Assembly: GCF_003075095.1 (NCBI RefSeq)
Contig: NZ_QCZF01000010.1
Span: 62,001-126,000 of the forward strand
DNA: 64,000 bases
From: Blastococcus litoris
Lineage (GTDB): Bacteria > Actinomycetota > Actinomycetes > Mycobacteriales > Geodermatophilaceae
Reading direction: 5' to 3'
Shown here: positions 1-64,000 of the stretch, one piece after another
How positions within the stretch are numbered: the first letter of the stretch is position 1
Layout of the letters: every line of letters begins with the position of its first letter
Translations under genes and position numbers: made by a program
The notes under the pieces: model-generated
The model's input: only the letters and a program-made list of their open reading frames with translations
Databases searched by the model: none
Told to the model about the DNA's origin: nothing

Positions 1-262
1 CCACGGCCCGCACCCGGGGGTCGCGGGCCGCGACGGCGACCACGTGGCAGCCCTGCGAGTGCCCGACGAGGACCACGGGACCCGGGCCGAGCCCGCCCAG
101 CAGCCGCTCGGCGAGCTCCTCCAGCGGCGGAACGGGTTCCGGCAGCCCCATCCCGGGTAGCCGCACCACAGTGCCCGGTACCAGCCGGCGGAGTTCGGCC
201 GACGAGCGTTCGTCCAGGCCCAGACCGGGCACCAGGACCACGGAGACGGAAGAGGTGCCCAC
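1..262 (-). CDS. Alpha/beta hydrolase, C-terminus cut by window edge
   Basis: The reverse strand is open from about 262 to the edge. It reads a hydrophobic strand VVLVPGLGLDER and then VVLVGHSQGCHVVAVA, the nucleophile elbow G-H-S-Q-G of the alpha/beta hydrolase fold. This is the N-terminal 85 or so residues; the acid and histidine of the triad lie outside the window. The start is uncertain because no ATG precedes the first strand; the GTG at 262 is the best candidate and the frame stays open further upstream. The gene is divergent from ndh. The substrate cannot be predicted. Confidence 0.7.
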   Translation of the reverse strand, partial: MGTSSVSVVLVPGLGLDERSSAELRRLVPGTVVRLPGMGLPEPVPPLEELAERLLGGLGPGPVVLVGHSQGCHVVAVAARDPRVRAV

Positions 263-273
263 CAGCGGGTGTT

Positions 274-287
274 CTACCGGTCGGTAG
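274..287. promoter_or_regulatory. 14-bp palindrome between divergent hydrolase and ndh genes
   Basis: The sequence CTACCGGTCGGTAG has perfect 6-bp arms (CTACCG and CGGTAG) around a 2-bp centre. It lies just upstream of the likely hydrolase start and about 100 bp before ndh. Compact ACCG/CGGT dyads of this kind are typical of TetR-family operators, but no TetR gene is in view. The regulatory role is inference. Confidence 0.35.
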
Positions 288-384
288 GACGACGCGCGAA
301 CCGCCGGGCCGCACGGGAAAGTGTGGCGGGGATCGCGCGGGGCCGCCCGAGGGCCGGACGAGCCGGAGTGGAAGGATATTCGTC

Positions 385-1809
385 ATGACGACATCACCAG
401 CGCGAGTTCCCGCCGACAGCGCGACCCCGGGCGGTCGGCCGCGTGTCGTCATCGTCGGCTCCGGGTTCGGCGGGCTCTTCGCCGCCCAGCGGCTCCGCCG
501 GGCTGATGTCGACATCACGCTGATCGGCAAGACCAGCCACCACTTGTTCCAGCCGCTGCTCTACCAGGTCGCCACGGGCATCCTCTCCGAGGGCGAGATC
601 GCCCCCGCCACCCGCGAGATCCTGCGCCGCCAGGAGAACGCGCGCGTGGTGCTGGGCGAGGTCACCGACATCGACCTCGCCGCCCGGACCGTCACCTCGA
701 CGGTGCTGGGCCGCACCAGCGTGCACCCCTACGACGAGCTGATCGTCGCGGCCGGGGCCGGGCAGTCGTACTTCGGCAACGACAGGTTCGCCGAGTTCGC
801 CCCCGGCATGAAGAGCATCGACGACGCCCTCGAGCTGCGCGGCCGCATCTTCGGCGCCTTCGAGCTCGCCGAACTGGCCACCGAGCAGGCCGAGATCGAC
901 CGGCTGATGACCTTCGTGGTCGTCGGCGCCGGCCCGACCGGGGTGGAGATGGCCGGCCAGATCGCCGAGCTCGCCCACCGCACGCTGAAGAAGGACTTCC
1001 GCAACATCGACCCGCGGACGGCTCGGATCATCCTGCTCGACGCCGCGCCCATGGTGCTGCCCTCGTTCGGGGAGCGCCTGGGCGGGCGGGCGCGCCGGCA
1101 GCTCAACGACATGGGCGTCGAGGTCCAGCTCGGCGCCATGGTCACCGACGTCGACGAGAACGGCCTGGAGATCAAGGACTCCGACGGGGAGGTCCGCCGG
1201 ATCAACGCCGCGACCAAGATCTGGGCCGCCGGCGTGCAGGCCTCCCCCCTGGCACGCCAGCTCGGCGAGCAGTCCGGCGCCGAGGTCGACCGCGCCGGCC
1301 GCGTCGCGGTGCTCCCCGACCTGACCCTGCCCGGCCACCCCGAGGTGCACGTGGTCGGCGACATGATGAGCCTGGACAAGCTCCCGGGCGTCGCCCAGGT
1401 CGCCATCCAGGGCGGCCGGTACGCCGCCGACGCGATCAAGCGGCGGCTCGCCGGCAAGCCGGCGGCCGAGCCCTTCCACTACTTCGACAAGGGCTCGATG
1501 GCGACGATCTCGAGGTTCTCGGCGGTCGCCGACATCGGGAAGTTCAAGTTCGGCGGGTTCATCGCCTGGGTGCTGTGGCTCGTCGTCCACCTCATGTACA
1601 TCGTGGGCTTCAAGAGCCGGGTGACGACGGTCTTCCACTGGCTGATCAGCTTCCTGGGCCGCGGCCGCTCGCAGCGGGTGGCCACCCAGCAGCAGGTCTT
1701 CGGCAGGCTCGCGCTGGAGAACCTGGGCCCGGACTTCGAGGCCTCGAAGACCGGCGGACCCAAGGCCTCCCCCGGCGACGAGGACCTGACCGGCCGCGAG
1801 TCCGCCTAG
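385..1809 (+). CDS. ndh: Type II NADH dehydrogenase (NDH-2)
   Basis: This 474-residue flavoprotein is predicted to oxidise NADH and reduce membrane quinone without pumping protons. An FAD-binding Rossmann motif VIVGSGFGGLFAAQRL lies near residues 22-37, followed by the family signature HHLFQPLLYQVATG. A second nucleotide-binding motif, VVVGAGPTGVEMAGQIAE, lies near residue 180, and a third FAD contact is in VHVVGDMMS. The C-terminal 90 residues contain a hydrophobic, aromatic-rich helix (FIAWVLWLVVHLMYIVGF) consistent with membrane attachment. A purine-rich GGAAGG at about 370 supports the ATG at 385. Its stop shares a CTAG with the convergent ligase gene. The family call is secure; quinone specificity is not visible. 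Confidence 0.95.
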   Translation: MTTSPARVPADSATPGGRPRVVIVGSGFGGLFAAQRLRRADVDITLIGKTSHHLFQPLLYQVATGILSEGEIAPATREILRRQENARVVLGEVTDIDLAARTVTSTVLGRTSVHPYDELIVAAGAGQSYFGNDRFAEFAPGMKSIDDALELRGRIFGAFELAELATEQAEIDRLMTFVVVGAGPTGVEMAGQIAELAHRTLKKDFRNIDPRTARIILLDAAPMVLPSFGERLGGRARRQLNDMGVEVQLGAMVTDVDENGLEIKDSDGEVRRINAATKIWAAGVQASPLARQLGEQSGAEVDRAGRVAVLPDLTLPGHPEVHVVGDMMSLDKLPGVAQVAIQGGRYAADAIKRRLAGKPAAEPFHYFDKGSMATISRFSAVADIGKFKFGGFIAWVLWLVVHLMYIVGFKSRVTTVFHWLISFLGRGRSQRVATQQQVFGRLALENLGPDFEASKTGGPKASPGDEDLTGRESA

Positions 1810-2969
1810 CGGTTCTCCAGCGCGGTGCCCTCCCGGACGATCCGGGCGGCCACCTCGCGCCAGTCACCGGTCTGCAGCCAGGTCCTGCGCTGCCGCGAGG
1901 ACGACGGCCCCCGTTCGAAGAGCCGCTCCACCATGTCGACGACGACATCCCACTCGTCGTGGTCGCGGAGGTCGTCCTGCAGCTCGGCCAGGAGCCGCCG
2001 CACGGCCACGCGAGCGGGCACGAGGTCGCCGCGCACCGGGTCGAACAGGCCGCCGTCCAGGCCGTGCCGGGCCGCCCGCCAGCGCGCCGCCCGCAGCAGC
2101 TCGGGTCGAGGCCGAGGGCACGGCGCGCCCCGCCCGGCCCGCTCGGCGAGCACCCGCACCAGCGACCGGGCGAGGGCCGCGTGCAGCACGACGTCGTCGA
2201 CCTCGGTGCAGACGTCGGCCAGCCGGAACTCCAGCGTGGGCAGGTGGCTGGAGGGCCGCAGGTCCCAGTACAGGTGCGAGGCGTCGGCGATGACGCCGGA
2301 GGTGACCAGGCCGGCGACCACCTCGCGGAACCGCTCGGCGCTGCCGAGGTGCTCCGGCGGACCGGTGTTGGGCCAGCGCGACCACCACACCGTCCGGTAG
2401 CTGTGGTGCCCGGTGTCGACGCCGTCGTGGAACGGCGAGCTGCCGGTCATGGCGAGGAGCACCGAGAGGTATGGGCGGGCCCGGTCCATCACCGCGACGG
2501 CGGTCTCCAGGTCGGGCACGCCGACGTGCACGTGGCAGCCGACGATGTCCTGCTGCTCGGCCAGCCCGGCCCAGCGGTCGACCATCGCCTGGTAGCGCGG
2601 CGCCGGGGTGATGTCCTGCTGCTGCCAGCTGTCGAACGGGTGCGTCGACGCGGGGAGGATCCGCACCCCGGCCCGCGCGGCCGCCCCGGCCGCCTCGGCG
2701 CGGGTGGTGACCAGCTCCGCGCGCAGCTCCGACAGACCGGTGCAGATCCCCGTCGCCGACTCCAGCTGCGTGGTGGTGATCTCGGCGTGCAGGTGCGGAC
2801 CCGACTCGCCCCGGAGCACCGCGTCGGCCAGCGCGGGGCTGCGGGTCAGCCGGTAGGTCCGCGGGTCGACGAGGTGGAACTCCTCCTCGACGCCGAACGT
2901 GCTGCCGGCCGGCGGGAGGGCCGCCGTTCCCGCGGCGCCCGGTGCCGCGGCAGTGACGGCCTGGTCCAC
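1806..2969 (-). CDS. Carboxylate-amine ligase, YbdK/GCS2 family (glutamate-cysteine ligase-like)
   Basis: The 387-residue product has the GCS2 signature FGVEEEFHLVDP at the N-terminus. Further ATP-grasp-like conserved blocks are HAEITTTQLESATG, HVHVGVPDLE and THPFDSW. The family ligates an amino group to glutamate and often has weak gamma-glutamylcysteine synthetase activity. Actinobacteria make mycothiol rather than glutathione, so the real substrate is uncertain. The GTG at 2969 is chosen because it is the first start ahead of the conserved block; the frame continues upstream into GC-rich antisense DNA without family sequence. The stop codon overlaps the ndh stop within one CTAG. Confidence 0.88.
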   Translation of the reverse strand: MDQAVTAAAPGAAGTAALPPAGSTFGVEEEFHLVDPRTYRLTRSPALADAVLRGESGPHLHAEITTTQLESATGICTGLSELRAELVTTRAEAAGAAARAGVRILPASTHPFDSWQQQDITPAPRYQAMVDRWAGLAEQQDIVGCHVHVGVPDLETAVAVMDRARPYLSVLLAMTGSSPFHDGVDTGHHSYRTVWWSRWPNTGPPEHLGSAERFREVVAGLVTSGVIADASHLYWDLRPSSHLPTLEFRLADVCTEVDDVVLHAALARSLVRVLAERAGRGAPCPRPRPELLRAARWRAARHGLDGGLFDPVRGDLVPARVAVRRLLAELQDDLRDHDEWDVVVDMVERLFERGPSSSRQRRTWLQTGDWREVAARIVREGTALENR

Positions 2970-3085
2970 ACGCGCTCCCGTGCCGCGAGGCGACGCCGTC
3001 GTCGCCGGCCTGCCCGGCCGAGGGGGCGGCTGGCACCCAGCCGCGCTGCCGACGGTAGGGCCTCGCGAGCCGGGCCGCACCCTCC

Positions 3086-5059
3086 TCAGGGTTCGGCGAA
3101 CCAGGCGAAGCCGTGCGCGGGCAGCAGCAGCCGGCCCTCCTCCACGCCCAGCGGCCCGTCGCTGCTGAGCACCTCCCGGAAGGTGCCGAAGCCGGTCACC
3201 GCGTCCGCGTCGATCCGCGCGGCCGTCGCGCCGAAGTTGGCGACGGCGACGAACGTCCCGCCGCGCGGGTGCCGGCGCCGCCAGGCCAGCACCGCGTCGT
3301 CCCCGACGTCGAGGACCTCGGACTCCACTCCCCCGCGCAGCGCCACCAGGGAGCGGCGGGCGGCACCCAGCCGCACGAACCAGCCGAAGACCCGGCCCTC
3401 CAGGGTCGCCGGGTCCGCCCGCCGTCCGGCTGCGGCCCAGTCCATCGGCGGCCGGTGCAGCCACCGGTTGTCCGGCGCCCGCTCGGCGTCGGCCAGGTAG
3501 CCGCGGTCGTTGCGCAGCGCCAGCTCGTCCCCCATGTAGAGCAGCGGGATGCCCCCGTAGGCGTAGGCCACCGAGTACAGGAGGACCAGCCGCCGGACGC
3601 CGGCGTCGAGTGCCGCCCGGTCGTCCCGCTCGAGGGCGTCCTCGATCCCGCACAGCGAGGCCGCCGAGCCGGAGATCCGCGCGTCGCCGGTCGCCTCGTT
3701 CTCCTGGAAGAGCTCCCCGCGGGCGAACGACCCCGGGAAGCGGCCGCTGAAGAAGTCGTTGAGGAACCGCCGGTGGCCGGACCCGCTGACCCCCACGGCG
3801 GCGGCGTCCACGTCGCTGACCGCCCAGCCGATGTCGTCGTGCCCCCGGACGTAGGTCACCCACGAGGTGCTCGGCGGGATGGGCCGCATCCGATCCAGCG
3901 CCGACCTGGCCAGCCGGGCGTCCCCGGTCGCGAGGCTGCTCCACAGCAGCACCATGAGCTGGTTGTGGTACGCCAGCTCGCACTCGGGGCGGTACCTGTC
4001 GTGCCCGCCGAGGTAGGGCACGAGGTCCTCCGGGGAGACGATCGCCTCCGCCTTGAACACCACGCCCGGCGCGGCCAGCCGGGTGAGCGCGTGCATCAGC
4101 TGCAGGAGCGTGTGTCCCTCCGGCTGGTTCTGGCAGCTGGTGCCCAGCCGCTTCCACATGAACGGGACGGCGTCCATGCGGAAGACGTCGACCCCCCGGT
4201 TGGCCAGCCAGGAGATCTCGCCGAGCATCGCCAGCGTCACCTCGGGGTTGGTGTAGTCGAGGTCCCACTGGTAGGGCCAGAACGTCGTCCACACCCAGCC
4301 GCCGGCACCGCCGCACGCCTCGGGCACCCAGCTGAACGAGCCGGGGGCGCGGTCGGGGAAGACCTCCGGGATGGTCGCGTCGTAGGCGTCGGGCATCCGG
4401 CGGTCGGGGAACGCGGTGTAGAAGCCGGCGTAGGCGAGGTCGCCGGCCAGCCAGCCCTGCGCCCACGCGTGCTCGCGGGCGGTGTGGTTGAGGACCAGGT
4501 CGATGCACAGGCTCATGTCCCGCTCGTGCAGGGCGCGGGCGACGTCCTCGAGGTCGGCCATGGTGCCCAGCCGCGGATCGACGGCGCGGTAGTCGGCGAC
4601 CGCGTAGCCGCCGTCGTTCTCCCCCGGCCGGGGCTGCAGGAGCGGCATGAGGTGCAGGTAGGTGGTGCCGAGCTCGGCCAGGTGGTCCAGCCGCCCGGGC
4701 AGCGCGTCGAGCGTGCCGCAGAACCTGTCGACGTAGCAGACGTAGCCCTGCATCCGGGCCCGCTGGAACCACCCGGGATCGATCTCGCGACGGCGGTCGA
4801 GGCGGCGCAGGTCGGGCGGCCGTTCGGCAGCGGCGGCGAGGGCGAGGCGCAGCGCCCGCGCGAAGAGCGCGTCGGCGTCCTCCCCGTAGAGGACGGCGAG
4901 CGGCTCGTGCAGGTCGACGAGCGCGACGTCGACCCTGGTCAGGAAGGCGTCGGCCTCGTCGGCGCCCAGGGCAGCCGTGGCCTCGTCGGCGAGCACGGGC
5001 CGCAGGCGCCGCCAGGCGTTCTCGGCGGCCCGCCGGCGCGCGGCATCCGATGCGGTCAC
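3086..5059 (-). CDS. Amylosucrase-type glycoside hydrolase (GH13)
   Basis: This 657-residue protein is predicted to use sucrose to build alpha-1,4-glucan, releasing fructose, or to hydrolyse or isomerise sucrose. After an amylosucrase-type helical N-domain (about 1-90) comes the (beta/alpha)8 barrel. Catalytic residues are visible: nucleophile Asp296 in DVFRMDAVPFMWK, acid/base Glu338 in VFKAEAIV, and the third Asp408 in VRGHDDIGWA. The HDDIGW block and the length match amylosucrases better than trehalose synthases or alpha-amylases. A C-terminal beta domain follows. No signal peptide is seen, so it is probably cytosolic. GTG 5059 is preferred because GGAGG lies 6 nt upstream; a longer frame would run into the divergent protease gene. 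Confidence 0.87.
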   Translation of the reverse strand: MTASDAARRRAAENAWRRLRPVLADEATAALGADEADAFLTRVDVALVDLHEPLAVLYGEDADALFARALRLALAAAAERPPDLRRLDRRREIDPGWFQRARMQGYVCYVDRFCGTLDALPGRLDHLAELGTTYLHLMPLLQPRPGENDGGYAVADYRAVDPRLGTMADLEDVARALHERDMSLCIDLVLNHTAREHAWAQGWLAGDLAYAGFYTAFPDRRMPDAYDATIPEVFPDRAPGSFSWVPEACGGAGGWVWTTFWPYQWDLDYTNPEVTLAMLGEISWLANRGVDVFRMDAVPFMWKRLGTSCQNQPEGHTLLQLMHALTRLAAPGVVFKAEAIVSPEDLVPYLGGHDRYRPECELAYHNQLMVLLWSSLATGDARLARSALDRMRPIPPSTSWVTYVRGHDDIGWAVSDVDAAAVGVSGSGHRRFLNDFFSGRFPGSFARGELFQENEATGDARISGSAASLCGIEDALERDDRAALDAGVRRLVLLYSVAYAYGGIPLLYMGDELALRNDRGYLADAERAPDNRWLHRPPMDWAAAGRRADPATLEGRVFGWFVRLGAARRSLVALRGGVESEVLDVGDDAVLAWRRRHPRGGTFVAVANFGATAARIDADAVTGFGTFREVLSSDGPLGVEEGRLLLPAHGFAWFAEP

Positions 5060-5181
5060 GGCCGGCCTCCGCGCGTCATCGGCCCAGTATCGGGGTCCTG
5101 TTCGCCCACGGCGTGACGGCCGCCACGGCGCCCCGGACAGGCGTTCACTGGGTGTAAGCCTGTAATCGAGGGAGGGACGCC

Positions 5182-6135
5182 ATGAGCGTGGCACCCGGGT
5201 CCGGGACCGAGGCGGCCCTGGACGCGTACTCGCGGATCGTCACCGCCGTCGCCGGCGACCTCACGCCGCACGTCGCGGCGCTCCAGGTCACCGGCCCGGA
5301 CGGCCGGTCGGGGGCGGGGTCGGCCGTGGTCGTGAGCGACGACGGCCTGCTGCTGACCAACGCGCACGTGGTCGGGCGGGCCACCCGCGGGCGGGCGGTG
5401 TTCAGCGACGGGACCGAGTCCGACGTCGACGTCGTCGGCGCCGACCCGCTGTCCGACCTCGCCGTCGTCCGGGCGCGGGACGCGACCCCGCCGCCGGCCG
5501 AGCTGGGCGACGCCGGCGACCTCCGCGTGGGGCAGCTGGTGGTCGCCGTCGGGAACCCCCTGGGTCTGAGCGGATCGGTGACCGCCGGCGTGGTCAGCGG
5601 GCTCGGCCGGTCGCTGCCCACGCGCGACGGGCGGACGGCGCGGGTGGTCGAGGACGTCATCCAGACCGACGCCGCGCTCAACCCCGGCAACAGCGGCGGT
5701 GCGCTCGCCGACTCGTCGTCCCGGGTGGTCGGCATCAACACCGCCGTCGCCGGCTGGGGGCTGGGCCTGGCGATCCCGGTCAACGACACCAGCCGCCGGA
5801 TCGTCGGCGCGCTCGTCGCCGACGGCCGGGTGCGGCGCGCCTACCTCGGGCTGGTCAGCACCCCGGCGCCGCTGCCCGCACCGCTCGCCGAACGCAACGG
5901 ACGGCGCCGCGGGCTGCGCATCGTCGACGTGGTGCCGGGCGCCCCGGCCGACCGGGCCGGCCTCAAGCCGGGCGACCTCGTGCTCGAGGCGGGACGCCGC
6001 CCGGTGGCCGACGCGCAGAGCCTGCAGCGGCTGCTGTTCGGGGAGGCGATCGGGCGTCCGCTGCCCATGACGGTGCACCGCCGCGGGGCGATGGTCGACG
6101 TCATCACCACGCCCACGGAGCTCACCGGCGGCTGA
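5182..6135 (+). CDS. Trypsin-like serine protease with PDZ domain (HtrA/DegP-like)
   Basis: The 317-residue protein has an S1C protease domain with the triad His62 (LLLTNAHVVG), Asp92 (PLSDLAVV) and Ser171 (ALNPGNSGGAL). A PDZ domain (about 225-310) contains YLGL and GLKPGDLVLEAG. Most HtrA proteins carry a signal or membrane anchor; none is present here, so it may act in the cytoplasm, as in a minority of actinobacterial paralogues. A strong GAGGGAGGGA precedes the ATG at 5182. The gene is divergent from the amylosucrase with about 120 bp between starts. Confidence 0.92.
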   Translation: MSVAPGSGTEAALDAYSRIVTAVAGDLTPHVAALQVTGPDGRSGAGSAVVVSDDGLLLTNAHVVGRATRGRAVFSDGTESDVDVVGADPLSDLAVVRARDATPPPAELGDAGDLRVGQLVVAVGNPLGLSGSVTAGVVSGLGRSLPTRDGRTARVVEDVIQTDAALNPGNSGGALADSSSRVVGINTAVAGWGLGLAIPVNDTSRRIVGALVADGRVRRAYLGLVSTPAPLPAPLAERNGRRRGLRIVDVVPGAPADRAGLKPGDLVLEAGRRPVADAQSLQRLLFGEAIGRPLPMTVHRRGAMVDVITTPTELTGG

Positions 6136-6203
6136 CGCGGCACGCCACCCCATGGGGGGCAACCAATGCCGGGGACGGTCGTTTCCCAGGCAGGATGAAC
6201 GCC

Positions 6204-7133
6204 ATGACTGCCGACCGGCGGACGCCGGCCCTCCTCCTGGCGGCGCTCTACGCCGTCAGCGGGGCGCTGTGCCTGGCATCGGCCCTCTGGCCGATCCACC
6301 AGGACGCCCCGGTGGAGCTGACCGCGGTCCTGGCCGTCGTCGGGCTCGTCGGCGGTGCGCTCATCTGGGCCTTCCGCGCGCGCCTGCGCTCCTGGGAGTT
6401 CCACGCCGCCGTCGCCCTGGTCAGCGTCCTGATCGGCCTGCTCGCGTCGCGGTCGGCGACGTCGGTGGGGATCGTCGGCCTGGGCCCGGCGGTGATCGCG
6501 GTCGGGCTGTACGCGGCGCACTTCTTCGAGCTGCCGGCCGCCCGGGCGCACGCCGCTCTGCTCGTCGCGGTGACGACGGCGGGTGCGGTGGCGGCCCGGC
6601 CCGACCGCTTCGCCGTCGCCTGGATCACCCTGATGGTCTCGGTGGTCGCCTTCACCGAGGCGCAGGGGCGGCTGGCCCGCAGCCTGCGCCGGGCCGCGAC
6701 CACCGACCCCCTCACCGGCGTGGCCAACCGCCGCGCGTGGGAGGCGGAGGCTGGCCGGCACCTCGCCCGGGCGGCGCGCACGGGCGAGCCGCTGAGCTTC
6801 GCGCTGCTCGACCTCGACGACTTCAAGGAGGTCAACGACCGGGAGGGGCACGGCGCCGGCGACGCCCTGCTGCGGGACCTGACCGCGGGCTGGTCCGCGC
6901 GCCTGCGCCAGGCCGACCTGCTCGGCAGGTACGGCGGCGACGAGTTCGTGCTGTGCCTGCCCGCCACCGACTCCTCGGGCGCCCGCGAGATCCTCCAGCA
7001 GCTGGCGGCCACCCACGCCTTCGCCTGGTCGGTCGGCATCGCGGCGGCGCAGCACGGCGACACCCTGACAACGGTGCTCGCCCGCGCCGACGCCGACCTC
7101 TACCTGCAGAAGCGCAGCGGCCGCACCGCCTGA
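6204..7133 (+). CDS. Membrane-bound diguanylate cyclase (GGDEF)
   Basis: Roughly the first 150 residues form five or six hydrophobic segments, followed by a GGDEF domain that makes cyclic di-GMP from two GTP. The active-site loop GGDEF is intact near residue 244. An RQAD sequence lies exactly five residues upstream, matching the RxxD inhibitory site for product feedback. No EAL domain is attached, so it should be a dedicated, feedback-inhibited cyclase. ATG 6204 is preferred to ATG 6195 because AGG at 6192-6194 gives proper ribosome-binding spacing; the longer form adds three residues (MNA). Confidence 0.92.
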   Translation: MTADRRTPALLLAALYAVSGALCLASALWPIHQDAPVELTAVLAVVGLVGGALIWAFRARLRSWEFHAAVALVSVLIGLLASRSATSVGIVGLGPAVIAVGLYAAHFFELPAARAHAALLVAVTTAGAVAARPDRFAVAWITLMVSVVAFTEAQGRLARSLRRAATTDPLTGVANRRAWEAEAGRHLARAARTGEPLSFALLDLDDFKEVNDREGHGAGDALLRDLTAGWSARLRQADLLGRYGGDEFVLCLPATDSSGAREILQQLAATHAFAWSVGIAAAQHGDTLTTVLARADADLYLQKRSGRTA

Positions 7134-7226
7134 GCGAGCCCCCGGAGCAGGGCCCCACGTCCCTGGTCCCGCGCCCGCCGACGTGGCACCGTCCGCCGGG
7201 CGGGGGGCACGAGCGGGAGGCTCGCC

Positions 7227-8618
7227 ATGGCAGCTGTCGTCGTCTGCGGTGGGAGCGTCGTCGGCCTGTCCACCGCCATGATGCTGGGGCGGGCCGGTCA
7301 CCGGGTCACCGTCCTCGAGGCCGATCCGGACGGGGCTCCGACGACCCCCGCCGCGGCGTGGTCGGCCTGGCGGCGCAAGGGCGTCCCCCAGTTCCAGCAG
7401 GCGCACACCGTCTTCGCCCGCTTCCGCGAGGTCTGCGACGCCGAGCTGCCCGGGCTCACCGACCGCCTGCTCGCCGCCGGCTGCGTGCAGGTCGACCCTG
7501 CGGCCCACCTCCCGCCCACCCTCGCCGACCGCTCCCCACGGGAGGGGGACGAACGCCTGCGCTACGTCACCGGCCGCCGCGCGGTCGTCGAGGCGGTGGT
7601 CGCCGCCGCCGCAGAGGAGCACACGGGGATCACCGTCCGGCGCGGCGAGCGGGCAGCGGGCCTGGTGCCGGGACCGTCGGCGGTGGCCGGCGTGCCGCAC
7701 GTCGCCGGCGTCCGGCTGGCCGGCGGCGAGGTGCTGCCGGCCGACCTGGTCGTCGACGCGATGGGCCGCCGCACGCCCACGGCGGGGTGGCTGGTGGAGA
7801 TGGGCGCCCGGCCTCCCGTCGTCGAGTCGGCCGACCGCGGCTTCATGTACTTCACGCGCTTCTTCACCGGCCCGCGGGCACCGGAGCAGCGCGGCCCCGC
7901 GCTGACCCCCATGGGCGGGTTCTCGGTGCTGACGCTGGAGGGCGACAACGGCACGTGGTCGGTGACGCTGTACGCGCCGGCGCACGACACGCCGCTCAAG
8001 GCGCTCCGCTCTCCCGAGGTCTTCGACCGGCTCGTCGGCGCCTGCCCGCGGCAGGCGCACTGGCTCGACGGCCGCCCCGCCTCCGGTGTGCTGCCGATCG
8101 CCGGGGTGCTCGACCGCTACCGCCGCTTCGTCGTCGACGGGCGACCCGTCGCGACGGGCTTCCTCGCGGTGGGCGACGCCTGGGCGTGCACGAACCCGAG
8201 CGCGGGCCGGGGCCTGACGGTGGGCGTGGTGCACGCCCAGCTGCTGGCCAGGGCGGTCGCCGAGCACCTCGACCGCCCCGGCGACCTCGCCCTCGTCCAC
8301 GACGACGCGACCGAGCGCACGCTGACCCCCTTCTACCGGGCGCAGATGGCGATGGACGAGGCCCGGCACGCGGAGATGGAGGCGCTGCGCCAGGGCCGGC
8401 AGCCTCCGGCCCCCGACCCGTTCTCCGCCCGGCTGCAGACGGCGGCGATGGTCGACGCCGACGTCTTCCGGGCGCTGCTGGCCACGGTCCAGTGCCTCAC
8501 GCCACCGCAGGAGGCCTTCACCCGGCCCGACGTCCTGGCCCGGATCACCGCCCAGGAGCCGGCACCCCCGTCGCCGGGGATCCCCCGCGAGCGGCTGCTC
8601 GAGTTCGTCGCCGCCTGA
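7227..8618 (+). CDS. FAD-dependent oxidoreductase (monooxygenase/halogenase-like)
   Basis: The 463-residue protein begins with a Rossmann FAD motif (VVVCGGSVVGLSTAMMLGRAGHRVTVLE). It has a late FAD contact block, FLAVGDAWACTNPSAGRGLTVG, which is the GD motif of the class A flavin monooxygenase/geranylgeranyl-reductase superfamily. GGGAGG at 7218-7223 supports the ATG. There is no partner gene; it ends at a strong hairpin shared with the convergent ABC operon. The substrate is unknown. Confidence 0.85.
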   Translation: MAAVVVCGGSVVGLSTAMMLGRAGHRVTVLEADPDGAPTTPAAAWSAWRRKGVPQFQQAHTVFARFREVCDAELPGLTDRLLAAGCVQVDPAAHLPPTLADRSPREGDERLRYVTGRRAVVEAVVAAAAEEHTGITVRRGERAAGLVPGPSAVAGVPHVAGVRLAGGEVLPADLVVDAMGRRTPTAGWLVEMGARPPVVESADRGFMYFTRFFTGPRAPEQRGPALTPMGGFSVLTLEGDNGTWSVTLYAPAHDTPLKALRSPEVFDRLVGACPRQAHWLDGRPASGVLPIAGVLDRYRRFVVDGRPVATGFLAVGDAWACTNPSAGRGLTVGVVHAQLLARAVAEHLDRPGDLALVHDDATERTLTPFYRAQMAMDEARHAEMEALRQGRQPPAPDPFSARLQTAAMVDADVFRALLATVQCLTPPQEAFTRPDVLARITAQEPAPPSPGIPRERLLEFVAA

Positions 8619-8626
8619 GCCGGTGA

Positions 8627-8661
8627 GCACCGGCCGGGAGCCGGAGGCCCCCGGCCGGTGC
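8627..8661. terminator. Bidirectional hairpin terminator
   Basis: A perfect 12-bp stem (GCACCGGCCGGG at 8627-8638 with its complement at 8650-8661) has an 11-nt loop. It sits between the stops of the convergent oxidoreductase and ABC permease genes. It has no T-tract, like the other hairpins in this window. Confidence 0.6.
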
Positions 8662-8666
8662 GCCGC

Positions 8667-9596
8667 TCAGCCGGTCCGGCTCTCCCGGTCGTAGTTCCGC
8701 CCGAGGAACTCGGGAACCCGGGCCCAGCGGAAGGCGAACACCATGACGACCAGCGTGGCCACGTACGGGATGACCAGCAGCACCTGGCTGGGGATGTCGA
8801 TCCCCGACACCTCCGCGCGCAACGCCACGACGTCCATCGTGGCGAAGAACAGCGCTCCCGCCGCGATGAACTGCGGCCGCCACCCGCCGAAGAACGTCAG
8901 GGCGATCGCCAGCCAGCCGCGACCACCGACGATGCCCTCGGTGAACGTGCCGGTGTACACCAGCGGGAGGAAGGCACCCGCGACGCCCATGAGCGCGCCG
9001 CCCACCGCCGTCGTCCAGAGCCGCGTGCGGACCACCGCGATGCCGAGGCTGTCGGCTGCCTTGGGGTTCTCCCCCACCGACCGCAGGTCCAGCCCGGCCC
9101 GCGTCCGGTACAGGAAGAACCACAGCCCGACGGTCACCAGCGCCGCGAGGTAGACCAGCAGGTTGTGCGAGAACAGCGCCTTCCCGAGCAGCGGGATGTC
9201 CTTGAGGAGCGGGATCTCCAGGCGGGGCAGCGTGTCCACCAGCGGCGTCGTGGCGGTCTGCCCGATGACGATGCGGTAGAGCAGACCGGCCAGCCCCGTC
9301 GCCGCGAAGAACAGCGCGAGGCCGACGACGAACTGGTCGAGGCGCAGCACCGTGGTGGCCCAGCCGAGGGCGAACCCGAAGAGCGCTCCGACCGCGGCGG
9401 CGACGAGGACCCCGACCGTGCTGCTGCCCGTCCCGTAGCTGACCAGGAAGCCCACGGAGGCGCCGAGCAGCATGACGCCTTCCTGGGAGACGCTGAAGAC
9501 GCCTGCCAGCCCGCCGAGCATCGTGCCCAGCGAGGCGAGCAGGTAGGGCACCATCGCGACGACGGTGAGCTGGGCGAGGACCGCGAACTCGTTCAT
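8667..9596 (-). CDS. BmpA-type ABC transporter permease (second subunit)
   Basis: The 309-residue, strongly hydrophobic protein has about eight to ten membrane segments. It matches the branched-type permease family that accompanies BMP lipoproteins, with blocks GTMLGGLAGVFSVSQEGVML, VGENPKAADSLGI and TYTGTFTEGIVGG-like. This class usually imports nucleosides or purines. Its ATG at 9596 overlaps the stop of the upstream permease (ATGA), so translation is probably coupled. It is the last gene of the four-gene importer operon. Confidence 0.92.
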   Translation of the reverse strand: MNEFAVLAQLTVVAMVPYLLASLGTMLGGLAGVFSVSQEGVMLLGASVGFLVSYGTGSSTVGVLVAAAVGALFGFALGWATTVLRLDQFVVGLALFFAATGLAGLLYRIVIGQTATTPLVDTLPRLEIPLLKDIPLLGKALFSHNLLVYLAALVTVGLWFFLYRTRAGLDLRSVGENPKAADSLGIAVVRTRLWTTAVGGALMGVAGAFLPLVYTGTFTEGIVGGRGWLAIALTFFGGWRPQFIAAGALFFATMDVVALRAEVSGIDIPSQVLLVIPYVATLVVMVFAFRWARVPEFLGRNYDRESRTG

Positions 9597-10678
9597 GCCG
9601 CTCTCCTCGCCAGCCGCCCGGCGATCACGTCGGAGAGCAGCAGGAAGATCAGGATCAGCGCCTCGATGATGAGGACCATCTCCGCCGGCACGCCGACGGT
9701 GCGCTGCATGGAACTGGCGCCGACCTCGAGGATCGCGATCCCGAAGGAGACGACGGGCACCCAGAGGGCGCTGCCGCGGGCGATCAGCCCGATGATGATG
9801 CCGAGCAGCAGGAAGTTCGACTGCATGCCCTCGAGCGCCCGGCCGTGCACGCCGCTGACCTCCAGCGCGCCGGCGAGACCGCCGAGCGCCCCGCCGACGA
9901 TCAGGGCGACGACCGCGATGCGCTCGACGCGGATGCCGTTGATGCCGGCGGCCCGCGGGTTGGTACCGGCGGCGCGCAGCTCGAACCCGGCTGCGGTCCG
10001 GCGGGTCACGACGATCGTCGCCAGGGCCACCAGCGCGGCGAGGAGGAGACCGGCGTGCACCCCGGGCGGGCCGCCGAGGGTCGGCAGCTCCGCGTTCGCG
10101 CCCACCCGCTGGGTGGCCGCCACGCCCGCGGCGGGGTCGGACCACACCTCGGTCGCGGCGTAGTCGAGCACCTGGAACGAGACGAAGTTCAGCAGCACCG
10201 TGCTGAGGATCTCGTTCACCCGGAACCGGCCCATGAGGAACGCGGCGATCCCCGCCCAGACGACGCCGGCCAGGACGCCGGCGACGATCACCAGGGGCAG
10301 CAGGACACCGGTGGGCAGGTCGCCGTAGACGATGCCCACGCCGGCCGCGGCGGTGGCGCCGACCAGCAGCTGGCCCTCACCGCCGATGTTGAACCGGCCC
10401 ACCGCCAGGGGGATGGTGAAGCCGAGCGCCAGCAGGGTGAGCGGGACCCACTTCGTGAGCGTCTCGGTGAACCCGAAGTCGGTCTTGAACGACGTCGTCA
10501 GGATCGTGCGGAACGCCTCGACCGGGTCGTAGCCGAGGGCGGCGATCACGATGCCCGAGACGACGAACGCCAGGACCAGCGCCAGCACGTAGGGCAGGAG
10601 GCCGCGCAGGAGTCGCGCGGCCGGCCCCGGTGGGGCGGGCGCGAGGGCGTCCGGCTCGGTCAGGACGGGGGCGGTCAT
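9593..10678 (-). CDS. BmpA-type ABC transporter permease (first subunit)
   Basis: This 361-residue polytopic membrane protein has a Pro/Ala-rich cytosolic N-terminus and about eight to ten membrane segments. Family blocks include PLAVGRFNIGGEGQLLVGA and RAAGTNPRAAGINGI, the EAA-like loop that contacts the ATPase. Together with the next gene it should form the heterodimeric channel. ATGA overlaps join it to both neighbours. Confidence 0.92.
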   Translation of the reverse strand: MTAPVLTEPDALAPAPPGPAARLLRGLLPYVLALVLAFVVSGIVIAALGYDPVEAFRTILTTSFKTDFGFTETLTKWVPLTLLALGFTIPLAVGRFNIGGEGQLLVGATAAAGVGIVYGDLPTGVLLPLVIVAGVLAGVVWAGIAAFLMGRFRVNEILSTVLLNFVSFQVLDYAATEVWSDPAAGVAATQRVGANAELPTLGGPPGVHAGLLLAALVALATIVVTRRTAAGFELRAAGTNPRAAGINGIRVERIAVVALIVGGALGGLAGALEVSGVHGRALEGMQSNFLLLGIIIGLIARGSALWVPVVSFGIAILEVGASSMQRTVGVPAEMVLIIEALILIFLLLSDVIAGRLARRAA

Positions 10679-12282
10679 GCGTCCTCCCGGACGCCGGCCA
10701 TCAGCCGGCCCAGCTCGTAGGCGTCGTAGGTGCCGCGGCTGCGCTCGCCGACGACCTCACCGGAGTAGAGGACGACCATGCGGTCGGCCAGCAGGCTGAG
10801 CTCGTCGAGGTCCTCGGAGATGAGGACGACGGCGCACCCCCGGTCGCGGGCCTCGTGCACCCGGTCGTAGACGAACTTGATCGAGCGCAGGTCGAGGCCG
10901 CGGGTGGGGTTCTGCAGCACCAGGACGGCGGGCTCCCGGTCGAAGGCACGGGCCAGGACCAGCCGCTGGATGTTGCCGCCGGAGAGGTTGGCCGCGGGGG
11001 CGTCGGGGCCCGGCGTCTTGATCGAGTAGCGGTCGATCGTCGTCCGGGCGTGCTCCCGCACCCGCCGCCAGTCGATCAGGCCCGCCTTCCGGTAGGACCC
11101 GCTGCGCTGCGACCCGAGCAGGAGGTTGTCGGTGACCGTGGCCGCGCCCAGGATGCCGTCGCGGTGGCGGTCCTCGGGCACGTAGGCGACCCCGGCATCG
11201 ATCCACCGGCGGGTGCGGGCGCCGGCCAGGTCGCTGCCGTCGACCCGCACCGTCCCGACCTCGGACGGGCGGACGCCGGTGAGCGCCTCGGCCAGCTCGA
11301 CCTGCCCGTTGCCGGCCACGCCCGCCACGCCCAGCACCTCGCCCGCGCGGACCGTCAGGTCGACGCCGCGGAGGGCGGGCATGCCCATGTCGTTGTGCAC
11401 GACGAGGCCTCCGACGACCAGCCGCTCCGCGCCCTGGGCGGACGGCCCGGTCTCCTCCGCCGTGACCTCCCCGACGGCGGCCAGACCCAGCGCGGCGGCC
11501 AGCTCGGAGGACTGCTCCGAGGCGACCTCGCCCACCATGAGCGACGCCAGACCGGTCGCGTCGGTGTCGGCGCGACGCACGGTGGTGAGCCGGCGCCCGT
11601 CGCGCATGACCGAGATGCGGTCGCAGATCGCCAGCACCTCGCGGGCCTTGTGCGAGATGAACACGACGCTGGTGCCCTCGGCCACGATGCCGCGCAGCGA
11701 GGCGAACAGGTCGTCGACCTCCTGCGGCGTCAGGTTGGTCGTCGGCTCGTCGAGGATGAGGATCCGCGCGCCGCGGTAGAGCACCTTGAGGATCTCCACG
11801 CGCTGGCGCGCACCCACGGACAGCCGGTCGGTCCGGGCGCGGGGGTCCACGGAGAGCCCGAACTGGTCGGAGAGCTCGGTGATCCGCCGCGCGGCCGCCC
11901 GCAGCCCGCCGGACTGCTCGGTCGTCCCCAGCACCACGTTCTCGACCACGGAGTACGTGGCCACCTGGAGGAGGTGCTGGTGCACCATGCCGATGCCGAG
12001 CCCGATGGCGTCCCGCGGGGAGCGGATGTGCGCCTCGCGACCGTCGACCCGGATGTCCCCCGAGTCGGCGCGGTAGAGGCCGTAGAGGACGTTCATCAAC
12101 GTCGTCTTGCCCGCCCCGTTGCCGCCGACCAGGCCGTGCACCTCGCCGGCGGCGAGCTCGAAGTCGGCGTCGGACAGGGCGCGCACCGGACCGAAGGTCT
12201 TGGTGACACCGGTCATCGTGAGCGGCCGGGCCGGCCCGGGCGCGGAGCCCGGGGCCGACCCGGCGGTGTGCGCAGTCGTCAT
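10675..12282 (-). CDS. BmpA-type ABC transporter ATP-binding protein, two ABC domains
   Basis: The 535-residue fused ATPase energises the importer. Domain 1 has Walker A GGNGAGKTT, a signature region LSVGARQRVEILK and Walker B ILILDEPT. Domain 2 is degenerate: the P-loop reads GVAGVAGNGQVELAEAL without the lysine, and the Walker B region reads AVLVLQNPTRGLD, although the signature LSGGN is intact. Asymmetric sites like this are normal for sugar- and nucleoside-type duplicated ATPases. The ATG at 12282 overlaps the stop of the lipoprotein gene, and the frame upstream is antisense noise. Confidence 0.95.
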   Translation of the reverse strand: MTTAHTAGSAPGSAPGPARPLTMTGVTKTFGPVRALSDADFELAAGEVHGLVGGNGAGKTTLMNVLYGLYRADSGDIRVDGREAHIRSPRDAIGLGIGMVHQHLLQVATYSVVENVVLGTTEQSGGLRAAARRITELSDQFGLSVDPRARTDRLSVGARQRVEILKVLYRGARILILDEPTTNLTPQEVDDLFASLRGIVAEGTSVVFISHKAREVLAICDRISVMRDGRRLTTVRRADTDATGLASLMVGEVASEQSSELAAALGLAAVGEVTAEETGPSAQGAERLVVGGLVVHNDMGMPALRGVDLTVRAGEVLGVAGVAGNGQVELAEALTGVRPSEVGTVRVDGSDLAGARTRRWIDAGVAYVPEDRHRDGILGAATVTDNLLLGSQRSGSYRKAGLIDWRRVREHARTTIDRYSIKTPGPDAPAANLSGGNIQRLVLARAFDREPAVLVLQNPTRGLDLRSIKFVYDRVHEARDRGCAVVLISEDLDELSLLADRMVVLYSGEVVGERSRGTYDAYELGRLMAGVREDA

Positions 12283-13310
12283 TCGACCGGGGTCACGTCG
12301 CGCTCGACCTCGATCTCGCCCGACGCGAGCTGCTCCACGATGGCGTTCACCTCGTCGGCCACGGCCTGATCGACGTTCTGCGGCGTCTGCAGCGAGATGC
12401 CCTGCTCGTAGGTCATGCCGAGGTAGCCGCCGGTCTCGCCGTCCTCGATCGAGCTGAGGATGTCGTCGAGCATCACGGAGAAGTCGTAGATGACCGACGT
12501 CAGGTAGTGGTCGGGCGACAGGTTGGACTTGTCCGTGTACTTCGCCGACATGAGGACGCCGGGGGCCGCGTCGTCCACCGCCTCGAACGCGCCGACGGCG
12601 CCCAGGTTCAGCGAGGTGAGCACGACGTCGTTGCCGTCGGCGAGCAGCTGGCTGGCGAACTGCTGGGCCTTGGTCGGGTCGTTGAAGTCGCCGGTCCACA
12701 CCGGGGTGAGCGTGGCGTCCGAGCCGCTGTCCTCCAGCGCCTGCTCGACCGCGTGCACCTCGGAGTAGGAGAACGGCAGGGTCACGCCGCCGAGGTAGGC
12801 GATCTTGCCGCTCTCGGAGGCCGAGGCGGCGAGGACGCCCAGCGGGTAGAAGGCCAGGTGGAAGTTGCGGTCGAGGACCCACACGTTCTCGGGGACGTCG
12901 GCCGGCTCGGTGTCCTGCTCGGCGATGAAGACCACGTCGGGCGCCTCGGCCGCCACGGCGACGGTGGCGTCGTAGAACTGGCTGCCGTGGGTCCACACGA
13001 CGTTGTAGCCGTCGGCGACGTACTCGCGCAGCACGCGCTCGGCGTCGGGCACCTGGACGCTCTCGGAGTAGGTGATCTCCGCCCCGTGGTCCTCCTCGGC
13101 CGCCTGGAGGGCCTCGAGCCCGAGGAACGTGTAGTCGGCGTCGGTGGTGGTGCCGGAGAAGACCGCCGCGATGCGGGTGCCCTCGCCGCCTCCGCCGCCT
13201 CCGCCGCCACCACCGCCGTCCCCGCTGTCGTCGTCACCGCCGCCGCACGCCGCGGCGGAGAGCAGGAGAGCGGTGGCCAGGGCACTGGCCAGCAGTCGGG
13301 GGGATCGCAT
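12279..13310 (-). CDS. BMP-family substrate-binding lipoprotein
   Basis: The 343-residue protein has a lipoprotein signal (MRSPRLLASALATALLLSAAAC) with lipobox LSAAAC. An acidic/Gly linker with an uninterrupted run of 11 glycines follows, then the BMP binding domain. It should capture a nucleoside or purine-like ligand outside the membrane and deliver it to the permeases. As the first gene of the operon it has a 115-bp upstream gap holding a palindrome. The ligand is inferred from the family only; the highly conserved PnrA nucleoside contacts cannot be checked by eye. Confidence 0.93.
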   Translation of the reverse strand: MRSPRLLASALATALLLSAAACGGGDDDSGDGGGGGGGGGGGEGTRIAAVFSGTTTDADYTFLGLEALQAAEEDHGAEITYSESVQVPDAERVLREYVADGYNVVWTHGSQFYDATVAVAAEAPDVVFIAEQDTEPADVPENVWVLDRNFHLAFYPLGVLAASASESGKIAYLGGVTLPFSYSEVHAVEQALEDSGSDATLTPVWTGDFNDPTKAQQFASQLLADGNDVVLTSLNLGAVGAFEAVDDAAPGVLMSAKYTDKSNLSPDHYLTSVIYDFSVMLDDILSSIEDGETGGYLGMTYEQGISLQTPQNVDQAVADEVNAIVEQLASGEIEVERDVTPVE

Positions 13311-13352
13311 GGACGGCTCCTCGGGGTCTGCCGGTTGGTGCGGCCCACCGTT

Positions 13353-13368
13353 ACCTCAGCGCTAAGGT
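13353..13368. promoter_or_regulatory. Imperfect 16-bp palindrome upstream of the BMP importer operon
   Basis: ACCTCAGCGCTAAGGT reads as ACCT-N-AGCGCT-N-AGGT with only one mismatched pair. It lies 43 bp before the lipoprotein start, at the right place for an operator. Overlapping it on the + strand is TAAGGT, but the operon is on the minus strand, so no promoter is assigned. The regulator is unknown; the adjacent WYL gene is one candidate. Confidence 0.35.
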
Positions 13369-13425
13369 GTTGGAAGTCACGGTGACGTACCGCAACCCAA
13401 TCGAGATGCGAGACGGCTGGGTCCC

Positions 13426-14403
13426 CTATGAGGTGCGGCCCCGCTCCGCGGACGCGGCTGCGGCGAAGCGCCCGCTCCACTCCCCCAGCAGGTCGCGCAG
13501 CTCGGGTGGGGAGAGGACGGCGAACTCCGCCCCCACCGTGCCCAGCGCCAGCGCCGGCCAGCTGAGGTCGTCGGCCTCCATGTGCACGCGGCAGCTGCGG
13601 GCGCCGGTCGGCTCGACCGTGGACCACTGCCCGATCCGGGCGCGCACCTCGTCGGCAGGGGCCTGCACCTCGGCCTCCACCCGGTGACCCGGCTGGCGGG
13701 AGGTGATCCCCGCCCGGACGAACTCGGCGGCGTCACCACCGGGGAGGGAGCGCGGCGCGAAGCGCGCCCCGGTCGAGCGCGGAGCGCTGAGCCGGTCGAG
13801 CCGGAAGCTGCGCCAGTCGCCCCGGTCGAGGTCGAAGGCCACCAGGTACCAGCGCCGGCCCAGGGCGACCAGGCGGAAGGGCTCGACGAACCGCTCGGCC
13901 GACTCGCCCGAGGCCGTCGTGTACCCGAAGCGCAGCCGCTCGGTGTCGCGGCAGGCCTGCGCGACGGCGGTCAGGCACGCGGGGTCGATCTCCGCCCGGC
14001 TCGGCGTCCACACGGCCGCGACGGTGACCGCGCGGAGCGCGTCCGCACGGCGGCGCAGCCGGGTCGGCAACACCTGGACGATCTTGGCCAGTGCCCGCAC
14101 CGACGCCTCCGCGGTGCCGGCGACCGGCGACTGCGCGGCGGCCTGCAACCCGACGGTCAGGGCGACCGCCTCGTCGTCGTCGAGCACCAGCGGCGGAAGG
14201 ACCGCTCCCGGGGAGAGCTCGTAGCCGCCGTCCACCCCGGGCCGCGCCTGCACCGGGTAGCCGAGCTCGCGCAGCCGGTCGACGTCCCGACGCAGCGTGC
14301 GGACCGAGACGCCGAGCCGGTCGGCCAGCTCGGCCCCGCCCCAGTACCGGCGGTTCTGCAGCATCGACAGCAGGCGGAGCGCGCGGGCGGTGGAATCGGC
14401 CAT
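13426..14403 (-). CDS. HTH-WYL transcriptional regulator (YafY/PafC family)
   Basis: The 325-residue protein has an N-terminal DeoR-like winged helix (ELADRLGVSVRTLRRDVDRL, about 22-42), then a WYL domain with RRWYLVAFD, and a C-terminal WCX-like extension. WYL domains sense nucleic-acid or nucleotide ligands in studied members. It is divergent from the DinB-family gene, the usual arrangement for these pairs, and directly upstream of the BMP operon in the same direction. It could regulate either or both. Confidence 0.92.
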   Translation of the reverse strand: MADSTARALRLLSMLQNRRYWGGAELADRLGVSVRTLRRDVDRLRELGYPVQARPGVDGGYELSPGAVLPPLVLDDDEAVALTVGLQAAAQSPVAGTAEASVRALAKIVQVLPTRLRRRADALRAVTVAAVWTPSRAEIDPACLTAVAQACRDTERLRFGYTTASGESAERFVEPFRLVALGRRWYLVAFDLDRGDWRSFRLDRLSAPRSTGARFAPRSLPGGDAAEFVRAGITSRQPGHRVEAEVQAPADEVRARIGQWSTVEPTGARSCRVHMEADDLSWPALALGTVGAEFAVLSPPELRDLLGEWSGRFAAAASAERGRTS

Positions 14404-14497
14404 GACCGGAGGTTCTCACGCATCGCGGTCAGGATCTGGCACCGATTCTCCGTAGCGTCGACGGTGACCGATCGAGGACGACGGAAGGCGACCCGAG

Positions 14498-15022
14498 ATG
14501 ACCACCACCGCGACCACCCTCACCGCCGAGCGGGCGGACCTGCTCGAGACCCTGGCCACCCACCGCTACTTCCTGCGGCACACGGTCCAGGGGCTGACCG
14601 ACGAGCAGGCCCGGCTGCGGCCGACGGCGAGCGAGCTGACGCTGGGCGGCCTGATCAAGCACGTCGCCCACACCGAGGAGATGTGGGCCGACTTCGTCCT
14701 CGACGGGCCGACGGCCATGGGCGCCGGCGACGATCCGGAGCAGCTGGAGAAGTGGGCCGCCGAGTTCCGGATGGGGCCGGACGAGACTCTCGAGGGGCTG
14801 CTCGCGCGCTACGCGGAGGTCGCCGAGCGCACCGACGAACTGGTGCGCACCGTGCCCGACCTCGACGCCTCGCACCCGCTGCCCCCGGCCCCGTGGTTCC
14901 GGCCGGGCGCCGTCCGCTCCGCACGGCGGGTGTTCCTGCACGTCGTCGCCGAGACCGCCCAGCATGCCGGCCACGCCGACATCCTCCGCGAGAGCATCGA
15001 CGGCCAGAAGACGATGGGGTGA
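14498..15022 (+). CDS. DinB-family metal-binding protein (DUF664-like)
   Basis: The 174-residue all-helical protein has the histidine pattern of the DinB/YfiT superfamily: IKHVAHTEEMW in the second helix and AETAQHAGHADILRE in the last. These supply three ligands for a divalent metal. Members include bacillithiol and mycothiol S-transferases, so a mycothiol-dependent detoxification role is possible but unproven. GGAAGG at 14483-14488 supports the ATG. A TAGCGT hexamer at 14453 is a plausible -10 element. Confidence 0.88.
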   Translation: MTTTATTLTAERADLLETLATHRYFLRHTVQGLTDEQARLRPTASELTLGGLIKHVAHTEEMWADFVLDGPTAMGAGDDPEQLEKWAAEFRMGPDETLEGLLARYAEVAERTDELVRTVPDLDASHPLPPAPWFRPGAVRSARRVFLHVVAETAQHAGHADILRESIDGQKTMG

Positions 15023-15032
15023 GAGTCCGCGC

Positions 15033-16223
15033 TCACCCCTCGCGGACGGCCGCCACGACCTCCTCCAGCGCCGCGAGGCTGTGGCCGCTCACGAACGCGT
15101 CGCAGAACGGGAGGGCGGCGGCCATGCCCCCGACCACCGGCGCGTAGCCGGGCGCGGCCTTGCGCGGGTTGACCCACACCACCCGGTGGGCCAGCCGGCG
15201 CAGCCGCCGCATCGCGTCGGCCACGTCGTCGGGGTCGTCGGTCGCCCACCCGTCCGACAGCACGACCACGACGGCACCACGTGCGAGCCCCCGGCGGCCG
15301 TGGTCGGCCACGAACCGGCCGATGCTCATCGCCAGGCGGGTGCCCCCGGCCCAGTCCGAGGACGTCGCGCCCGCACGGGCCAGCGCCAGGTCGGGGTCGC
15401 GGCCGGCGAGCTGGCGGGTCAGCCGGGTCAGCCGCGTCGAGAACACGAACGCCTCCGCCCGGGCACCGGCCACCGCGCCCTGCAGCAGCGTCAGGTAGAC
15501 CCGGGTGTAGGGCTCCATCGAGCCCGAGACGTCGCAGAGCAGGACCAGCCGCCGCGGCGTCGTCCGGCGGACCGCGTGCACCAGCCGCACCGGGTCGCCG
15601 CCCGACCGCTGGGCGGCCCGCACCGTGCGGCGCAGCTCCAGCCGGTCGCCCGACCGCCGGGTCGCCCGGATGCGACGGCTGCGCCGGACCGGAGTGCTCA
15701 GCACCAGACGCCGGACCAGCTCCCGGACCCCGGCCAGCTCGGCGACGTCGAGCTCCGCGAACGAGGTCTGCCGCAGCCGCTCCTCGGGTGAGGCGGCCGC
15801 CAGCAGCACCTCCCGCTCGGCGCCGCCGCCGTCCCCACCCGGCGTGCCGGCGGCCGCACCCGACTCCCCCGGCTGCGACGGCCGGTCGTCCGGCGGCGCG
15901 GGCCGGGTGCGCGGCTCGCTGCCGATGGGTGGGGGTGCGGTCGGGTCACCCCGGCTGTCGGCGGGGTCGAGACGGCCGTCGAACACCGCCGAGAACACGG
16001 CGTCGAAGACCGCCAGCTGCGCGCGGTCGGTCACCAGCACCACCCGGCAGGTCCAGTACAGCGCCTCCCGGTCGACCGGCGGGACCAGCTGCAGCGCCCG
16101 TGCCAGGCCCGCCGCCCGATCCGGTGGGGCCGGCAGCCCGGCGCGGTGCAGCGCGGTGGTCAGCCCCACGGCGAGCGGGCCGGCTCCGACCACGACCTCC
16201 CCGCCCGTCCCGAGGTCAGGCAC
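15033..16223 (-). CDS. coxE: VWA-domain protein of CO dehydrogenase maturation (CoxE-like)
   Basis: The 396-residue protein carries a C-terminal von Willebrand A domain with the MIDAS loop DVSGS (231-235). A Pro/Gly-rich disordered linker (about 88-135) separates it from an N-terminal helical domain. CoxE works with the AAA+ protein CoxD in assembling the CuSMo cluster of CO dehydrogenase. The GTG at 16223 lies inside the sequence GTGCCTGA that ends the upstream coxD, so translation is probably coupled. It is the last gene of the cox operon. Confidence 0.9.
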   Translation of the reverse strand: MPDLGTGGEVVVGAGPLAVGLTTALHRAGLPAPPDRAAGLARALQLVPPVDREALYWTCRVVLVTDRAQLAVFDAVFSAVFDGRLDPADSRGDPTAPPPIGSEPRTRPAPPDDRPSQPGESGAAAGTPGGDGGGAEREVLLAAASPEERLRQTSFAELDVAELAGVRELVRRLVLSTPVRRSRRIRATRRSGDRLELRRTVRAAQRSGGDPVRLVHAVRRTTPRRLVLLCDVSGSMEPYTRVYLTLLQGAVAGARAEAFVFSTRLTRLTRQLAGRDPDLALARAGATSSDWAGGTRLAMSIGRFVADHGRRGLARGAVVVVLSDGWATDDPDDVADAMRRLRRLAHRVVWVNPRKAAPGYAPVVGGMAAALPFCDAFVSGHSLAALEEVVAAVREG

Positions 16224-17157
16224 CGGCCAACCACGCCGCCCCACGGGTGCGGGCCAGCTCCTGGTCGTCCCGGTTCTTGAGCACCGTCCCCCACGTCCGC
16301 TCGACCGCCGCCGCGTCGAGCCGGTCGACGCCCAGCAGGTCCAGCGCCGCCACCCAGTCGATGACCTCCGCGATCCCCGGCGGCTTCACCATGTCCAGCG
16401 ACCGCAGCCGGTTCACCGCGGCGGCCGCCGACACCGCCAGCGGCTCGGCGCTGCCGGGCACCCGGCGCCGGACGATCTCGGCCACCCGGTCGGGCGGGGG
16501 GTAGTCGATCCAGTGGTAGAGGCAGCGGCGGGTCAGCGCGTCGTGCAGGTCGCGGGTGCGGTTCGAGGTGAGGACGACGACCGGCGGGTGCGCCGCGCGG
16601 ATCGTGCCGAGCTCCGGCACGGTCACCGCCGCCTCCGCCAGCACCTCGAAGGTGAAGGCCTCGAACTCCGCGTCCGCCCGGTCGATCTCGTCGAGCAGCA
16701 GCACCGCCGGGCCCGGACCGGGGTGCTCGATCGCCTGCAGCAGGGGGCGGCGCAGCAGGTAGTCGGCGCCGAACAGGTCGTCCTCCGCCAGCGGGGCGCC
16801 CCGGGCCTCGGCCAGCCGGATGCCGAGCAGCTGGCGCGGGTGGTTCCACTCGTACAGCGCCTCCGCGGCGTCGATCCCCTCGAAGCACTGCAGCCGGAAC
16901 AGCGGGGTGTCGAGCACCCGGGCCAGGGCCTTGGCCGCCTCGGTCTTGCCGACGCCGGGCTCGCCCTCCAGCAGGATCGGCTGGGGCAGGCGCACGGCGA
17001 GGAAGAGCGCGGTCGCCAGCCCCGGTTCGGCCAGGTAGTCGACCTGGTCGAGGGCCTCGGCCAGTGCGCCGACGTCCGGGAGGCGGGCGCGCACGTCCTC
17101 CTCCGCCCCGGCCCGCGCAGCCTCCCGTGCCGAGAGCTGGTCAGGAGGCGGGGGCAT
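16216..17157 (-). CDS. coxD: MoxR-type AAA+ ATPase (CoxD-like)
   Basis: The 313-residue ATPase has Walker A GEPGVGKT (65-72), Walker B VLLLDEID (to residue 159), a sensor block VVLTSNRTRDL and an arginine-finger region ALTRRCLYHW. CoxD unfolds apo-CoxL and drives sulfur and copper insertion in Oligotropha. Its start overlaps the end of the XdhC-YHS gene by 17 bp. Pairing with a VWA protein is the standard MoxR arrangement. Confidence 0.93.
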   Translation of the reverse strand: MPPPPDQLSAREAARAGAEEDVRARLPDVGALAEALDQVDYLAEPGLATALFLAVRLPQPILLEGEPGVGKTEAAKALARVLDTPLFRLQCFEGIDAAEALYEWNHPRQLLGIRLAEARGAPLAEDDLFGADYLLRRPLLQAIEHPGPGPAVLLLDEIDRADAEFEAFTFEVLAEAAVTVPELGTIRAAHPPVVVLTSNRTRDLHDALTRRCLYHWIDYPPPDRVAEIVRRRVPGSAEPLAVSAAAAVNRLRSLDMVKPPGIAEVIDWVAALDLLGVDRLDAAAVERTWGTVLKNRDDQELARTRGAAWLAGA

Positions 17158-18031
17158 ACCGGGCCGGGTCCGCCAGGAACGACGTCCGGCAGCCCGCGCA
17201 GCAGAACCAGGTCGTCGTGCCGTCGATCTCGGCGTGCGGGGTGCTGTCCACCGCGGCCACGGTCATCCCGCACACCGGGTCGACGGCCGTCGCGGGCGCC
17301 GCAGCCGGGGCCACCCTCTCCCGCGTGCGCCGCTCGGCCACCAGCTCGGCCAGGACCGACAGCGCGATCTCCGCCGCGGTCCGCCCGCCGATGTCGAGCC
17401 CGGCGGGGCTGTGCACGCGGCTGCGCTGCTCGTCGGTGACGTCGAGGGACGCGAGCACCCCCGCCCCGCGGATGCGGCTGGCGATCAGCCCGACGTAGGG
17501 GACGCCGAGGCGCAGGGCCTCGGTGAGCGCCGGTTCCTCGCCGCGGCCGTGCGAGGCGACCACGAGCGCGGCGTCCTCCGGCCGCGGGCGGGCCTGCTCC
17601 CCCGCCTCCAGCTGGACGTCGAAGCCCAGCGGCCGGCCGAGGTCGGCCAGTGCCTCGGCCACCGGGCTGTCGCCGACCACCAGCATCCGGGGCGCGGGCA
17701 CCCGCGGCTCCAGGAAGATCTCCACCGCTCCCCCCGACAGGCACGGGTTGGCGACGGTGACCGCGCCCTCCTCGGAGTCCTGCGGCCCCACCTCGCCCGG
17801 GACGATGCGCAGCAGGAGCGGCTCGTTGGTCGACAACGTCATCAGCCCGTACTCGCGCACCGACGCCTCGGCGCAGGTGCCCCCGACGAATCCGTCGATC
17901 CGCCCGTCGGCGCGCACCAGCGCCGTGTCACCGGCGTGCGCGCTGGTCGGCTTCTGCGCGCGGACCACCGTGGCCTGCACGAACGGCTCGCGGGTGCGGG
18001 TCAGCTCCGCCGCGGTGTCGGTGACGCTCAT
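17141..18031 (-). CDS. XdhC/CoxF-family protein fused to a C-terminal YHS domain
   Basis: The 296-residue protein starts with an XdhC/CoxI N-domain (GGTCAEASVREYG; NPCLSGG at about 96-101). A Rossmann-like XdhC domain follows (MLVVGDSPVAEALADLG, with GLIASRIRG near 181-189). Residues 250-292 form a YHS metal-binding domain (DPVCGM, Cys254; FCCAGC, Cys277/278/281). XdhC proteins bind the molybdenum cofactor and help insert its terminal sulfur. The YHS tail could bind copper, which the CuSMo site of CO dehydrogenase needs; that is inference. It starts 15 bp after coxL. Confidence 0.9.
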   Translation of the reverse strand: MSVTDTAAELTRTREPFVQATVVRAQKPTSAHAGDTALVRADGRIDGFVGGTCAEASVREYGLMTLSTNEPLLLRIVPGEVGPQDSEEGAVTVANPCLSGGAVEIFLEPRVPAPRMLVVGDSPVAEALADLGRPLGFDVQLEAGEQARPRPEDAALVVASHGRGEEPALTEALRLGVPYVGLIASRIRGAGVLASLDVTDEQRSRVHSPAGLDIGGRTAAEIALSVLAELVAERRTRERVAPAAAPATAVDPVCGMTVAAVDSTPHAEIDGTTTWFCCAGCRTSFLADPARYAPAS

Positions 18032-18045
18032 CGGATCGGCACCCC

Positions 18046-20456
<2,411 letters not shown>

Positions 20457-20460
<4 letters not shown>

Positions 20461-20948
20461 GCCCGGACCTCCTGCTCGGTGGTGTCGGCGGCCGGGTGGG
20501 CGGCGGCCCACTGCACGGAGCGGACGATGGTGGCGTAGCCGGTGCACCGGCAGATCTGGCCGGAGATGGCCTCGCGGATCTCGGTCTCGTCCGGGTGCGG
20601 GTTGCGGTCGAGCAGCGCACGGGCGGTCAGCATCATCCCGGAGGTGCAGAACCCGCACTGCAGGCCGTGCTCCTCCATGAAGCCCTGCTGGACCGGGTCG
20701 AGGGTGGCCCCGTCGGCCAGCCCCTCCACCGTCCGGACCTCGTGCCCGGCCGTCATGGCGGCGAGCTGGGTGCAGGACTTCACGGGCTCGCCGTCGACCA
20801 GCACGACGCAGGTGCCGCAGTTGCTGGTGTCGCAGCCCCAGTGGGTGCCGGTGAGGCCGAGCGTCTGCCGCAGGAAGTGCACGAGCAGGAGGCGGGGTTC
20901 GACGTCGCGGGTGACCTCGTCCCCGTTGACGGTCATCGTGACCTGCAT
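20457..20948 (-). CDS. coxS: CO dehydrogenase small subunit, 2x[2Fe-2S]
   Basis: The 163-residue protein has an N-terminal plant-type ferredoxin cluster (Cys39, Cys44, Cys47, Cys59 in [10 protein letters not shown] and KSC). A C-terminal helical cluster uses Cys98 and Cys101 (QCGFC) and Cys133 and Cys135 (CRCTG). It passes electrons from the molybdenum site to FAD in coxM. The ATG at 20948 lies 12 bp after the coxM stop; the gene overlaps coxL by ATGA. Confidence 0.97.
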
Positions 20949-20960
20949 GGTCGGGCTCCT

Positions 20961-21839
20961 TCAGACGGCGGCGAGGGCACCGGCACGGGCGACCGCCGTG
21001 CGCAGCACCCGGCGGGTGAGTTCGTCGGCGAGGTGCCGCTTGTAGTCCACGGGCCCGCGCTGGTCCTCGACCGGCGAGCTGGCCTCGGCCGCGATGCGGC
21101 CGGCCTCGGCGAACAGCTCCTCGGAGGGCTGCTGCTCGCACAGCGCCTCGAGCATCCCGGGCACGCAGCCCTCCACCCCGAGCGCGGTGAGCCCGACCGT
21201 GACGTCGCAGATCCGGCCGTCGTCCTCCAGGACGACGGAGGCGCCGGCCGCGGCCACCGCCCAGTCGCCGACCCGCCGCTCGACCTTCTCGTAGGCGCTG
21301 CCCCGGCCGGCACGGATGGGGAACCGGATCTCGGTGATGAGCTCGTGCTGCTCGCACGCGGTCTCGTACGGCCCTCGGTGCAGGTCGGCGATGCCGACGA
21401 CCCGCGGCCCGGCGCTGCCGGCGATGACGATCTCCGCGTCCAGCACGTCGCAGACCGTGGTGAGGTCCTCGGCGGGGTCGGCCTGACCCAGGGAACCGCC
21501 GATCGTGCCGCGGTTGCGGACGACCGGGTCGGCGATCACGCGCTCGGCGTCGTGGATGATCGGGAACAGCCGGCCGACCAGCTCCGACGAGAGCAGGGTG
21601 GCGTGCCGCGTGAGCGCCCCGACCCGCAACGAGTCGGCGTCCTCGGTGAGGTGGTCGAGCTCGGCGACGTCGTTGATGTCGATGAGCCACTCGGGCCGGG
21701 CGAGCCGGAGCTTCATCATCGGCAGCAGGCTGTGCCCGCCGGCGATGACCCGGGCCTCCTCGCCGTGCCGGTCGAGCAGCTCCAGCACGTTCTCCACGCT
21801 GGTCGCCCTGACGTACTCGAACGGAGCCGGAACCTGCAC
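20961..21839 (-). CDS. coxM: CO dehydrogenase medium subunit, FAD-binding
   Basis: The 292-residue subunit has both FAD loops: AGGHS (33-37) followed by LLPMMKLRLA, and TIGGS (112-116) followed by a CO dehydrogenase-type DPAED. It accepts electrons from coxS and donates them toward the respiratory chain. GTG 21839 is chosen because GGAGAGGGGG precedes it and the protein then begins like other CoxM (VQVPAPFEYVRA). It is the first gene of the operon. Confidence 0.95.
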   Translation of the reverse strand: MQVPAPFEYVRATSVENVLELLDRHGEEARVIAGGHSLLPMMKLRLARPEWLIDINDVAELDHLTEDADSLRVGALTRHATLLSSELVGRLFPIIHDAERVIADPVVRNRGTIGGSLGQADPAEDLTTVCDVLDAEIVIAGSAGPRVVGIADLHRGPYETACEQHELITEIRFPIRAGRGSAYEKVERRVGDWAVAAAGASVVLEDDGRICDVTVGLTALGVEGCVPGMLEALCEQQPSEELFAEAGRIAAEASSPVEDQRGPVDYKRHLADELTRRVLRTAVARAGALAAV

Positions 21840-21888
21840 GGGGGTACCCCCTCTCCCGGGATCCCCGCTCTGGGCCCCGGACGGCGCG

Positions 21889-21917
21889 AGCTTGTCCGTG
21901 ACCCACGTCACTGTCAA
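21889..21917 (-). promoter_or_regulatory. Candidate cox operon promoter
   Basis: On the minus strand TTGACA (21917 to 21912) is a perfect -35 consensus. CAAGCT follows 17 nt later as a weak -10. It would give a leader of about 40 nt before coxM. The -35 match is good, the -10 is not. Confidence 0.4.
21898..21911. promoter_or_regulatory. 14-bp dyad between coxM and the LysR gene
   Basis: GTGACCCACGTCAC has perfect 5-bp arms (GTGAC/GTCAC) around 4 bp. It lies between the proposed -35 and -10 of the cox promoter and 43 bp upstream of the divergent LysR gene. This is a reasonable binding site for that regulator, although LysR sites more often follow a T-N11-A pattern. Confidence 0.4.
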
Positions 21918-21953
21918 CATGCAAATAACCGTTCCCTTATGAGGGTGGCGACG

Positions 21954-22895
21954 ATGACATTCACCCAGCTGCGCGCGTTCGCGCTCGTCGCCGAGCTCGG
22001 GTCGCTGCGGGCCGCGGCGGAGGCGCTCGGCGTGAGCGAGCCGGCGGTCTCCGCGGCCGTCGCGGCCCTGCGCACCGACCTCGGCGACCCGCTGTTCCGC
22101 CGCAGCGGCGGTGGCATCACCCTGACCCCCGGCGGGCGCGCGCTGGCCGTCCGCGCCCGGGAGCTGGTCCGCCTCGCCGACCGGACCCGGCGGGAGGTGG
22201 CGCACGCGACGTCGGCCGGGCGGCTCCGGGTGCTGGCCACGGCCGGCTGCGCGGAGCACGCGGCGGGGGCGGTGCTGGCGGCCTTCTCCCGCCGGGTCCC
22301 GCGAGTCGCCGTCGACCTGGCCGTCGGCACGTGCCCGGCGGACGCGCTGGCCGACGACGCCGCGGACATCGTGCTCGGCGTGCGGCCGGTGCCGGCGCCG
22401 GGCCAGTCGGTCGACGCGGTGCCCTTCCTGCGCTACGAGCGCGTCGTCGTCGCGGCTCCCGATCACCCCCTCGCGCGGCTCGGCGCCCTGCGGCCGGCCG
22501 AGGTCGCGGGATGCCGGTGGCTGGCCGGGCCGGGCGGCATCGAGGCCGGCAGCGAGGAGGCGGGCTGGGTGGCCCGGCTGCCCGTCGCCCCGGACGTCGA
22601 GCGGCTGGGCAGCGAGGCCGAGGCGCTGGCCACCGTGCGCGCCGGGAGCGGGGTGATGTTCGCGCTGGCCCATGCCGTGCGCGAGGCCGTGCGCCGCGGC
22701 GACGTCGTCCGGCTGCGGGTCGAGGGGACGCCGGTGACCGGCCTCTGGTGGGCCGGCATCCCGGGAGAGGGAGCGGCGACCAGCGCCGCCCGGGCGCTGC
22801 AGCGCTTCCTCACCACCCCGGAGGCGACGAGTGCCCTGCTGTCGGGCCGGAGCGATCGCACCCGGCCTACGGTGCGCGTGGAGCTGTGGAGCTGA
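21954..22895 (+). CDS. LysR-family transcriptional regulator, divergent from cox operon
   Basis: The 313-residue protein has an N-terminal winged helix (MTFTQLRAFALVAELGSLRAAA, then LGVSEPAVSAAVAALR) and a two-lobed effector domain. Start ATG 21954 follows GAGGGTGG at 21941-21948; ATG 21939 would add MRVAT. Its position divergent from coxM suggests control of CO oxidation, as with LysR genes beside other actinobacterial form I operons. The effector is unknown. Confidence 0.93.
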   Translation: MTFTQLRAFALVAELGSLRAAAEALGVSEPAVSAAVAALRTDLGDPLFRRSGGGITLTPGGRALAVRARELVRLADRTRREVAHATSAGRLRVLATAGCAEHAAGAVLAAFSRRVPRVAVDLAVGTCPADALADDAADIVLGVRPVPAPGQSVDAVPFLRYERVVVAAPDHPLARLGALRPAEVAGCRWLAGPGGIEAGSEEAGWVARLPVAPDVERLGSEAEALATVRAGSGVMFALAHAVREAVRRGDVVRLRVEGTPVTGLWWAGIPGEGAATSAARALQRFLTTPEATSALLSGRSDRTRPTVRVELWS

Positions 22896-22911
22896 GCCGG
22901 GAGGGACGGCG

Positions 22912-23373
22912 ATGGACGAGACGCCTGGAGCCCGCGTGCCCGTCACGTACGAGCACTGCGCGCACGTGTCGGGCCCCTTCTTCCACGGGACGAAGGCGGT
23001 GCTCGCGGTCGGCGACGAACTGGTGGCCGGGCACGGCTCGAACTTCGAGACGGGCCGGACGTCGAACAACGTCTACTTCACCGCCCTGCAGGAGACGGCC
23101 GCGTGGGGCGCCGAGCTGGCGACCGCGCTGGCCGGGCTCGAGGAGCGGGGGCACGTCTACGTGGTGGAGCCGCAGGGCCCGTTCGAGGACGACCCGAACG
23201 TCACCGACAAGCGGTTCCCCGGCAACCCGACGCAGTCCTACCGCTCCCGCCACCCGGTGCGCGTGGTCGGGGAGGTGGCCGACTGGGAGGGGCACGACCC
23301 GGACACGGTGACGGGCATGCTCGACTCCCTCGCGCGGCTGCGCGAGCAGGGTCTCGCCGTCATCGAGGACTAG
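22912..23373 (+). CDS. arr: NAD(+)-rifampin ADP-ribosyltransferase
   Basis: The 153-residue enzyme transfers ADP-ribose from NAD+ to the ansa-bridge hydroxyl of rifamycins and inactivates them. It closely follows the Arr family: GPFFHGTK (His25), VYFTAL (Tyr55), and a run from VYVVEPQGPFEDD (Asp93/94) to KRFPGNPTQSY, then DWEGH and GMLDSL. His25, Tyr55 and the Asp pair correspond to the conserved catalytic residues. GGGAGGGA precedes the ATG by 5 nt. No integron or transposon sequence flanks it, so it looks like an intrinsic chromosomal copy. Its stop shares CTAG with the next, convergent gene. Confidence 0.95.
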   Translation: MDETPGARVPVTYEHCAHVSGPFFHGTKAVLAVGDELVAGHGSNFETGRTSNNVYFTALQETAAWGAELATALAGLEERGHVYVVEPQGPFEDDPNVTDKRFPGNPTQSYRSRHPVRVVGEVADWEGHDPDTVTGMLDSLARLREQGLAVIED

Positions 23374-23723
23374 CCGGCTGACGGATCCGCGGGTGGCTCC
23401 TCGCCCGCGGCCACGCGGTCGGAGATGCGGGCGCCGGGCTCCGACTGGGCCGCGCCGGAGCTGCCGGCCTCGGGGTCGAGGCCGATCGGGCTGTGACCTC
23501 CGGGCTCGCCGTCGCCGAGCACGACCTGGCCCTCGGTCATCTCCGGGTCGCCGTACCGCTGCTCGACGGGTGCGCGCCCGGTGGTTTTCTCCGTGCCGCG
23601 GTCGTGCACCTCCTGCACGGAGCTGCCGCGCTCGGCGACCTCGATGGCCTCGGCGACGTCGTCGCCGCTGCGGGAGTGGTCGGGCGACGTGCGCTCGATG
23701 TCCGCCTCGTGGGGTGAGCTCAC
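23370..23723 (-). CDS. Small acidic, disordered protein of unknown function
   Basis: The 117-residue product is rich in Glu, Asp, Ser, Gly and Pro and has no hydrophobic segment or recognisable domain. GTG 23723 is chosen because GGAGG lies 5 nt upstream. It includes EAIEVAERGSSVQEVHDRGTE, which may form one helix. Coding is supported by the start context and by the shared CTAG stop with arr. Function is unknown. Confidence 0.6.
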   Translation of the reverse strand: MSSPHEADIERTSPDHSRSGDDVAEAIEVAERGSSVQEVHDRGTEKTTGRAPVEQRYGDPEMTEGQVVLGDGEPGGHSPIGLDPEAGSSGAAQSEPGARISDRVAAGEEPPADPSAG

Positions 23724-23797
23724 GGTGTCCTCCGCGTCATCGGGGCAGGTGGCGCAGAGTGTCGACCTCTCCCGGCGAGCGGGCAAGGGGGCCGCGG

Positions 23798-24742
23798 TCA
23801 GCCGCCCTCGGCGAGCGCGTCGGCGTGCGCGACCGCCCGGTCGCGGGTCTCCGCCGCCTCGTCGGCCTCGTGCCGGGCGGCGGTCAGGCGGCGCTGGGCC
23901 CGCTTGAGCGTGGCGGCGGTGTCGGCGACCGCCCGCTCGGCGTCCGCGAGCTCCTCGGCCAGCTCGTCGACCCGCTCCTGCAGCTCCGTCCGGCGCCGGT
24001 CGAGCTCGTCGACCTCGCGCTCCTGCTCCTCGGCGGCGGCGGCCGCGTCGTGGGCCGCGGCCTCGGCGGCCTCGGCCGCCTCCCGGGCGCGGGCGAGCTC
24101 GCGCTGCCGCTTCTCCTCCGCGGCGCGGCGGCGCTCCTCCTGCTCGCGGGCACGGCGGTCGGCGGCCGACTCCCCCGGTTGCTTCTTCGGGGCGGGCGCC
24201 TTCGCCGCCGGTTTCCCGGCGCGCTCCGGCCTCGGCGGGTGCACCAGCCGGAGGTCGGGTCTGGCCACCGTCGTCCCCATGCCGCTGTAGGACATCGGCG
24301 AGGTGAGCCGGCCGGTGAGCAGCGCCTGCCCGGCCTCCGGGTCCGACATGGCGGCCCGGAGCGTCTCCTCGACCTGGGTGGCGACGGCGGTGCTCACCGG
24401 GTGGCCGCGGTCGTTGGCCAGCGCCCGCGCCTGGCGGGTGAGGGCGTTCAGCAGCTGCCGCCGCTGGACGTCGAGGGCCTTGAGCTGGTCGCCGGCGAGG
24501 TTCTCCTGCGCCTCCCGCAGCAGGTCACCCAGCTCGACCAGGCCCTCGATCTCCGCCCGCTGCTCGCGCACGAGGAGGTTGCAGGCCCACGCGGCGGCCG
24601 ACGGCTTGGGCAGCCCGCCGATCTCCGTGGCCAGCGCCTTGTCGCCGTCGGCCTTCGCCTCGTCCTGCCGCTGCTTCCGCAGGGCGATGAACTCCTCCGG
24701 CGGGACGGCGTACAGCTCGTCGGCCACCTCGTCGAGGTCCAC
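23798..24742 (-). CDS. Coiled-coil protein of unknown function
   Basis: The 314-residue protein has an N-terminal globular part beginning LDEVADELYAVPPEEFIALRKQRQDEAK (shown in part) and including KPSAAAWACNLL. A basic Ala/Pro linker (about 175-195) follows, then a long Ala/Glu/Arg coiled coil (about 195-310). Proteins of this layout occur widely in actinobacteria without assigned function. No signal peptide or membrane segment is seen. A 57-bp hairpin lies just upstream of its start. Confidence 0.8.
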   Translation of the reverse strand: MDLDEVADELYAVPPEEFIALRKQRQDEAKADGDKALATEIGGLPKPSAAAWACNLLVREQRAEIEGLVELGDLLREAQENLAGDQLKALDVQRRQLLNALTRQARALANDRGHPVSTAVATQVEETLRAAMSDPEAGQALLTGRLTSPMSYSGMGTTVARPDLRLVHPPRPERAGKPAAKAPAPKKQPGESAADRRAREQEERRRAAEEKRQRELARAREAAEAAEAAAHDAAAAAEEQEREVDELDRRRTELQERVDELAEELADAERAVADTAATLKRAQRRLTAARHEADEAAETRDRAVAHADALAEGG

Positions 24743-24752
24743 CGCGCCTCCT

Positions 24753-24809
24753 CGAGTGCTACGAACTCGTGCTGATCAGCGCCTGATCACCACGAGTTCG
24801 TAGCACTCG
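24753..24809. repeat. 57-bp near-perfect hairpin with nested palindrome
   Basis: A 19-bp arm CGAGTGCTACGAACTCGTG (24753-24771) is exactly complementary to 24791-24809. Inside, TGATCAG (24773-24779) pairs with CTGATCA (24783-24789) around a CGC triloop, leaving one C-C mismatch. In total 26 base pairs form around a 3-nt loop. The arms are less GC-rich than the surroundings. It lies between two minus-strand genes, so it may terminate the upstream one; it could also be a dispersed palindromic element. No second copy is in the window. Confidence 0.85.
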
Positions 24810-24844
24810 TGGGGGTCTGCCGCGCACGGCGCGGTGTCCGGCGG

Positions 24845-25213
24845 TCAGATCTGGCCGGGCCGTTCGAGGACGTCGGCGCTGCCGTAGCGCCTGGTTCCCT
24901 CGTCCTGGGGCTCGTGCTGCTGCTCGTACACGTCCGGACCTCCCCATCGTCCGTCCTCGACGACCGGCACCGACGGGCGGACAGGGGCGTCCGAGCCGGA
25001 CGACGTACCGATCAACAGGGCGGCGACCGCCCCGATCAGGAGCATCCCGGCACCGGCGAGCAGCCGCCGCGGGCGACGACGCGACGGCGTGGCGGCGTCG
25101 ACGCGCGGCGTGACCTCGACCGGGCGCGCGGACGGGGCCGGGACGCGCGGCGGAGGGATCGACGGTGTGCTGACCGTCGGGCCGGGAACGGGCGGGGTGG
25201 GTGTGCTGGTCAT
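24845..25213 (-). CDS. Small single-pass membrane protein of unknown function
   Basis: The 122-residue protein has a Pro/Thr-rich N-terminus, a basic patch SRRRPRR, one membrane helix (LLAGAGMLLIGAVAALLIGT, about 57-76) and an acidic hydrophilic tail. The tail is probably outside the cell by the positive-inside rule. ATG 25213 follows GGAGGACGCC. It is divergent from the SARP regulator, so it may be a target of that regulator. No family is recognised. Confidence 0.75.
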   Translation of the reverse strand: MTSTPTPPVPGPTVSTPSIPPPRVPAPSARPVEVTPRVDAATPSRRRPRRLLAGAGMLLIGAVAALLIGTSSGSDAPVRPSVPVVEDGRWGGPDVYEQQHEPQDEGTRRYGSADVLERPGQI

Positions 25214-25352
25214 GGCGTCCTCCTCGGTCGGGTGCCGCGATTCGCGGCGACACGACGACCGTGGGCGCCCCGGCTCGAAGGCGTCTCCAACGGCTCTCCA
25301 ACGGCGCTCGAGCGGTGCGAGAATCCGGGGGCGACGGCCGGAAGGAACTCGA

Positions 25353-28300
25353 GTGGCGGCGCAGGAACAGGTTCTGGTCCGTCTCCTCGGGCCCCTCGAG
25401 GTGCTCGCCGGAGGCACGCCGGTGGGCCCCGCGGGGAACCGGCGCCGTGCCCTGTTCGCGATGCTCGCGCTGCGGGCGAACGACGTGGTGTCCGTCGCAG
25501 ACCTCGTCGACGGGCTCTGGGGCTCCGCTCCTCCCGCCAGCGCCGTCGGCGTCGTCCAGACGTACGTCTCCACGTGGCGCAAGGCCGTCGGGAGCGGACG
25601 GCTGGAGTCCGTGGGCCACGGCTACCGGCTCCGGCTGCGAACTGACGAGTGCGATCTGCTGTCCTTCCAGGACCTCGTCGACGACGGCCGCCGCGCCTCG
25701 GCCGCCGGATCGGTCGCGATCGGCCGGCCGCTCCTGGAACGAGCACTGGCGCTCTGGCGCGGGCCGCCACTGCCCGAGCTGTCGGGCGAGCCGTTTTACG
25801 CCGACGGGGTGCGGCCGGTCCGCGAGCGGCGGTGGCAGGCCCTCGAGGACTGGGCGGGGATGTCGCTGGAGAGCGGACCGGAGGTCGACCTCGCCGCCGT
25901 CGTGACCGCCCTGGACGAGGCGCGCGCCGAGGAGCCGTGGCGGGAGCGGCTGACCGAGCTGCTCATGTGGGCGCTGGTCCGCCAGGGGCGCCAGCACGCC
26001 GCGCTCGAGCTCTACGCCGACACGCAGCGGGCACTCGCCGACGAGCTGGGCGCCGATCCGGGAGCCGGACTCCGGGACATGCACGGCCGCGTCCTGCGCC
26101 ACGACCCCTCCCTCGTCGGCGTGGTGACGGCCCCGGCCCGGGGAGCGGGACCGAGCATCCGCCTGGACTCGTTCGTCGGCCGGGAGCAGGACCTCGCCGT
26201 CGTCCTCGAGCTGCTCGCCGCGCACCGCCTGGTGTCACTCACCGGTCCGGGCGGCGCGGGCAAGACCCGGCTCGCCGAGGTGGTCGCCGCAGCGTGGGTG
26301 GCGCGCTCCGGCGAGCCGTCCGCCGTCGTGGAGCTGGCCTCGGTGGAGGACCCGGCGCTGGTGACCGGCACCATCGCTGCCCGCCTGGGACACCCGTCGG
26401 CGGAGACTGTCGGCGCGCTGGTGGCACTGCTGGCCACCGGCCCGTTCCTGCTGGTCCTCGACAACGTCGAGCACCTGCCGGCCACGGACGCGCTCGTAGC
26501 CGCCCTGCTCCAGGGCACGACCGGGTTGCGCATCCTCCTCACGACCCGCCAGCCGCTGCGGATTCCCGGCGAGCAGCAGTACGCCGTCCAGCCGCTCCTC
26601 GTGCCCCCGCCCGCGGCGCGTGACGTCACGGCCGCCGGGGGCAGTGCGGCAGTCCGGCTCCTCGTGGACCGGGCGCGCGCCGGCGACCCCGAGTTCGAGG
26701 TCACCGAGGCGAATGCGGGAGTCCTCGGCGACATCGTGCGGCGGCTCGACGGCCTGCCCCTGGCGGTCGAGATCGTGGCCCCGTGGCTGAAGGCGCTGAC
26801 CCCGGACGGAGTGCTGCGCCAGCTCGAGCAACCGCTCGACATCCCCGGCCGCACGAACGACGGCGACCAGCGTCACCGCACGCTGCGAGATGCCATCGAG
26901 TGGAGCTACCGGCGGCTCGACGCCGACGCGCGCCGGCTGCTCACCCGGATGTCGGTCTTCCGCGGCGGGGCGAGCCTGGCGGCGCTCGAGGCTGTCTGCG
27001 GCGACCGGCCCGGCCCGCCCGTCGTCCCCCTGCTGGTCGAGCTCGTCGACCGCAGCCTCGTCCAGCCGGCACCACCCGCCGGAGGCATCCCCCGCTTCCG
27101 GTTGCTGGAGACGATCCGCTCGTACGCCGCCGGACGACTCGCCGAGGACCCTGCGGAGTTGCGCCGCACCGAGGAACGGGCGGCCGACTGGTTCGCGGAC
27201 TGGGCCGTAGGGCTGGCGGCGCACAGCGAGGGACCGGATACCGGGCGATGGCTGGCACAGGCCATCGCCGATGCCGACAACCTGCGCGCCGCCATCGACC
27301 ACTGGGAGCGGGCCGGCCGGGCTACCGACCACCTCCAACTGGTGGTCGACACCATGGTCCTCTACTTCGAGGCCGGTCAGGAACGCGAGGGGGAGCGCCG
27401 CCTCGAGCTCGCACTCGCGGCCGCTCCCGTCGAGGCGCCGGCACGGGCCATCGGACTGGCATACCTGGCCTGGTTCTCCGCCACGCACGACCGCCGTCGA
27501 GCCGCCGAGCGCGCCGCGGAGGCGGTGACCATCGCGCGTGCAGCCGATGACGCACCTGTCCTGGCCTTCGCCCTGCAGACCCTGGCCGACACGCTCGACG
27601 ACTTCGCAGCAGCGACGGCCGCCGGCGTCGAGGCGGGCGAGGTCGCCGAGCGGGTGGGCCGTGGTCCGGTGCGCTACGGCCCGACGGCAGGAGACGCCGT
27701 CGCATGCGGTGCCGCGCACACGCTGGCGGGACTGTGGGCCCACCGCTCGCTGCCGACGGCACTGGCGCACCAGGAGCGCGCGCTGACCCTCGCGGAACTG
27801 GAGGGTGACCGCCGCATCACCGCGGTCAACGCCGCCCGGCTGGGACTGCTGCACCTCCTGGGTGGCGACGACGCCGCGGCCGCCCGGCCGATCGCCCGCG
27901 CCGTGTCCTTGATGACCGATCCGCTGTCGGCCCGCTGGGAGGACATCGTGGCGTTCGCAGAGGCGCAGTTGGCCCGGCACGAGGGCCGCGTCGGGGAGGC
28001 GGAGCAGCGACTGACGTCGCTGGTGGACTCGGCGCTCCCGAGCGGCCGGATGCTGCACGTCCAGCTGGGCAGCTGCTCGCTCACCGACCTGCTCGTCGAC
28101 CAGGGGCGACCGGCCGACGCCGACGCCGCCCTGCGGCGGGCAGAGGCCGTCGTCGCGTCGGGCGACGACGCCCGGGCGCGGGCTCGACTGCAGGTCCGTC
28201 GCGCGCGACTGCTTCGCCTCGACGGGCGCCGGACGGCTGCGGAGGCGCTCCTGGTCGCGGCCCAGGCCGGTCTCGAGGAGGACGAGCTGACCTCGGAACG

Positions 28301-28457
28301 GATCGTCTGGTTCGTCGAGGCGGCGGTCGGCGCGCCACCTGATCGCGCGCGGCGGCTCGTCGGCCGGCTCGGCGGGGAGGTCCGACGGACCGGCGTCGTC
28401 CTGCCACCGTGGGAGCTCCGGCAGCTGGGCGACCTGGCCGACGACCTCCCCGCCTGA
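25353..28457 (+). CDS. SARP/AfsR-type transcriptional regulator with STAND ATPase and TPR region
   Basis: The 1034-residue regulator has an OmpR-like winged helix (about 5-95: RLLGPLEVLAGG; NRRRALFAMLALRAN), then a bacterial transcriptional activation domain (about 98-245). A STAND/NB-ARC ATPase follows with P-loop GPGGAGKTR (298-306) and Walker B PFLLVLDNVEHL. The C-terminal 400 residues are helical TPR-like repeats. AfsR-like proteins integrate signals for secondary metabolism. GTG 25353 follows GAAGGA; the frame upstream is non-homologous. No biosynthetic cluster is visible here, so its targets are unclear. Confidence 0.93.
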   Translation: MAAQEQVLVRLLGPLEVLAGGTPVGPAGNRRRALFAMLALRANDVVSVADLVDGLWGSAPPASAVGVVQTYVSTWRKAVGSGRLESVGHGYRLRLRTDECDLLSFQDLVDDGRRASAAGSVAIGRPLLERALALWRGPPLPELSGEPFYADGVRPVRERRWQALEDWAGMSLESGPEVDLAAVVTALDEARAEEPWRERLTELLMWALVRQGRQHAALELYADTQRALADELGADPGAGLRDMHGRVLRHDPSLVGVVTAPARGAGPSIRLDSFVGREQDLAVVLELLAAHRLVSLTGPGGAGKTRLAEVVAAAWVARSGEPSAVVELASVEDPALVTGTIAARLGHPSAETVGALVALLATGPFLLVLDNVEHLPATDALVAALLQGTTGLRILLTTRQPLRIPGEQQYAVQPLLVPPPAARDVTAAGGSAAVRLLVDRARAGDPEFEVTEANAGVLGDIVRRLDGLPLAVEIVAPWLKALTPDGVLRQLEQPLDIPGRTNDGDQRHRTLRDAIEWSYRRLDADARRLLTRMSVFRGGASLAALEAVCGDRPGPPVVPLLVELVDRSLVQPAPPAGGIPRFRLLETIRSYAAGRLAEDPAELRRTEERAADWFADWAVGLAAHSEGPDTGRWLAQAIADADNLRAAIDHWERAGRATDHLQLVVDTMVLYFEAGQEREGERRLELALAAAPVEAPARAIGLAYLAWFSATHDRRRAAERAAEAVTIARAADDAPVLAFALQTLADTLDDFAAATAAGVEAGEVAERVGRGPVRYGPTAGDAVACGAAHTLAGLWAHRSLPTALAHQERALTLAELEGDRRITAVNAARLGLLHLLGGDDAAAARPIARAVSLMTDPLSARWEDIVAFAEAQLARHEGRVGEAEQRLTSLVDSALPSGRMLHVQLGSCSLTDLLVDQGRPADADAALRRAEAVVASGDDARARARLQVRRARLLRLDGRRTAAEALLVAAQAGLEEDELTSERIVWFVEAAVGAPPDRARRLVGRLGGEVRRTGVVLPPWELRQLGDLADDLPA

Positions 28458-28463
28458 ACCCCG

Positions 28464-28946
28464 TCAGCAGCAGGACACGGCGAGCCGCGCGTCGGTGTCG
28501 GACCCCTCGGGCCGGCAGCAGGTGCCGTCTCCGCCGACCTCGGACAGCTCGGAGGAGGTCGTGCCCTCGAGGTCGGGCCGGGCGTCGCCGGTGACGGTGT
28601 AGACCTCCCACGGCTCCCCGCCGGGGCCGGTCACCCAGACCTTGTCCTGGACGGCGTAGCAACAGGTGGTGTTGTCCTCGATCCGCGTCGCCAGCCCGGC
28701 CTCGGCCAGCCGGGCGGTCGCCGCGGTGACCTCGTCGGTGGAGGGGACCTCCACGCCGAGGTGGTCCATGCGCGTCGCCTCGCCCGGCTCCCCCTCGAGG
28801 AGGACGAGCTTGAGCGGCGGCTCGGTGACGGCGAAGTTGGCGTACCCGGGGCGGCGCTTGGCCGGCGCGATGTCGAACAGCCGCGAGTAGAAGTCGACGG
28901 CCGCCTCGAGGTCGGCGACGCGCAGGGCCAGCTGGACGCGGGACAT
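28464..28946 (-). CDS. cadI: CadI/ArsI-family VOC metalloprotein
   Basis: The 160-residue vicinal-oxygen-chelate protein begins MSRVQLALRV and continues FYSRLF, PGYANFAV and PPLKLVLLEGE. This is near-identical in style to mycobacterial CadI. The vicinal Cys95-Cys96 pair (NTTCCYA), His62 (DHLGVEV) and Glu114 (GEPWEVYTV) match the arsenical-binding and iron ligands of ArsI C-As lyases; residue 5 is Gln where ArsI has His. The tail has extra Cys pairs (143-144, 159-160). It may bind Cd(II) or As(III), or cleave methylarsenite. It is divergent from arsR over a perfect operator, with a GGAAGGAG ribosome site. Confidence 0.9.
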   Translation of the reverse strand: MSRVQLALRVADLEAAVDFYSRLFDIAPAKRRPGYANFAVTEPPLKLVLLEGEPGEATRMDHLGVEVPSTDEVTAATARLAEAGLATRIEDNTTCCYAVQDKVWVTGPGGEPWEVYTVTGDARPDLEGTTSSELSEVGGDGTCCRPEGSDTDARLAVSCC

Positions 28947-28964
28947 GGTGGGCTCCTTCCGGTG

Positions 28965-28990
28965 CAGACATCGACGGGCGTCGATGTCTG
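28965..28990. promoter_or_regulatory. Perfect 26-bp palindrome, likely ArsR operator
   Basis: Arms CAGACATCGACG (28965-28976) and CGTCGATGTCTG (28979-28990) are exactly complementary around GG. It lies 18 bp before the cadI start and upstream of arsR. ArsR/SmtB repressors bind dyads of this form. A second, degenerate copy follows at 29007. Confidence 0.75.
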
Positions 28991-29006
28991 GTCGCCGAAT
29001 GAACAC

Positions 29007-29030
29007 CAGACATCGACGGTTGTCAATACG
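29007..29030. promoter_or_regulatory. Second, degenerate ArsR operator copy
   Basis: The left arm CAGACATCGACG is repeated exactly. The right arm is degenerate (TGTCAATACG), keeping the core ATCGAC-N4-GTCAAT. It overlaps the arsR -35 element, so binding here would block arsR-acr3-arsC transcription. Confidence 0.6.
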
Positions 29031-29047
29031 ATGGTTGTCGTTATGAT
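29020..29047 (+). promoter_or_regulatory. arsR operon promoter
   Basis: TTGTCA (29020-29025) and TATGAT (29042-29047) are separated by 16 bp, close to the sigma-70 consensus and rare in this GC-rich sequence. The start of transcription would fall near 29054-29056. Confidence 0.65.
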
Positions 29048-29079
29048 GTGACTCGATGTCCGCGAGCGAGGAGACCCCG

Positions 29080-29424
29080 ATGAGCGACCCCGGCCTGGCG
29101 TGCTGCACGCCGCTCACCGGCACGCCGATGTCCGTGGAGCAGGCCGAGCAGGTCGCGCCGTTGCTCAAGGCGCTGGCCGATCCCGTCCGCCTGCGCCTGG
29201 TCAGCCTGATCGCCGCGAGCGCCGGCGGGGAGGCGTGCGTCTGCGACCTCAACGTCGCGTTCGACCTCACCCAGGCGACCATCAGCCACCACCTCAAGGT
29301 CCTGCACTCCGCCGGTCTGCTCGACCGCGAGAAGCGCGGCGTGTGGGTCTACTACGCGGTGCGGCCGGAAGCGCTCGCCGCGGTCGCCAACCTGTTCGAC
29401 ACCGCGGCCCTGACCCCCGCATGA
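29080..29424 (+). CDS. arsR: ArsR/SmtB-family metalloregulator
   Basis: The winged-helix repressor has the recognition region LTQATISHHLKVLHSAGL and the metal-site block EACVCDL in the alpha3 region (ELCVCDL-like), where cysteines bind As(III). An additional N-terminal Cys pair (GLACC) may contribute. ATG 29080 has GAGGAG 6 nt upstream. ATG 29056 would add MSASEETP and lies 9 nt from the -10, so a leaderless longer form is possible. It is the first gene of arsR-acr3-arsC, with ATGA overlaps. Confidence 0.95.
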   Translation: MSDPGLACCTPLTGTPMSVEQAEQVAPLLKALADPVRLRLVSLIAASAGGEACVCDLNVAFDLTQATISHHLKVLHSAGLLDREKRGVWVYYAVRPEALAAVANLFDTAALTPA

Positions 29425-30521
29425 GCGACGCCGTCCGCGAGACCTCGCGCGCCGACGTCCCGGCGGACGCCCCGGTCCTGCGGAAGCTGTCGACCCTCGA
29501 CAGGTTCCTGCCGGTGTGGATCGTCGCCGCCATGGCCCTCGGCCTGGCACTCGGCGCCTGGGTCCCCGGCCTGGACGACGCCCTGAGCGCCGTCGAGGTG
29601 GGGGACGTCAGCCTGCCCATCGCGGTCGGCCTGCTGCTGATGATGTACCCGGTGCTGGCCAAGGTCCGGTACTCCGAGCTCGACCGGGTCACCGGCGACC
29701 GCCGGCTCCTCGGCGCGAGTCTGGTGCTCAACTGGGTGCTCGGCCCGGCCCTGATGTTCGCCCTGGCCTGGCTGCTCCTGCCCGACCTGCCCGAGTACCG
29801 GACCGGCCTGATCGTCGTGGGCCTGGCCCGGTGCATCGCCATGGTGCTGATCTGGAACGACCTCTCCTGCGGGGACCGGGAGGCCGCCGCGGTGCTCGTC
29901 GCGATCAACTCGGTGTTCCAGATCGTGGCCTTCGCGGCCCTGGGCTGGTTCTACCTCCAGCTGCTCCCGGCGTGGCTCGGCCTGTCGACCACGTCCGCCG
30001 AGTTCAGCGTCTGGGCGATCGTGCTCTCGGTGCTCGTCTTCCTCGGCGTGCCGCTGGTGGCCGGGTACCTCACCCGCACGCTGGGCGAGCGGCGCAAGGG
30101 GCGGGTCTGGTACGAGGGGACGTTCCTCCCCCGCATCGGTCCCGTCGCGCTGTACGGGCTGCTGTTCACCATCGTCATGCTGTTTGCCCTGCAGGGCGAC
30201 GCCATCACCTCCCAGCCCTGGGACGTCGCCCGCATCGCCCTGCCGCTGCTCGCGTACTTCGTCCTGATGTTCGGCGGCTCGTTCGCCCTCGGCATGCGCC
30301 TGCGCCTCGGCTACGCGAAGACGGCGACGCTCGCGTTCACCGCGGCCGGCAACAACTTCGAGCTGGCCATCGCCGTCGCCATCGGCACGTTCGGCGTCAC
30401 GAGCGGGCAGGCGCTCGCCGGGGTCGTGGGCCCGCTGATCGAGGTGCCCGTCCTGGTGGCGCTGGTCTACGTCGCGCTCGCCGCGCGGCGCCGCTTCTTC
30501 CCGCAGGAGGTCCCGGCATGA
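29421..30521 (+). CDS. acr3: ACR3-family arsenite efflux permease
   Basis: The 366-residue protein has ten predicted membrane helices. The conserved ACR3 block GLARCIAMVLIWNDL contains the essential cysteine (Cys138 here), and the second conserved block GNNFELAIAVAIGTFG contains the essential Glu. It exports As(OH)3 using the proton motive force. Its ATG overlaps the arsR stop and its stop overlaps the arsC start. Confidence 0.97.
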   Translation: MSDAVRETSRADVPADAPVLRKLSTLDRFLPVWIVAAMALGLALGAWVPGLDDALSAVEVGDVSLPIAVGLLLMMYPVLAKVRYSELDRVTGDRRLLGASLVLNWVLGPALMFALAWLLLPDLPEYRTGLIVVGLARCIAMVLIWNDLSCGDREAAAVLVAINSVFQIVAFAALGWFYLQLLPAWLGLSTTSAEFSVWAIVLSVLVFLGVPLVAGYLTRTLGERRKGRVWYEGTFLPRIGPVALYGLLFTIVMLFALQGDAITSQPWDVARIALPLLAYFVLMFGGSFALGMRLRLGYAKTATLAFTAAGNNFELAIAVAIGTFGVTSGQALAGVVGPLIEVPVLVALVYVALAARRRFFPQEVPA

Positions 30522-30919
30522 CGCCGTCCGTGCTGTTCGTCTGCGTCCACAACGCCGGCCGCTCCCAGATGGCGGCCGGGTGGCTGCGCCACCTGGCAGG
30601 GGACGGCGTCGAGGTGCGGTCGGCGGGATCGCTGCCCGGCGACCGGGTCAACCCGGCCGCCGTCGAGGCGATGGCCGAGGTCGGCATCGACATCTCCGCC
30701 CAGCGCCCGAAGGTGCTGACGACCGACGCGGTCGAGGCGTCGGACGTCGTCATCACCATGGGGTGCGGTGACGCCTGCCCGGTCTTCCCCGGCAAGCGCT
30801 ACCTCGACTGGCAGCTCGAGGACCCCGCCGGCAAGGGCGTCGAGTCCGTCCGCCCGATCCGCGACGAGATCGAGCGCCGCGTCCGCGCACTGCTCGAGGA
30901 GCTCGCCGTCAGCCGGTGA
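30518..30919 (+). CDS. arsC: Arsenate reductase, low-molecular-weight phosphatase fold
   Basis: The 133-residue enzyme has the P-loop CVHNAGRS (Cys9 to Arg15, CX5R) and a second block MGCGDACPVFPGKRYLDW with Cys83 and Cys87. It reduces arsenate to arsenite for export by ACR3. The paired cysteines suggest a thioredoxin- or mycoredoxin-linked mechanism; which reductant is used cannot be read from the sequence. Its end overlaps the convergent DUF4334 gene by 11 bp. Confidence 0.94.
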   Translation: MTPSVLFVCVHNAGRSQMAAGWLRHLAGDGVEVRSAGSLPGDRVNPAAVEAMAEVGIDISAQRPKVLTTDAVEASDVVITMGCGDACPVFPGKRYLDWQLEDPAGKGVESVRPIRDEIERRVRALLEELAVSR

Positions 30920-31481
30920 CCGGCTCGCGCTCCAGCAGGAAGAAGAACGGCGCCGGCAGGCCCCGCATGTCCATGGCCCCGAGGATCGTGTCCGGTCCGA
31001 TCCGCCGGAAGACGTCGATGATCGGCAGCGCGTCGTAGACCATCGCGGCGGTGTCGACGCCGCGGTGCTCGATCGTCCGCAGCCGCGCCGTGGGCCGGTT
31101 CGTGTGGAGCAGCGGGCGCAGCCGGCCGAACGCCGTCCGGACCGGCCAGAGCCGGGCCAGCCCGGAGTGGTCCCGCAGCAGCGACAGCGGGATCCAGGCC
31201 GGGTCGACCGGTCTCGGCCCTCCGCGCCCGGCGAACAGCAGCGGGTGCACCGACTCGGCCCCGTTGAACTCCTTGCCGTACCAGCCGTAGGCCTCCAGCA
31301 GCCCGTCCAGCTTCGACCCGGTGGGCAGGCCGCTCCCCCGCCAGCGGCCGAGCATGTCGGCGACCGGCACGGTGGGGAGACCGTCGAAGAAGGCCAGCGC
31401 CTCCTCCGGCGCGACGCCGGTGCGGTGCTCGGCCAGCCAGGAGGCGGCGGCCTCGTCGCTGAGCTGCGGGATCGTCGTCAC
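30909..31481 (-). CDS. GXWXG/DUF4334 family protein
   Basis: The 190-residue protein has the N-terminal GXWXG motif (MLGRWRGSGLPTG) and a C-terminal DUF4334 block (EHRGVDTAAMVYDALPIIDVF). Family members are small stand-alone proteins of unknown function. The GTG start at 31481 overlaps the stop of the DUF4177 gene (GTGA), so the two are probably co-translated. Confidence 0.85.
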   Translation of the reverse strand: MTTIPQLSDEAAASWLAEHRTGVAPEEALAFFDGLPTVPVADMLGRWRGSGLPTGSKLDGLLEAYGWYGKEFNGAESVHPLLFAGRGGPRPVDPAWIPLSLLRDHSGLARLWPVRTAFGRLRPLLHTNRPTARLRTIEHRGVDTAAMVYDALPIIDVFRRIGPDTILGAMDMRGLPAPFFFLLEREPVTG

Positions 31482-31687
31482 GCGACGGGCCGCTCGAAGG
31501 TCACCAGCACGCCCTCGACGCCGCCGGGCCCGATCCGGCCCTTCACCTCGACCGCGGTGATCGCCTTGAGCTGCCAGCCGTCCCGCGCGCGGTCGTTGAG
31601 CACCTTCTCCAGCTTGTCGCCGGACATCTTGCCGCCGAGCATCCCCTCGCGGATCTCCTCGACCTTGTACTCGTACCGGGCCGCCAT
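31478..31687 (-). CDS. DUF4177-like small protein
   Basis: The 69-residue protein MAARYEYKVEEIREGMLGG (start only) resembles DUF4177, with the block NDRARDGWQLKAITAVEVKG, often seen as a small dimeric alpha/beta fold. ATG 31687 follows GGAG by 5 nt; a GTG one codon earlier is an alternative. It is coupled to the DUF4334 gene. Confidence 0.8.
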   Translation of the reverse strand: MAARYEYKVEEIREGMLGGKMSGDKLEKVLNDRARDGWQLKAITAVEVKGRIGPGGVEGVLVTFERPVA

Positions 31688-31765
31688 CACTGCTCCGTCC
31701 GTCGCCGTCGTCGGTCGTCGCAGGTCACCCTGCCAACCCCGCGGGTTCCCGTCGACCCCGCCGGC

Positions 31766-32635
31766 TCAGCCGAGCACGGGGAGGGTGCGCTTGGCGGCCA
31801 ACCGGTCCATGCCGGCTTGGATGTCGGCCGCCACCCGGTCGTAGATCTTCTGCACGTAGGCCGCGTCCTCGGCGCGCTCGGGATCGGTGTCGACCTCGAT
31901 CGGCTCCAGGATCTCGGTGCGGATCTTGGCCGGCAGCGGCACGTGCGCCGGCAGGATCTCGACCGCCAGGGGGAACGGGATCCCGGCGATGATCGGCAGC
32001 TTCGACCCGCGCAGCGTCTTCTTCAGCCCCAGCACCTTGTCCAGCGCGTTCGCCAGCCACTCGCCCTCGTTGAGGACGAAGACGGTGTCGTGCCCGCCGA
32101 CGGTGGCCACCGGCAGGATCGGGACGCCGGACCTGATGGCCTGCTTCACGAACCCCGTGCGGCCGCCGAGCGTCGCCACGTCGCGCTTGCGCCAGCTGCG
32201 CATCGAGTCCACCTCACCGCCCGGCCAGACGACGACGTCCTCCCCCTGGGCCAGCGCCGCGCCGACGCTCTTCCGGTTGGCGGCGATGACCCCGACGGCG
32301 CGGAAGTAGTCGCCGAGCCCGGGCGCGGCCATCAGCACGTCGTGCGCGGTGCCGTGCAGCACCCGCTGCCCGTCGAAGTGCTTCTGCCACGCGTTGACCA
32401 GCGACCAGGCGTCCATGGTCAGCGCCCCGCCGGAGTGCACACCGATCACCAGGGAGGTCTCGTCGGGCACCCGCTCCCAGCCGTCCACCTCGACCCGGAA
32501 GTAGTACTTCTCCAGCAGGTCCACGAAGGGCTGCTGGAGCTTCATCAGCGTCTCGTTGGGCGGGTGCGGCTCCATCGCCGCCCCGACCCGCCAGCTGATG
32601 AGTCGCTGCAGGATGTTCTGGTCGTCCTCGGCCAC
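31766..32635 (-). CDS. Phospholipid/glycerolipid acyltransferase-like protein
   Basis: The 289-residue protein belongs to the PlsC/DGAT2-like acyltransferase superfamily. In place of HX4D it has VHSGGALTMD, and downstream VVVWPGGEVDSMRSW replaces the EGTR block. That pattern resembles TMEM68/DGAT2-like enzymes. It would esterify a fatty acyl chain to a lipid or alcohol; the substrate is unknown. The GTG start at 32635 follows GAGGGAG. Confidence 0.85.
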   Translation of the reverse strand: MAEDDQNILQRLISWRVGAAMEPHPPNETLMKLQQPFVDLLEKYYFRVEVDGWERVPDETSLVIGVHSGGALTMDAWSLVNAWQKHFDGQRVLHGTAHDVLMAAPGLGDYFRAVGVIAANRKSVGAALAQGEDVVVWPGGEVDSMRSWRKRDVATLGGRTGFVKQAIRSGVPILPVATVGGHDTVFVLNEGEWLANALDKVLGLKKTLRGSKLPIIAGIPFPLAVEILPAHVPLPAKIRTEILEPIEVDTDPERAEDAAYVQKIYDRVAADIQAGMDRLAAKRTLPVLG

Positions 32636-32713
32636 GGTGACTCCCTCGTCTCTGAAGGATCGAACGACCGACGGCGCCCTCGGTCACGGTGCGGTCCGCG
32701 ACAGGATGCCTGG

Positions 32714-33991
32714 TCAGCCTCCCGGCGGCACCTCGGGCGCAGCGGGCCGCGGGCCTTCCGGGCGCTCCTCCAGCCACCGCCGGATCTGCCGGAGGACGCG
32801 CGGGTGGTTGAGCAGGTCGAAGTGGTTGAGCCCGCCCAGGGCGTGCACGTGGTCGGCCGGGAAGGCGAGCCGGTCGTCGTCCCCGGTGTCGCCGCTCGCG
32901 CTGCGCGGCGGCACCAGCAGGTCACCGAGCAGGTCGGCGAGCGGGCCCGAGGGGTTGCGGCTCAGCGTCGCCAGGACGACGAAGTGCCGGGCGCCGTCGT
33001 GCAGCGGCACGTGGGTGTGCTCGGCCGGACCCGCGGCGTCGAGGTCCCGGCCGGTCCAGTCCGCCTCGACGAGCGTTCCGCGGCGCAGGTCCTTGATGCC
33101 GACGCTGCGCAGTGCCAGCAGCCGGGCCAGCGGCCGGGTCTCGGGCAGCCGCGCCAGCTGGGCGGTCAGCCGGTGGACGCCACGCTCGAGCGGCGCCCCG
33201 AGGTGCGGCGAGCCGAGGGTGATCGTGTCCCGGACCAACCGGGTCCAGTCCCGCGCCGCCGGCGTCCCGCCGCCGGCCTGGTGCAGGGCGCTGCGGGCGA
33301 CGAGCCCGCCCATCGAGTGGCCGATCAGGACGACGTCCTGCACCGGCGCCGGCCAGGCGCCGACCAGCGCTCCCAGCAGGTCGTCGAGGGCGTGGCCGTT
33401 GTCGGAGACGTGCAGGCCGGTGTTGTAGCGCAGGTACACGGGGGTCAGGCCGAGCTCGTCGCGCAGCCGGCCGCCGTAGGTGGTGCCGGGTTCGCCGCGG
33501 CGCTGCGCTCCGTAGCACCAGGAGGCCTCGGTCTCGGTGAGCCCGTGCAGGAAGACGGCCAGCCGACCCGTGGCGTCAGGGAACGCCTCCCGGAGCGCCG
33601 CCGGCTCCGGCGGCACCGCCCTCCCCTCGACCCGCACGGTCATGTCCAGGGCGAGCGCCGGTGCCTCGCGCCGGACGAGGTCACCGTGCGCACCGTTGAG
33701 GATGGCCAGCGCCACCCGGCCGGCCCGGTCGTCGTCGAGCCCGCGCCCGCTGGCGCCGAGCGCCGCCACCTCGCCCGCGACGCGAGCCCCGGCACCCAGG
33801 GCCAGGCGGACGCCCGAGTAGCTCAGCCCGGCGATCGCGTCGTGGACGACCTGCACCGGCCGGCCGGACGGGCCCACAGCGCGGAACGCGCGGTCGGCGA
33901 TGCCCTGGTGCAGCTCGTGGACGCGCGTCGTGCTGCCCCGCAGCGTGAGCCGCGCCAGTCCCGACACGTCCCTTGCCTCGTCCGCCCGCAC
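32714..33991 (-). CDS. PGAP1-like esterase/lipase
   Basis: The 425-residue alpha/beta hydrolase has an oxyanion block LAVFLHGLTETEASW, nucleophile elbow VVLIGHSMGGLVAR and late GGLNHFDLLNH, which supplies the catalytic His. It lacks a signal peptide, so it is probably cytosolic or membrane-associated. The GTG at 33991 is a weak start choice. It sits between an acyltransferase and an aldo/keto reductase without overlaps. Confidence 0.87.
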   Translation of the reverse strand: MRADEARDVSGLARLTLRGSTTRVHELHQGIADRAFRAVGPSGRPVQVVHDAIAGLSYSGVRLALGAGARVAGEVAALGASGRGLDDDRAGRVALAILNGAHGDLVRREAPALALDMTVRVEGRAVPPEPAALREAFPDATGRLAVFLHGLTETEASWCYGAQRRGEPGTTYGGRLRDELGLTPVYLRYNTGLHVSDNGHALDDLLGALVGAWPAPVQDVVLIGHSMGGLVARSALHQAGGGTPAARDWTRLVRDTITLGSPHLGAPLERGVHRLTAQLARLPETRPLARLLALRSVGIKDLRRGTLVEADWTGRDLDAAGPAEHTHVPLHDGARHFVVLATLSRNPSGPLADLLGDLLVPPRSASGDTGDDDRLAFPADHVHALGGLNHFDLLNHPRVLRQIRRWLEERPEGPRPAAPEVPPGG

Positions 33992-34020
33992 GGGTCCCCC
34001 GATCGCTCGACGGGCCGAGC

Positions 34021-34041
34021 CTCCCCGTCGGCGACGGGGAG
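34021..34041 (-). terminator. Hairpin downstream of the aldo/keto reductase gene
   Basis: CTCCCCGTC pairs perfectly with GACGGGGAG around GGC (9-bp stem, 3-nt loop). It lies 12 bp after the reductase stop. No T-tract follows. Confidence 0.55.
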
Positions 34042-34052
34042 CGCAACGCCGG

Positions 34053-35099
34053 TCAGGCGGTGCCTTGCTGCTGGGTGCGCGGCGCCTCCCAGAGGTCGAT
34101 GCCGCTGTCGACCGCGTGCTCGTCGATGGCCCACAGCTCTTCGTCGCTGAAGCTCAGGTGGTCCAGGGCGGCGACGTTCTGCTCCAGCTGGCCGACGCTG
34201 CTCGCCCCGATGAGCACCGTCGTCATCCGGGGGTCGCGCAGGGCCCAGGCCAGCGCCATCTGCGCCAGGCTCTGCCCGCGGCCCTTCGCGATGCCGTTCA
34301 GCGTGCGGATGCGGCCAAGCGCCTCCTCGGTGAGCAGGTCGGCCGACAGCGACTTGCCCTGCGCGGCGCGCGATCCCTCGGGGACCCCGTCGAGGTACTT
34401 GGTGGTGAGCATGCCCTGCGCCAGCGGGGAGAACGCGATGCAGCCCGCCCCCACCTGCTCCAGGGTGTCGAGCAGGCCCTCGGTCTCGATCCAGCGGTTG
34501 AGCATCGAGTACGACGGCTGGTGGATCAGCAGCGGAGTCCCGAGGTCGGCGAGGATCGCCGCCGCCTTCGCGGTGTCCTGCGGCGAGTAGGAGCTGATGC
34601 CCGCGTACAGCGCGCGCCCGGACCGGACCGCCGTGTCGAGGGCGCCCATCGTCTCCTCGAGCGGCGTCGTCGGGTCGGGGCGGTGGCTGTAGAAGATGTC
34701 CACGTAGTCCAGGCCCATGCGCTTCAGCGACTGGTCGAGGCTGGACAGCACGTACTTGCGACCGCCGCCGCCCTGCCCGTACGGGCCGGGCCACATGTCG
34801 TAGCCGGCCTTGGTGGAGATGACCAGCTCGTCGCGGTAGGGCGCGAAGTCGTCGGCCAGGTGGCGGCCGAAGTTGGTCTCCGCGGAGCCGTAGGGCGGCC
34901 CGTAGTTGTTGGCCAGGTCGAAGTGCGTGATGCCCAGGTCGAAGGCGCGGCGCAGGATCGCCCGCTGGCGGTCGAACGGCATGTCGTCGCCGAAGTTGTG
35001 CCAGAGCCCCAGGCTGATCGCGGGCAGGTCCAAGCCGCTGCGGCCGGTCCGCCGGTAGGTCATGGAGTCGTAGCGGTCCTCGGCTGCGCGGTAGCTCAT
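34053..35099 (-). CDS. Aldo/keto reductase, L-glyceraldehyde-3-phosphate reductase type
   Basis: The 348-residue NADPH-dependent reductase follows the YghZ/MgrA subgroup: SLGLWHNFGDD, THFDLANNYGPPYGSAE with the catalytic Asp and Tyr, ISTKAGYDMWPGPYG with the Lys, and LIHQPSYSMLNRWIE. It likely reduces toxic aldehydes such as L-glyceraldehyde-3-phosphate or methylglyoxal. The start at 35099 is set by similarity (MSYRAAEDRY...MTYRRTGRSGLDLP); an internal ATG twelve codons later is possible. Confidence 0.92.
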   Translation of the reverse strand: MSYRAAEDRYDSMTYRRTGRSGLDLPAISLGLWHNFGDDMPFDRQRAILRRAFDLGITHFDLANNYGPPYGSAETNFGRHLADDFAPYRDELVISTKAGYDMWPGPYGQGGGGRKYVLSSLDQSLKRMGLDYVDIFYSHRPDPTTPLEETMGALDTAVRSGRALYAGISSYSPQDTAKAAAILADLGTPLLIHQPSYSMLNRWIETEGLLDTLEQVGAGCIAFSPLAQGMLTTKYLDGVPEGSRAAQGKSLSADLLTEEALGRIRTLNGIAKGRGQSLAQMALAWALRDPRMTTVLIGASSVGQLEQNVAALDHLSFSDEELWAIDEHAVDSGIDLWEAPRTQQQGTA

Positions 35100-35202
35100 G
35101 CGCCCATGCTGCCCGGCCGCTCCGCGGAGCGATACCTGTGTCCAGCGGTAACCGGATCCGCGGCGGCTCGTTGACAGCGCACCCGCCGACGAAGGAGTCC
35201 GC

Positions 35203-36732
35203 ATGCGCCGTCCGCTGCCCCGTGCCGTGCTCGCCCTGGGTGCCGCTCTCGCCGTCGTCCTCACCGGGAACCCCGGCGCCGCCGCGGCACCGGACGACCC
35301 CGCTCCGGGAACGCCGGGGTACCTGGCCCGCGACGCGCAGAACATCGCCGACGCCTACGGCCGCCAGACCGCCCCGGACGGGCAGCTCTCCCCCGCCTAC
35401 GGGCTGGCATCGCCGGCGTACATCAACCCCGTGTTCGCGGCCGACCTGCTCGCGCAGGCCGCCCGGCCGAACCGGCCGGCGCTCACGCCGGGGCAGGCCG
35501 TGCCCGGGTGGAACAGCGGCAACCCGTACCGCGCCGGCTGGGACGGCACCCGCGGGCAGATCACCCCGGTGTCCTTTCCGAACCGGTACGGCGCCCTCAT
35601 CCAGGGCGACGTCTTCTCCCCGCTGCCGGGCGCGACCGACCCCTACACCGGCGAGCCGTTGGAGGGCCCCTTCCCGGGCGTCGTCCTGACCACGGGCTCG
35701 GTCCAGGGCAGCGAGCGCATGTACTGGTGGCTGGCCCAGGACCTCGCCGAGCGGGGCTACGTCGTCCTCACCTACGACGTGCAGGGCCAGGGCCGCAGCG
35801 AGACCTTCCCCCACCAGGCCGACCCGGCCGACCTGCCCTACTGCTCGTTCGCCGCGGCCCCGCTGGCCGGCGAGCAGACCGGCTGCCCCGGCGTGCCGTT
35901 CCAGCAGACCTCGAACTTCGTCTACGGCACCCAGGACGCGATCGACTTCTTCCTCTCCACGCCGTCGGCGCCCTACGGCAGCCCGTCGGCCGGCAGCGTC
36001 GACGTCGACGCCTACAACCCGCTCTGGGAGTCCTTCGACCGCTCGCCCGACCCGGACACCGCCACACCGGGCCGCACCACCCGGCTCGCCGTGATCGGCC
36101 ACTCCCTGGGCGCCATCGCCGTCTCCTACCTGCAGGGCGTGGACGACCGGATCCAGACCGTCGTTGCCCTCGACAAGCTGTCGACGACCGCCGCGGTCCG
36201 CGACGGCGAGGAGTTCGACGCCCTGGGTCCGCTGGAGCCGGTCGTGCCGGCGCTCGGGGTCCAGTCGGAGTACGGGTTCACGGTTGCGCCGTACTTCGCC
36301 AACTCCGGCCTGTTCGACGCCTCCGGCGCCGGCTCGCCGACCGAGGCCCCCGATCCGCGCCGGGAACTCGCCACCGGCTTCGACGGCTGGACGGTGGCCG
36401 GCGTCGACTCGATGGTCGTCGTCCCGCGCGCCTCGACCCACCTGGAGTACACCGACATCGCCTACGTGCTGCCCGCGTCCCGCTGGGGCCAGGCGCTGTC
36501 CAGCGTCTACACGCAGGCGTGGCTGGCGAAGTACCTGCAGCACGACCCGGCCGCCGACGACGCGCTGCTGGCGGAGAGCCTCCGGTACCTGGAGCCGGAT
36601 GCGACCGGCACCTGGCGCCCCGTGGCGCTGGACCGGTCCGAGCGGCTGAGCTTCTACTTCTGCTCCGGCTACGACCTCGCGACGGCGACCGGCCGGGCCG
36701 CCGACCACGACATCGCCGACGTGGGCTGCTGA
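35203..36732 (+). CDS. Secreted alpha/beta hydrolase-like protein
   Basis: The 509-residue protein begins with a Sec signal (MRRPLPRAVLALGAALAVVL) and an Ala-rich cleavage region ending GAAAA. The mature part contains FPGVVLTTGSVQGSERMYWW, the strand GYVVLTYDVQGQGRSE and the nucleophile elbow GHSLG (299-303). GAAGGAG precedes the ATG. Family members are large secreted hydrolases of unknown substrate in actinobacteria. Confidence 0.87.
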   Translation: MRRPLPRAVLALGAALAVVLTGNPGAAAAPDDPAPGTPGYLARDAQNIADAYGRQTAPDGQLSPAYGLASPAYINPVFAADLLAQAARPNRPALTPGQAVPGWNSGNPYRAGWDGTRGQITPVSFPNRYGALIQGDVFSPLPGATDPYTGEPLEGPFPGVVLTTGSVQGSERMYWWLAQDLAERGYVVLTYDVQGQGRSETFPHQADPADLPYCSFAAAPLAGEQTGCPGVPFQQTSNFVYGTQDAIDFFLSTPSAPYGSPSAGSVDVDAYNPLWESFDRSPDPDTATPGRTTRLAVIGHSLGAIAVSYLQGVDDRIQTVVALDKLSTTAAVRDGEEFDALGPLEPVVPALGVQSEYGFTVAPYFANSGLFDASGAGSPTEAPDPRRELATGFDGWTVAGVDSMVVVPRASTHLEYTDIAYVLPASRWGQALSSVYTQAWLAKYLQHDPAADDALLAESLRYLEPDATGTWRPVALDRSERLSFYFCSGYDLATATGRAADHDIADVGC

Positions 36733-36780
36733 CGGCTCTACGCTGGTCGGGACGACCCGATCCGACCTGGGGAGACCCCG

Positions 36781-36951
36781 ATGCTGCGCCTGCTGGGACT
36801 GCTGCTGGTGATCTGGCTGGCGATCACCGTGATCGGAGCGGTGGTGAAGGGGCTGTTCTGGCTCGCCGTCGTCGGCGTGCTGTTCTTCGCCGCGACGGCC
36901 GCTCTCGGCTGGAACAAGCGCCACGACCGGGCGCTGCCGCCCGGCCGGTGA
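36781..36951 (+). CDS. Small hydrophobic membrane protein, 56 residues
   Basis: The frame starts MLRLLGLLLVIWLAITVIGA and contains two hydrophobic stretches (about 2-20 and 24-42), with a basic tail NKRHDRALPPGR. GGGGAGA lies 5 nt before the ATG. A TACGCT hexamer at 36739-36744 may be the -10. Similar tiny proteins are common in actinobacteria and have no known role. Confidence 0.65.
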   Translation: MLRLLGLLLVIWLAITVIGAVVKGLFWLAVVGVLFFAATAALGWNKRHDRALPPGR

Positions 36952-36958
36952 CCCGGGC

Positions 36959-37147
36959 TCAGTCGCCGTCGGCGTCGCCGGACGCCCCGTCCCCGTAGGG
37001 GTGCACCCCGGCCGACCAGTCGACCGGGGGCTGCCGCGGTTCGTTCTGCAGCTCGACCTGCTCGGCGACCGGGATGCGCGCGCTCGACACCAGCTCGTCG
37101 AGCGGGATGGAGTACCGCTGCTCCGCCATGCCCGAAGCGTCAGGCAC
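36959..37147 (-). CDS. Small protein of unknown function
   Basis: The 62-residue product contains AEQRYSIPLDELVSSARIPVAEQVELQ and a Gly/Asp-rich tail; no domain is recognised. The GTG at 37147 sits in GTGCCTGA, which contains the stop of the upstream gene, giving coupled translation. ATG 37129 (MAEQRYS) is an alternative. Confidence 0.6.
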   Translation of the reverse strand: MPDASGMAEQRYSIPLDELVSSARIPVAEQVELQNEPRQPPVDWSAGVHPYGDGASGDADGD

Positions 37148-37748
37148 GGCCGGTCCGTTGTCCAGCGCGCCGCGACCGGTCGAGCACCGCGCGCGCCTGG
37201 TCCGGCCAGACGAGGGAGAAGACCCAGACGTCGGGCGGGACCGAGCCGTGCGTGATCAGGGTGACCAGGCCGAGGTCCGCGACGGCCGCGAAACCCTCCC
37301 GCCTCCCGTGGAACCACAGGACGAACTCGTGGCCGTCGACGTCCGCGGTCTCCCGGTGCCAGCTGCGCTCGTCCATCAGCCGCCGGGCCACCCGGTCTCC
37401 GGTGTCGCCCGCCTGGTCCACCAGCTGCCGGACGGCGTCCCCCGACAACCCAGTCGGGATCCGCTGCAGCAGCAGCTCCACGACGGCGGTCGCCGCGGCC
37501 CGGTCCAGCGGCGGGTCCTGCGTCCACCCGCCGTTCCGTCCGGGGCGGCACCCGCGGCGGGCCAGGGTGCGCACCGTCCAGGGCCGCGGGCCGCTGCGGT
37601 GCCCGGCGGGGCCGACGCTGATGTCGTCCCAGTACTCGGGCCCTGACCCGGCCCGCCCCTTGCCGGTCGACACGACCTCGACGGCACCGGAGGGGACCCA
37701 GCGGGGCAGCACCACGGGCATGTCCAGGTCGGCCAGGGACGTCGTCAC
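37140..37748 (-). CDS. Hypothetical protein
   Basis: The 202-residue protein contains HEFVLWFHGRREGFAAVADLGLVTLITHG and PDVWVFSLVWPDQARAV, which look like beta-rich globular sequence. No family is recognised and no signal or membrane segment is seen. The start is uncertain; GTG 37748 is the first in frame. It is divergent from the beta-lactamase-like gene and coupled to the small gene downstream. Confidence 0.65.
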   Translation of the reverse strand: MTTSLADLDMPVVLPRWVPSGAVEVVSTGKGRAGSGPEYWDDISVGPAGHRSGPRPWTVRTLARRGCRPGRNGGWTQDPPLDRAAATAVVELLLQRIPTGLSGDAVRQLVDQAGDTGDRVARRLMDERSWHRETADVDGHEFVLWFHGRREGFAAVADLGLVTLITHGSVPPDVWVFSLVWPDQARAVLDRSRRAGQRTGRA

Positions 37749-37817
37749 CCCGTCGGTGTACAGCCTGGCCGTCGGCCGGTCCAGGGCACCCGCCCGAATT
37801 GCCTACGCTCGGCGCCC

Positions 37818-39200
37818 GTGACGACGACCGCGACGATCCGCTCGGCCGCCCCCTACCTGCGGTCGTGGGTCGAGGCGCAGGCCGCGCACCGCCGGGTGCC
37901 CGGGGTGCAGGTGGCCGTCCGCTCCGGTGACGAGCTCGTCCTGTCGGCCGCCGTGGGTGTCGCCGACGAGACCACCGGCGCCCCGCTGACCACCGAGCAC
38001 CTGTTCCCCGTCGCGTCGCACTCGAAGACCTTCACGGCCACCGCGGTGCTGCAGCTGGCCGAGGCCGGCCGGATCCGGCTCGACGACCCGATCGGCCGGC
38101 ACGTGCCGGAGCTCGAGGGCTCGGACGTCGCGGCGGTGACGGTCCGCGAGCTGCTCGGCCACCAGGGCGGCGTCGTCCGCGACGGGGCGCGCGCCGACTT
38201 CTGGCAGCTGGAGCAGCCCTTCCCCGACCGGGACGGCGTGCTGCGCGAGGTCCTGCGGGCCGGAGCCGTGCACCGCCGCAACGAGCACTTCAAGTACTCC
38301 AACGCCGGCTACGGGCTCCTCGGCATGGCCGTCGAGGCGGTGACCGGGACCTCGTACGCCGACCACCTGCGCCGTGCCGTGGTCGAGCCGCTCGGGCTGC
38401 GCCGCACCGGCCCGGACCACGACCCGGCCCGCGCCGGCGAGTACGCCGCGGGGCACACGGGCCTGCTGCTGGGCGCCACCACCCGGGAGACGATCGCGCC
38501 GGCCCCCACCGGGGCCATGGCAGCGGCCACCGGCTTCTGGTCCACCGCGGAGGACCTCTGCACGTACGGGGCGGCCCACTTCCTCGGCGACGAGAGGCTG
38601 CTCACCGACGGCTCCAAGCGGCTGATGCAGCGGCTGGAGTCGGTGGTGACGGCGTACGGGCGCGAGGTCGGCCGGTACGGCGTCGGCATGGCGCTGCAGG
38701 AGGTCGGCGAGCGGCAGCTCGTGGGGCACAGCGGCGGCTATCCCGGCCACATCACGCTCACGCTGGTCGACCCGGTCGGCCGGCTGGTCGTCAGCGTGCT
38801 GACCAACGCCGTCGACGGGCCGGCGGAGGGCCTCGCGGTCGGGCTGGTCAAGCTGGTCGACCTGGCGCTGGCACCGCGCGCCGAGGTGGCGGCCCCGCCC
38901 GCCGGCGCACCGACGACGTCGTTCACCGGCCGGTTCGCGAGCCTGTGGGGTGTCCTGGACGTGGCGGAGCTGGGCGGTCGCCTGGTGCTCGTCCGGCCGA
39001 CGGCAGACGACCCGCTGCCGGGTGCGGAGGAGCTCGAGGTGGTGGACGACGACACCCTGCGGGTCGCCGCGCAGCCCGGTTTCGGCCCGGCCGGCGAGCT
39101 CGTCCCGGTGCAGCGCGACGCGGCCGGCCGCGCCGTCTCGCTGAGGCTGGGCGGGGTCACCCACCGCCGGCTCGCCGGGACCCCGGCTCGCCGGACGTGA
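37818..39200 (+). CDS. Serine hydrolase, class C beta-lactamase/esterase family
   Basis: The 460-residue protein has the nucleophile motif SHSK (Ser67, Lys70), the YSN motif (Tyr160-Asn162) and a late HSGG that replaces the KTG box. A C-terminal beta-rich domain extends past the hydrolase fold. No signal peptide is present, so it is more likely a peptidase or esterase than a drug-resistance beta-lactamase. GTG 37818 lacks a ribosome site; TACGCT at 37804-37809 suggests a leaderless message. Confidence 0.9.
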   Translation: MTTTATIRSAAPYLRSWVEAQAAHRRVPGVQVAVRSGDELVLSAAVGVADETTGAPLTTEHLFPVASHSKTFTATAVLQLAEAGRIRLDDPIGRHVPELEGSDVAAVTVRELLGHQGGVVRDGARADFWQLEQPFPDRDGVLREVLRAGAVHRRNEHFKYSNAGYGLLGMAVEAVTGTSYADHLRRAVVEPLGLRRTGPDHDPARAGEYAAGHTGLLLGATTRETIAPAPTGAMAAATGFWSTAEDLCTYGAAHFLGDERLLTDGSKRLMQRLESVVTAYGREVGRYGVGMALQEVGERQLVGHSGGYPGHITLTLVDPVGRLVVSVLTNAVDGPAEGLAVGLVKLVDLALAPRAEVAAPPAGAPTTSFTGRFASLWGVLDVAELGGRLVLVRPTADDPLPGAEELEVVDDDTLRVAAQPGFGPAGELVPVQRDAAGRAVSLRLGGVTHRRLAGTPARRT

Positions 39201-39294
39201 GCTCGGGGCACAGGGGCCGACCGTCGGCTCTGCGCCCGTACGCCCGTCCTACGCTGGGTTCGTCCCCCACCCGGGGTCTGACCGGAGGAGCCCC

Positions 39295-40188
39295 GTGACG
39301 ACTGACGAGGTCGACGTCCAGGGGATCGATCTGGAGGCGACGCTCGGCGCGCTCGCCTGGCTGCCCGGGGACCCGACGCTGCGCACGGCACCGGGGCGGT
39401 TCGAGCGGGCGACGCTGACCCCGGACGGGCCCGGTGGGCTCGTCGTCACGTGGTCCGGGTCGGCGGCCCGCATCGAGGCCGGCGGTCCTGGCGGCACCTG
39501 GCTGCTGACCCGCGCGCCGGGCCTGCTCGGGCTGCTGGACGACGTGACCGGGTTCGATCCGCGCGAGCAGCCCGTGCGGGATCTGTGGCGCCGGAACCGA
39601 GGCCGACGCATCGCCCGGACCAGCACCCTCTGGCACGACGCGGCCTACCTGATCGTGCAGCAGCGGATCAGCCGGGTGGACGCGGCGGCGCAGTGGAAAC
39701 GGCTGGTGCACGGCTACGGCTCGCCCTCGGAGACGGTGCCCGGGCTGGTCCACCCGCCGGACCCGGCGACGGTCGGACGGTTGGGCTCGGCGGACTTCCA
39801 CCGGCTCGGGATCGACCGCCGGCGGGCCGAGCACCTGGTGTCCGCAGCCCGGGCTGCGCGGGCACTGGCGCCGCTCGTGGACCGCCCGTTCGAGGAGGCG
39901 CTGCCCGCGGTCCGGTCGGTCCGCGGCCTGGGCCCCTGGACGTGCAGCTGCCTCGGCGCGCGCTGCTGGGGCGACCGGGACATCGCGATCGTCGGGGACG
40001 ACGGCATCCCGTCGATGGTCGCGTGGACGCTGGCCGGTGAGCCGCGGGCCGACGATGCTCGCATGCTCGAGCTGCTCGAGCCCCACCGCCCGCACCGGCA
40101 GCGCGTGCTCCAGCTCGTGCTCGCCGGCGGCCGACGCCCACCGCGGTACGGCCCACGGAGGCGTGCGAACGACATCCGTGGCCGCTGA
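39295..40188 (+). CDS. HhH-GPD DNA glycosylase, AlkA-like
   Basis: The 297-residue protein has an N-terminal beta domain and a C-terminal HhH-GPD domain. The helix-hairpin-helix is VRSVRGLGPWTCSCLG (about 207-221), and the catalytic Asp is in AIVGDDGIPS (Asp235/Asp236). AlkA-type enzymes remove 3-methyladenine and related alkylated bases. The GTG at 39295 follows GGAGGAG. The target base is inferred only from the family. Confidence 0.87.
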   Translation: MTTDEVDVQGIDLEATLGALAWLPGDPTLRTAPGRFERATLTPDGPGGLVVTWSGSAARIEAGGPGGTWLLTRAPGLLGLLDDVTGFDPREQPVRDLWRRNRGRRIARTSTLWHDAAYLIVQQRISRVDAAAQWKRLVHGYGSPSETVPGLVHPPDPATVGRLGSADFHRLGIDRRRAEHLVSAARAARALAPLVDRPFEEALPAVRSVRGLGPWTCSCLGARCWGDRDIAIVGDDGIPSMVAWTLAGEPRADDARMLELLEPHRPHRQRVLQLVLAGGRRPPRYGPRRRANDIRGR

Positions 40189-40355
40189 CCCACCGGCCTG
40201 CCCGTCACCTGCGCGCTCCGTGGTCGTTCGAGTTCTCGACGTGGCTCGCCGCCCGTGCGCCTGACGGGAGTCGGACGGCCCTGCGGTCGCGGCCGCGGCG
40301 CGGATGGGACACGTTCTCCTCTAGGGTTCGCGTCCCCGAGGAGAGGTGGGCAGGA

Positions 40356-42617
40356 GTGAGCCGACTGCAGGTGGGCGATGGGGCCTCCCTGATCGTGCTG
40401 GTCGACGCCTCGAGCGACACCGAACGCCGGCTGGTCCAGGCCGCGCTCGCGGAGGAGGCGTCCGGCCGGACCGCGACGGTGCTCCCCCTGCGCGGGTCGG
40501 CCCTCGAGCAGCCGCTGTCCGGCGCCGACCCGGACACCGTGGTGACCGCGCTCCGCGTCGCCTGGACGCCGCGGCACCCGGTGGGCCACGAGGAGGACGG
40601 CCGGCGGCGCAGGGGCCGCTGGTCGGCGGCCATGCCCTCGTTGCGCCGCCGCCCTCCCGGGCCGCTGCAGAAGCTGGCGCTCGACCGGGACCCTGACCGC
40701 GCGCAGGTGGTGCTGGCGGCGCCGGCGACCGTCGCCGAGCTGGCCGGGCGGTGGTCGGGCAACGGGTCGCTGCCCGACTTCGTCGCCCAGCAGGCGTCCC
40801 TCGCCCTCGACCGGGCCGAGCGGGGCGTCGTCGGCGAGCGGGTGAAGGTCCCCCGGCACGTGGTCGAGGCGATCGAGGCCAGCCCCGAGTTCCGCCGCGA
40901 GCTGTCCGCGCTCGCCGAGCGCCTGGACTGCCCCGAGGACGAGCTGCGCGCCCGCGCCACGAGCGCGCTGGACGGGCTGGTGGCCGCCGTCGACCCGGCC
41001 GCCGTCGAGGTGTTCACCGGCATGTTCCGGCCGCTGCACTCACGGGCGTGGGACGTGCAGGCCGACACCGACGGGCTCGCCCGGCTGCGGGAGCTCAACC
41101 GCCGGCACCCGCTGGTCTTCCTGCCCAGCCACCGCTCCTACGTCGACCCACTGGTGCTCGCCGACGTCCTCGCCGCGCACGACTTCCCCCGCAACCACGT
41201 GCTGGGCGGGGACAACCTGAGCTTCTGGCCGGTCGGTCCGCTGGCGAAGCGCGCGGGGATCGTCTTCATCCGCCGCAGCTTCGGCGACGACCAGGTCTAC
41301 AAGCTCGCCGTCCGCGAGTACTTCGCGTTCCTGCTGTCCAAGCGCTTCAACCTCGAGTGGTACATGGAGGGCGGCCGTTCCCGGACGGGCAAGCTGCGCC
41401 CCCCGCGGCACGGGCTGCTGCGCTACGTCGCCGACGCCGTCGAGCGCCGCCGGGTCGACGACGTCCTCCTCGTGCCGGTGGCCATCACCTACGACCAGCT
41501 CCGCGAGGTCTCGCTGATGGCGGCCGAGCAGGGCGGTGCCGCCAAGCGCGGCGAGGGCCTGTCGTGGCTGGCCTCCTACGCGCGCGAGCAGGTGAGCACG
41601 CCGCTGGGCACCGTGCACGTCGCGTTCGCCGAGCCGCTGTCCCTCGCGGCGGCGCTGGCCGCGGGGGCGGACCCGTCCGACCCCGACGCCCGGCGGCTGA
41701 CGCTGCAGAAGGTCGCCTTCCAGGTGGCCGTGGGCATCAACTCCGTGACGCCGGCGACCGCGACGGCGCTGGTCACCCTGGCGCTGCTGGGGGTCCGCGA
41801 CCGGGCGCTCACGCTCGGCCAGGTGCGCCGGGTGGTGGAGCCGCTGCTCGACTTCCTCGACGAGCGGGAGCTGCCGCACTCCGGCGGTGCGCTGCGCACC
41901 TTCCGCGGGGTGCGGCAGGTGCTCACCACGCTGGCCGGCCAGGGCGTCGTCACCGTCTACGACGGCGGCGAGGAGCCGGTGCACGCCATCGAGCGCGGCC
42001 AGCACCTGGTGGCCGCCTTCTACCGCAACAGCGCCATCCACCACGTCGTCGACCGGGCGATCGCCGAGCTGGTCATGCTCGGGGACCCGGTCGACCGCTG
42101 GGACGAGGCGTTCCGGCTGCGCGACCAGCTGAAGTTCGAGTTCTTCTTCCCGGAGCGCGACGCCTACCGGGAGCGGATCGGCGCGGAGCTCGAGCGCCTG
42201 GACCCGGAGTGGGAGACCGCCGACGGCCGCGAGGTGCTCTGCCGGGCGCCGCTCCTGGTGGCCCACCGGGTGCTGCGCTCGTTCGTCGACGCGCAGCTGG
42301 TGGTGGCCGAGCGGCTGGCGGCGAGGGATCCCCGCACGCCGGTCGTCGAGCCGGAATTCCTCGCCGAGTGCAGCGGGATGGGTCAGCAGATGCTGCTGCA
42401 GGGCCGGCTGCACGGGCCGGAGTCGCTGTCACGCGAGCTGTTCGCCACCGCGATGCAGCTGGCCCGCAACCTCGACCTGGTGGACCCCGGCCGCGAGGAG
42501 CTGGCCCGCAACCGGCAGGAGTGGGCGGCGCAGGTGCGCGACGTCGTCCGCCGCGTGGTCGTCATCGACGAGCTGGACGCCGCCGCACGGCGGGAGAGCG
42601 TGGGAGTGGAGCCGTGA
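40356..42617 (+). CDS. plsB: Glycerol-3-phosphate 1-O-acyltransferase
   Basis: The 753-residue enzyme makes lysophosphatidate from glycerol-3-phosphate and acyl-CoA. The catalytic HX4D motif is HRSYVD (259-264); GGDNLSFW, FIRRSF and MEGGRSRTGK are the other PlsB acyltransferase blocks, and the long C-terminal helical region matches PlsB2. GAGGAGAGG precedes the GTG, and TAGGGT at 40322-40327 may be the -10. It overlaps the next gene by GTGA, as in the M. tuberculosis plsB2-plsC order. Confidence 0.96.
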   Translation: MSRLQVGDGASLIVLVDASSDTERRLVQAALAEEASGRTATVLPLRGSALEQPLSGADPDTVVTALRVAWTPRHPVGHEEDGRRRRGRWSAAMPSLRRRPPGPLQKLALDRDPDRAQVVLAAPATVAELAGRWSGNGSLPDFVAQQASLALDRAERGVVGERVKVPRHVVEAIEASPEFRRELSALAERLDCPEDELRARATSALDGLVAAVDPAAVEVFTGMFRPLHSRAWDVQADTDGLARLRELNRRHPLVFLPSHRSYVDPLVLADVLAAHDFPRNHVLGGDNLSFWPVGPLAKRAGIVFIRRSFGDDQVYKLAVREYFAFLLSKRFNLEWYMEGGRSRTGKLRPPRHGLLRYVADAVERRRVDDVLLVPVAITYDQLREVSLMAAEQGGAAKRGEGLSWLASYAREQVSTPLGTVHVAFAEPLSLAAALAAGADPSDPDARRLTLQKVAFQVAVGINSVTPATATALVTLALLGVRDRALTLGQVRRVVEPLLDFLDERELPHSGGALRTFRGVRQVLTTLAGQGVVTVYDGGEEPVHAIERGQHLVAAFYRNSAIHHVVDRAIAELVMLGDPVDRWDEAFRLRDQLKFEFFFPERDAYRERIGAELERLDPEWETADGREVLCRAPLLVAHRVLRSFVDAQLVVAERLAARDPRTPVVEPEFLAECSGMGQQMLLQGRLHGPESLSRELFATAMQLARNLDLVDPGREELARNRQEWAAQVRDVVRRVVVIDELDAAARRESVGVEP

Positions 42618-45535
42618 GCAGCGAGCAGGAACCGGCCACGACCGCCCGGGCGGGCGAGTGGAGCGAGGAGCAGCTGCTCGCCGACGTCGAGGCGGCACCG
42701 CGCGGCCCTCGCGTCGGCGCGTTCTTCGACTTCGACGGCACGGTCATCGACGGGTACTCGCTGGCCGCCTTCGCCCGGCACCACCTGCGCTCGCTGCACG
42801 TGACGCCCGCCGACCTCGGGCAGCTGCTGCTGACCGGCCTGCGCGGGGTGACGACCGAGGAGGACTTCGAGCGGTTCACCGTCGCCGGCATGAAGGCGTG
42901 GGCCGGGCGCAGCGAGGACGAGCTGGTCGAGCTCGGCGAGCGGCTGTTCGTGCAGGGCATCGCCGGCTCGCTGTACCCGGAGGCCTGGCGGCTGGTCACC
43001 GCGCACCTGCGAGCGGGGCACACCGTCGTCCTCGCGTCGTCGGCGACCCGCTTCCAGGTGGAGCCGGCCGCCCGCGCCATGGGGGTGGAGCACATCCTGG
43101 TGTCGCCGGTCGAGATCGTGGACGGCATCTGCACCGGCCGGCCCGGGGGCCCGCTGCTGTGGCGCGCGGGCAAGGCCACCGCGGTGCGGGCGTTCGCCGA
43201 GGAGCACGGCATCGACCTGACGCGGAGCTTCGCCTACTCCAACGGCGACGAGGACGTGCCGTTCCTCCGCACCGCAGGCCGCTCCCGGGCGCTCAACCCG
43301 GGCAGCGGTCTGGAGGCTGCCGCCCGGCACTACTCGTGGCCGATCGCCCGGTTCCGCTCCCGCGGCCGCGGGGGGCCCGCCGAGCTCGCCCGGACGGCTG
43401 CCGGGATCGGCGGCATGCTGGGCGGCTTCGCCACCGGCGTGGCCATCGGCGCGCTCAGCGGCTCGCGGCGCGAGGCGGTCGACCTCGGCATCACGCTCGG
43501 CGGCGAGCTGGGCAGCGCGCTCGCCGGCGTGCGGCTCGACGTCCAGGGCGCCGAGCACCTGGCCACGCGGCCGGCTGTCTACCTGTTCAACCACCAGAGC
43601 CAGCTCGACGTGCTCGTGCTGGCCAAGCTGCTGCGCGGCGGGTTCACGGCGGTCGCCAAGAAGGAGCTGGCGAACACGCCGGGCTTCGGGCTGGCGTTCC
43701 GGCTGGCCGACGTCGCGTTCGTCGACCGCGGCGACCCGGCGAAGGCGCGCCAGGCGCTGGAACCGGCGGTCCAACGGCTGCGGGAGGGCATCTCGCTGGT
43801 GATCGCGCCGGAGGGGACGCGCTCGGCGACGCCGAACCTCGGCCCGTTCAAGAAGGGCGCGTTCCACGTCGCCATGCAGGCCGGGGTGCCGGTCGTGCCG
43901 ATCGTGATCCGCAACGCCGGCGAGCTGATGTGGCGGGGCGCGGCCACCATCCACTCGGGCACCGTGCAGGTACGGGTGCTGCCGCCGATCCCGACCGACG
44001 GGTGGACGGTCGAGGACATCGACGCCCGGGTGGCGGAGGTCCGCGCCCAGTACCTCGACACCCTGGCCAACTGGTCGGGACGCAGCGACCGCCCCGTCGA
44101 GGTCACCGAGGCCGGCGCCGACGACGGGGCCGCCGCTCCCCCGGCCACGCCGCTGGACTGGGGCATCTCACCGGAGATGAACCCCCTCGAGACGGCGATG
44201 TGGCGGGCGGAGGTGGCCGACCCGCGGCTGCGCAGCAACGTCACCCTGCTCGAGCTGCTGGAGCCCGCACCCGAGTGGGAGCGGCTGCGCGGGGCGCACG
44301 AGTGGGCCTCGCGGATGGTGCCCCGGATGCGCCAGCGGGTGGTCGAGCCGGCTCTCGGCGTGGGCGCGCCGCGGTGGGTGACGGTCGCCGAGCTCGACCT
44401 CGAGCACCACGTGCGGCGGGTGCGGCTGGAGGCTCCCGGCTCGATGCGGCAGCTGCTCGACGTCGTCGGCGAGTTCGCCGCCGCGCCGCTGGACCGCGAC
44501 CGCCCGCTGTGGGAGGTGCTGCTGGTCGAGGGACTGGAGGACGGGCGCGCGGGTTACGTCGTCAAGACCCACCACAGCACCACCGACGGCCTGGGCGCGG
44601 TGCAGCTGATGAGCCTGCTGCACAGCCGGACCGCCGAGCACGACCCGTCCCGCCCGGAGCCGCCGGTGCCCGCGCCCGGGGACGCCTCGCCCGTGGGCGT
44701 GCTGCGGGACCAGATCGTCGGTACCGCGAAGTCGGTACCGCTGGCCGCGCTGCGGCGCGGTGTCGGCGCGCTGGGCACCCTGCGGCGGCCGTGGGAGGCC
44801 GCGACCTCCGCCGTCGACGCCGCACGGTCGGCGACCTCGACGCTGTCGCCGCCGAAGAGCGGCTCGTCGCTGCTGACGCCGCGCGGGGGCGGCTGGCACT
44901 TCGAGGTGGCGGAGGTGCCGCTGGCCGACCTCAAGGCCGGGTCCAAGGCGGCCGGCGGCTCGCTCAACGACGGCCTCCTCGCCGCCGTCGTGGGTGGGTT
45001 CCGGCGCTACCACGAGCGGCTGGGGGCGCCCGCGGAGACGCTGACCCTGGGCATCCCGATCAGCCTGCGCGCGCAGGACGACCCGCAGGGCGGGAACCGG
45101 TTCACCGGCGCCCGGTTGCCGGCGTCGCTGGCCGAGCCGGACCCGGCGACGCGGATCAAGGCGATCCGCGAGTTCGTGCTGTCGGCGCGGAACGAGAGCG
45201 GCTCCGGCGTGCTCGACGACCTGGTCGGGCCGATCCTGGGGTGGCTGCCGGCGCCGGTGATCGGAGCGCTGTCCGGCTCGCTGACCAGCGCGAACGACGT
45301 GCAGGTGTCGAACATGCCGGGGGTGTCGCACCCGGTCTACATCGCCGGCTCCCGCATCGTGCGGATGTTCCCCTTCGGTCCGCTGCCCGGGTGCGCGGCG
45401 ATGATCACGCTGCTCTCGCACGAGGACACGTGCTGCATCGGGATCAACGTCGACGCCGCCGCGGTGACCGACCCGGGCGGGCTGGTCGCCGATCTGCAGG
45501 CCGGGCTGGACGAGGTCGTGGCGCTGGGCCGCTGA
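42614..45535 (+). CDS. Trifunctional HAD phosphatase - PlsC acyltransferase - WS/DGAT acyltransferase fusion
   Basis: The 973-residue protein joins three enzymes. Residues about 33-240 are a HAD-IB phosphatase (GAFFDFDGTVIDG, Asp39/Asp41; ASSAT; YSNGDEDVP). Residues about 305-490 are PlsC-type 1-acylglycerol-3-phosphate acyltransferase (NHQSQLD, His327/Asp332; APEGTR, 398-403). Residues about 515-970 are a wax-ester synthase/diacylglycerol acyltransferase (KTHHSTTDG, motif HHxxxDG at 653-659; late ANDVQVSNMPG). A glycine-rich hydrophobic stretch (262-282) lies between the first two. In Mycobacterium the HAD-PlsC part and the WS/DGAT part are adjacent genes. The open frame and all motifs are intact, so this is a real fusion. 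Confidence 0.94.
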   Translation: MSSEQEPATTARAGEWSEEQLLADVEAAPRGPRVGAFFDFDGTVIDGYSLAAFARHHLRSLHVTPADLGQLLLTGLRGVTTEEDFERFTVAGMKAWAGRSEDELVELGERLFVQGIAGSLYPEAWRLVTAHLRAGHTVVLASSATRFQVEPAARAMGVEHILVSPVEIVDGICTGRPGGPLLWRAGKATAVRAFAEEHGIDLTRSFAYSNGDEDVPFLRTAGRSRALNPGSGLEAAARHYSWPIARFRSRGRGGPAELARTAAGIGGMLGGFATGVAIGALSGSRREAVDLGITLGGELGSALAGVRLDVQGAEHLATRPAVYLFNHQSQLDVLVLAKLLRGGFTAVAKKELANTPGFGLAFRLADVAFVDRGDPAKARQALEPAVQRLREGISLVIAPEGTRSATPNLGPFKKGAFHVAMQAGVPVVPIVIRNAGELMWRGAATIHSGTVQVRVLPPIPTDGWTVEDIDARVAEVRAQYLDTLANWSGRSDRPVEVTEAGADDGAAAPPATPLDWGISPEMNPLETAMWRAEVADPRLRSNVTLLELLEPAPEWERLRGAHEWASRMVPRMRQRVVEPALGVGAPRWVTVAELDLEHHVRRVRLEAPGSMRQLLDVVGEFAAAPLDRDRPLWEVLLVEGLEDGRAGYVVKTHHSTTDGLGAVQLMSLLHSRTAEHDPSRPEPPVPAPGDASPVGVLRDQIVGTAKSVPLAALRRGVGALGTLRRPWEAATSAVDAARSATSTLSPPKSGSSLLTPRGGGWHFEVAEVPLADLKAGSKAAGGSLNDGLLAAVVGGFRRYHERLGAPAETLTLGIPISLRAQDDPQGGNRFTGARLPASLAEPDPATRIKAIREFVLSARNESGSGVLDDLVGPILGWLPAPVIGALSGSLTSANDVQVSNMPGVSHPVYIAGSRIVRMFPFGPLPGCAAMITLLSHEDTCCIGINVDAAAVTDPGGLVADLQAGLDEVVALGR

Positions 45536-45623
45536 CACCGCCCGTTCGTGCGCGCGGTAGGAAACACCGCGGGCGGTGCCGGCGTTGTGCCAGGCGTGCT
45601 CGACCAGAAGGAGGCACACACCC

Positions 45624-46139
45624 ATGACCACTGAGACGGCGATCCTCGCGGGCGGCTGTTTCTGGGGCGCCCAGGACCTGCTGCGCAAGCGTCCCGGCGT
45701 GCTCTCGACCCGGGTCGGCTACTCGGGTGGCGACACCCCCAACGCGACCTACCGGAACCACGGTGATCACGCGGAGGCGGTCGAGATCGTCTTCGACCCG
45801 AGCGTGATCTCGTTCCGTGAGCTGCTGGAGTTCTTCTTCCAGATCCACGACCCCTCGACGAAGGACCGTCAGGGCAACGACGTGGGCCGCAGCTACCGCT
45901 CGGCGATCTTCTACACCAGCGACGAGCAGAAGGCGGTCGCGCTCGACACGATCGCCGACGTCGACGCCTCCGGTCTGTGGCCGGGCAAGGTCGTCACCGA
46001 GGTGACGGCGGCCGGCCCGTTCTGGGAGGCCGAGGAGGAGCACCAGGACTACCTGGTGAAGTACCCCTACGGCTACACGTGCCACTACGTGCGGCCGGAC
46101 TGGGTGCTCCCCCGCCGCGAGGCGCAGACCGCCCAGTAG
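45624..46139 (+). CDS. msrA: Peptide-methionine (S)-S-oxide reductase
   Basis: The 171-residue enzyme repairs methionine-S-sulfoxide. The catalytic block is [10 protein letters not shown] with the nucleophilic Cys at about 13; [15 protein letters not shown] and [16 protein letters not shown] are the other conserved blocks. ATG 45624 follows AGAAGGAGG. Two strong hairpins lie downstream. Confidence 0.97.
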
Positions 46140-46148
46140 ACGGGCGTC

Positions 46149-46178
46149 GTGGGGCGGCATCTCGCGGTGCCGCCCCAC
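46149..46178. terminator. Hairpin terminator after msrA
   Basis: GTGGGGCGGCA (46149-46159) pairs perfectly with 46168-46178 (11-bp stem, 8-nt loop). No T-tract follows. With the next hairpin it separates convergent genes. Confidence 0.65.
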
Positions 46179-46183
46179 GGACG

Positions 46184-46221
46184 GAGGCCCCGCCCCCTGC
46201 TCGCGCAGGCGGCGGGGCCTC
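46184..46221. terminator. Second hairpin between msrA and the chemoreceptor-like gene
   Basis: GAGGCCCCGCC (46184-46194) pairs perfectly with 46211-46221, and the loop contains a further short stem. It probably terminates the minus-strand gene. Confidence 0.65.
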
Positions 46222-46275
46222 TCGACGGTCGGGGCCGACCTGGCGGAGAAGGCCCCGGCGGGCCGGCCCTGCTGC

Positions 46276-47829
46276 TCAGGAGGCCATCGAACCGAAGGCC
46301 GCTGCCATGCCCGCCTGCTCCTCGAGGACCTCACCGATGCGTGCCTGGACGACGTCGAGTCGTCCGATGATCTCGCTCGTCGCCTCGATGCCGGTGGTGA
46401 CGGTCTGGCTGGTGGCCTGGATGGCCGCGATCTGGTCGGCAACCCGCTGGGTGGCCTTGGCTGTTTCCCGGGCCAGGTCCTTGACCTCGCTGGCGACGAC
46501 GGCGAAGCCCTTCCCCGCCTCACCGGCGCGGGCTGCCTCGATGGTGGCGTTCAGTGCCAGGAGGTTGGTCTGCTCGGCGATGCCGGAGATGATCCGGATC
46601 ACCTCGCCGATCGCGTTCGACGCCTGCGAGAGCGCATCGACCTCGCCACTCATGGTCGATGCCTGCGTCACCGCCTGTTCGGCGACCCGTCCGGCGTCCC
46701 CGGCGGCTTCGCGCAGTCGGGCCACGGTGTCGAGCAGGTCACGCGCGCTGTCGGCCGAGGCCTCCGTGCGGCGCAGCACGTCGAGTCGCTGGGACACCAG
46801 CTGCTGGACGTTGCGCAGGGCAGCGGCACGGGACTCGGACAGCTCGATCGTCTCGGTGACGAAGAAGTCCATCGTGCCGACGACCCGGCCGCCGACGATG
46901 AGCGGGAAGCACACTCCCGAGCGGACACCGGCGCGCTGGGCGGCGGGGGCGCGCACGCAGTCGGTCACCTCCGCCAGGTCGCGGACGAAGTAGAGATCCC
47001 GGGCTCGCCACGCGCGACCGGACAGCCCGACACCTTCGGCGAAGCTGGCGGCCAGGGTGACCTTGCGGAACTCCTCGCCGGCGGACCCGGATTCCTGCTG
47101 GAAGCGCAGGAGTTGCGCATCCGCGTCCAGAGCCCAGTACGAGCCGTACGCCCAGCCGAAGGCCGTGCGTACCGTGTCCAGCGCGATCCGCAGGGCCGCC
47201 TCGGCGTTCGCCGCCGTGCCGATCTCGGTGACCACCGTCGTGACCGCGGCCCGGTCGTCGAGGGTCTCCCGCAGCGCGGTCCGGTCCAGGGCAGCTCGCC
47301 GGGCGTGGGCCACCAGCCGGTCCAGCGCTTCCCACTTCTCCCGACGGGCACCGACGAAGGTCATCGGCCCGGCGTTGTAGTACTCCTTCAACGCCACGAC
47401 CTGGCCGTCCTCGATGACGGGGACCAGGACCCCGTGGGTCGCACCGGCCGCTCGCGCCGCCTGCCACCGGAGGCACTCCGCAGGGTTGCTGGTGGCGTCG
47501 GTCAGCACCACCCGGCGCGTCCTGATCGCCTCGCCGCCGAAGCCGTCACCGGCCCGCAGTCCCTCGATCCGACCTCCGGGGGTGTTGGCGATGGCGGCGG
47601 CCAGCTGGCCGGACTCACCGACGAGCTGGAAGAACCCGCTCTCGTCGGCGACCCACACCGCGCCGTAGCCGAGCCCGAGAGCCTCGACCAGCGTCTCGCC
47701 CACGGTGCGGAAAGCGGCGGTGCGACTCTTGACGCCATCGAGGGCAGCGATGACCTTCTCGACCGCCTCCACGTCCCGCGGCATCGGAGCCGCCGACGGT
47801 GCAGCGGTGACCTGGGGACGACGGCGCAT
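46276..47829 (-). CDS. Soluble GAF-GAF methyl-accepting chemotaxis-like protein
   Basis: The 517-residue protein has two GAF-type sensor regions (about 20-175 and 190-350) followed by an MCP signalling coiled coil. The hairpin tip is conserved ([20 protein letters not shown], then [12 protein letters not shown]). No membrane helix or HAMP is visible, so it should sense an intracellular ligand. No che genes are in view, so its partners are unknown. GGAGAA precedes the ATG. Confidence 0.88.
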
Positions 47830-48179
47830 CGATTCTCCTGCTGTGGCTCACGCCGGGACGCACACGGTCAGGAACTCACACCACCGGATGGCCCACGACT
47901 GTTCTCTCGTCGAGGTTTGTCATCGGCGTGAGCTGCAGGTTGTTCAGCCGAAGAGCGCCGCCGTTACCTACCGGAGGGCCCGCTCCGATGAGCGGCACCG
48001 GAACGCCCGCGGCCGCAGTGCCGCATGCAGGAACGCAGCAACGGACACGGGGCGTGGGACCCGCTGGTCCCACGCCCCGTCCCTCGGTACCTGGCCGCGG
48101 GAGTCGTGCGCCGCACGCACGCGCGACCCCGCCGCCCGCTCTCGGGAGGTCCGTCACCTATCGGCGGACCGCCACGTTC
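47830..48179. other. Intergenic region of about 350 bp, no gene seen
   Basis: The region separates the start of the GAF-MCP gene from the stop of nrdJ. Apart from the strong hairpin at 48047-48080 nothing is recognised. A 93-codon minus-strand frame here is low-complexity and has no start signal. Confidence 0.7.
48047..48080 (-). terminator. Hairpin terminator downstream of nrdJ
   Basis: ACGGGGCGTGGGACC (48047-48061) pairs perfectly with 48066-48080, a 15-bp stem with a 4-nt loop (CGCT). It lies 100 bp after the nrdJ stop and has no T-tract. Confidence 0.7.
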
Positions 48180-51047
48180 TCAGCTGCAGCCGCTGGTGGA
48201 GCCGCAGCCCTCGCACACGTAGCAGCTGCCGGCCGGGCGCATCTTCGTGCCGCAGGTCATGCACAGCGGCGCGTCGGTGGCGGTGCCGGTCACCAGCTCC
48301 AGGAGCTCGGCCGAGGAGTGCGCCTCCTTGACCGTCTTCGGGCCCTCCGGGGTGACCTTCTCCTGGGCAGGGGCGGTCTCGATCGGCGCGGAGCTGCGCA
48401 GCTGCTCCAGGTCGACCTCCTCCTCTTCGGTGACCGTGGCGGTCGAGGCGGAGGTGCCGTAGCCGGAGACCTGGGCGGCCCGCTCCTCGGCGCTGAAGAT
48501 GCCGAGGGTGGCGCGCGTCTCGACCGGCAGGTGGTCGAGCGCCAGACGGCGGAAGATGTAGTCCATCACCGACTGGGCGATCCGGATGTCCGGGTCGTCG
48601 GTCATGCCGGCCGGCTCGAACCGCATGTTGGTGAACTTCTGGATGTAGGTCTCCAGCGGCACACCGTGCTGCAGCGCGATCGACAGCGAGATGGAGAAGG
48701 CGTCCATCACGCCGGCGAGGGTCGAGCCCTGCTTTCCGAGCTTGAGGAAGACCTCGCCGAGGCTGCCGTCCTCGTACATGCCGGCGGTCATGTAGCCCTC
48801 GGCGCCGGCGACGCTGAAGGACGTCGTGACGCTCGTCCGCTTCTTGGGCAGGCGCTTGCGCACCGGGTGCGAGAGCGCGGACGGGGCGACCTCTTCGACC
48901 TTTGCCTCGACCTTCTTGGCCTTGGCGTCGGACAGCGGCTGGCCGACCTTGCAGTTGTCGCGGTAGATGGCCAGCGCCTTGAGGCCCATCTTCCAGCCCT
49001 GGAAGTAGATGTTCTCGACCTCGTCGACGGTCGCCGTCTCCGGCATGTTGACCGTCTTGGAGATGGCGCCGGAGATGAACGGCTGCACCGCGGCCATCAT
49101 CCGGACGTGGCCCATCGGGGAGATGGCCCGCTCGCCCATCGCGCAGTCGAACACCTCGTAGTGCTCCGGGCGCAGGCTCGGGGCGTTGACGACGTGGCCG
49201 TGCTCGGCGATGTACTCGACGATCGCCTCGATCTGCTCCTCCTGGTAGCCCAGGCTCTTGAGCGCCCGCGGCACCGTCTGGTTGACGATCTGCATGGAGC
49301 CGCCGCCGACCAGCTTCTTGAACTTGACCAGCGAGAAGTCCGGCTCGATGCCGGTCGTGTCGCAGTCCATCATGAAGCCGATGGTCCCGGTGGGGGCCAG
49401 GACCGAGGCCTGCGCGTTGCGCCAGCCGTTGTCGGCACCGATCTCGAGGCACTCCTGCCACTGCTGCGTGGCGGCCTTGAGCACGTCGGCGTCGTCGGCG
49501 CCGACCGGGCGGATGGCGTCGTTGGCCGCGGAGTGCTTGCGCATGACCCGTGCGTGGGCGTCGGCGTTGCGGGCGAACCCGTCGTAGGCGCCGACGATGC
49601 CGGCCAGCTCGGCCGAGCGGCGGTAGGCGGTGCCGGTCATCAGCGAGGTGATGGCCGCCGCGAGGGTCTGGCCGCCGCGCGAGTCGTAGGCGTGGCCGGT
49701 CGCCATGAGCAGCGCGCCGAGGTTGGCGTAGCCGATGCCCAGCTGGCGGTACGCGCGGGTCGTCTCACCGATGGGCGCGGTCGGGAAGTCGGCGAAGCAG
49801 ATGGAGATGTCCATCGCCGTGATGACCAGCTCCACGGCCTTCACGAAGTTCTTCGAGTCGAACGTGCCGTCCGCCTTGAGGAACTTCATGAGGTTCAGCG
49901 ACGCCAGGTTGCACGAGCTGTTGTCCAGGCTCATGTACTCCGAGCACGGGTTGGACGCGTTGATGCGACCGGTCTCGGGGTTGGTGTGCCAGTCGTTGAT
50001 CGTGTCGTCGTACTGGATGCCCGGGTCGGCGCACTCCCAGGCGGCCTGGGTGACCTTGCGGAACAGGGTCTTGGCGTCGACGGTCTCGATGACCGAGTGG
50101 TCGAGGCGGGCACGCAGACCGAACTCGTCGCCCTCCTCCACCGCGCGCATGAACTCGTCGGAGACGCGGACGGAGTTGTTGGCGTTCTGGTACTGGACGC
50201 TGGTGATGTCCTTGCCGCCGAGGTCCATGTCGTAGCCGGCGTCGCGCAGCGCGCGGATCTTGTCCTCCTCGCGCGCCTTGGTCTCGATGAACTCCTCGAT
50301 GTCGGGGTGGTCGATGTCGAGGACGACCATCTTCGCCGCGCGGCGGGTCGCGCCACCGGACTTGATGGTCCCGGCGGAGGCGTCGGCGCCGCGCATGAAG
50401 CTGACCGGGCCCGACGCGGTGCCGCCCGAGGAGAGCAGCTCCTTGGACGAGCGGATGCGGGAGAGGTTGAGGCCGGCACCGGAGCCGCCCTTGAAGATCA
50501 GGCCCTCCTCGCGGTACCAGTTCAGGATCGAGTCCATCTCGTCGTCGACGGCGAGGATGAAGCACGCGCTGACCTGCTGCGGCGCGCTGGTGCCGACGTT
50601 GAACCACACCGGGGAGTTGAAGCTGAAGTACTGGTGCATGAGCATCCAGGTCAGCTCGTGCTCGAAGATCTCGGCGTCGCCCTCGGTGGCGAAGTAGCTG
50701 TGCTCGCGGCCGGCCGCACCGTAGGTGAGCACCACGCGGTCGATGAGCTGGCGGAGGCTGCTCTCGCGCTGGGGGCTCCCCACCGCGCCACGGAAGTACT
50801 TCGTGGTGACGATGTTCGTCGCGTTGATGCTCCACTCGGCGGGGAACTCCACGCCGCGCTGCTCGAAGTTGATCGAGCCGTCACGCCAGTTGGTCATGAC
50901 GACGTCGCGGCGCTCCCAGGTCACCTCGTCGTACGGGTGCACACCGGCAGTGGTGAAGACGCGCTTGATCTTCAGGCCCTTGCGGCTCGGCGCCTTGGCG
51001 CTGCGCCGTGCGCGGGTGCCGGCCAAGCGGTCGTCGGTCTCGGTCAT
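48180..51047 (-). CDS. nrdJ: Vitamin B12-dependent ribonucleotide reductase (class II)
   Basis: The 955-residue enzyme reduces ribonucleotides to deoxyribonucleotides with adenosylcobalamin. Class II signatures include NSPVWFNVG, FKGGSGAGLNLS, NPCSEYMSLDNSSCNLASLNL in part, and APTGTIGFMMDCDTTG. The C-terminus has a Cys-rich tail (CMTCGTKM, CYVCEGCG, ending GCS) that probably relays reducing equivalents. It lies 122 bp downstream of nrdR in the same direction, so both are likely cotranscribed and NrdR-controlled. No cobalamin riboswitch is evident in the gap. Confidence 0.98.
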   Translation of the reverse strand: MTETDDRLAGTRARRSAKAPSRKGLKIKRVFTTAGVHPYDEVTWERRDVVMTNWRDGSINFEQRGVEFPAEWSINATNIVTTKYFRGAVGSPQRESSLRQLIDRVVLTYGAAGREHSYFATEGDAEIFEHELTWMLMHQYFSFNSPVWFNVGTSAPQQVSACFILAVDDEMDSILNWYREEGLIFKGGSGAGLNLSRIRSSKELLSSGGTASGPVSFMRGADASAGTIKSGGATRRAAKMVVLDIDHPDIEEFIETKAREEDKIRALRDAGYDMDLGGKDITSVQYQNANNSVRVSDEFMRAVEEGDEFGLRARLDHSVIETVDAKTLFRKVTQAAWECADPGIQYDDTINDWHTNPETGRINASNPCSEYMSLDNSSCNLASLNLMKFLKADGTFDSKNFVKAVELVITAMDISICFADFPTAPIGETTRAYRQLGIGYANLGALLMATGHAYDSRGGQTLAAAITSLMTGTAYRRSAELAGIVGAYDGFARNADAHARVMRKHSAANDAIRPVGADDADVLKAATQQWQECLEIGADNGWRNAQASVLAPTGTIGFMMDCDTTGIEPDFSLVKFKKLVGGGSMQIVNQTVPRALKSLGYQEEQIEAIVEYIAEHGHVVNAPSLRPEHYEVFDCAMGERAISPMGHVRMMAAVQPFISGAISKTVNMPETATVDEVENIYFQGWKMGLKALAIYRDNCKVGQPLSDAKAKKVEAKVEEVAPSALSHPVRKRLPKKRTSVTTSFSVAGAEGYMTAGMYEDGSLGEVFLKLGKQGSTLAGVMDAFSISLSIALQHGVPLETYIQKFTNMRFEPAGMTDDPDIRIAQSVMDYIFRRLALDHLPVETRATLGIFSAEERAAQVSGYGTSASTATVTEEEEVDLEQLRSSAPIETAPAQEKVTPEGPKTVKEAHSSAELLELVTGTATDAPLCMTCGTKMRPAGSCYVCEGCGSTSGCS

Positions 51048-51169
51048 GGTGTGGAGCTCTCCCTGGTGGTGGCGTGCTGAGCGGAGCTTGCTGGGGCGGA
51101 TCGGAGGGCTGGGGAAGAGCCGCGATCGAGGTGCTCGAACTGCTGTCTATCGGGTGGTGCTGACAGTTC

Positions 51170-51670
51170 TCAGGCGCCGGTGAGGGCACCCGGGGACGCG
51201 GATCCGGACGACTCGGCCGACGAGGACTGCCGGGCCCTGAGCTCGGCGATCTCCTTCTCGAAGTCGGCGACCGAGGTGAAGGAGCGGTAGACGCTCGCGA
51301 AGCGCAGGTAGGCGACCTCGTCGAGCTCCCGGAGGGGCCGGAGGATGGCCAGCCCGACCTCGTTGCTGGGGACCTCCGCGGCGCCGGTGGCGCGGATGGC
51401 GTCCTCGACCTGCTGGGCCAGCAACTGGAGCTGGTCCTCGTCCACTGGCCGGCCCTGGCAGGCACGGCGGACGCCGGCGACGACCTTCGAGCGGTTGAAC
51501 GGCTCGCTGACGCCGCTGCGCTTGACGACGGCGAGCACGGCCTCCTCGACCGTGGTGAACCGGCGACCGCACTTGGGGCAGGACCGGCGACGACGCGTGG
51601 TCGCCCCTTCGTCGGCCTCCCGCGAGTCGATGACCCGGCTGTCGGCGTTGTGGCAGAACGGGCAGCGCAT
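51170..51670 (-). CDS. nrdR: Transcriptional repressor NrdR
   Basis: The 166-residue repressor has an N-terminal zinc ribbon ([28 protein letters not shown]) and an ATP-cone domain ([19 protein letters not shown]) that senses ATP and dATP. It represses ribonucleotide reductase genes at tandem NrdR boxes; two candidates lie upstream of its own start. The C-terminal 20 residues are Ser/Ala-rich and dispensable-looking. Confidence 0.98.
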
Positions 51671-51795
51671 CGCGGTTCGCCTCCTCCCGAGTTCCGGCCC
51701 GTCCGGACCGCTCCTGTGGACCCTCCTGGGGACATCCCGTGGATGTCCCGGGGAGAACCTGAGGACCAGCCTGTGGACAGGCTTACAACTCTGTA

Positions 51796-51811
51796 ACTAC
51801 TAGATGTAGGG
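51796..51811. promoter_or_regulatory. Candidate NrdR box A
   Basis: ACTACTAGATGTAGGG shares AC-N2/3-AGATGT with box B and resembles the actinobacterial NrdR-box pattern (reverse complement CCCTACATCTAGTAGT). It would cover the transcription start of nrdR. Confidence 0.55.
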
Positions 51812-51813
51812 GA

Positions 51814-51843
51814 ACCCTAGGCCGGGTCACACAAGATGTGCAA
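51814..51843 (-). promoter_or_regulatory. Candidate nrdR-nrdJ promoter
   Basis: On the minus strand TTGCAC (51843 to 51838) and TAGGGT (51819 to 51814) are 18 bp apart. Box B covers the -35 and box A lies just past the -10, the arrangement expected for repression. The leader would be about 135 nt. Confidence 0.5.
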
Positions 51844-51844
51844 G
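51829..51844. promoter_or_regulatory. Candidate NrdR box B
   Basis: ACACAAGATGTGCAAG (reverse complement CTTGCACATCTTGTGT) ends in the TTGTGT half typical of NrdR boxes. It is 33 bp, three helical turns, from box A. Confidence 0.6.
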
Positions 51845-52108
51845 CGCTCGTTCGCTCGGCGTGTTCCGCCCTGACACTGCCGTCACCAGGGAGGACATCG
51901 CTCCCCACGAGTCACACGACACGCCGCCGCGACGCGCCGGACAGGTCCCCGCCGGCACAACGGTGAGCCGGTGCGGGCGCATCCGCGGACCGGCGACGCC
52001 CGCTCGGCGCACACCGGGGTCACCGCCACCGGGCGGCATCGGACACGGACTCACGCCCCCGGGATCGCCCCGCGGAGGACGATCGGGAGTTCGGTCCGGC
52101 GAGGTGCG

Positions 52109-52969
52109 TCAGACGCCGCCGACGGACCCGTCGACGCGCGGACGACGGGCGTGCGGCACGTGGTCGCTCAGCCGCATCGGACGCGTCAGCAGCTCGGGCT
52201 CGAGCCCCTCGGGCGCGGTCCAGGACGCGCCGGTGCGCGACGGCTCCTCCGGTCGCGCGGCAGGCCGCGGAACGGCCGGGGCGCCGGCCACAGGGCCGTT
52301 GGAGACCCGCGCCGTGGACGAGCCCGGCTGGGACACCGCAGGCAGCAGGCCGGTGTCGGCGGTCCGGTGCCGACCGAGGTCACCGGGCGCGCGATGACGG
52401 CCGGCAGATGCGGCCGGGAGCGGACGGGCCGGAGCGTCCTCCGGCGCGCGGCGGCGGCCGACCGAGGCGAACTGAGCGGTCTCGGCCGCGGCCCGGCGCC
52501 CGCCCACGGCGGGAGCCTCGGCGGTCTCGGGGGCGCGACGGCGCCCCACGGAGGCGAACTGCGCCGTCTCGTCGGCGGTGCGGCGGCCACCGGCCGCCGG
52601 CGCATCGGGCACCACGGACAGGTCCCGGACCGCGGGAATACCGCTCGTGGCCGCACCGTCCGCGTCGACCGACCGCACGCGACGCCCCGAGGGGTGACGG
52701 GCGACGGACATCTCCTGCGTGCCGGGCCCGTACGCCCGGCGACCGGCCGGCTCGGCGGCCACCGACAGGTGCCGCTCGGGAAGACGGAGGGATGCCAGGT
52801 CCGTCCAGGCCGTCTCCTCGACACCGCCGAGGACGACCCGGACCCACACCTGGCACGAACCGGTGGCGTCGTGCCGCCAGCCGAGCAGCTCGCCCGCCCA
52901 CCAGGTTCCTGCCTGGTAGACCTCGACGGCCTGCGGTTGACTGGTGAACACAGCTGCTCGGTTCTCCAT
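52109..52969 (-). CDS. Hypothetical protein with internal repeats
   Basis: The 286-residue protein starts with a compact domain (MENRAAVFTSQPQAVEVYQA, then WWAGELLGWRHD and CQVWVRVVL; about 1-70). The rest is low-complexity Ala/Pro/Arg sequence. Two copies of a unit containing ETAQFASVGRRRAPE lie 29 residues apart (about 127-150 and 156-178), each preceded by GGRR. No membrane segment is seen. ATG 52969 starts the only recognisable folded part. It lies between nrdR and the LysM gene. Confidence 0.7.
   Translation of the reverse strand: MENRAAVFTSQPQAVEVYQAGTWWAGELLGWRHDATGSCQVWVRVVLGGVEETAWTDLASLRLPERHLSVAAEPAGRRAYGPGTQEMSVARHPSGRRVRSVDADGAATSGIPAVRDLSVVPDAPAAGGRRTADETAQFASVGRRRAPETAEAPAVGGRRAAAETAQFASVGRRRAPEDAPARPLPAASAGRHRAPGDLGRHRTADTGLLPAVSQPGSSTARVSNGPVAGAPAVPRPAARPEEPSRTGASWTAPEGLEPELLTRPMRLSDHVPHARRPRVDGSVGGV
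52436..52591 (-). repeat. Tandem coding repeat, two units of about 29 codons
   Basis: Within the preceding hypothetical gene the segment encoding GGRR-xxx-ETAQFASVGRRRAPE occurs twice, with DNA that differs mostly at third positions. Divergence suggests an old duplication retained by selection or slow drift. Confidence 0.65.
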
Positions 52970-53187
52970 GGCGCCTGACACCCGACGACCGTAAGCGGTG
53001 GAGCGACCACAGAGTGTGAAGACGCCCGCACTGAGGGTTGACGAAGTCGCGCTCCGACGTTGTGGACCTATTGCCGTGGCGAGGTCGCAGTCAGCCGCTA
53101 CGGGCATCGTCACCGCACCGTCGCCGTCCGGGCCCAGGTCAGCGCCCTGGACGAGTACGACGCGCTGCGGACGCGGCGCGCCGGTGA

Positions 53188-53748
53188 TCACGGCAGGACC
53201 AGCGTCTGCCCGGGCACAAGCACCGACCCCTGCAGCCCGTTGAGCGCCTGGATCTCGTCGATCAGCGCGCGCACGTCGCCCTCGCCCTCGACCGCCGAAG
53301 CGATCGACCACAGCGTGTCGCCGGGCCGCACCACGATGCTGCTCTCCCCCGCCAGCCGCAGGCCGCCCTCGCCCCCTGCGACGAGCGGACCGAGCCACGA
53401 CCCCAGGGCGACGCCGCAGGCCAGTGCCATGACCACGGCAAGGCGTCGGGCTCGCCGGGTCAGCCGCAACCGGGGCCGCTGGGCCTCTGCGAGCGCCGGC
53501 GGCCGGGGAGCCGCAGCGGCCGGCGCGGCCCGGTCGACGGGGCGCGGCGACGCCGGACGCCGGGAGGGCGCCGCCGTGGGCTGGCCGGGCGGTCGGCAGA
53601 CGCCGACCCGGGAGGGACTGCGCCGCGACGGGTGGGACAGCGGCGACCGGACCGCCTCGCCGTCGGCGGCCACGACGACGAGCCGCGGCCGCCACGGCGC
53701 CCGGACCTCCTCGTCGAACTCCAGCACGGCCTGCTGAACGCTCCCCAT
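53188..53748 (-). CDS. LysM-domain membrane protein, SOS-linked (Rv2719c/DivS-like)
   Basis: The 186-residue protein has a disordered Pro/Arg-rich cytosolic N-terminus, one membrane helix ([20 protein letters not shown], about 113-132) and an extracytoplasmic LysM domain ([16 protein letters not shown] to VPGQTLVLP). Its place beside lexA, behind tandem SOS boxes, matches M. tuberculosis Rv2719c and C. glutamicum divS, which restrain division after DNA damage. GAAGGAG precedes ATG 53748. The division-inhibitor role is by position and architecture. Confidence 0.88.
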
Positions 53749-53786
53749 GACCGGTTCTCCTTCGTTGCGTGGCTGGCACCTGCTCG

Positions 53787-53802
53787 TCGAACGCCTGTTC
53801 GA
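53787..53802. promoter_or_regulatory. SOS box 1 (LexA site)
   Basis: TCGAACGCCTGTTCGA matches the actinobacterial LexA consensus TCGAAC-N4-GTTCGA perfectly. It lies 39 bp upstream of the LysM gene start. Confidence 0.9.
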
Positions 53803-53803
53803 T

Positions 53804-53819
53804 TCGAACGACTGTTCGA
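53804..53819. promoter_or_regulatory. SOS box 2 (LexA site)
   Basis: TCGAACGACTGTTCGA is a second perfect site, 17 bp centre-to-centre from box 1, so two LexA dimers could bind side by side. Confidence 0.9.
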
Positions 53820-53866
53820 TGTCTACCGGACGGGTCCGACGAAAGCCACACGACGCGGCACGCATT

Positions 53867-53882
53867 TCGAACATGTGTTTGA
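53867..53882. promoter_or_regulatory. SOS box 3 (LexA site), lexA-proximal
   Basis: TCGAACATGTGTTTGA differs from consensus at one position. It lies about 75 bp upstream of lexA and probably mediates autorepression; TACCGT at 53903 could be the -10. Confidence 0.85.
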
Positions 53883-53955
53883 TCCGGGCGGTCCGACGCG
53901 CTACCGTCCGTGCCACGGACACAGGCGCTGCGCGAGCGGCGGACGAGGAGGCGAC

Positions 53956-54708
53956 GTGGCGGAGAAGAGCGGGAGCTCAGGCGGCCGCAAGGCGTCCGGG
54001 GACGCGGGCGTGCAGACGGCTGCGGTCAGGTCGTTCCCCGACCGGGGGGCCGACGGGGACGGGCTGACGCAGCGCCAGCGCCGGGTCCTCGAGGTCATCC
54101 GCGACTCGATCGAGCGCCGCGGCTACCCCCCGTCGGTCCGCGAGATCGGGGAGGCCGTCGGCCTGTCCTCCGCCTCGTCGGTCGCCCACCAGCTGTCGGT
54201 GCTGCAGAAGAAGGGCTGGCTGCGACGCGACCCGAACCGCCCCCGGGCGCTCGACGTGCGACTGCCGGGCGACTCGCCGCACACGGTCCCCGCACCCGCC
54301 GAGGTCGGGCTGGGCGAGGACACGCAGGTGCCTGCACCCATGTACGTGCCCCTGGTCGGCCGCATCGCGGCCGGCGGTCCGGTGCTCGCCGAGCAGGCAG
54401 TGGAGGACGTGTTCCCGCTCCCCCGCGAACTGGTCGGCGAGGGCACGCTCTTCATGCTCAAGGTCGTGGGTGACTCGATGGTGGAGGCCGCGATCTGCGA
54501 CGGCGACTGGGTCGTCGTCCGGCAGCAGCCCACCGCCGAGAACGGCGAGATCGTCGCGGCGATGATCGACGGCGAGGCCACCGTGAAGACCTACAAGCGG
54601 CGCGACGGGCACGTCTGGCTGCTCCCCCACAACCCGGCCTACGAGCCGATCCCCGGTGACGACGCCACGGTCCTCGGCCGCGTGGTCAGCGTGCTGCGCC
54701 GGGTCTGA
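53956..54708 (+). CDS. lexA: SOS repressor LexA
   Basis: The 250-residue repressor has a winged-helix domain ([32 protein letters not shown], about 59-78) and an S24 autoprotease domain. The cleavage site Ala139-Gly140 is in GRIAAGGPV; the catalytic pair is Ser174 (GDSMVEAAI) and Lys211 (ATVKTYKR). GTG 53956 follows GAGGAGG. The 30-residue polar N-terminal extension is typical of actinobacteria. Confidence 0.98.
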
Positions 54709-54721
54709 CCTCGGAACGCGT

Positions 54722-54762
54722 GAACGGCGGGCCCCACCGCGTCCGGGTGGGGCCCGCCGTTC
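54722..54762. terminator. Hairpin terminator after lexA
   Basis: A perfect 17-bp stem (GAACGGCGGGCCCCACC at 54722-54738 with its complement at 54746-54762) encloses a 7-nt loop. It separates the convergent lexA and propeller-protein genes. It has no T-tract. Confidence 0.75.
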
Positions 54763-54785
54763 GTCGTCCGGGGCCGTGCGTGGTC

Positions 54786-55832
54786 TCAGGGTTTGCGGCG
54801 CAGCTTCCCGCTGATCCACACGACCACGGTGGCCACGCTCGCCGCGAGCAGCGCGGAGGTCCACGGCGACAGGCCCGAGCTGGTCAGGTCGGTGAAGCTG
54901 GGCACCGCCCCCTCGGGTGCGGGCGGCGCCGCGGCCGGCAGGTTCGCCCCAGCGAGCGGGATCTGGGTCAGGTCGCTCGGCGTGCCCTCGCTGCCGACCA
55001 GCAGGCTCGTGCCGTCCAGCGAGAAGCTGATCGCCTCGCCCTGCGGGGAGTCGGGCAGCGGCACGGTCACCGGCTGCCCGCCGAGCGCGCCCACGACGTC
55101 GTTGCCGGTCAGTGCCCACACGTACGCGTCGGTGTAGGTCCGCAGCGCGACGAAGCGGCCGTCGGCGGACACCGCGCCGCCCGTGACGAGCAGCTGCCCC
55201 GCCCGGCCCACCGGGCCCCCGGCCGTCCCGGTCAGCGTCATGTTGACGCCGGCCACCTTCGCCAGGGCGACGGTCCCACCGTCGACCAGCGGGGCCGCCG
55301 GGCTGTAGACGCCGCTGGCGCCCAGCACCTCCTTGGTCACCACGTACGGCGTGCCGTCCGGGGCCAGCAGGAGCGCCTCGGCGTCGTGCGGCCCGTCGGG
55401 ATAGGTGAGCCGGTACACGCCGGTCGTGCCGTCGGGCCGGAGGGCGAGCAGCGCCACGGTCGTCCGGGTGGCGTTGTTGTCCCCCGTGTCGGCCAGCCAG
55501 ACGGTGCCGTCCGCGCCGACCGCCATGTCCTCGGGGTCGTAGGGGTCCACGGGGGCCGACTGGGAGTCGACCACCTGGCAGCCGGCGTCGAGCAGGTGGA
55601 CCGCCAGCTCTTCGCCGCCGTCGTTCATCGCGAGAACGCCGTCGGTGACCGCCACGAGTCCCGACAGCTCGGCCAGCCGCGGGTCGGTGACCTGGCAGAG
55701 CGTGGTCGGCGCGACGGCATCCTCGCCGTGCGCGGGCACGGCGGAGCCGAGGACGAGGCCGGCGCCGAGGAGACCCCCGGCCGCCAGCAGCCGTCCCCGC
55801 ACGCCGCTACGCGGTCTGCCGGCCTCGGGCAC
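54786..55832 (-). CDS. Secreted beta-propeller-like protein with C-terminal anchor (Rv2721c-like position)
   Basis: The 348-residue protein has a signal sequence (RGRLLAAGGLLGAGLVLGSA) and propeller-like repeats (ELSGLVAV; DPEDMAVGADGTVWLADTGDN; HDAEALLLAPDG; PQGEAISFSLDG). A C-terminal membrane helix follows (WTSALLAASVATVVVWISGK) with a basic tail. It is probably exported and anchored at the membrane. GTG 55832 is chosen as just ahead of the signal; ATG 55859 is possible. Its place next to lexA matches Rv2721c. Function is unknown. Confidence 0.8.
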   Translation of the reverse strand: MPEAGRPRSGVRGRLLAAGGLLGAGLVLGSAVPAHGEDAVAPTTLCQVTDPRLAELSGLVAVTDGVLAMNDGGEELAVHLLDAGCQVVDSQSAPVDPYDPEDMAVGADGTVWLADTGDNNATRTTVALLALRPDGTTGVYRLTYPDGPHDAEALLLAPDGTPYVVTKEVLGASGVYSPAAPLVDGGTVALAKVAGVNMTLTGTAGGPVGRAGQLLVTGGAVSADGRFVALRTYTDAYVWALTGNDVVGALGGQPVTVPLPDSPQGEAISFSLDGTSLLVGSEGTPSDLTQIPLAGANLPAAAPPAPEGAVPSFTDLTSSGLSPWTSALLAASVATVVVWISGKLRRKP

Positions 55833-56526
55833 GTACCCAGCGTGACAGAACGATTGCATCGAGTCGGTGAACCACGCCCAACAGCACGATCCCCACGGCC
55901 CCTCCGACGACCGCGTCGGTGATCCAGTGGAAGTCCAGCGACACCATCGCGACGCCGGTCGCGACGGGCCCGACGATGCTGAGCCACCAGAAGGCGCGCT
56001 GCACGCGGGCGGGCAGGTCGTACTCCACGGCCAGCCAGCGTGCGACGCCCCACATGATGACCGCGTTCGCCACGTGCCCGGACGGGAACGAGGCGCCGTC
56101 GAGGTGGAAGAACACCTCGTCCGGGTGGCCGGGAGCGGTGCGCCCGGTTCCGTGCTTGACCGCGTAGACGCCGAGGGTCAGCGTCCCGAGGGCCAGCAGC
56201 ACCCGGAGCAGGGGCAGCCACGTGCGGTAGCGCCAGCCGAGGTAGCCGACCAGGACCGCCAGCACGCCGAGGATGGTGCCCCGCCCGCCGAGCTGGGTCA
56301 CCGCCCAGACGAACGGGTACCCGGCCGAGTCGCGCAGCCCCCAGCCGCGGACGGCGTGGGAGATGCGCAGGTCGAGCCGCTCCAGGACGCCGCCGGTGAG
56401 CAGATCGGCCGTGATCAGCGCCCCGACCAGGAGCGCGACGAGCATCAGCCACCACGGCGGGCGCCCGATCGACACGACGCGGGTCCGCTCGGCCGCGCCG
56501 GCGTCCCGCACCGCGCCGCTGGTCAC
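55807..56526 (-). CDS. PAP2-family phosphatase
   Basis: The 239-residue membrane protein has six predicted helices and all three PAP2 motifs: KHGTGRTAP, FPSGH and SLDFHWITD. It dephosphorylates a lipid phosphate such as phosphatidate or undecaprenyl diphosphate on the outer face. GTG 56526 is the first start. Its end overlaps the next gene by 26 bp if that gene starts at 55832. Confidence 0.93.
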   Translation of the reverse strand: MTSGAVRDAGAAERTRVVSIGRPPWWLMLVALLVGALITADLLTGGVLERLDLRISHAVRGWGLRDSAGYPFVWAVTQLGGRGTILGVLAVLVGYLGWRYRTWLPLLRVLLALGTLTLGVYAVKHGTGRTAPGHPDEVFFHLDGASFPSGHVANAVIMWGVARWLAVEYDLPARVQRAFWWLSIVGPVATGVAMVSLDFHWITDAVVGGAVGIVLLGVVHRLDAIVLSRWVRARGRQTA

Positions 56527-56587
56527 CCCGCCACCGTACCGGCCCGTGACCGGACCGTGATCCCGCCGAGGTCGACGCCCAGGGAAG

Positions 56588-58054
56588 TCAGGCGACGGGG
56601 ACGCCGAACTGCTCGAGCGCCGCCGCGAGTCCGCCGTCGACCCGCGCGGTCAGCCGGGTGCCACCGTCCTCGTGCCGCTCGCTGAGCACCTCGCCGTCGC
56701 GGTGCACCCGTGCGACCAGGTCGCCCCGGTCGTAGGGCACCAGCACGTCGACGTCGATGTCGGGGTGCGGCAGGCGGGCGGCGACGAGCTCCCGGAGCTG
56801 CTCGATCCCGGTGCCGGTGCGGGCCGAGACCCAGACCGCACCGGGCAGGGCACGGCGCAGCGTGAGGATGGCTTCCTCGTCCATCGCGTCGACCTTGTTC
56901 ACGACGACCACCTCCGGCACCGACGAGGCGTCGATGTCCTGGAGCACGACGTGCACGGCGTTGATCTGGCCGATCGGGTCCGGGTCGGAGCCGTCGACGA
57001 CGTGCAGGAGCAGATCGGCGGCGGCGACCTCCTCCAGCGTCGACCGGAAGGCATCCACGAGCTGGTGAGGCAGGTGCCGGACGAAGCCGACGGTGTCCGT
57101 GAGCGTGTACTCGCGCCCCTCGGGCGTCTCCGCGCGTCGGACGGTCGGGTCCAGCGTGGCGAACAGCGCGTTCTCCACCAGCACGCCCGCGCCGGTCAGG
57201 GCGTTGAGCAGGCTGGACTTGCCGGCGTTGGTGTAGCCGGCGATCGCGACGCTGGGAGTGGCGTTCCGGTCGCGGTTCGACCGCTGGGTCGCCCGCGCCG
57301 TGGCCATCCCCGCGATCTCGCGGCGCAGCTTGCTCACCCGGGCACGGATGCGCCGGCGGTCCGTCTCGATCTTGGTCTCACCGGGACCGCGGGTACCGAT
57401 GCCGCCACCACCGGCGACGCGACCACCTGCCTGCCGGGACAGCGACTCACCCCAACCACGCAGCCGCGGCAGCATGTACTGCATCTGGGCGAGCTCGACC
57501 TGGGCCTTGCCCTCCCGGCTGCTCGCGTGCTGGGCGAAGATGTCGAGGATCAGCGCGGTCCGGTCCACGACCTTGACCTTGAGGATCTTCTCCAGCTGGT
57601 TGAGCTGGCCCGGGGTGAGCTCGCCGTCGCAGATGACGGTGTCGGCGCCGGTCGCGGCGACGATGTCGCGGATCTCGCCCGCCTTGCCCGAGCCCACGTA
57701 GGTGGCGGCGTCGGGCTTGTCGCGCCGCTGGCTGACCGCCTCGAGGACCTGCGATCCGGCGGTCTCGGCCAGGGCGGCGAGCTCGGCCAGCGACCGGTCG
57801 GCGTCGACCTGGGTGCCCTCGGTCCACACCCCGACCAGCACGACGCGCTCGAGGCGCAGCCGGCGGTACTCGACCTCGGTGACGTCGGCGAGCTCGGTGG
57901 ACAGCCCGGCCACCCGGCGCAGCGCGCCGCGGGCCTCCAGGGCGTAGGAGCCGGTGGTGTCGTCGGGCTCGTCCCACTGCTCGGTCGCGGCCGCGACAGG
58001 GCGCGGCTCGGGGCGGGTCTGGTCGTCGAAGGGGACGTCGGGGGCGGTCGTCAT
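56588..58054 (-). CDS. hflX: Ribosome-associated GTPase HflX
   Basis: The 488-residue GTPase has the HflX N-domain (TYVGSGKAGEI; ICDGELTPGQLNQLE), a glycine-rich linker (AGGGGIGTRGPGETKIETDR) and the G domain with P-loop GYTNAGKS (273-280), DTVGF and NKVD. It splits stalled or hibernating 70S ribosomes. ATG 58054 starts the protein at MTTAPDVPFD; the frame extends upstream without conservation. Confidence 0.97.
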   Translation of the reverse strand: MTTAPDVPFDDQTRPEPRPVAAATEQWDEPDDTTGSYALEARGALRRVAGLSTELADVTEVEYRRLRLERVVLVGVWTEGTQVDADRSLAELAALAETAGSQVLEAVSQRRDKPDAATYVGSGKAGEIRDIVAATGADTVICDGELTPGQLNQLEKILKVKVVDRTALILDIFAQHASSREGKAQVELAQMQYMLPRLRGWGESLSRQAGGRVAGGGGIGTRGPGETKIETDRRRIRARVSKLRREIAGMATARATQRSNRDRNATPSVAIAGYTNAGKSSLLNALTGAGVLVENALFATLDPTVRRAETPEGREYTLTDTVGFVRHLPHQLVDAFRSTLEEVAAADLLLHVVDGSDPDPIGQINAVHVVLQDIDASSVPEVVVVNKVDAMDEEAILTLRRALPGAVWVSARTGTGIEQLRELVAARLPHPDIDVDVLVPYDRGDLVARVHRDGEVLSERHEDGGTRLTARVDGGLAAALEQFGVPVA

Positions 58055-58207
58055 CGTCTCCAGCGTGGCATGCCCCGTCGCCGGGAGCACGTGAGTTGTC
58101 TGCATCTCTGTTCGCATCGCTCCGTACAACACCGGACGGTGCCGACTACATCCCGCGTCGCCGGGGGTAGGAGGCGGGCGGAGACGACACCGACGAGGAG
58201 GACAGCG

Positions 58208-58417
58208 ATGAGCGAGTCCGGATCCAGCAGCCTGGGCGCGAACAGCGAGATCGACGACCCGGGCCGGGACCCGAAGGGCATCGGCGGTCCGTCCCGGAAC
58301 CCGCTCGGGGGCGGGCCGGACCAGGACAGCGGCCGCGGCGAGGCGGAGAGCTCCCCCGCTACCGAGGGGCAGTCGATGATGCCCGAGTCGCCGACCGAGG
58401 ACGACGACCGCGTCTGA
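58208..58417 (+). CDS. Small disordered acidic protein
   Basis: The 69-residue product is Ser/Gly/Pro/Asp-rich (MSESGSSSLGANSEIDDPG...) with no hydrophobic segment. GAGGAGGACAGCG before the ATG is a good ribosome site. It ends 7 bp before the convergent dapF stop. No family is recognised; its composition resembles the protein at 23370. Confidence 0.65.
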   Translation: MSESGSSSLGANSEIDDPGRDPKGIGGPSRNPLGGGPDQDSGRGEAESSPATEGQSMMPESPTEDDDRV

Positions 58418-58423
58418 GCCGGC

Positions 58424-59302
58424 TCAGCCGGCCAGCCACTCCGGGCACAGCTCGCCGGCCGCCACCAGCACCGCGGGGCCGGTGAGCACCGTTGTCCCGG
58501 GGGTCACCTGCACCGACAGGCGGCCCCCGGGGACGTCGACGACCACCGTCCCCTCCGTCCGCCCCTCCGCCGCGAGCGCCGCGTAGCCGGCGGCGCAGGC
58601 GCCGGTCCCGCACGAGCGGGTCTCGCCCACCCCGCGCTCGACGACGCGCAGCCGCACGTGGGCCGCCGGCTCGAGGACGTTCACCAGCTCCACGTTGACC
58701 CCGTCGGGGAAGAGCGCGGTGTCGAACCGCGGCGTCCCCGTCAGGTCGAGCTCCTCGATGTCCGCGTCGGTCAGGCAGGCCAGGTGCGGATTGCCCATCG
58801 AGACGGCGAGACCGGCGAAGGACCGGCCGGCCACCTCGGCCTCGCCGGCACCGAACTCGCGGGCCGGGCCCATGTCCACCCAGTAACCGCCCGCAGGGGT
58901 CGCACCGACCCGCCGCGGTCCGCCGCGAGTGCCCACCAGGACGCCGGCCTCGCACGTGGCCCGGTCGAGCAGCCCCTCGCTGACCAGCACGTGCAGGAAC
59001 AGCCGGATGCCGTTGCCGCACATCTCCGCCGTGGACCCGTCGGCGTTGCGGTGGTCCATGAACCACTCGCACGCCGCCAGCGCCTCGCCCAGCACGGCCG
59101 GCGCGTCGGGCACGTGCACGCTGCGCACGACGCGGAGCACGCCGTCGCCACCGAGGCCGGCCCGCCGGTCGCAGAGCCGGCGCACCAGCGCGCCGTCCAG
59201 CCGGGCCTCGGGCCAGACGCTGCCGTCCGGATCGGGCAGGACGACGAAGTCGTTCTCCGTCCCGTGCCCGACGAGCACCCGGGGAGCGGTCAGCGCAGTC
59301 AC
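58424..59302 (-). CDS. dapF: Diaminopimelate epimerase
   Basis: The 292-residue enzyme converts LL- to meso-diaminopimelate for lysine and peptidoglycan. The two catalytic cysteines are in AEMCGNGIR and RSCGTGACA; GTENDFVVL is the N-terminal substrate block and GNPHLACL a later one. The GTG start overlaps the miaA stop (GTGA). Confidence 0.97.
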   Translation of the reverse strand: MTALTAPRVLVGHGTENDFVVLPDPDGSVWPEARLDGALVRRLCDRRAGLGGDGVLRVVRSVHVPDAPAVLGEALAACEWFMDHRNADGSTAEMCGNGIRLFLHVLVSEGLLDRATCEAGVLVGTRGGPRRVGATPAGGYWVDMGPAREFGAGEAEVAGRSFAGLAVSMGNPHLACLTDADIEELDLTGTPRFDTALFPDGVNVELVNVLEPAAHVRLRVVERGVGETRSCGTGACAAGYAALAAEGRTEGTVVVDVPGGRLSVQVTPGTTVLTGPAVLVAAGELCPEWLAG

Positions 59303-60219
59303 GGATCGATCGTACGGGCGGTGATCACCTCGGAGACGGCGTCGACCAGGTCGGGGCGGGCGGCCTCGAACCAGGTGACCGTTGCGTCACGACGGAACCA
59401 GGAACGCTGGCGGCGGACGAACCGGCGCGTCGTCGAGACGGTCCGCTCGCGCGCCTCGTCCGGCGTGAGTTCGCCGTCGAGCTGGGCCAGCACCTGCGCG
59501 TACCCCAGGGCCCGGGAGGCCGTCGGGCCCTCGCGCAGCCCGTCGTCGGCGAGCGCGGCCACCTCGTCCACGAAACCCGCCGCCCACATCCGGTCCACCC
59601 GGGCGGCGACGCGCTCGTCGAGCTCGGCGGCTTCGCGGTCCAGCCCCACCACGACGGACGGGTAGTGCGGCCGCGGTTCCGGCAGCTGGGCGCGGAAGGG
59701 GCCGCCGGTCAGCTCGATCACCTCGAGCGCGCGGACGATCCGCCGTCCGTTGCTGGGCAGCACCGCCGCCGCGGCGGCCGGGTCGAGGCCGGCCAGCCGC
59801 TCGTGCAGGGCGGATGCGCCGACCGAGGCCAGCTCCTCCTCGAGCCGGGCGCGGACGGCCGCGTCGGTGCCGGGGAAGTCCAGCTCGTCCACCACCGCGC
59901 GGATGTAGAGCCCCGAGCCACCGACGAGCAGGGGCACGGTGCCGGCCGCCCGCAGCCGGTCGATCTCCGCCCGCGCCAGGTCCCGGTACTCCGCGACGGA
60001 GGCTGCGTCGCGGACGTGCCACAGGTCGAGCAGGTGGTGTGGCACGCCGTCCCGTTCGGCCAGGTCCGGCTTGGCGGTGCCGATGTCCATGCCGCGGTAG
60101 AGCTGCATGGAGTCGGCGTTGACCACCTCGCCGCCGAGGCGGTGGGCCAGCGCGACGGCGAGCGCGGTCTTGCCGGTCGCGGTGGGCCCGACGACGGCGA
60201 CGACCGGCGGCGCGCTCAC
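59299..60219 (-). CDS. miaA: tRNA dimethylallyltransferase
   Basis: The 306-residue enzyme adds a dimethylallyl group to A37 of tRNAs reading U-initial codons. It has P-loop GPTATGKT, NADSMQLYRGMDIGTAK, PLLVGGSGLYIRAV and RFVRRQRSWFRRD. GTG 60219 is coupled to the upstream gene by a GTGA overlap. MiaB in the same window completes the ms2i6A modification. Confidence 0.97.
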   Translation of the reverse strand: MSAPPVVAVVGPTATGKTALAVALAHRLGGEVVNADSMQLYRGMDIGTAKPDLAERDGVPHHLLDLWHVRDAASVAEYRDLARAEIDRLRAAGTVPLLVGGSGLYIRAVVDELDFPGTDAAVRARLEEELASVGASALHERLAGLDPAAAAAVLPSNGRRIVRALEVIELTGGPFRAQLPEPRPHYPSVVVGLDREAAELDERVAARVDRMWAAGFVDEVAALADDGLREGPTASRALGYAQVLAQLDGELTPDEARERTVSTTRRFVRRQRSWFRRDATVTWFEAARPDLVDAVSEVITARTIDP

Positions 60220-60941
60220 GCGGCCACCCACGAGGCGACGAGGTAGCCGACGCCGAACGGCGCGCAGTCGGAGTGCAGCCGAGCGGCCAGCGAGCGGCCG
60301 GCCAGGGCGGCGCCGACGGCTCGCCAGACAGGCACCCCCGCGGCCGCGAGACGCTCCCCCTCGGCGGGGTCGAGGTCGCGCAGGGCCCCGGCGTCGCCCG
60401 TCCGCAGGGCCCGCGCGACCGCCGCGTCGAACGGTTCCGCCGCCTCGTCCAGGTAGCCGGGCGCCTTGACGCTGCGCCGGGCCGAGCCGTCGCCCATCGC
60501 GAGGATCCCCACCGGCGCGGGCAGGTCGCGGACGAGCTGGACCAGGTCCTCCGGCGCGACGCCGACCCGGGCACCCGCGAAGCCGGCCTGGTCCAGCAGC
60601 CACGCCCCGAGCGTGTGCGGCACCGGGACCCGCCGTCCGCCCGGGCGGGCCCGCCCGTCGAACGGGACCTCGACGTCCACGCCGAAACCCCGGAAGCTGC
60701 CGGCGTCCCCCCGTCCCAGGCGCATGCCGGGCTCCGCGCCCGGACCGACCACGACGACGACGTCGGGGGCCACCGCCAGGAGGTCGCCGACCGCGGCGGC
60801 GCACGCCGCGCGGAGGGCGGCGGTCGCGTCGTCCGGCCGCACCTCGACGTCGGGGTGGAGCAGCGGAGGGGCCGGGCAGAAGGCCACCGCGGCCGACGCA
60901 CGGGCACCGGGGAGGGGCGGCCCTTCGGGAACAGCACTCAC
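60216..60941 (-). CDS. LigB-like (class III extradiol dioxygenase superfamily) protein, Rv2728c-like position
   Basis: The 241-residue Ala-rich protein has the start AAVAFCPAPPLLHPDV and later blocks LAVAPDVVVVVGPG and VGILAMGDGSARRSVKAPGY, which resemble the LigB/MEMO fold. It lacks obvious iron-ligand histidines at all expected sites, so catalysis is doubtful. The conserved place between miaA and the DUF349 gene fits Rv2728c. GTG 60941 is chosen because the conserved part starts soon after. Confidence 0.8.
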   Translation of the reverse strand: MSAVPEGPPLPGARASAAVAFCPAPPLLHPDVEVRPDDATAALRAACAAAVGDLLAVAPDVVVVVGPGAEPGMRLGRGDAGSFRGFGVDVEVPFDGRARPGGRRVPVPHTLGAWLLDQAGFAGARVGVAPEDLVQLVRDLPAPVGILAMGDGSARRSVKAPGYLDEAAEPFDAAVARALRTGDAGALRDLDPAEGERLAAAGVPVWRAVGAALAGRSLAARLHSDCAPFGVGYLVASWVAA

Positions 60942-60982
60942 ACAGGTCAGTCTCCCGGATGCGACGTGGGACACTGCCCGAC

Positions 60983-62530
60983 GTGTCGAGCACGGACAAC
61001 CCCGGGAACGGGGCGCAGCAGGACTCTCCGCCGATTGCGGAGAACCCGGAGACGACCCCCGCGCCGGTGGGAGGCGGGGTCCCGGCCGAGGCCGAGGCCC
61101 CCGAGGCGACCTCGCAGGCGGTGACCCCGGAGGCCGGGACGCCCGAGGCGCCGGCCCCCGCCGACGCTGCGGTCGCCGATCCGACCGCCGACGCGCCCGT
61201 CCCCGCGCCGCCCAGGCCGCGGCCCATGGCGCCCCGTCCGGTGCCGCGCCCCATGCCGCCGTCCTCCCCCGCCCCTGCCGCCGCGACGGAACCGGCCGTC
61301 GAGGTGCCCGCCGTTCCCGCTAGCGATCCGGCCCAGTGGGGTCGCGTCGACGAGGAGGGCACCGTCTACGTGCGCACCGCCGACGGCGAGCGCGCCGTCG
61401 GGTCGTGGCAGGCCGGCGAGCCCGCTGCCGGGCTGGCCCACTACGGCCGCCGGTACGACGACCTCGCCACCGAGGTGGCGCTGCTCGAGGCCCGGCTGAA
61501 GGCGCACACCGGCAACCCGACCGAGATCCGGAGCAAGGCGCAGGGTCTGGCCGAGACGATCCCGACCGCCGCAGCCGTGGGCGACCTCGACGGCCTGGCC
61601 GCCCGGGCGCGCGCCATGGTCGAGACCGCCGACTCCGCCGCCGCCGAGTTCCGCGCGGAGAAGGCCGCCGCGCGCGCCGGGCAGGTGGCCCGCAAGGAAG
61701 CCCTGGCCGCCGAGGCGGAGCAGATCGCCGCCGAGTCGACGTCGTGGAAGGCGGCCGGCGACCGGCTGAAGGCCATCGTCGAGGAGTGGAAGACGATCCG
61801 CGGGATCGACCGCAAGACCGACGACGCGCTCTGGAGCCGGTTCGCGGCCGCCCGCGACGCCTTCGGTCGCCGCCGCGGCGCCCACTTCGCGTCGCTGGAC
61901 GCCCAGCGCGGGGAGGCCCGCGCCGCGAAGCAGGAGCTCATCAAGGAGGCGCAGAAGCTCGCCACCTCCACCGAGTGGGGTCCCACCAGCGCGGCGATGC
62001 GCTCGCTGATGGACCGCTGGAAGGCCGTGCCCCGGACCGGCCGCGACGGCGACGACGACCTGTGGAAGGAGTTCCGCGCGGCGCAGGACGTCTTCTTCGC
62101 CGCCCGGGCGGAGTCGGACAAGAAGCGCAACAGCGAGGAGGTGGCCAACCAGCAGCAGAAGGAGGAGCTCCTCGCGCAGGCGGAGAAGCTCGACCCCTCC
62201 ACCGACCTCAAGGGCGCGCAGAACGCGCTGCGCAAGATCCAGGAGCGCTACGACGCCATCGGCCACGTCCCGCGCGGGGTGATGCGCCAGCTCGAGGACC
62301 GCATGCAGGCGGTGGAGCAGAAGGTGCGCGGCGCGGCCGACTCCACCCGCATCCGCACGGCTCCTGAGAACCCGATGGTCGCCTCGATGCGGGCCGCCGT
62401 CACCAAGGCCGAGGAGCAGATGGCCAAGGCCGAGGCCGCCGGCGACGAACGCCGGATCGCGGAGGCCCGGGCCAACCTGGCGACCCGCCGCGAGTGGCTG
62501 GCCGAGGCGGAGAAGAGCGCCCGCCGCTAG
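60983..62530 (+). CDS. DUF349-domain protein (Rv2731-like position)
   Basis: The 515-residue protein has a Pro/Ala-rich disordered N-terminus (about 1-105), then repeated helical DUF349 units marked by W-K motifs ([40 protein letters not shown]). A charged coiled coil forms the C-terminus. Its role is unknown, although DUF349 proteins are widely conserved. GTG 60983 leaves room for a promoter from the divergent gene; ATG 60959 would add MRRGTLPD. Confidence 0.9.
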
Positions 62531-63981
62531 CAGCTCGCGACGGGCGCCAGGGGGGCGGGCACGCCCATCCTCGGCATGCCGAGGGCGACGCCGGGCGTCG
62601 TCGGCCGGGCGCCCGCCTCGCTCGCGTCCCCGGCCCGCGTCCGGCGGTGCGACAGCAGCACGCCATCGGCGATCAGGTGGTGCGGGGCGGCGTCGGTCAC
62701 CACGGTCTGCACGACGTCCCCCGCCCGGACGCCGTCAGCCGCCGTGAAGTGCACGAGCCGTCCGTCGCGCGCCCGTCCGGAGAGCCGGCCGCGGGCGGCG
62801 TCCTTGCTGCCCTCCCCCGCGGCGACCAGCAGCTCGACGCGGCGGCCGATCTGCGCCCGGTTCTCCGCCCAGCTGATCTCGTCCTGCAGGGCGGTCAGCC
62901 GCAGGTAGCGCTCCTGCACGACCTCCTTGGGCAGCTGATCGTCCATCTCGGCGGCCGGCGTCCCCGGGCGCTTCGAGTACTGGAAGGTGAAGGCGCTGGC
63001 GAAGCGGGCCTGCCGCACGACCTCCAAGGTCTGCTCGAAGTCCGCCTCGGTCTCGCCGGGGAAGCCCACGATGATGTCGGTGGTGATCGCCGCGTCGGGC
63101 ATGGCGGCGCGGACGCGGTCGATGATCCCGAGGTAGCGCTCCTGCCGGTAGCCGCGGCGCATGCGGCGCAGCACGTCGTCCGACCCGCTCTGCAGCGGCA
63201 TGTGCAGCTGGTGGCAGACCGACGGCGTCTCCGCCATGGCCTCGATGACGTCGTCGGTGAACTCGCGGGGGTGCGGGCTGGTGAAGCGGATCCGCTCCAG
63301 GCCGTCGATGCGGCCGGCGGCCCGCAGCAGGTCGGCGAAGGCGCCGCGGTCGCGGAACTCGACGCCGTAGGCGTTCACGTTCTGGCCGAGCAGCGTCACC
63401 TCGAGCACGCCCTGGTCGACCAGCGCCTGCACCTCGGCGAGGATCTCGCCGGGCCGGCGGTCCTTCTCCTTGCCGCGCAGCGCCGGGACGATGCAGAACG
63501 TGCAGGTGTTGTTGCAGCCGACGCTGATCGACACCCAGCCCGAATGGGCCGAGTCCCGCTTGGCCGGCAGCGTCGACGGGAAGACCTCGAGCGCCTCGGC
63601 GATCTCGACCTGCGCCTCGGCGTTGTGCCGGGCGCGCTCGAGCAGCGCCGGCAGGGATCCCACGTTGTGGGTGCCGAAGACGACGTCGACCCACGGGGCG
63701 CGCCGCACGATCTCGCCGCGGTCCTTCTGCGCGAGGCACCCGCCCACGGCGATCTGCATACCGGGGTTGGCGTCCTTGGCCGGCCGCAGGTGTCCGAGGT
63801 TCCCGTACAGCCGGTTGTCCGCGTTCTCGCGCACCGCGCAGGTGTTGAGGACGACGACGTCGGCGTCGGCACCCTCGGGGGCGGCGGTGTACCCGGCCTG
63901 CTCGAGGAGGCCGGAGAGGCGCTCGGAGTCGTGGACGTTCATCTGGCACCCGTAGGTGCGCACCCGGTAGGTGCGCGCCAC
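62527..63981 (-). CDS. miaB: tRNA-2-methylthio-N6-dimethylallyladenosine synthase
   Basis: The 484-residue radical-SAM methylthiotransferase has the N-terminal cluster cysteines (TYGCQMN, NTCAVRE, GGCLAQ), the radical-SAM motif [10 protein letters not shown] and a C-terminal TRAM domain ([22 protein letters not shown]). It methylthiolates i6A37 made by MiaA. The GTG at 63981 follows GAGG by 5 nt, so the gene is complete. The last 50 residues are a Pro/Ala tail. The stop shares CTAG with the DUF349 gene. Confidence 0.97.
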
Positions 63982-64000
63982 GGGGACCTCGGCTGCGCTG

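Follow-up and report, generated by a model that had tools for sequence, protein, structure and literature searches.

In Rhodococcus jostii RHA1, the HAD domain of the PlsC protein encoded in the atf9-plsB-plsC operon has been proposed as a possible phosphatidate phosphatase, in which case one operon would encode the entire line during vegetative growth (Amara et al. 2016, PMC4850399). Assigning this step to a HAD domain is not a new idea, since it was put forward there for a split rhodococcal protein. Under nitrogen limitation, when triacylglycerol (TAG) accumulates, its Table 1 reports changes of -50 fold for plsC and -35 fold for atf9, a pattern at odds with a role in storing TAG under stress in that organism. 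The Mycobacterium tuberculosis homologues Rv2483c and Rv2484c have been listed among lipid-inclusion-associated proteins, and earlier reports, as cited in the same paper, describe the conversion of 1-acyl-glycerol-3-phosphate (LPA) to phosphatidic acid (PA) by Rv2483c (PMC10699116), which another source, in the passage concerned, names merely among other PlsC candidates (PMC10593935). As regards the AGPAT-HAD proteins, their function is still to be shown according to the authors who described them (PMC10351704). In general, the enzyme removing phosphate on the path from PA to actinobacterial TAG is treated as unsettled, HAD domains having been suggested for it in two papers that both call for further work (PMC4850399, PMC10351704), and neither an assay of any HAD-PlsC protein nor a test of its phosphatase role was found in the literature searched.

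The window, that is, the whole stretch of 64,000 nucleotides analysed, comes from Blastococcus litoris, a soil actinobacterium of the Geodermatophilaceae with a 4.63 Mb draft assembly (87 contigs, completeness 99.96%), and carries a plsB gene followed by a single frame in which HAD, PlsC and WS/DGAT domains are joined. The features are as follows.

40286..45536, + strand: two-gene cassette (plsB and fusion), the DNA block common to relatives with differing flanks
40356..42617, + strand: plsB, glycerol-3-phosphate acyltransferase, 753 aa (PRK03355, PF19277)
42614..42617, + strand: GTGA, fusion start overlapping the plsB stop (14/14 intact family copies)
42614..45535, + strand: HAD-PlsC-WS/DGAT fusion gene, single frame from GTG to TGA, 973 aa
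42719..43270, + strand: HAD-IB phosphatase domain, residues 36-219
42728..42742, + strand: HAD motif I, DFDGT, residues 39-43
43238..43255, + strand: HAD motif IV, SNGDED, residues 209-214, first position Asn210
43376..43525, + strand: two helices ahead of the PlsC core, likely membrane anchor, residues 255-304
43532..43909, + strand: PlsC-type 1-acylglycerol-3-phosphate acyltransferase domain, residues 307-432
43589-43609, + strand: PlsC motif NHQSQLD, residues 326-332
43811-43822, + strand: PlsC motif EGTR, residues 400-403
44084..44131, + strand: disordered linker from PlsC to WS/DGAT, residues 491-506, pLDDT <50
44177..44971, + strand: WS/DGAT N-terminal catalytic part, residues 522-786
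44570-44590, + strand: WS/DGAT motif HHSTTDG, residues 653-659
44966-44971, + strand: WS/DGAT ND, in the N-terminal catalytic part
45092..45514, + strand: WS/DGAT C-terminal part, residues 827-967 (PF06974)

The original prediction of three catalytic signatures in one open frame (DFDGT, NHQSQLD/EGTR and HHSTTDG) was borne out at the places listed, and the domains were recognized above cut-off both by Pfam (HAD, PF12710, 1.1e-33, residues 36-219; Acyltransferase, PF01553, 9.3e-34, residues 307-432; WS_DGAT_cat, PF03007, 1.4e-52, residues 522-786; WS_DGAT_C, PF06974, 4.4e-18, residues 827-967) and by NCBIfam (HAD-IB, TIGR01490, 131.5 bits against a cut-off of 98.3, residues 1-250 alone giving 135.6; PlsC/AGPAT, TIGR00530, 106.3 bits against 102.95; WS/DGAT, TIGR02946, 320.9 bits against 309.95, model 1-451 of 453). 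These signatures are unchanged across the 14 intact Geodermatophilaceae fusions, window included, and the 13 further intact copies, with 80-92% identity, leave a frameshift between the PlsC and WS/DGAT parts of the window's gene very unlikely. In a wider alignment, the HAD residues D, D, S, K, E and D and the PlsC residues H, D, E and R are retained in 26/26 fused copies, the latter four in all 107 rows, fused and split, while HHxxxDG is whole in 25 of the 26 fused copies and in 15/15 from the Geodermatophilaceae. Such family membership backs a predicted LPA acyltransferase activity for the PlsC domain and a predicted DGAT activity for the WS/DGAT domain, with acyl-CoA as the putative donor.

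Selection on the protein was estimated as dN/dS from the three pairs among the window and the family genomes G013 and G033. The HAD domain gave 0.055-0.078, the lowest or near-lowest of the segments, PlsC 0.075-0.144, the N- and C-parts of WS/DGAT 0.056-0.115, and the linker between PlsC and WS/DGAT (residues 489-519) 0.34-0.70, showing that all three domains are under purifying selection. As a separate observation, the Pseudonocardia nigra fusion (L085:6001-8754) has HQxxxDE instead of HHxxxDG, the second His being replaced by Gln, and throughout its subclade (L085, L081, L082, L084) the WS/DGAT part is fast-evolving, faster than the HAD domain, which is constrained. An AlphaFold model built from 118 alignment rows reached a mean pLDDT of 89, an earlier one from 14 rows (pLDDT 40) having been set aside; at a pTM of 0.56, the relative placement of the domains and any channelling are not fixed by the model. 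Structural matches comprised solved WS/DGAT, PlsC and HAD folds, including 6chj, 5kym, 3fvv and 3m1y, in a comparison list that comes mostly from the WS/DGAT part (model 512-973), HAD and PlsC being thinly sampled.

The gene ahead of the fusion was assigned to plsB by PRK03355 (804.8 bits against a cut-off of 721, NCBIfam) and GPAT_C (PF19277, 4e-70, Pfam), and its translation contains the motifs HxxxxD and GGRSRTGK. The GTGA junction noted at the outset is present in the window and is retained in each of the 14 intact Geodermatophilaceae copies (window included), even though the mechanical ORF of the fusion extends upstream into plsB; the Pseudonocardia fusions have candidate start codons at differing positions around the plsB stop. 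Moreover, at E 1e-60, this plsB was found in 15/15 fusion genomes of the Geodermatophilaceae versus 1/97 of the others (G025, with a split HAD-PlsC), being absent from 96 of the 112 family genomes at this threshold. PlsY (PF02660) gave no match in the host genome, with a control positive in 8/14, and plsX and plsY have been reported to be absent from mycobacteria too (PMC10593935).

The search for the three-domain architecture suggested by the original prediction recovered it intact in 14/112 Geodermatophilaceae genomes (window, G013, G033, G017 and ten of genus code g5, among them named Geodermatophilus strains, several with DSM numbers). In addition, G010 has a frame-split copy (G010:C1:4424063-4426980), whose break lies within the variable WS/DGAT middle (query 715-749) and might possibly come from an indel error in this one-contig genome of 95% completeness, and the same 112-genome search found HAD-PlsC without the WS/DGAT part in G023 and G025, the G023 match having three stops. 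A scan of one genome per species over 84,980 species, based on two short HAD-region peptide patterns and so giving lower bounds, yielded at least 18 fused frames among the 80 loci kept, at least 7 in Geodermatophilaceae, already counted above, and at least 11 in Pseudonocardia, two of the latter being cut off by a contig end. Overall, at least 26 distinct fused copies are known from two families, the 25 non-window copies (G010 included) being 60-93% identical. The architecture looks rare, since among 396 genomes sampled from the phylum no fusion besides the window's own was found at E 1e-60, and a fusion common across the phylum was rejected on this result. Candidate fusions in Spongiibacteraceae, Woeseiaceae and Nevskiaceae were also rejected, ORF analysis showing separate frames. 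As for a plasmid-borne cassette, only 2 of 72,556 plasmid records matched at E 1e-60, the best places covering the HAD-PlsC half only, and none of these records covered 80% of the fusion protein in a search that may omit near records; this origin was likewise discarded. The three-domain fusion was not found described in the literature searched (open-licence papers only), so that, as far as the searches show, it is an unreported architecture of known parts.

When the surrounding DNA was compared, the blastn blocks shared with G013, G033 and G010 began at window 40282-40331 and ended at 45531-45536, with little flank, and the stretches of G017, Geodermatophilus and Pseudonocardia (15-19 kb each) shared all or most of the block but none of the DNA around it, with the exception, in three of them, of short cross-matches between WS/DGAT genes. 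In the window, the cassette has a beta-lactamase-family gene on one side and nrdJ on the other. Both neighbours are common to G033, at least the beta-lactamase-family gene to G013, and only DNA further upstream to G010. The immediate upstream gene (39295-40188), tried as a locus marker, matched in 14/37 genomes at E 1e-40, and, since neither G013 nor G010 was among them, it was replaced as marker by the beta-lactamase-family gene. Three genomes of the same genus that lack the cassette have this gene and nrdJ about 140 bp (G012), 810 bp (G002) and 6.1 kb (G011) apart; the corresponding variable site of the window (39170-48180) measures 9.0 kb. Together, plsB and the fusion are best read as a compact, accessory cassette of two genes that has probably been exchanged between lineages; what the comparison shows is its presence and absence at this site.

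The origin of the fusion can be approached from its split relatives, in which HAD-PlsC, plsB and WS/DGAT genes adjoin one another, in Pseudomonadota as well as in Actinomycetota. Three separate genes in the arrangement of the fusion (plsB, HAD-plsC, WS/DGAT) occur in G420 and G430, which belong to the same taxonomic order as the window's genome, and in Spongiibacter and two Panacagrimonas loci; G043 (family code f8) has WS/DGAT, HAD-plsC, plsB, and G048 has WS/DGAT, plsB, HAD-plsC, while in named Mycobacterium loci such as L125, L138 and L149 HAD-plsC is followed by plsB, with WS/DGAT on the opposite strand. The expectation that relatives keep these as separate neighbouring genes was therefore correct, and the Rv2484c-Rv2482c order was seen in G043, but it does not equal that of the fusion. 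In Zhongshania, Spongiibacter and a Woeseiaceae genome, HAD-PlsC and WS/DGAT lie in the same frame with one stop between them, which would make stop loss a simple route to fusion; the gene probably arose in this way, from a plsB / HAD-plsC / WS-DGAT row in which the stop separating the last two genes was lost. Met522 was considered as a relic start codon and dropped, since split WS/DGATs often have Leu there, and no well-placed ribosome site was seen at Met522 in the window sequence.

In the HAD-PlsC tree (57 rows), the 19 fused rows fall on one side of a branch with 100/99 support, their sister being Actinomycetospora (Pseudonocardiaceae), with split HAD-PlsC (93/92). The WS/DGAT tree (48 rows) has one fused clade (100/100), nested in a wider WS/DGAT group with many members beside HAD-PlsC genes, and separate from the other three WS/DGAT matches in the host genome. 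In a plsB tree of 38 rows, built by a quick method, the cassette copies again form one clade (SH-aLRT 100), divided into Geodermatophilaceae and Pseudonocardia. Long end branches were flagged in all three trees. The position of Actinomycetospora suggests that the fusion may have originated in Pseudonocardia, a suggestion made with the root within the fused clade unsettled and the sister in the plsB tree open.

We give about an even chance to the reading of this locus as an accessory, probably exchanged two-gene cassette for an acyl-CoA-dependent Kennedy line, with the HAD domain as predicted phosphatidate phosphatase. PlsB would convert glycerol-3-phosphate into LPA; the fusion, probably membrane-held through its PlsC helices, would then carry LPA to PA in the PlsC domain, PA to diacylglycerol (DAG) in the HAD domain, as its context suggests, and DAG to TAG in the WS/DGAT domain. 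Family membership supports the PlsB, PlsC and WS/DGAT steps, and the LPA acyltransferase-HAD-DGAT chain constitutes strong contextual evidence on the phosphatase step. In this sense, the line from glycerol-3-phosphate to TAG originally proposed stands as the simplest reading of a real plsB-coupled fusion, with the phosphatase step, drawn from context, as its least certain part together with channelling.

The HAD domain itself contains motifs I, II and III and the ED of motif IV, both Asp of motif I being present in 26/26 fused and 79/81 split rows. Motif IV usually starts with Asp, a metal ligand; here the first place is Asn in 26/26 fused copies and, among the 81 split rows, Asn in 65, Asp in 14 and another residue in 2. 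Being the common state of the family, Asn is not a sign of decay, although, as judged from the alignment, it leaves the metal site uncertain. Side observations concern L052 and L016 (family code f8, genus code g31): in the split homologue L052, ELG replaces the motif I DxD and the PlsC motifs are whole, so that the HAD can be lost without PlsC, and in L016 an open frame has no motif I, the match containing a TAG codon.

A possible, if somewhat doubtful, alternative is that the fusion makes PA and TAG while its HAD domain has a different phosphate as substrate (lysophosphatidate or a soluble phosphomonoester) or serves to regulate PlsC, with separate PAP2-type phosphatases supplying the DAG. 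The lack of other phosphatases implied in the original prediction does not hold in the host genome, where 11 PAP2-family matches were found, as well as 10 PF01553 matches, two of them the fusion and plsB; hence the cassette is not the sole possible source of DAG or PA. Moreover, the HAD domain is not near any named lipid phosphatase model: none appeared among the NCBIfam matches with E up to 0.01, the nearest named HAD models being histidinol and serine phosphatases, far under cut-off. The Asn opening motif IV points the same way. Nevertheless, the HAD domain has the lowest or near-lowest dN/dS among the segments in the window/G013/G033 pairs, it is placed with the enzymes of the steps that directly precede and follow the phosphatase reaction, and PAP2 transcripts are reported as low in RHA1 (PMC4850399). 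Within the window, a PAP2-family match lies at about 55861-56211 (- strand), some 10 kb downstream of the cassette, and an additional PF01553 acyltransferase match at about 32105-32497 (- strand), upstream.

It is improbable that the WS/DGAT domain uses a different acyl acceptor (a fatty alcohol, for instance) or is turning into a scaffold, in a protein serving mainly phospholipid synthesis in growth. WS/DGATs are promiscuous, which favours such a role, as do the one Pseudonocardia copy without HHxxxDG and the fast evolution of its relatives. The higher plsC and atf9 transcripts reported for RHA1 under nitrogen excess (PMC4850399) would also agree with it, but HHxxxDG is whole in all remaining fused copies (25/26, with 15/15 in the family) and the WS/DGAT dN/dS of 0.056-0.115 indicates constraint. 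An assembly artefact or a decaying, functionless fusion is extremely improbable, the frame split in G010 standing against the 25 distinct fused copies found besides the window's own (two families, 60-93% identity, G010 included), on which the artefact was rejected, purifying selection in every domain and a confident predicted fold.

The Kennedy-line reading may be extended to a transferable, near-complete two-gene pathway from glycerol-3-phosphate to TAG, with the PlsC-linked HAD-IB domain as a non-PAP2 phosphatidate phosphatase in the TAG synthesis of actinobacteria and the chain committing the PlsB product to storage lipid, away from phospholipid, although in this full form it is rather unlikely. 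In any case, the observation itself is right and robust, and the phosphatase step is the testable part of a plausible pathway. A natural LPA acyltransferase-HAD-DGAT chain offers one construct for assaying the steps from LPA to TAG jointly, and the two-gene cassette would serve as a compact tool for TAG production in other bacteria.

Among known systems, the RHA1 PlsC-HAD protein and its counterpart Rv2483c also lie beside plsB and a WS/DGAT gene and, in the account of PMC4850399, have been suggested to be bifunctional; there the WS/DGAT is a separate gene, whereas in Blastococcus it forms part of the same polypeptide. The gene clusters of marine Actinomycetota and some Proteobacteria in which AGPAT-HAD lies next to WS/DGAT (PMC10351704) comprise the same three domain types in separate genes, and the rows of G420/G430, Spongiibacter and Panacagrimonas share the order of the fusion as three genes. 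The WS/DGATs of Marinobacter (6chj) and Acinetobacter (AbWSD1, 7nxg) are similar to the fusion in sequence and fold but are stand-alone enzymes, and the Thermotoga maritima PlsC (5kym) matches structurally over chain residues 2-247, in a chain without HAD or WS/DGAT. Finally, Lipin/Pah1 are, as described, HAD-type phosphatidate phosphatases of eukaryotes, named here with no claim of homology to the HAD domain of the fusion.
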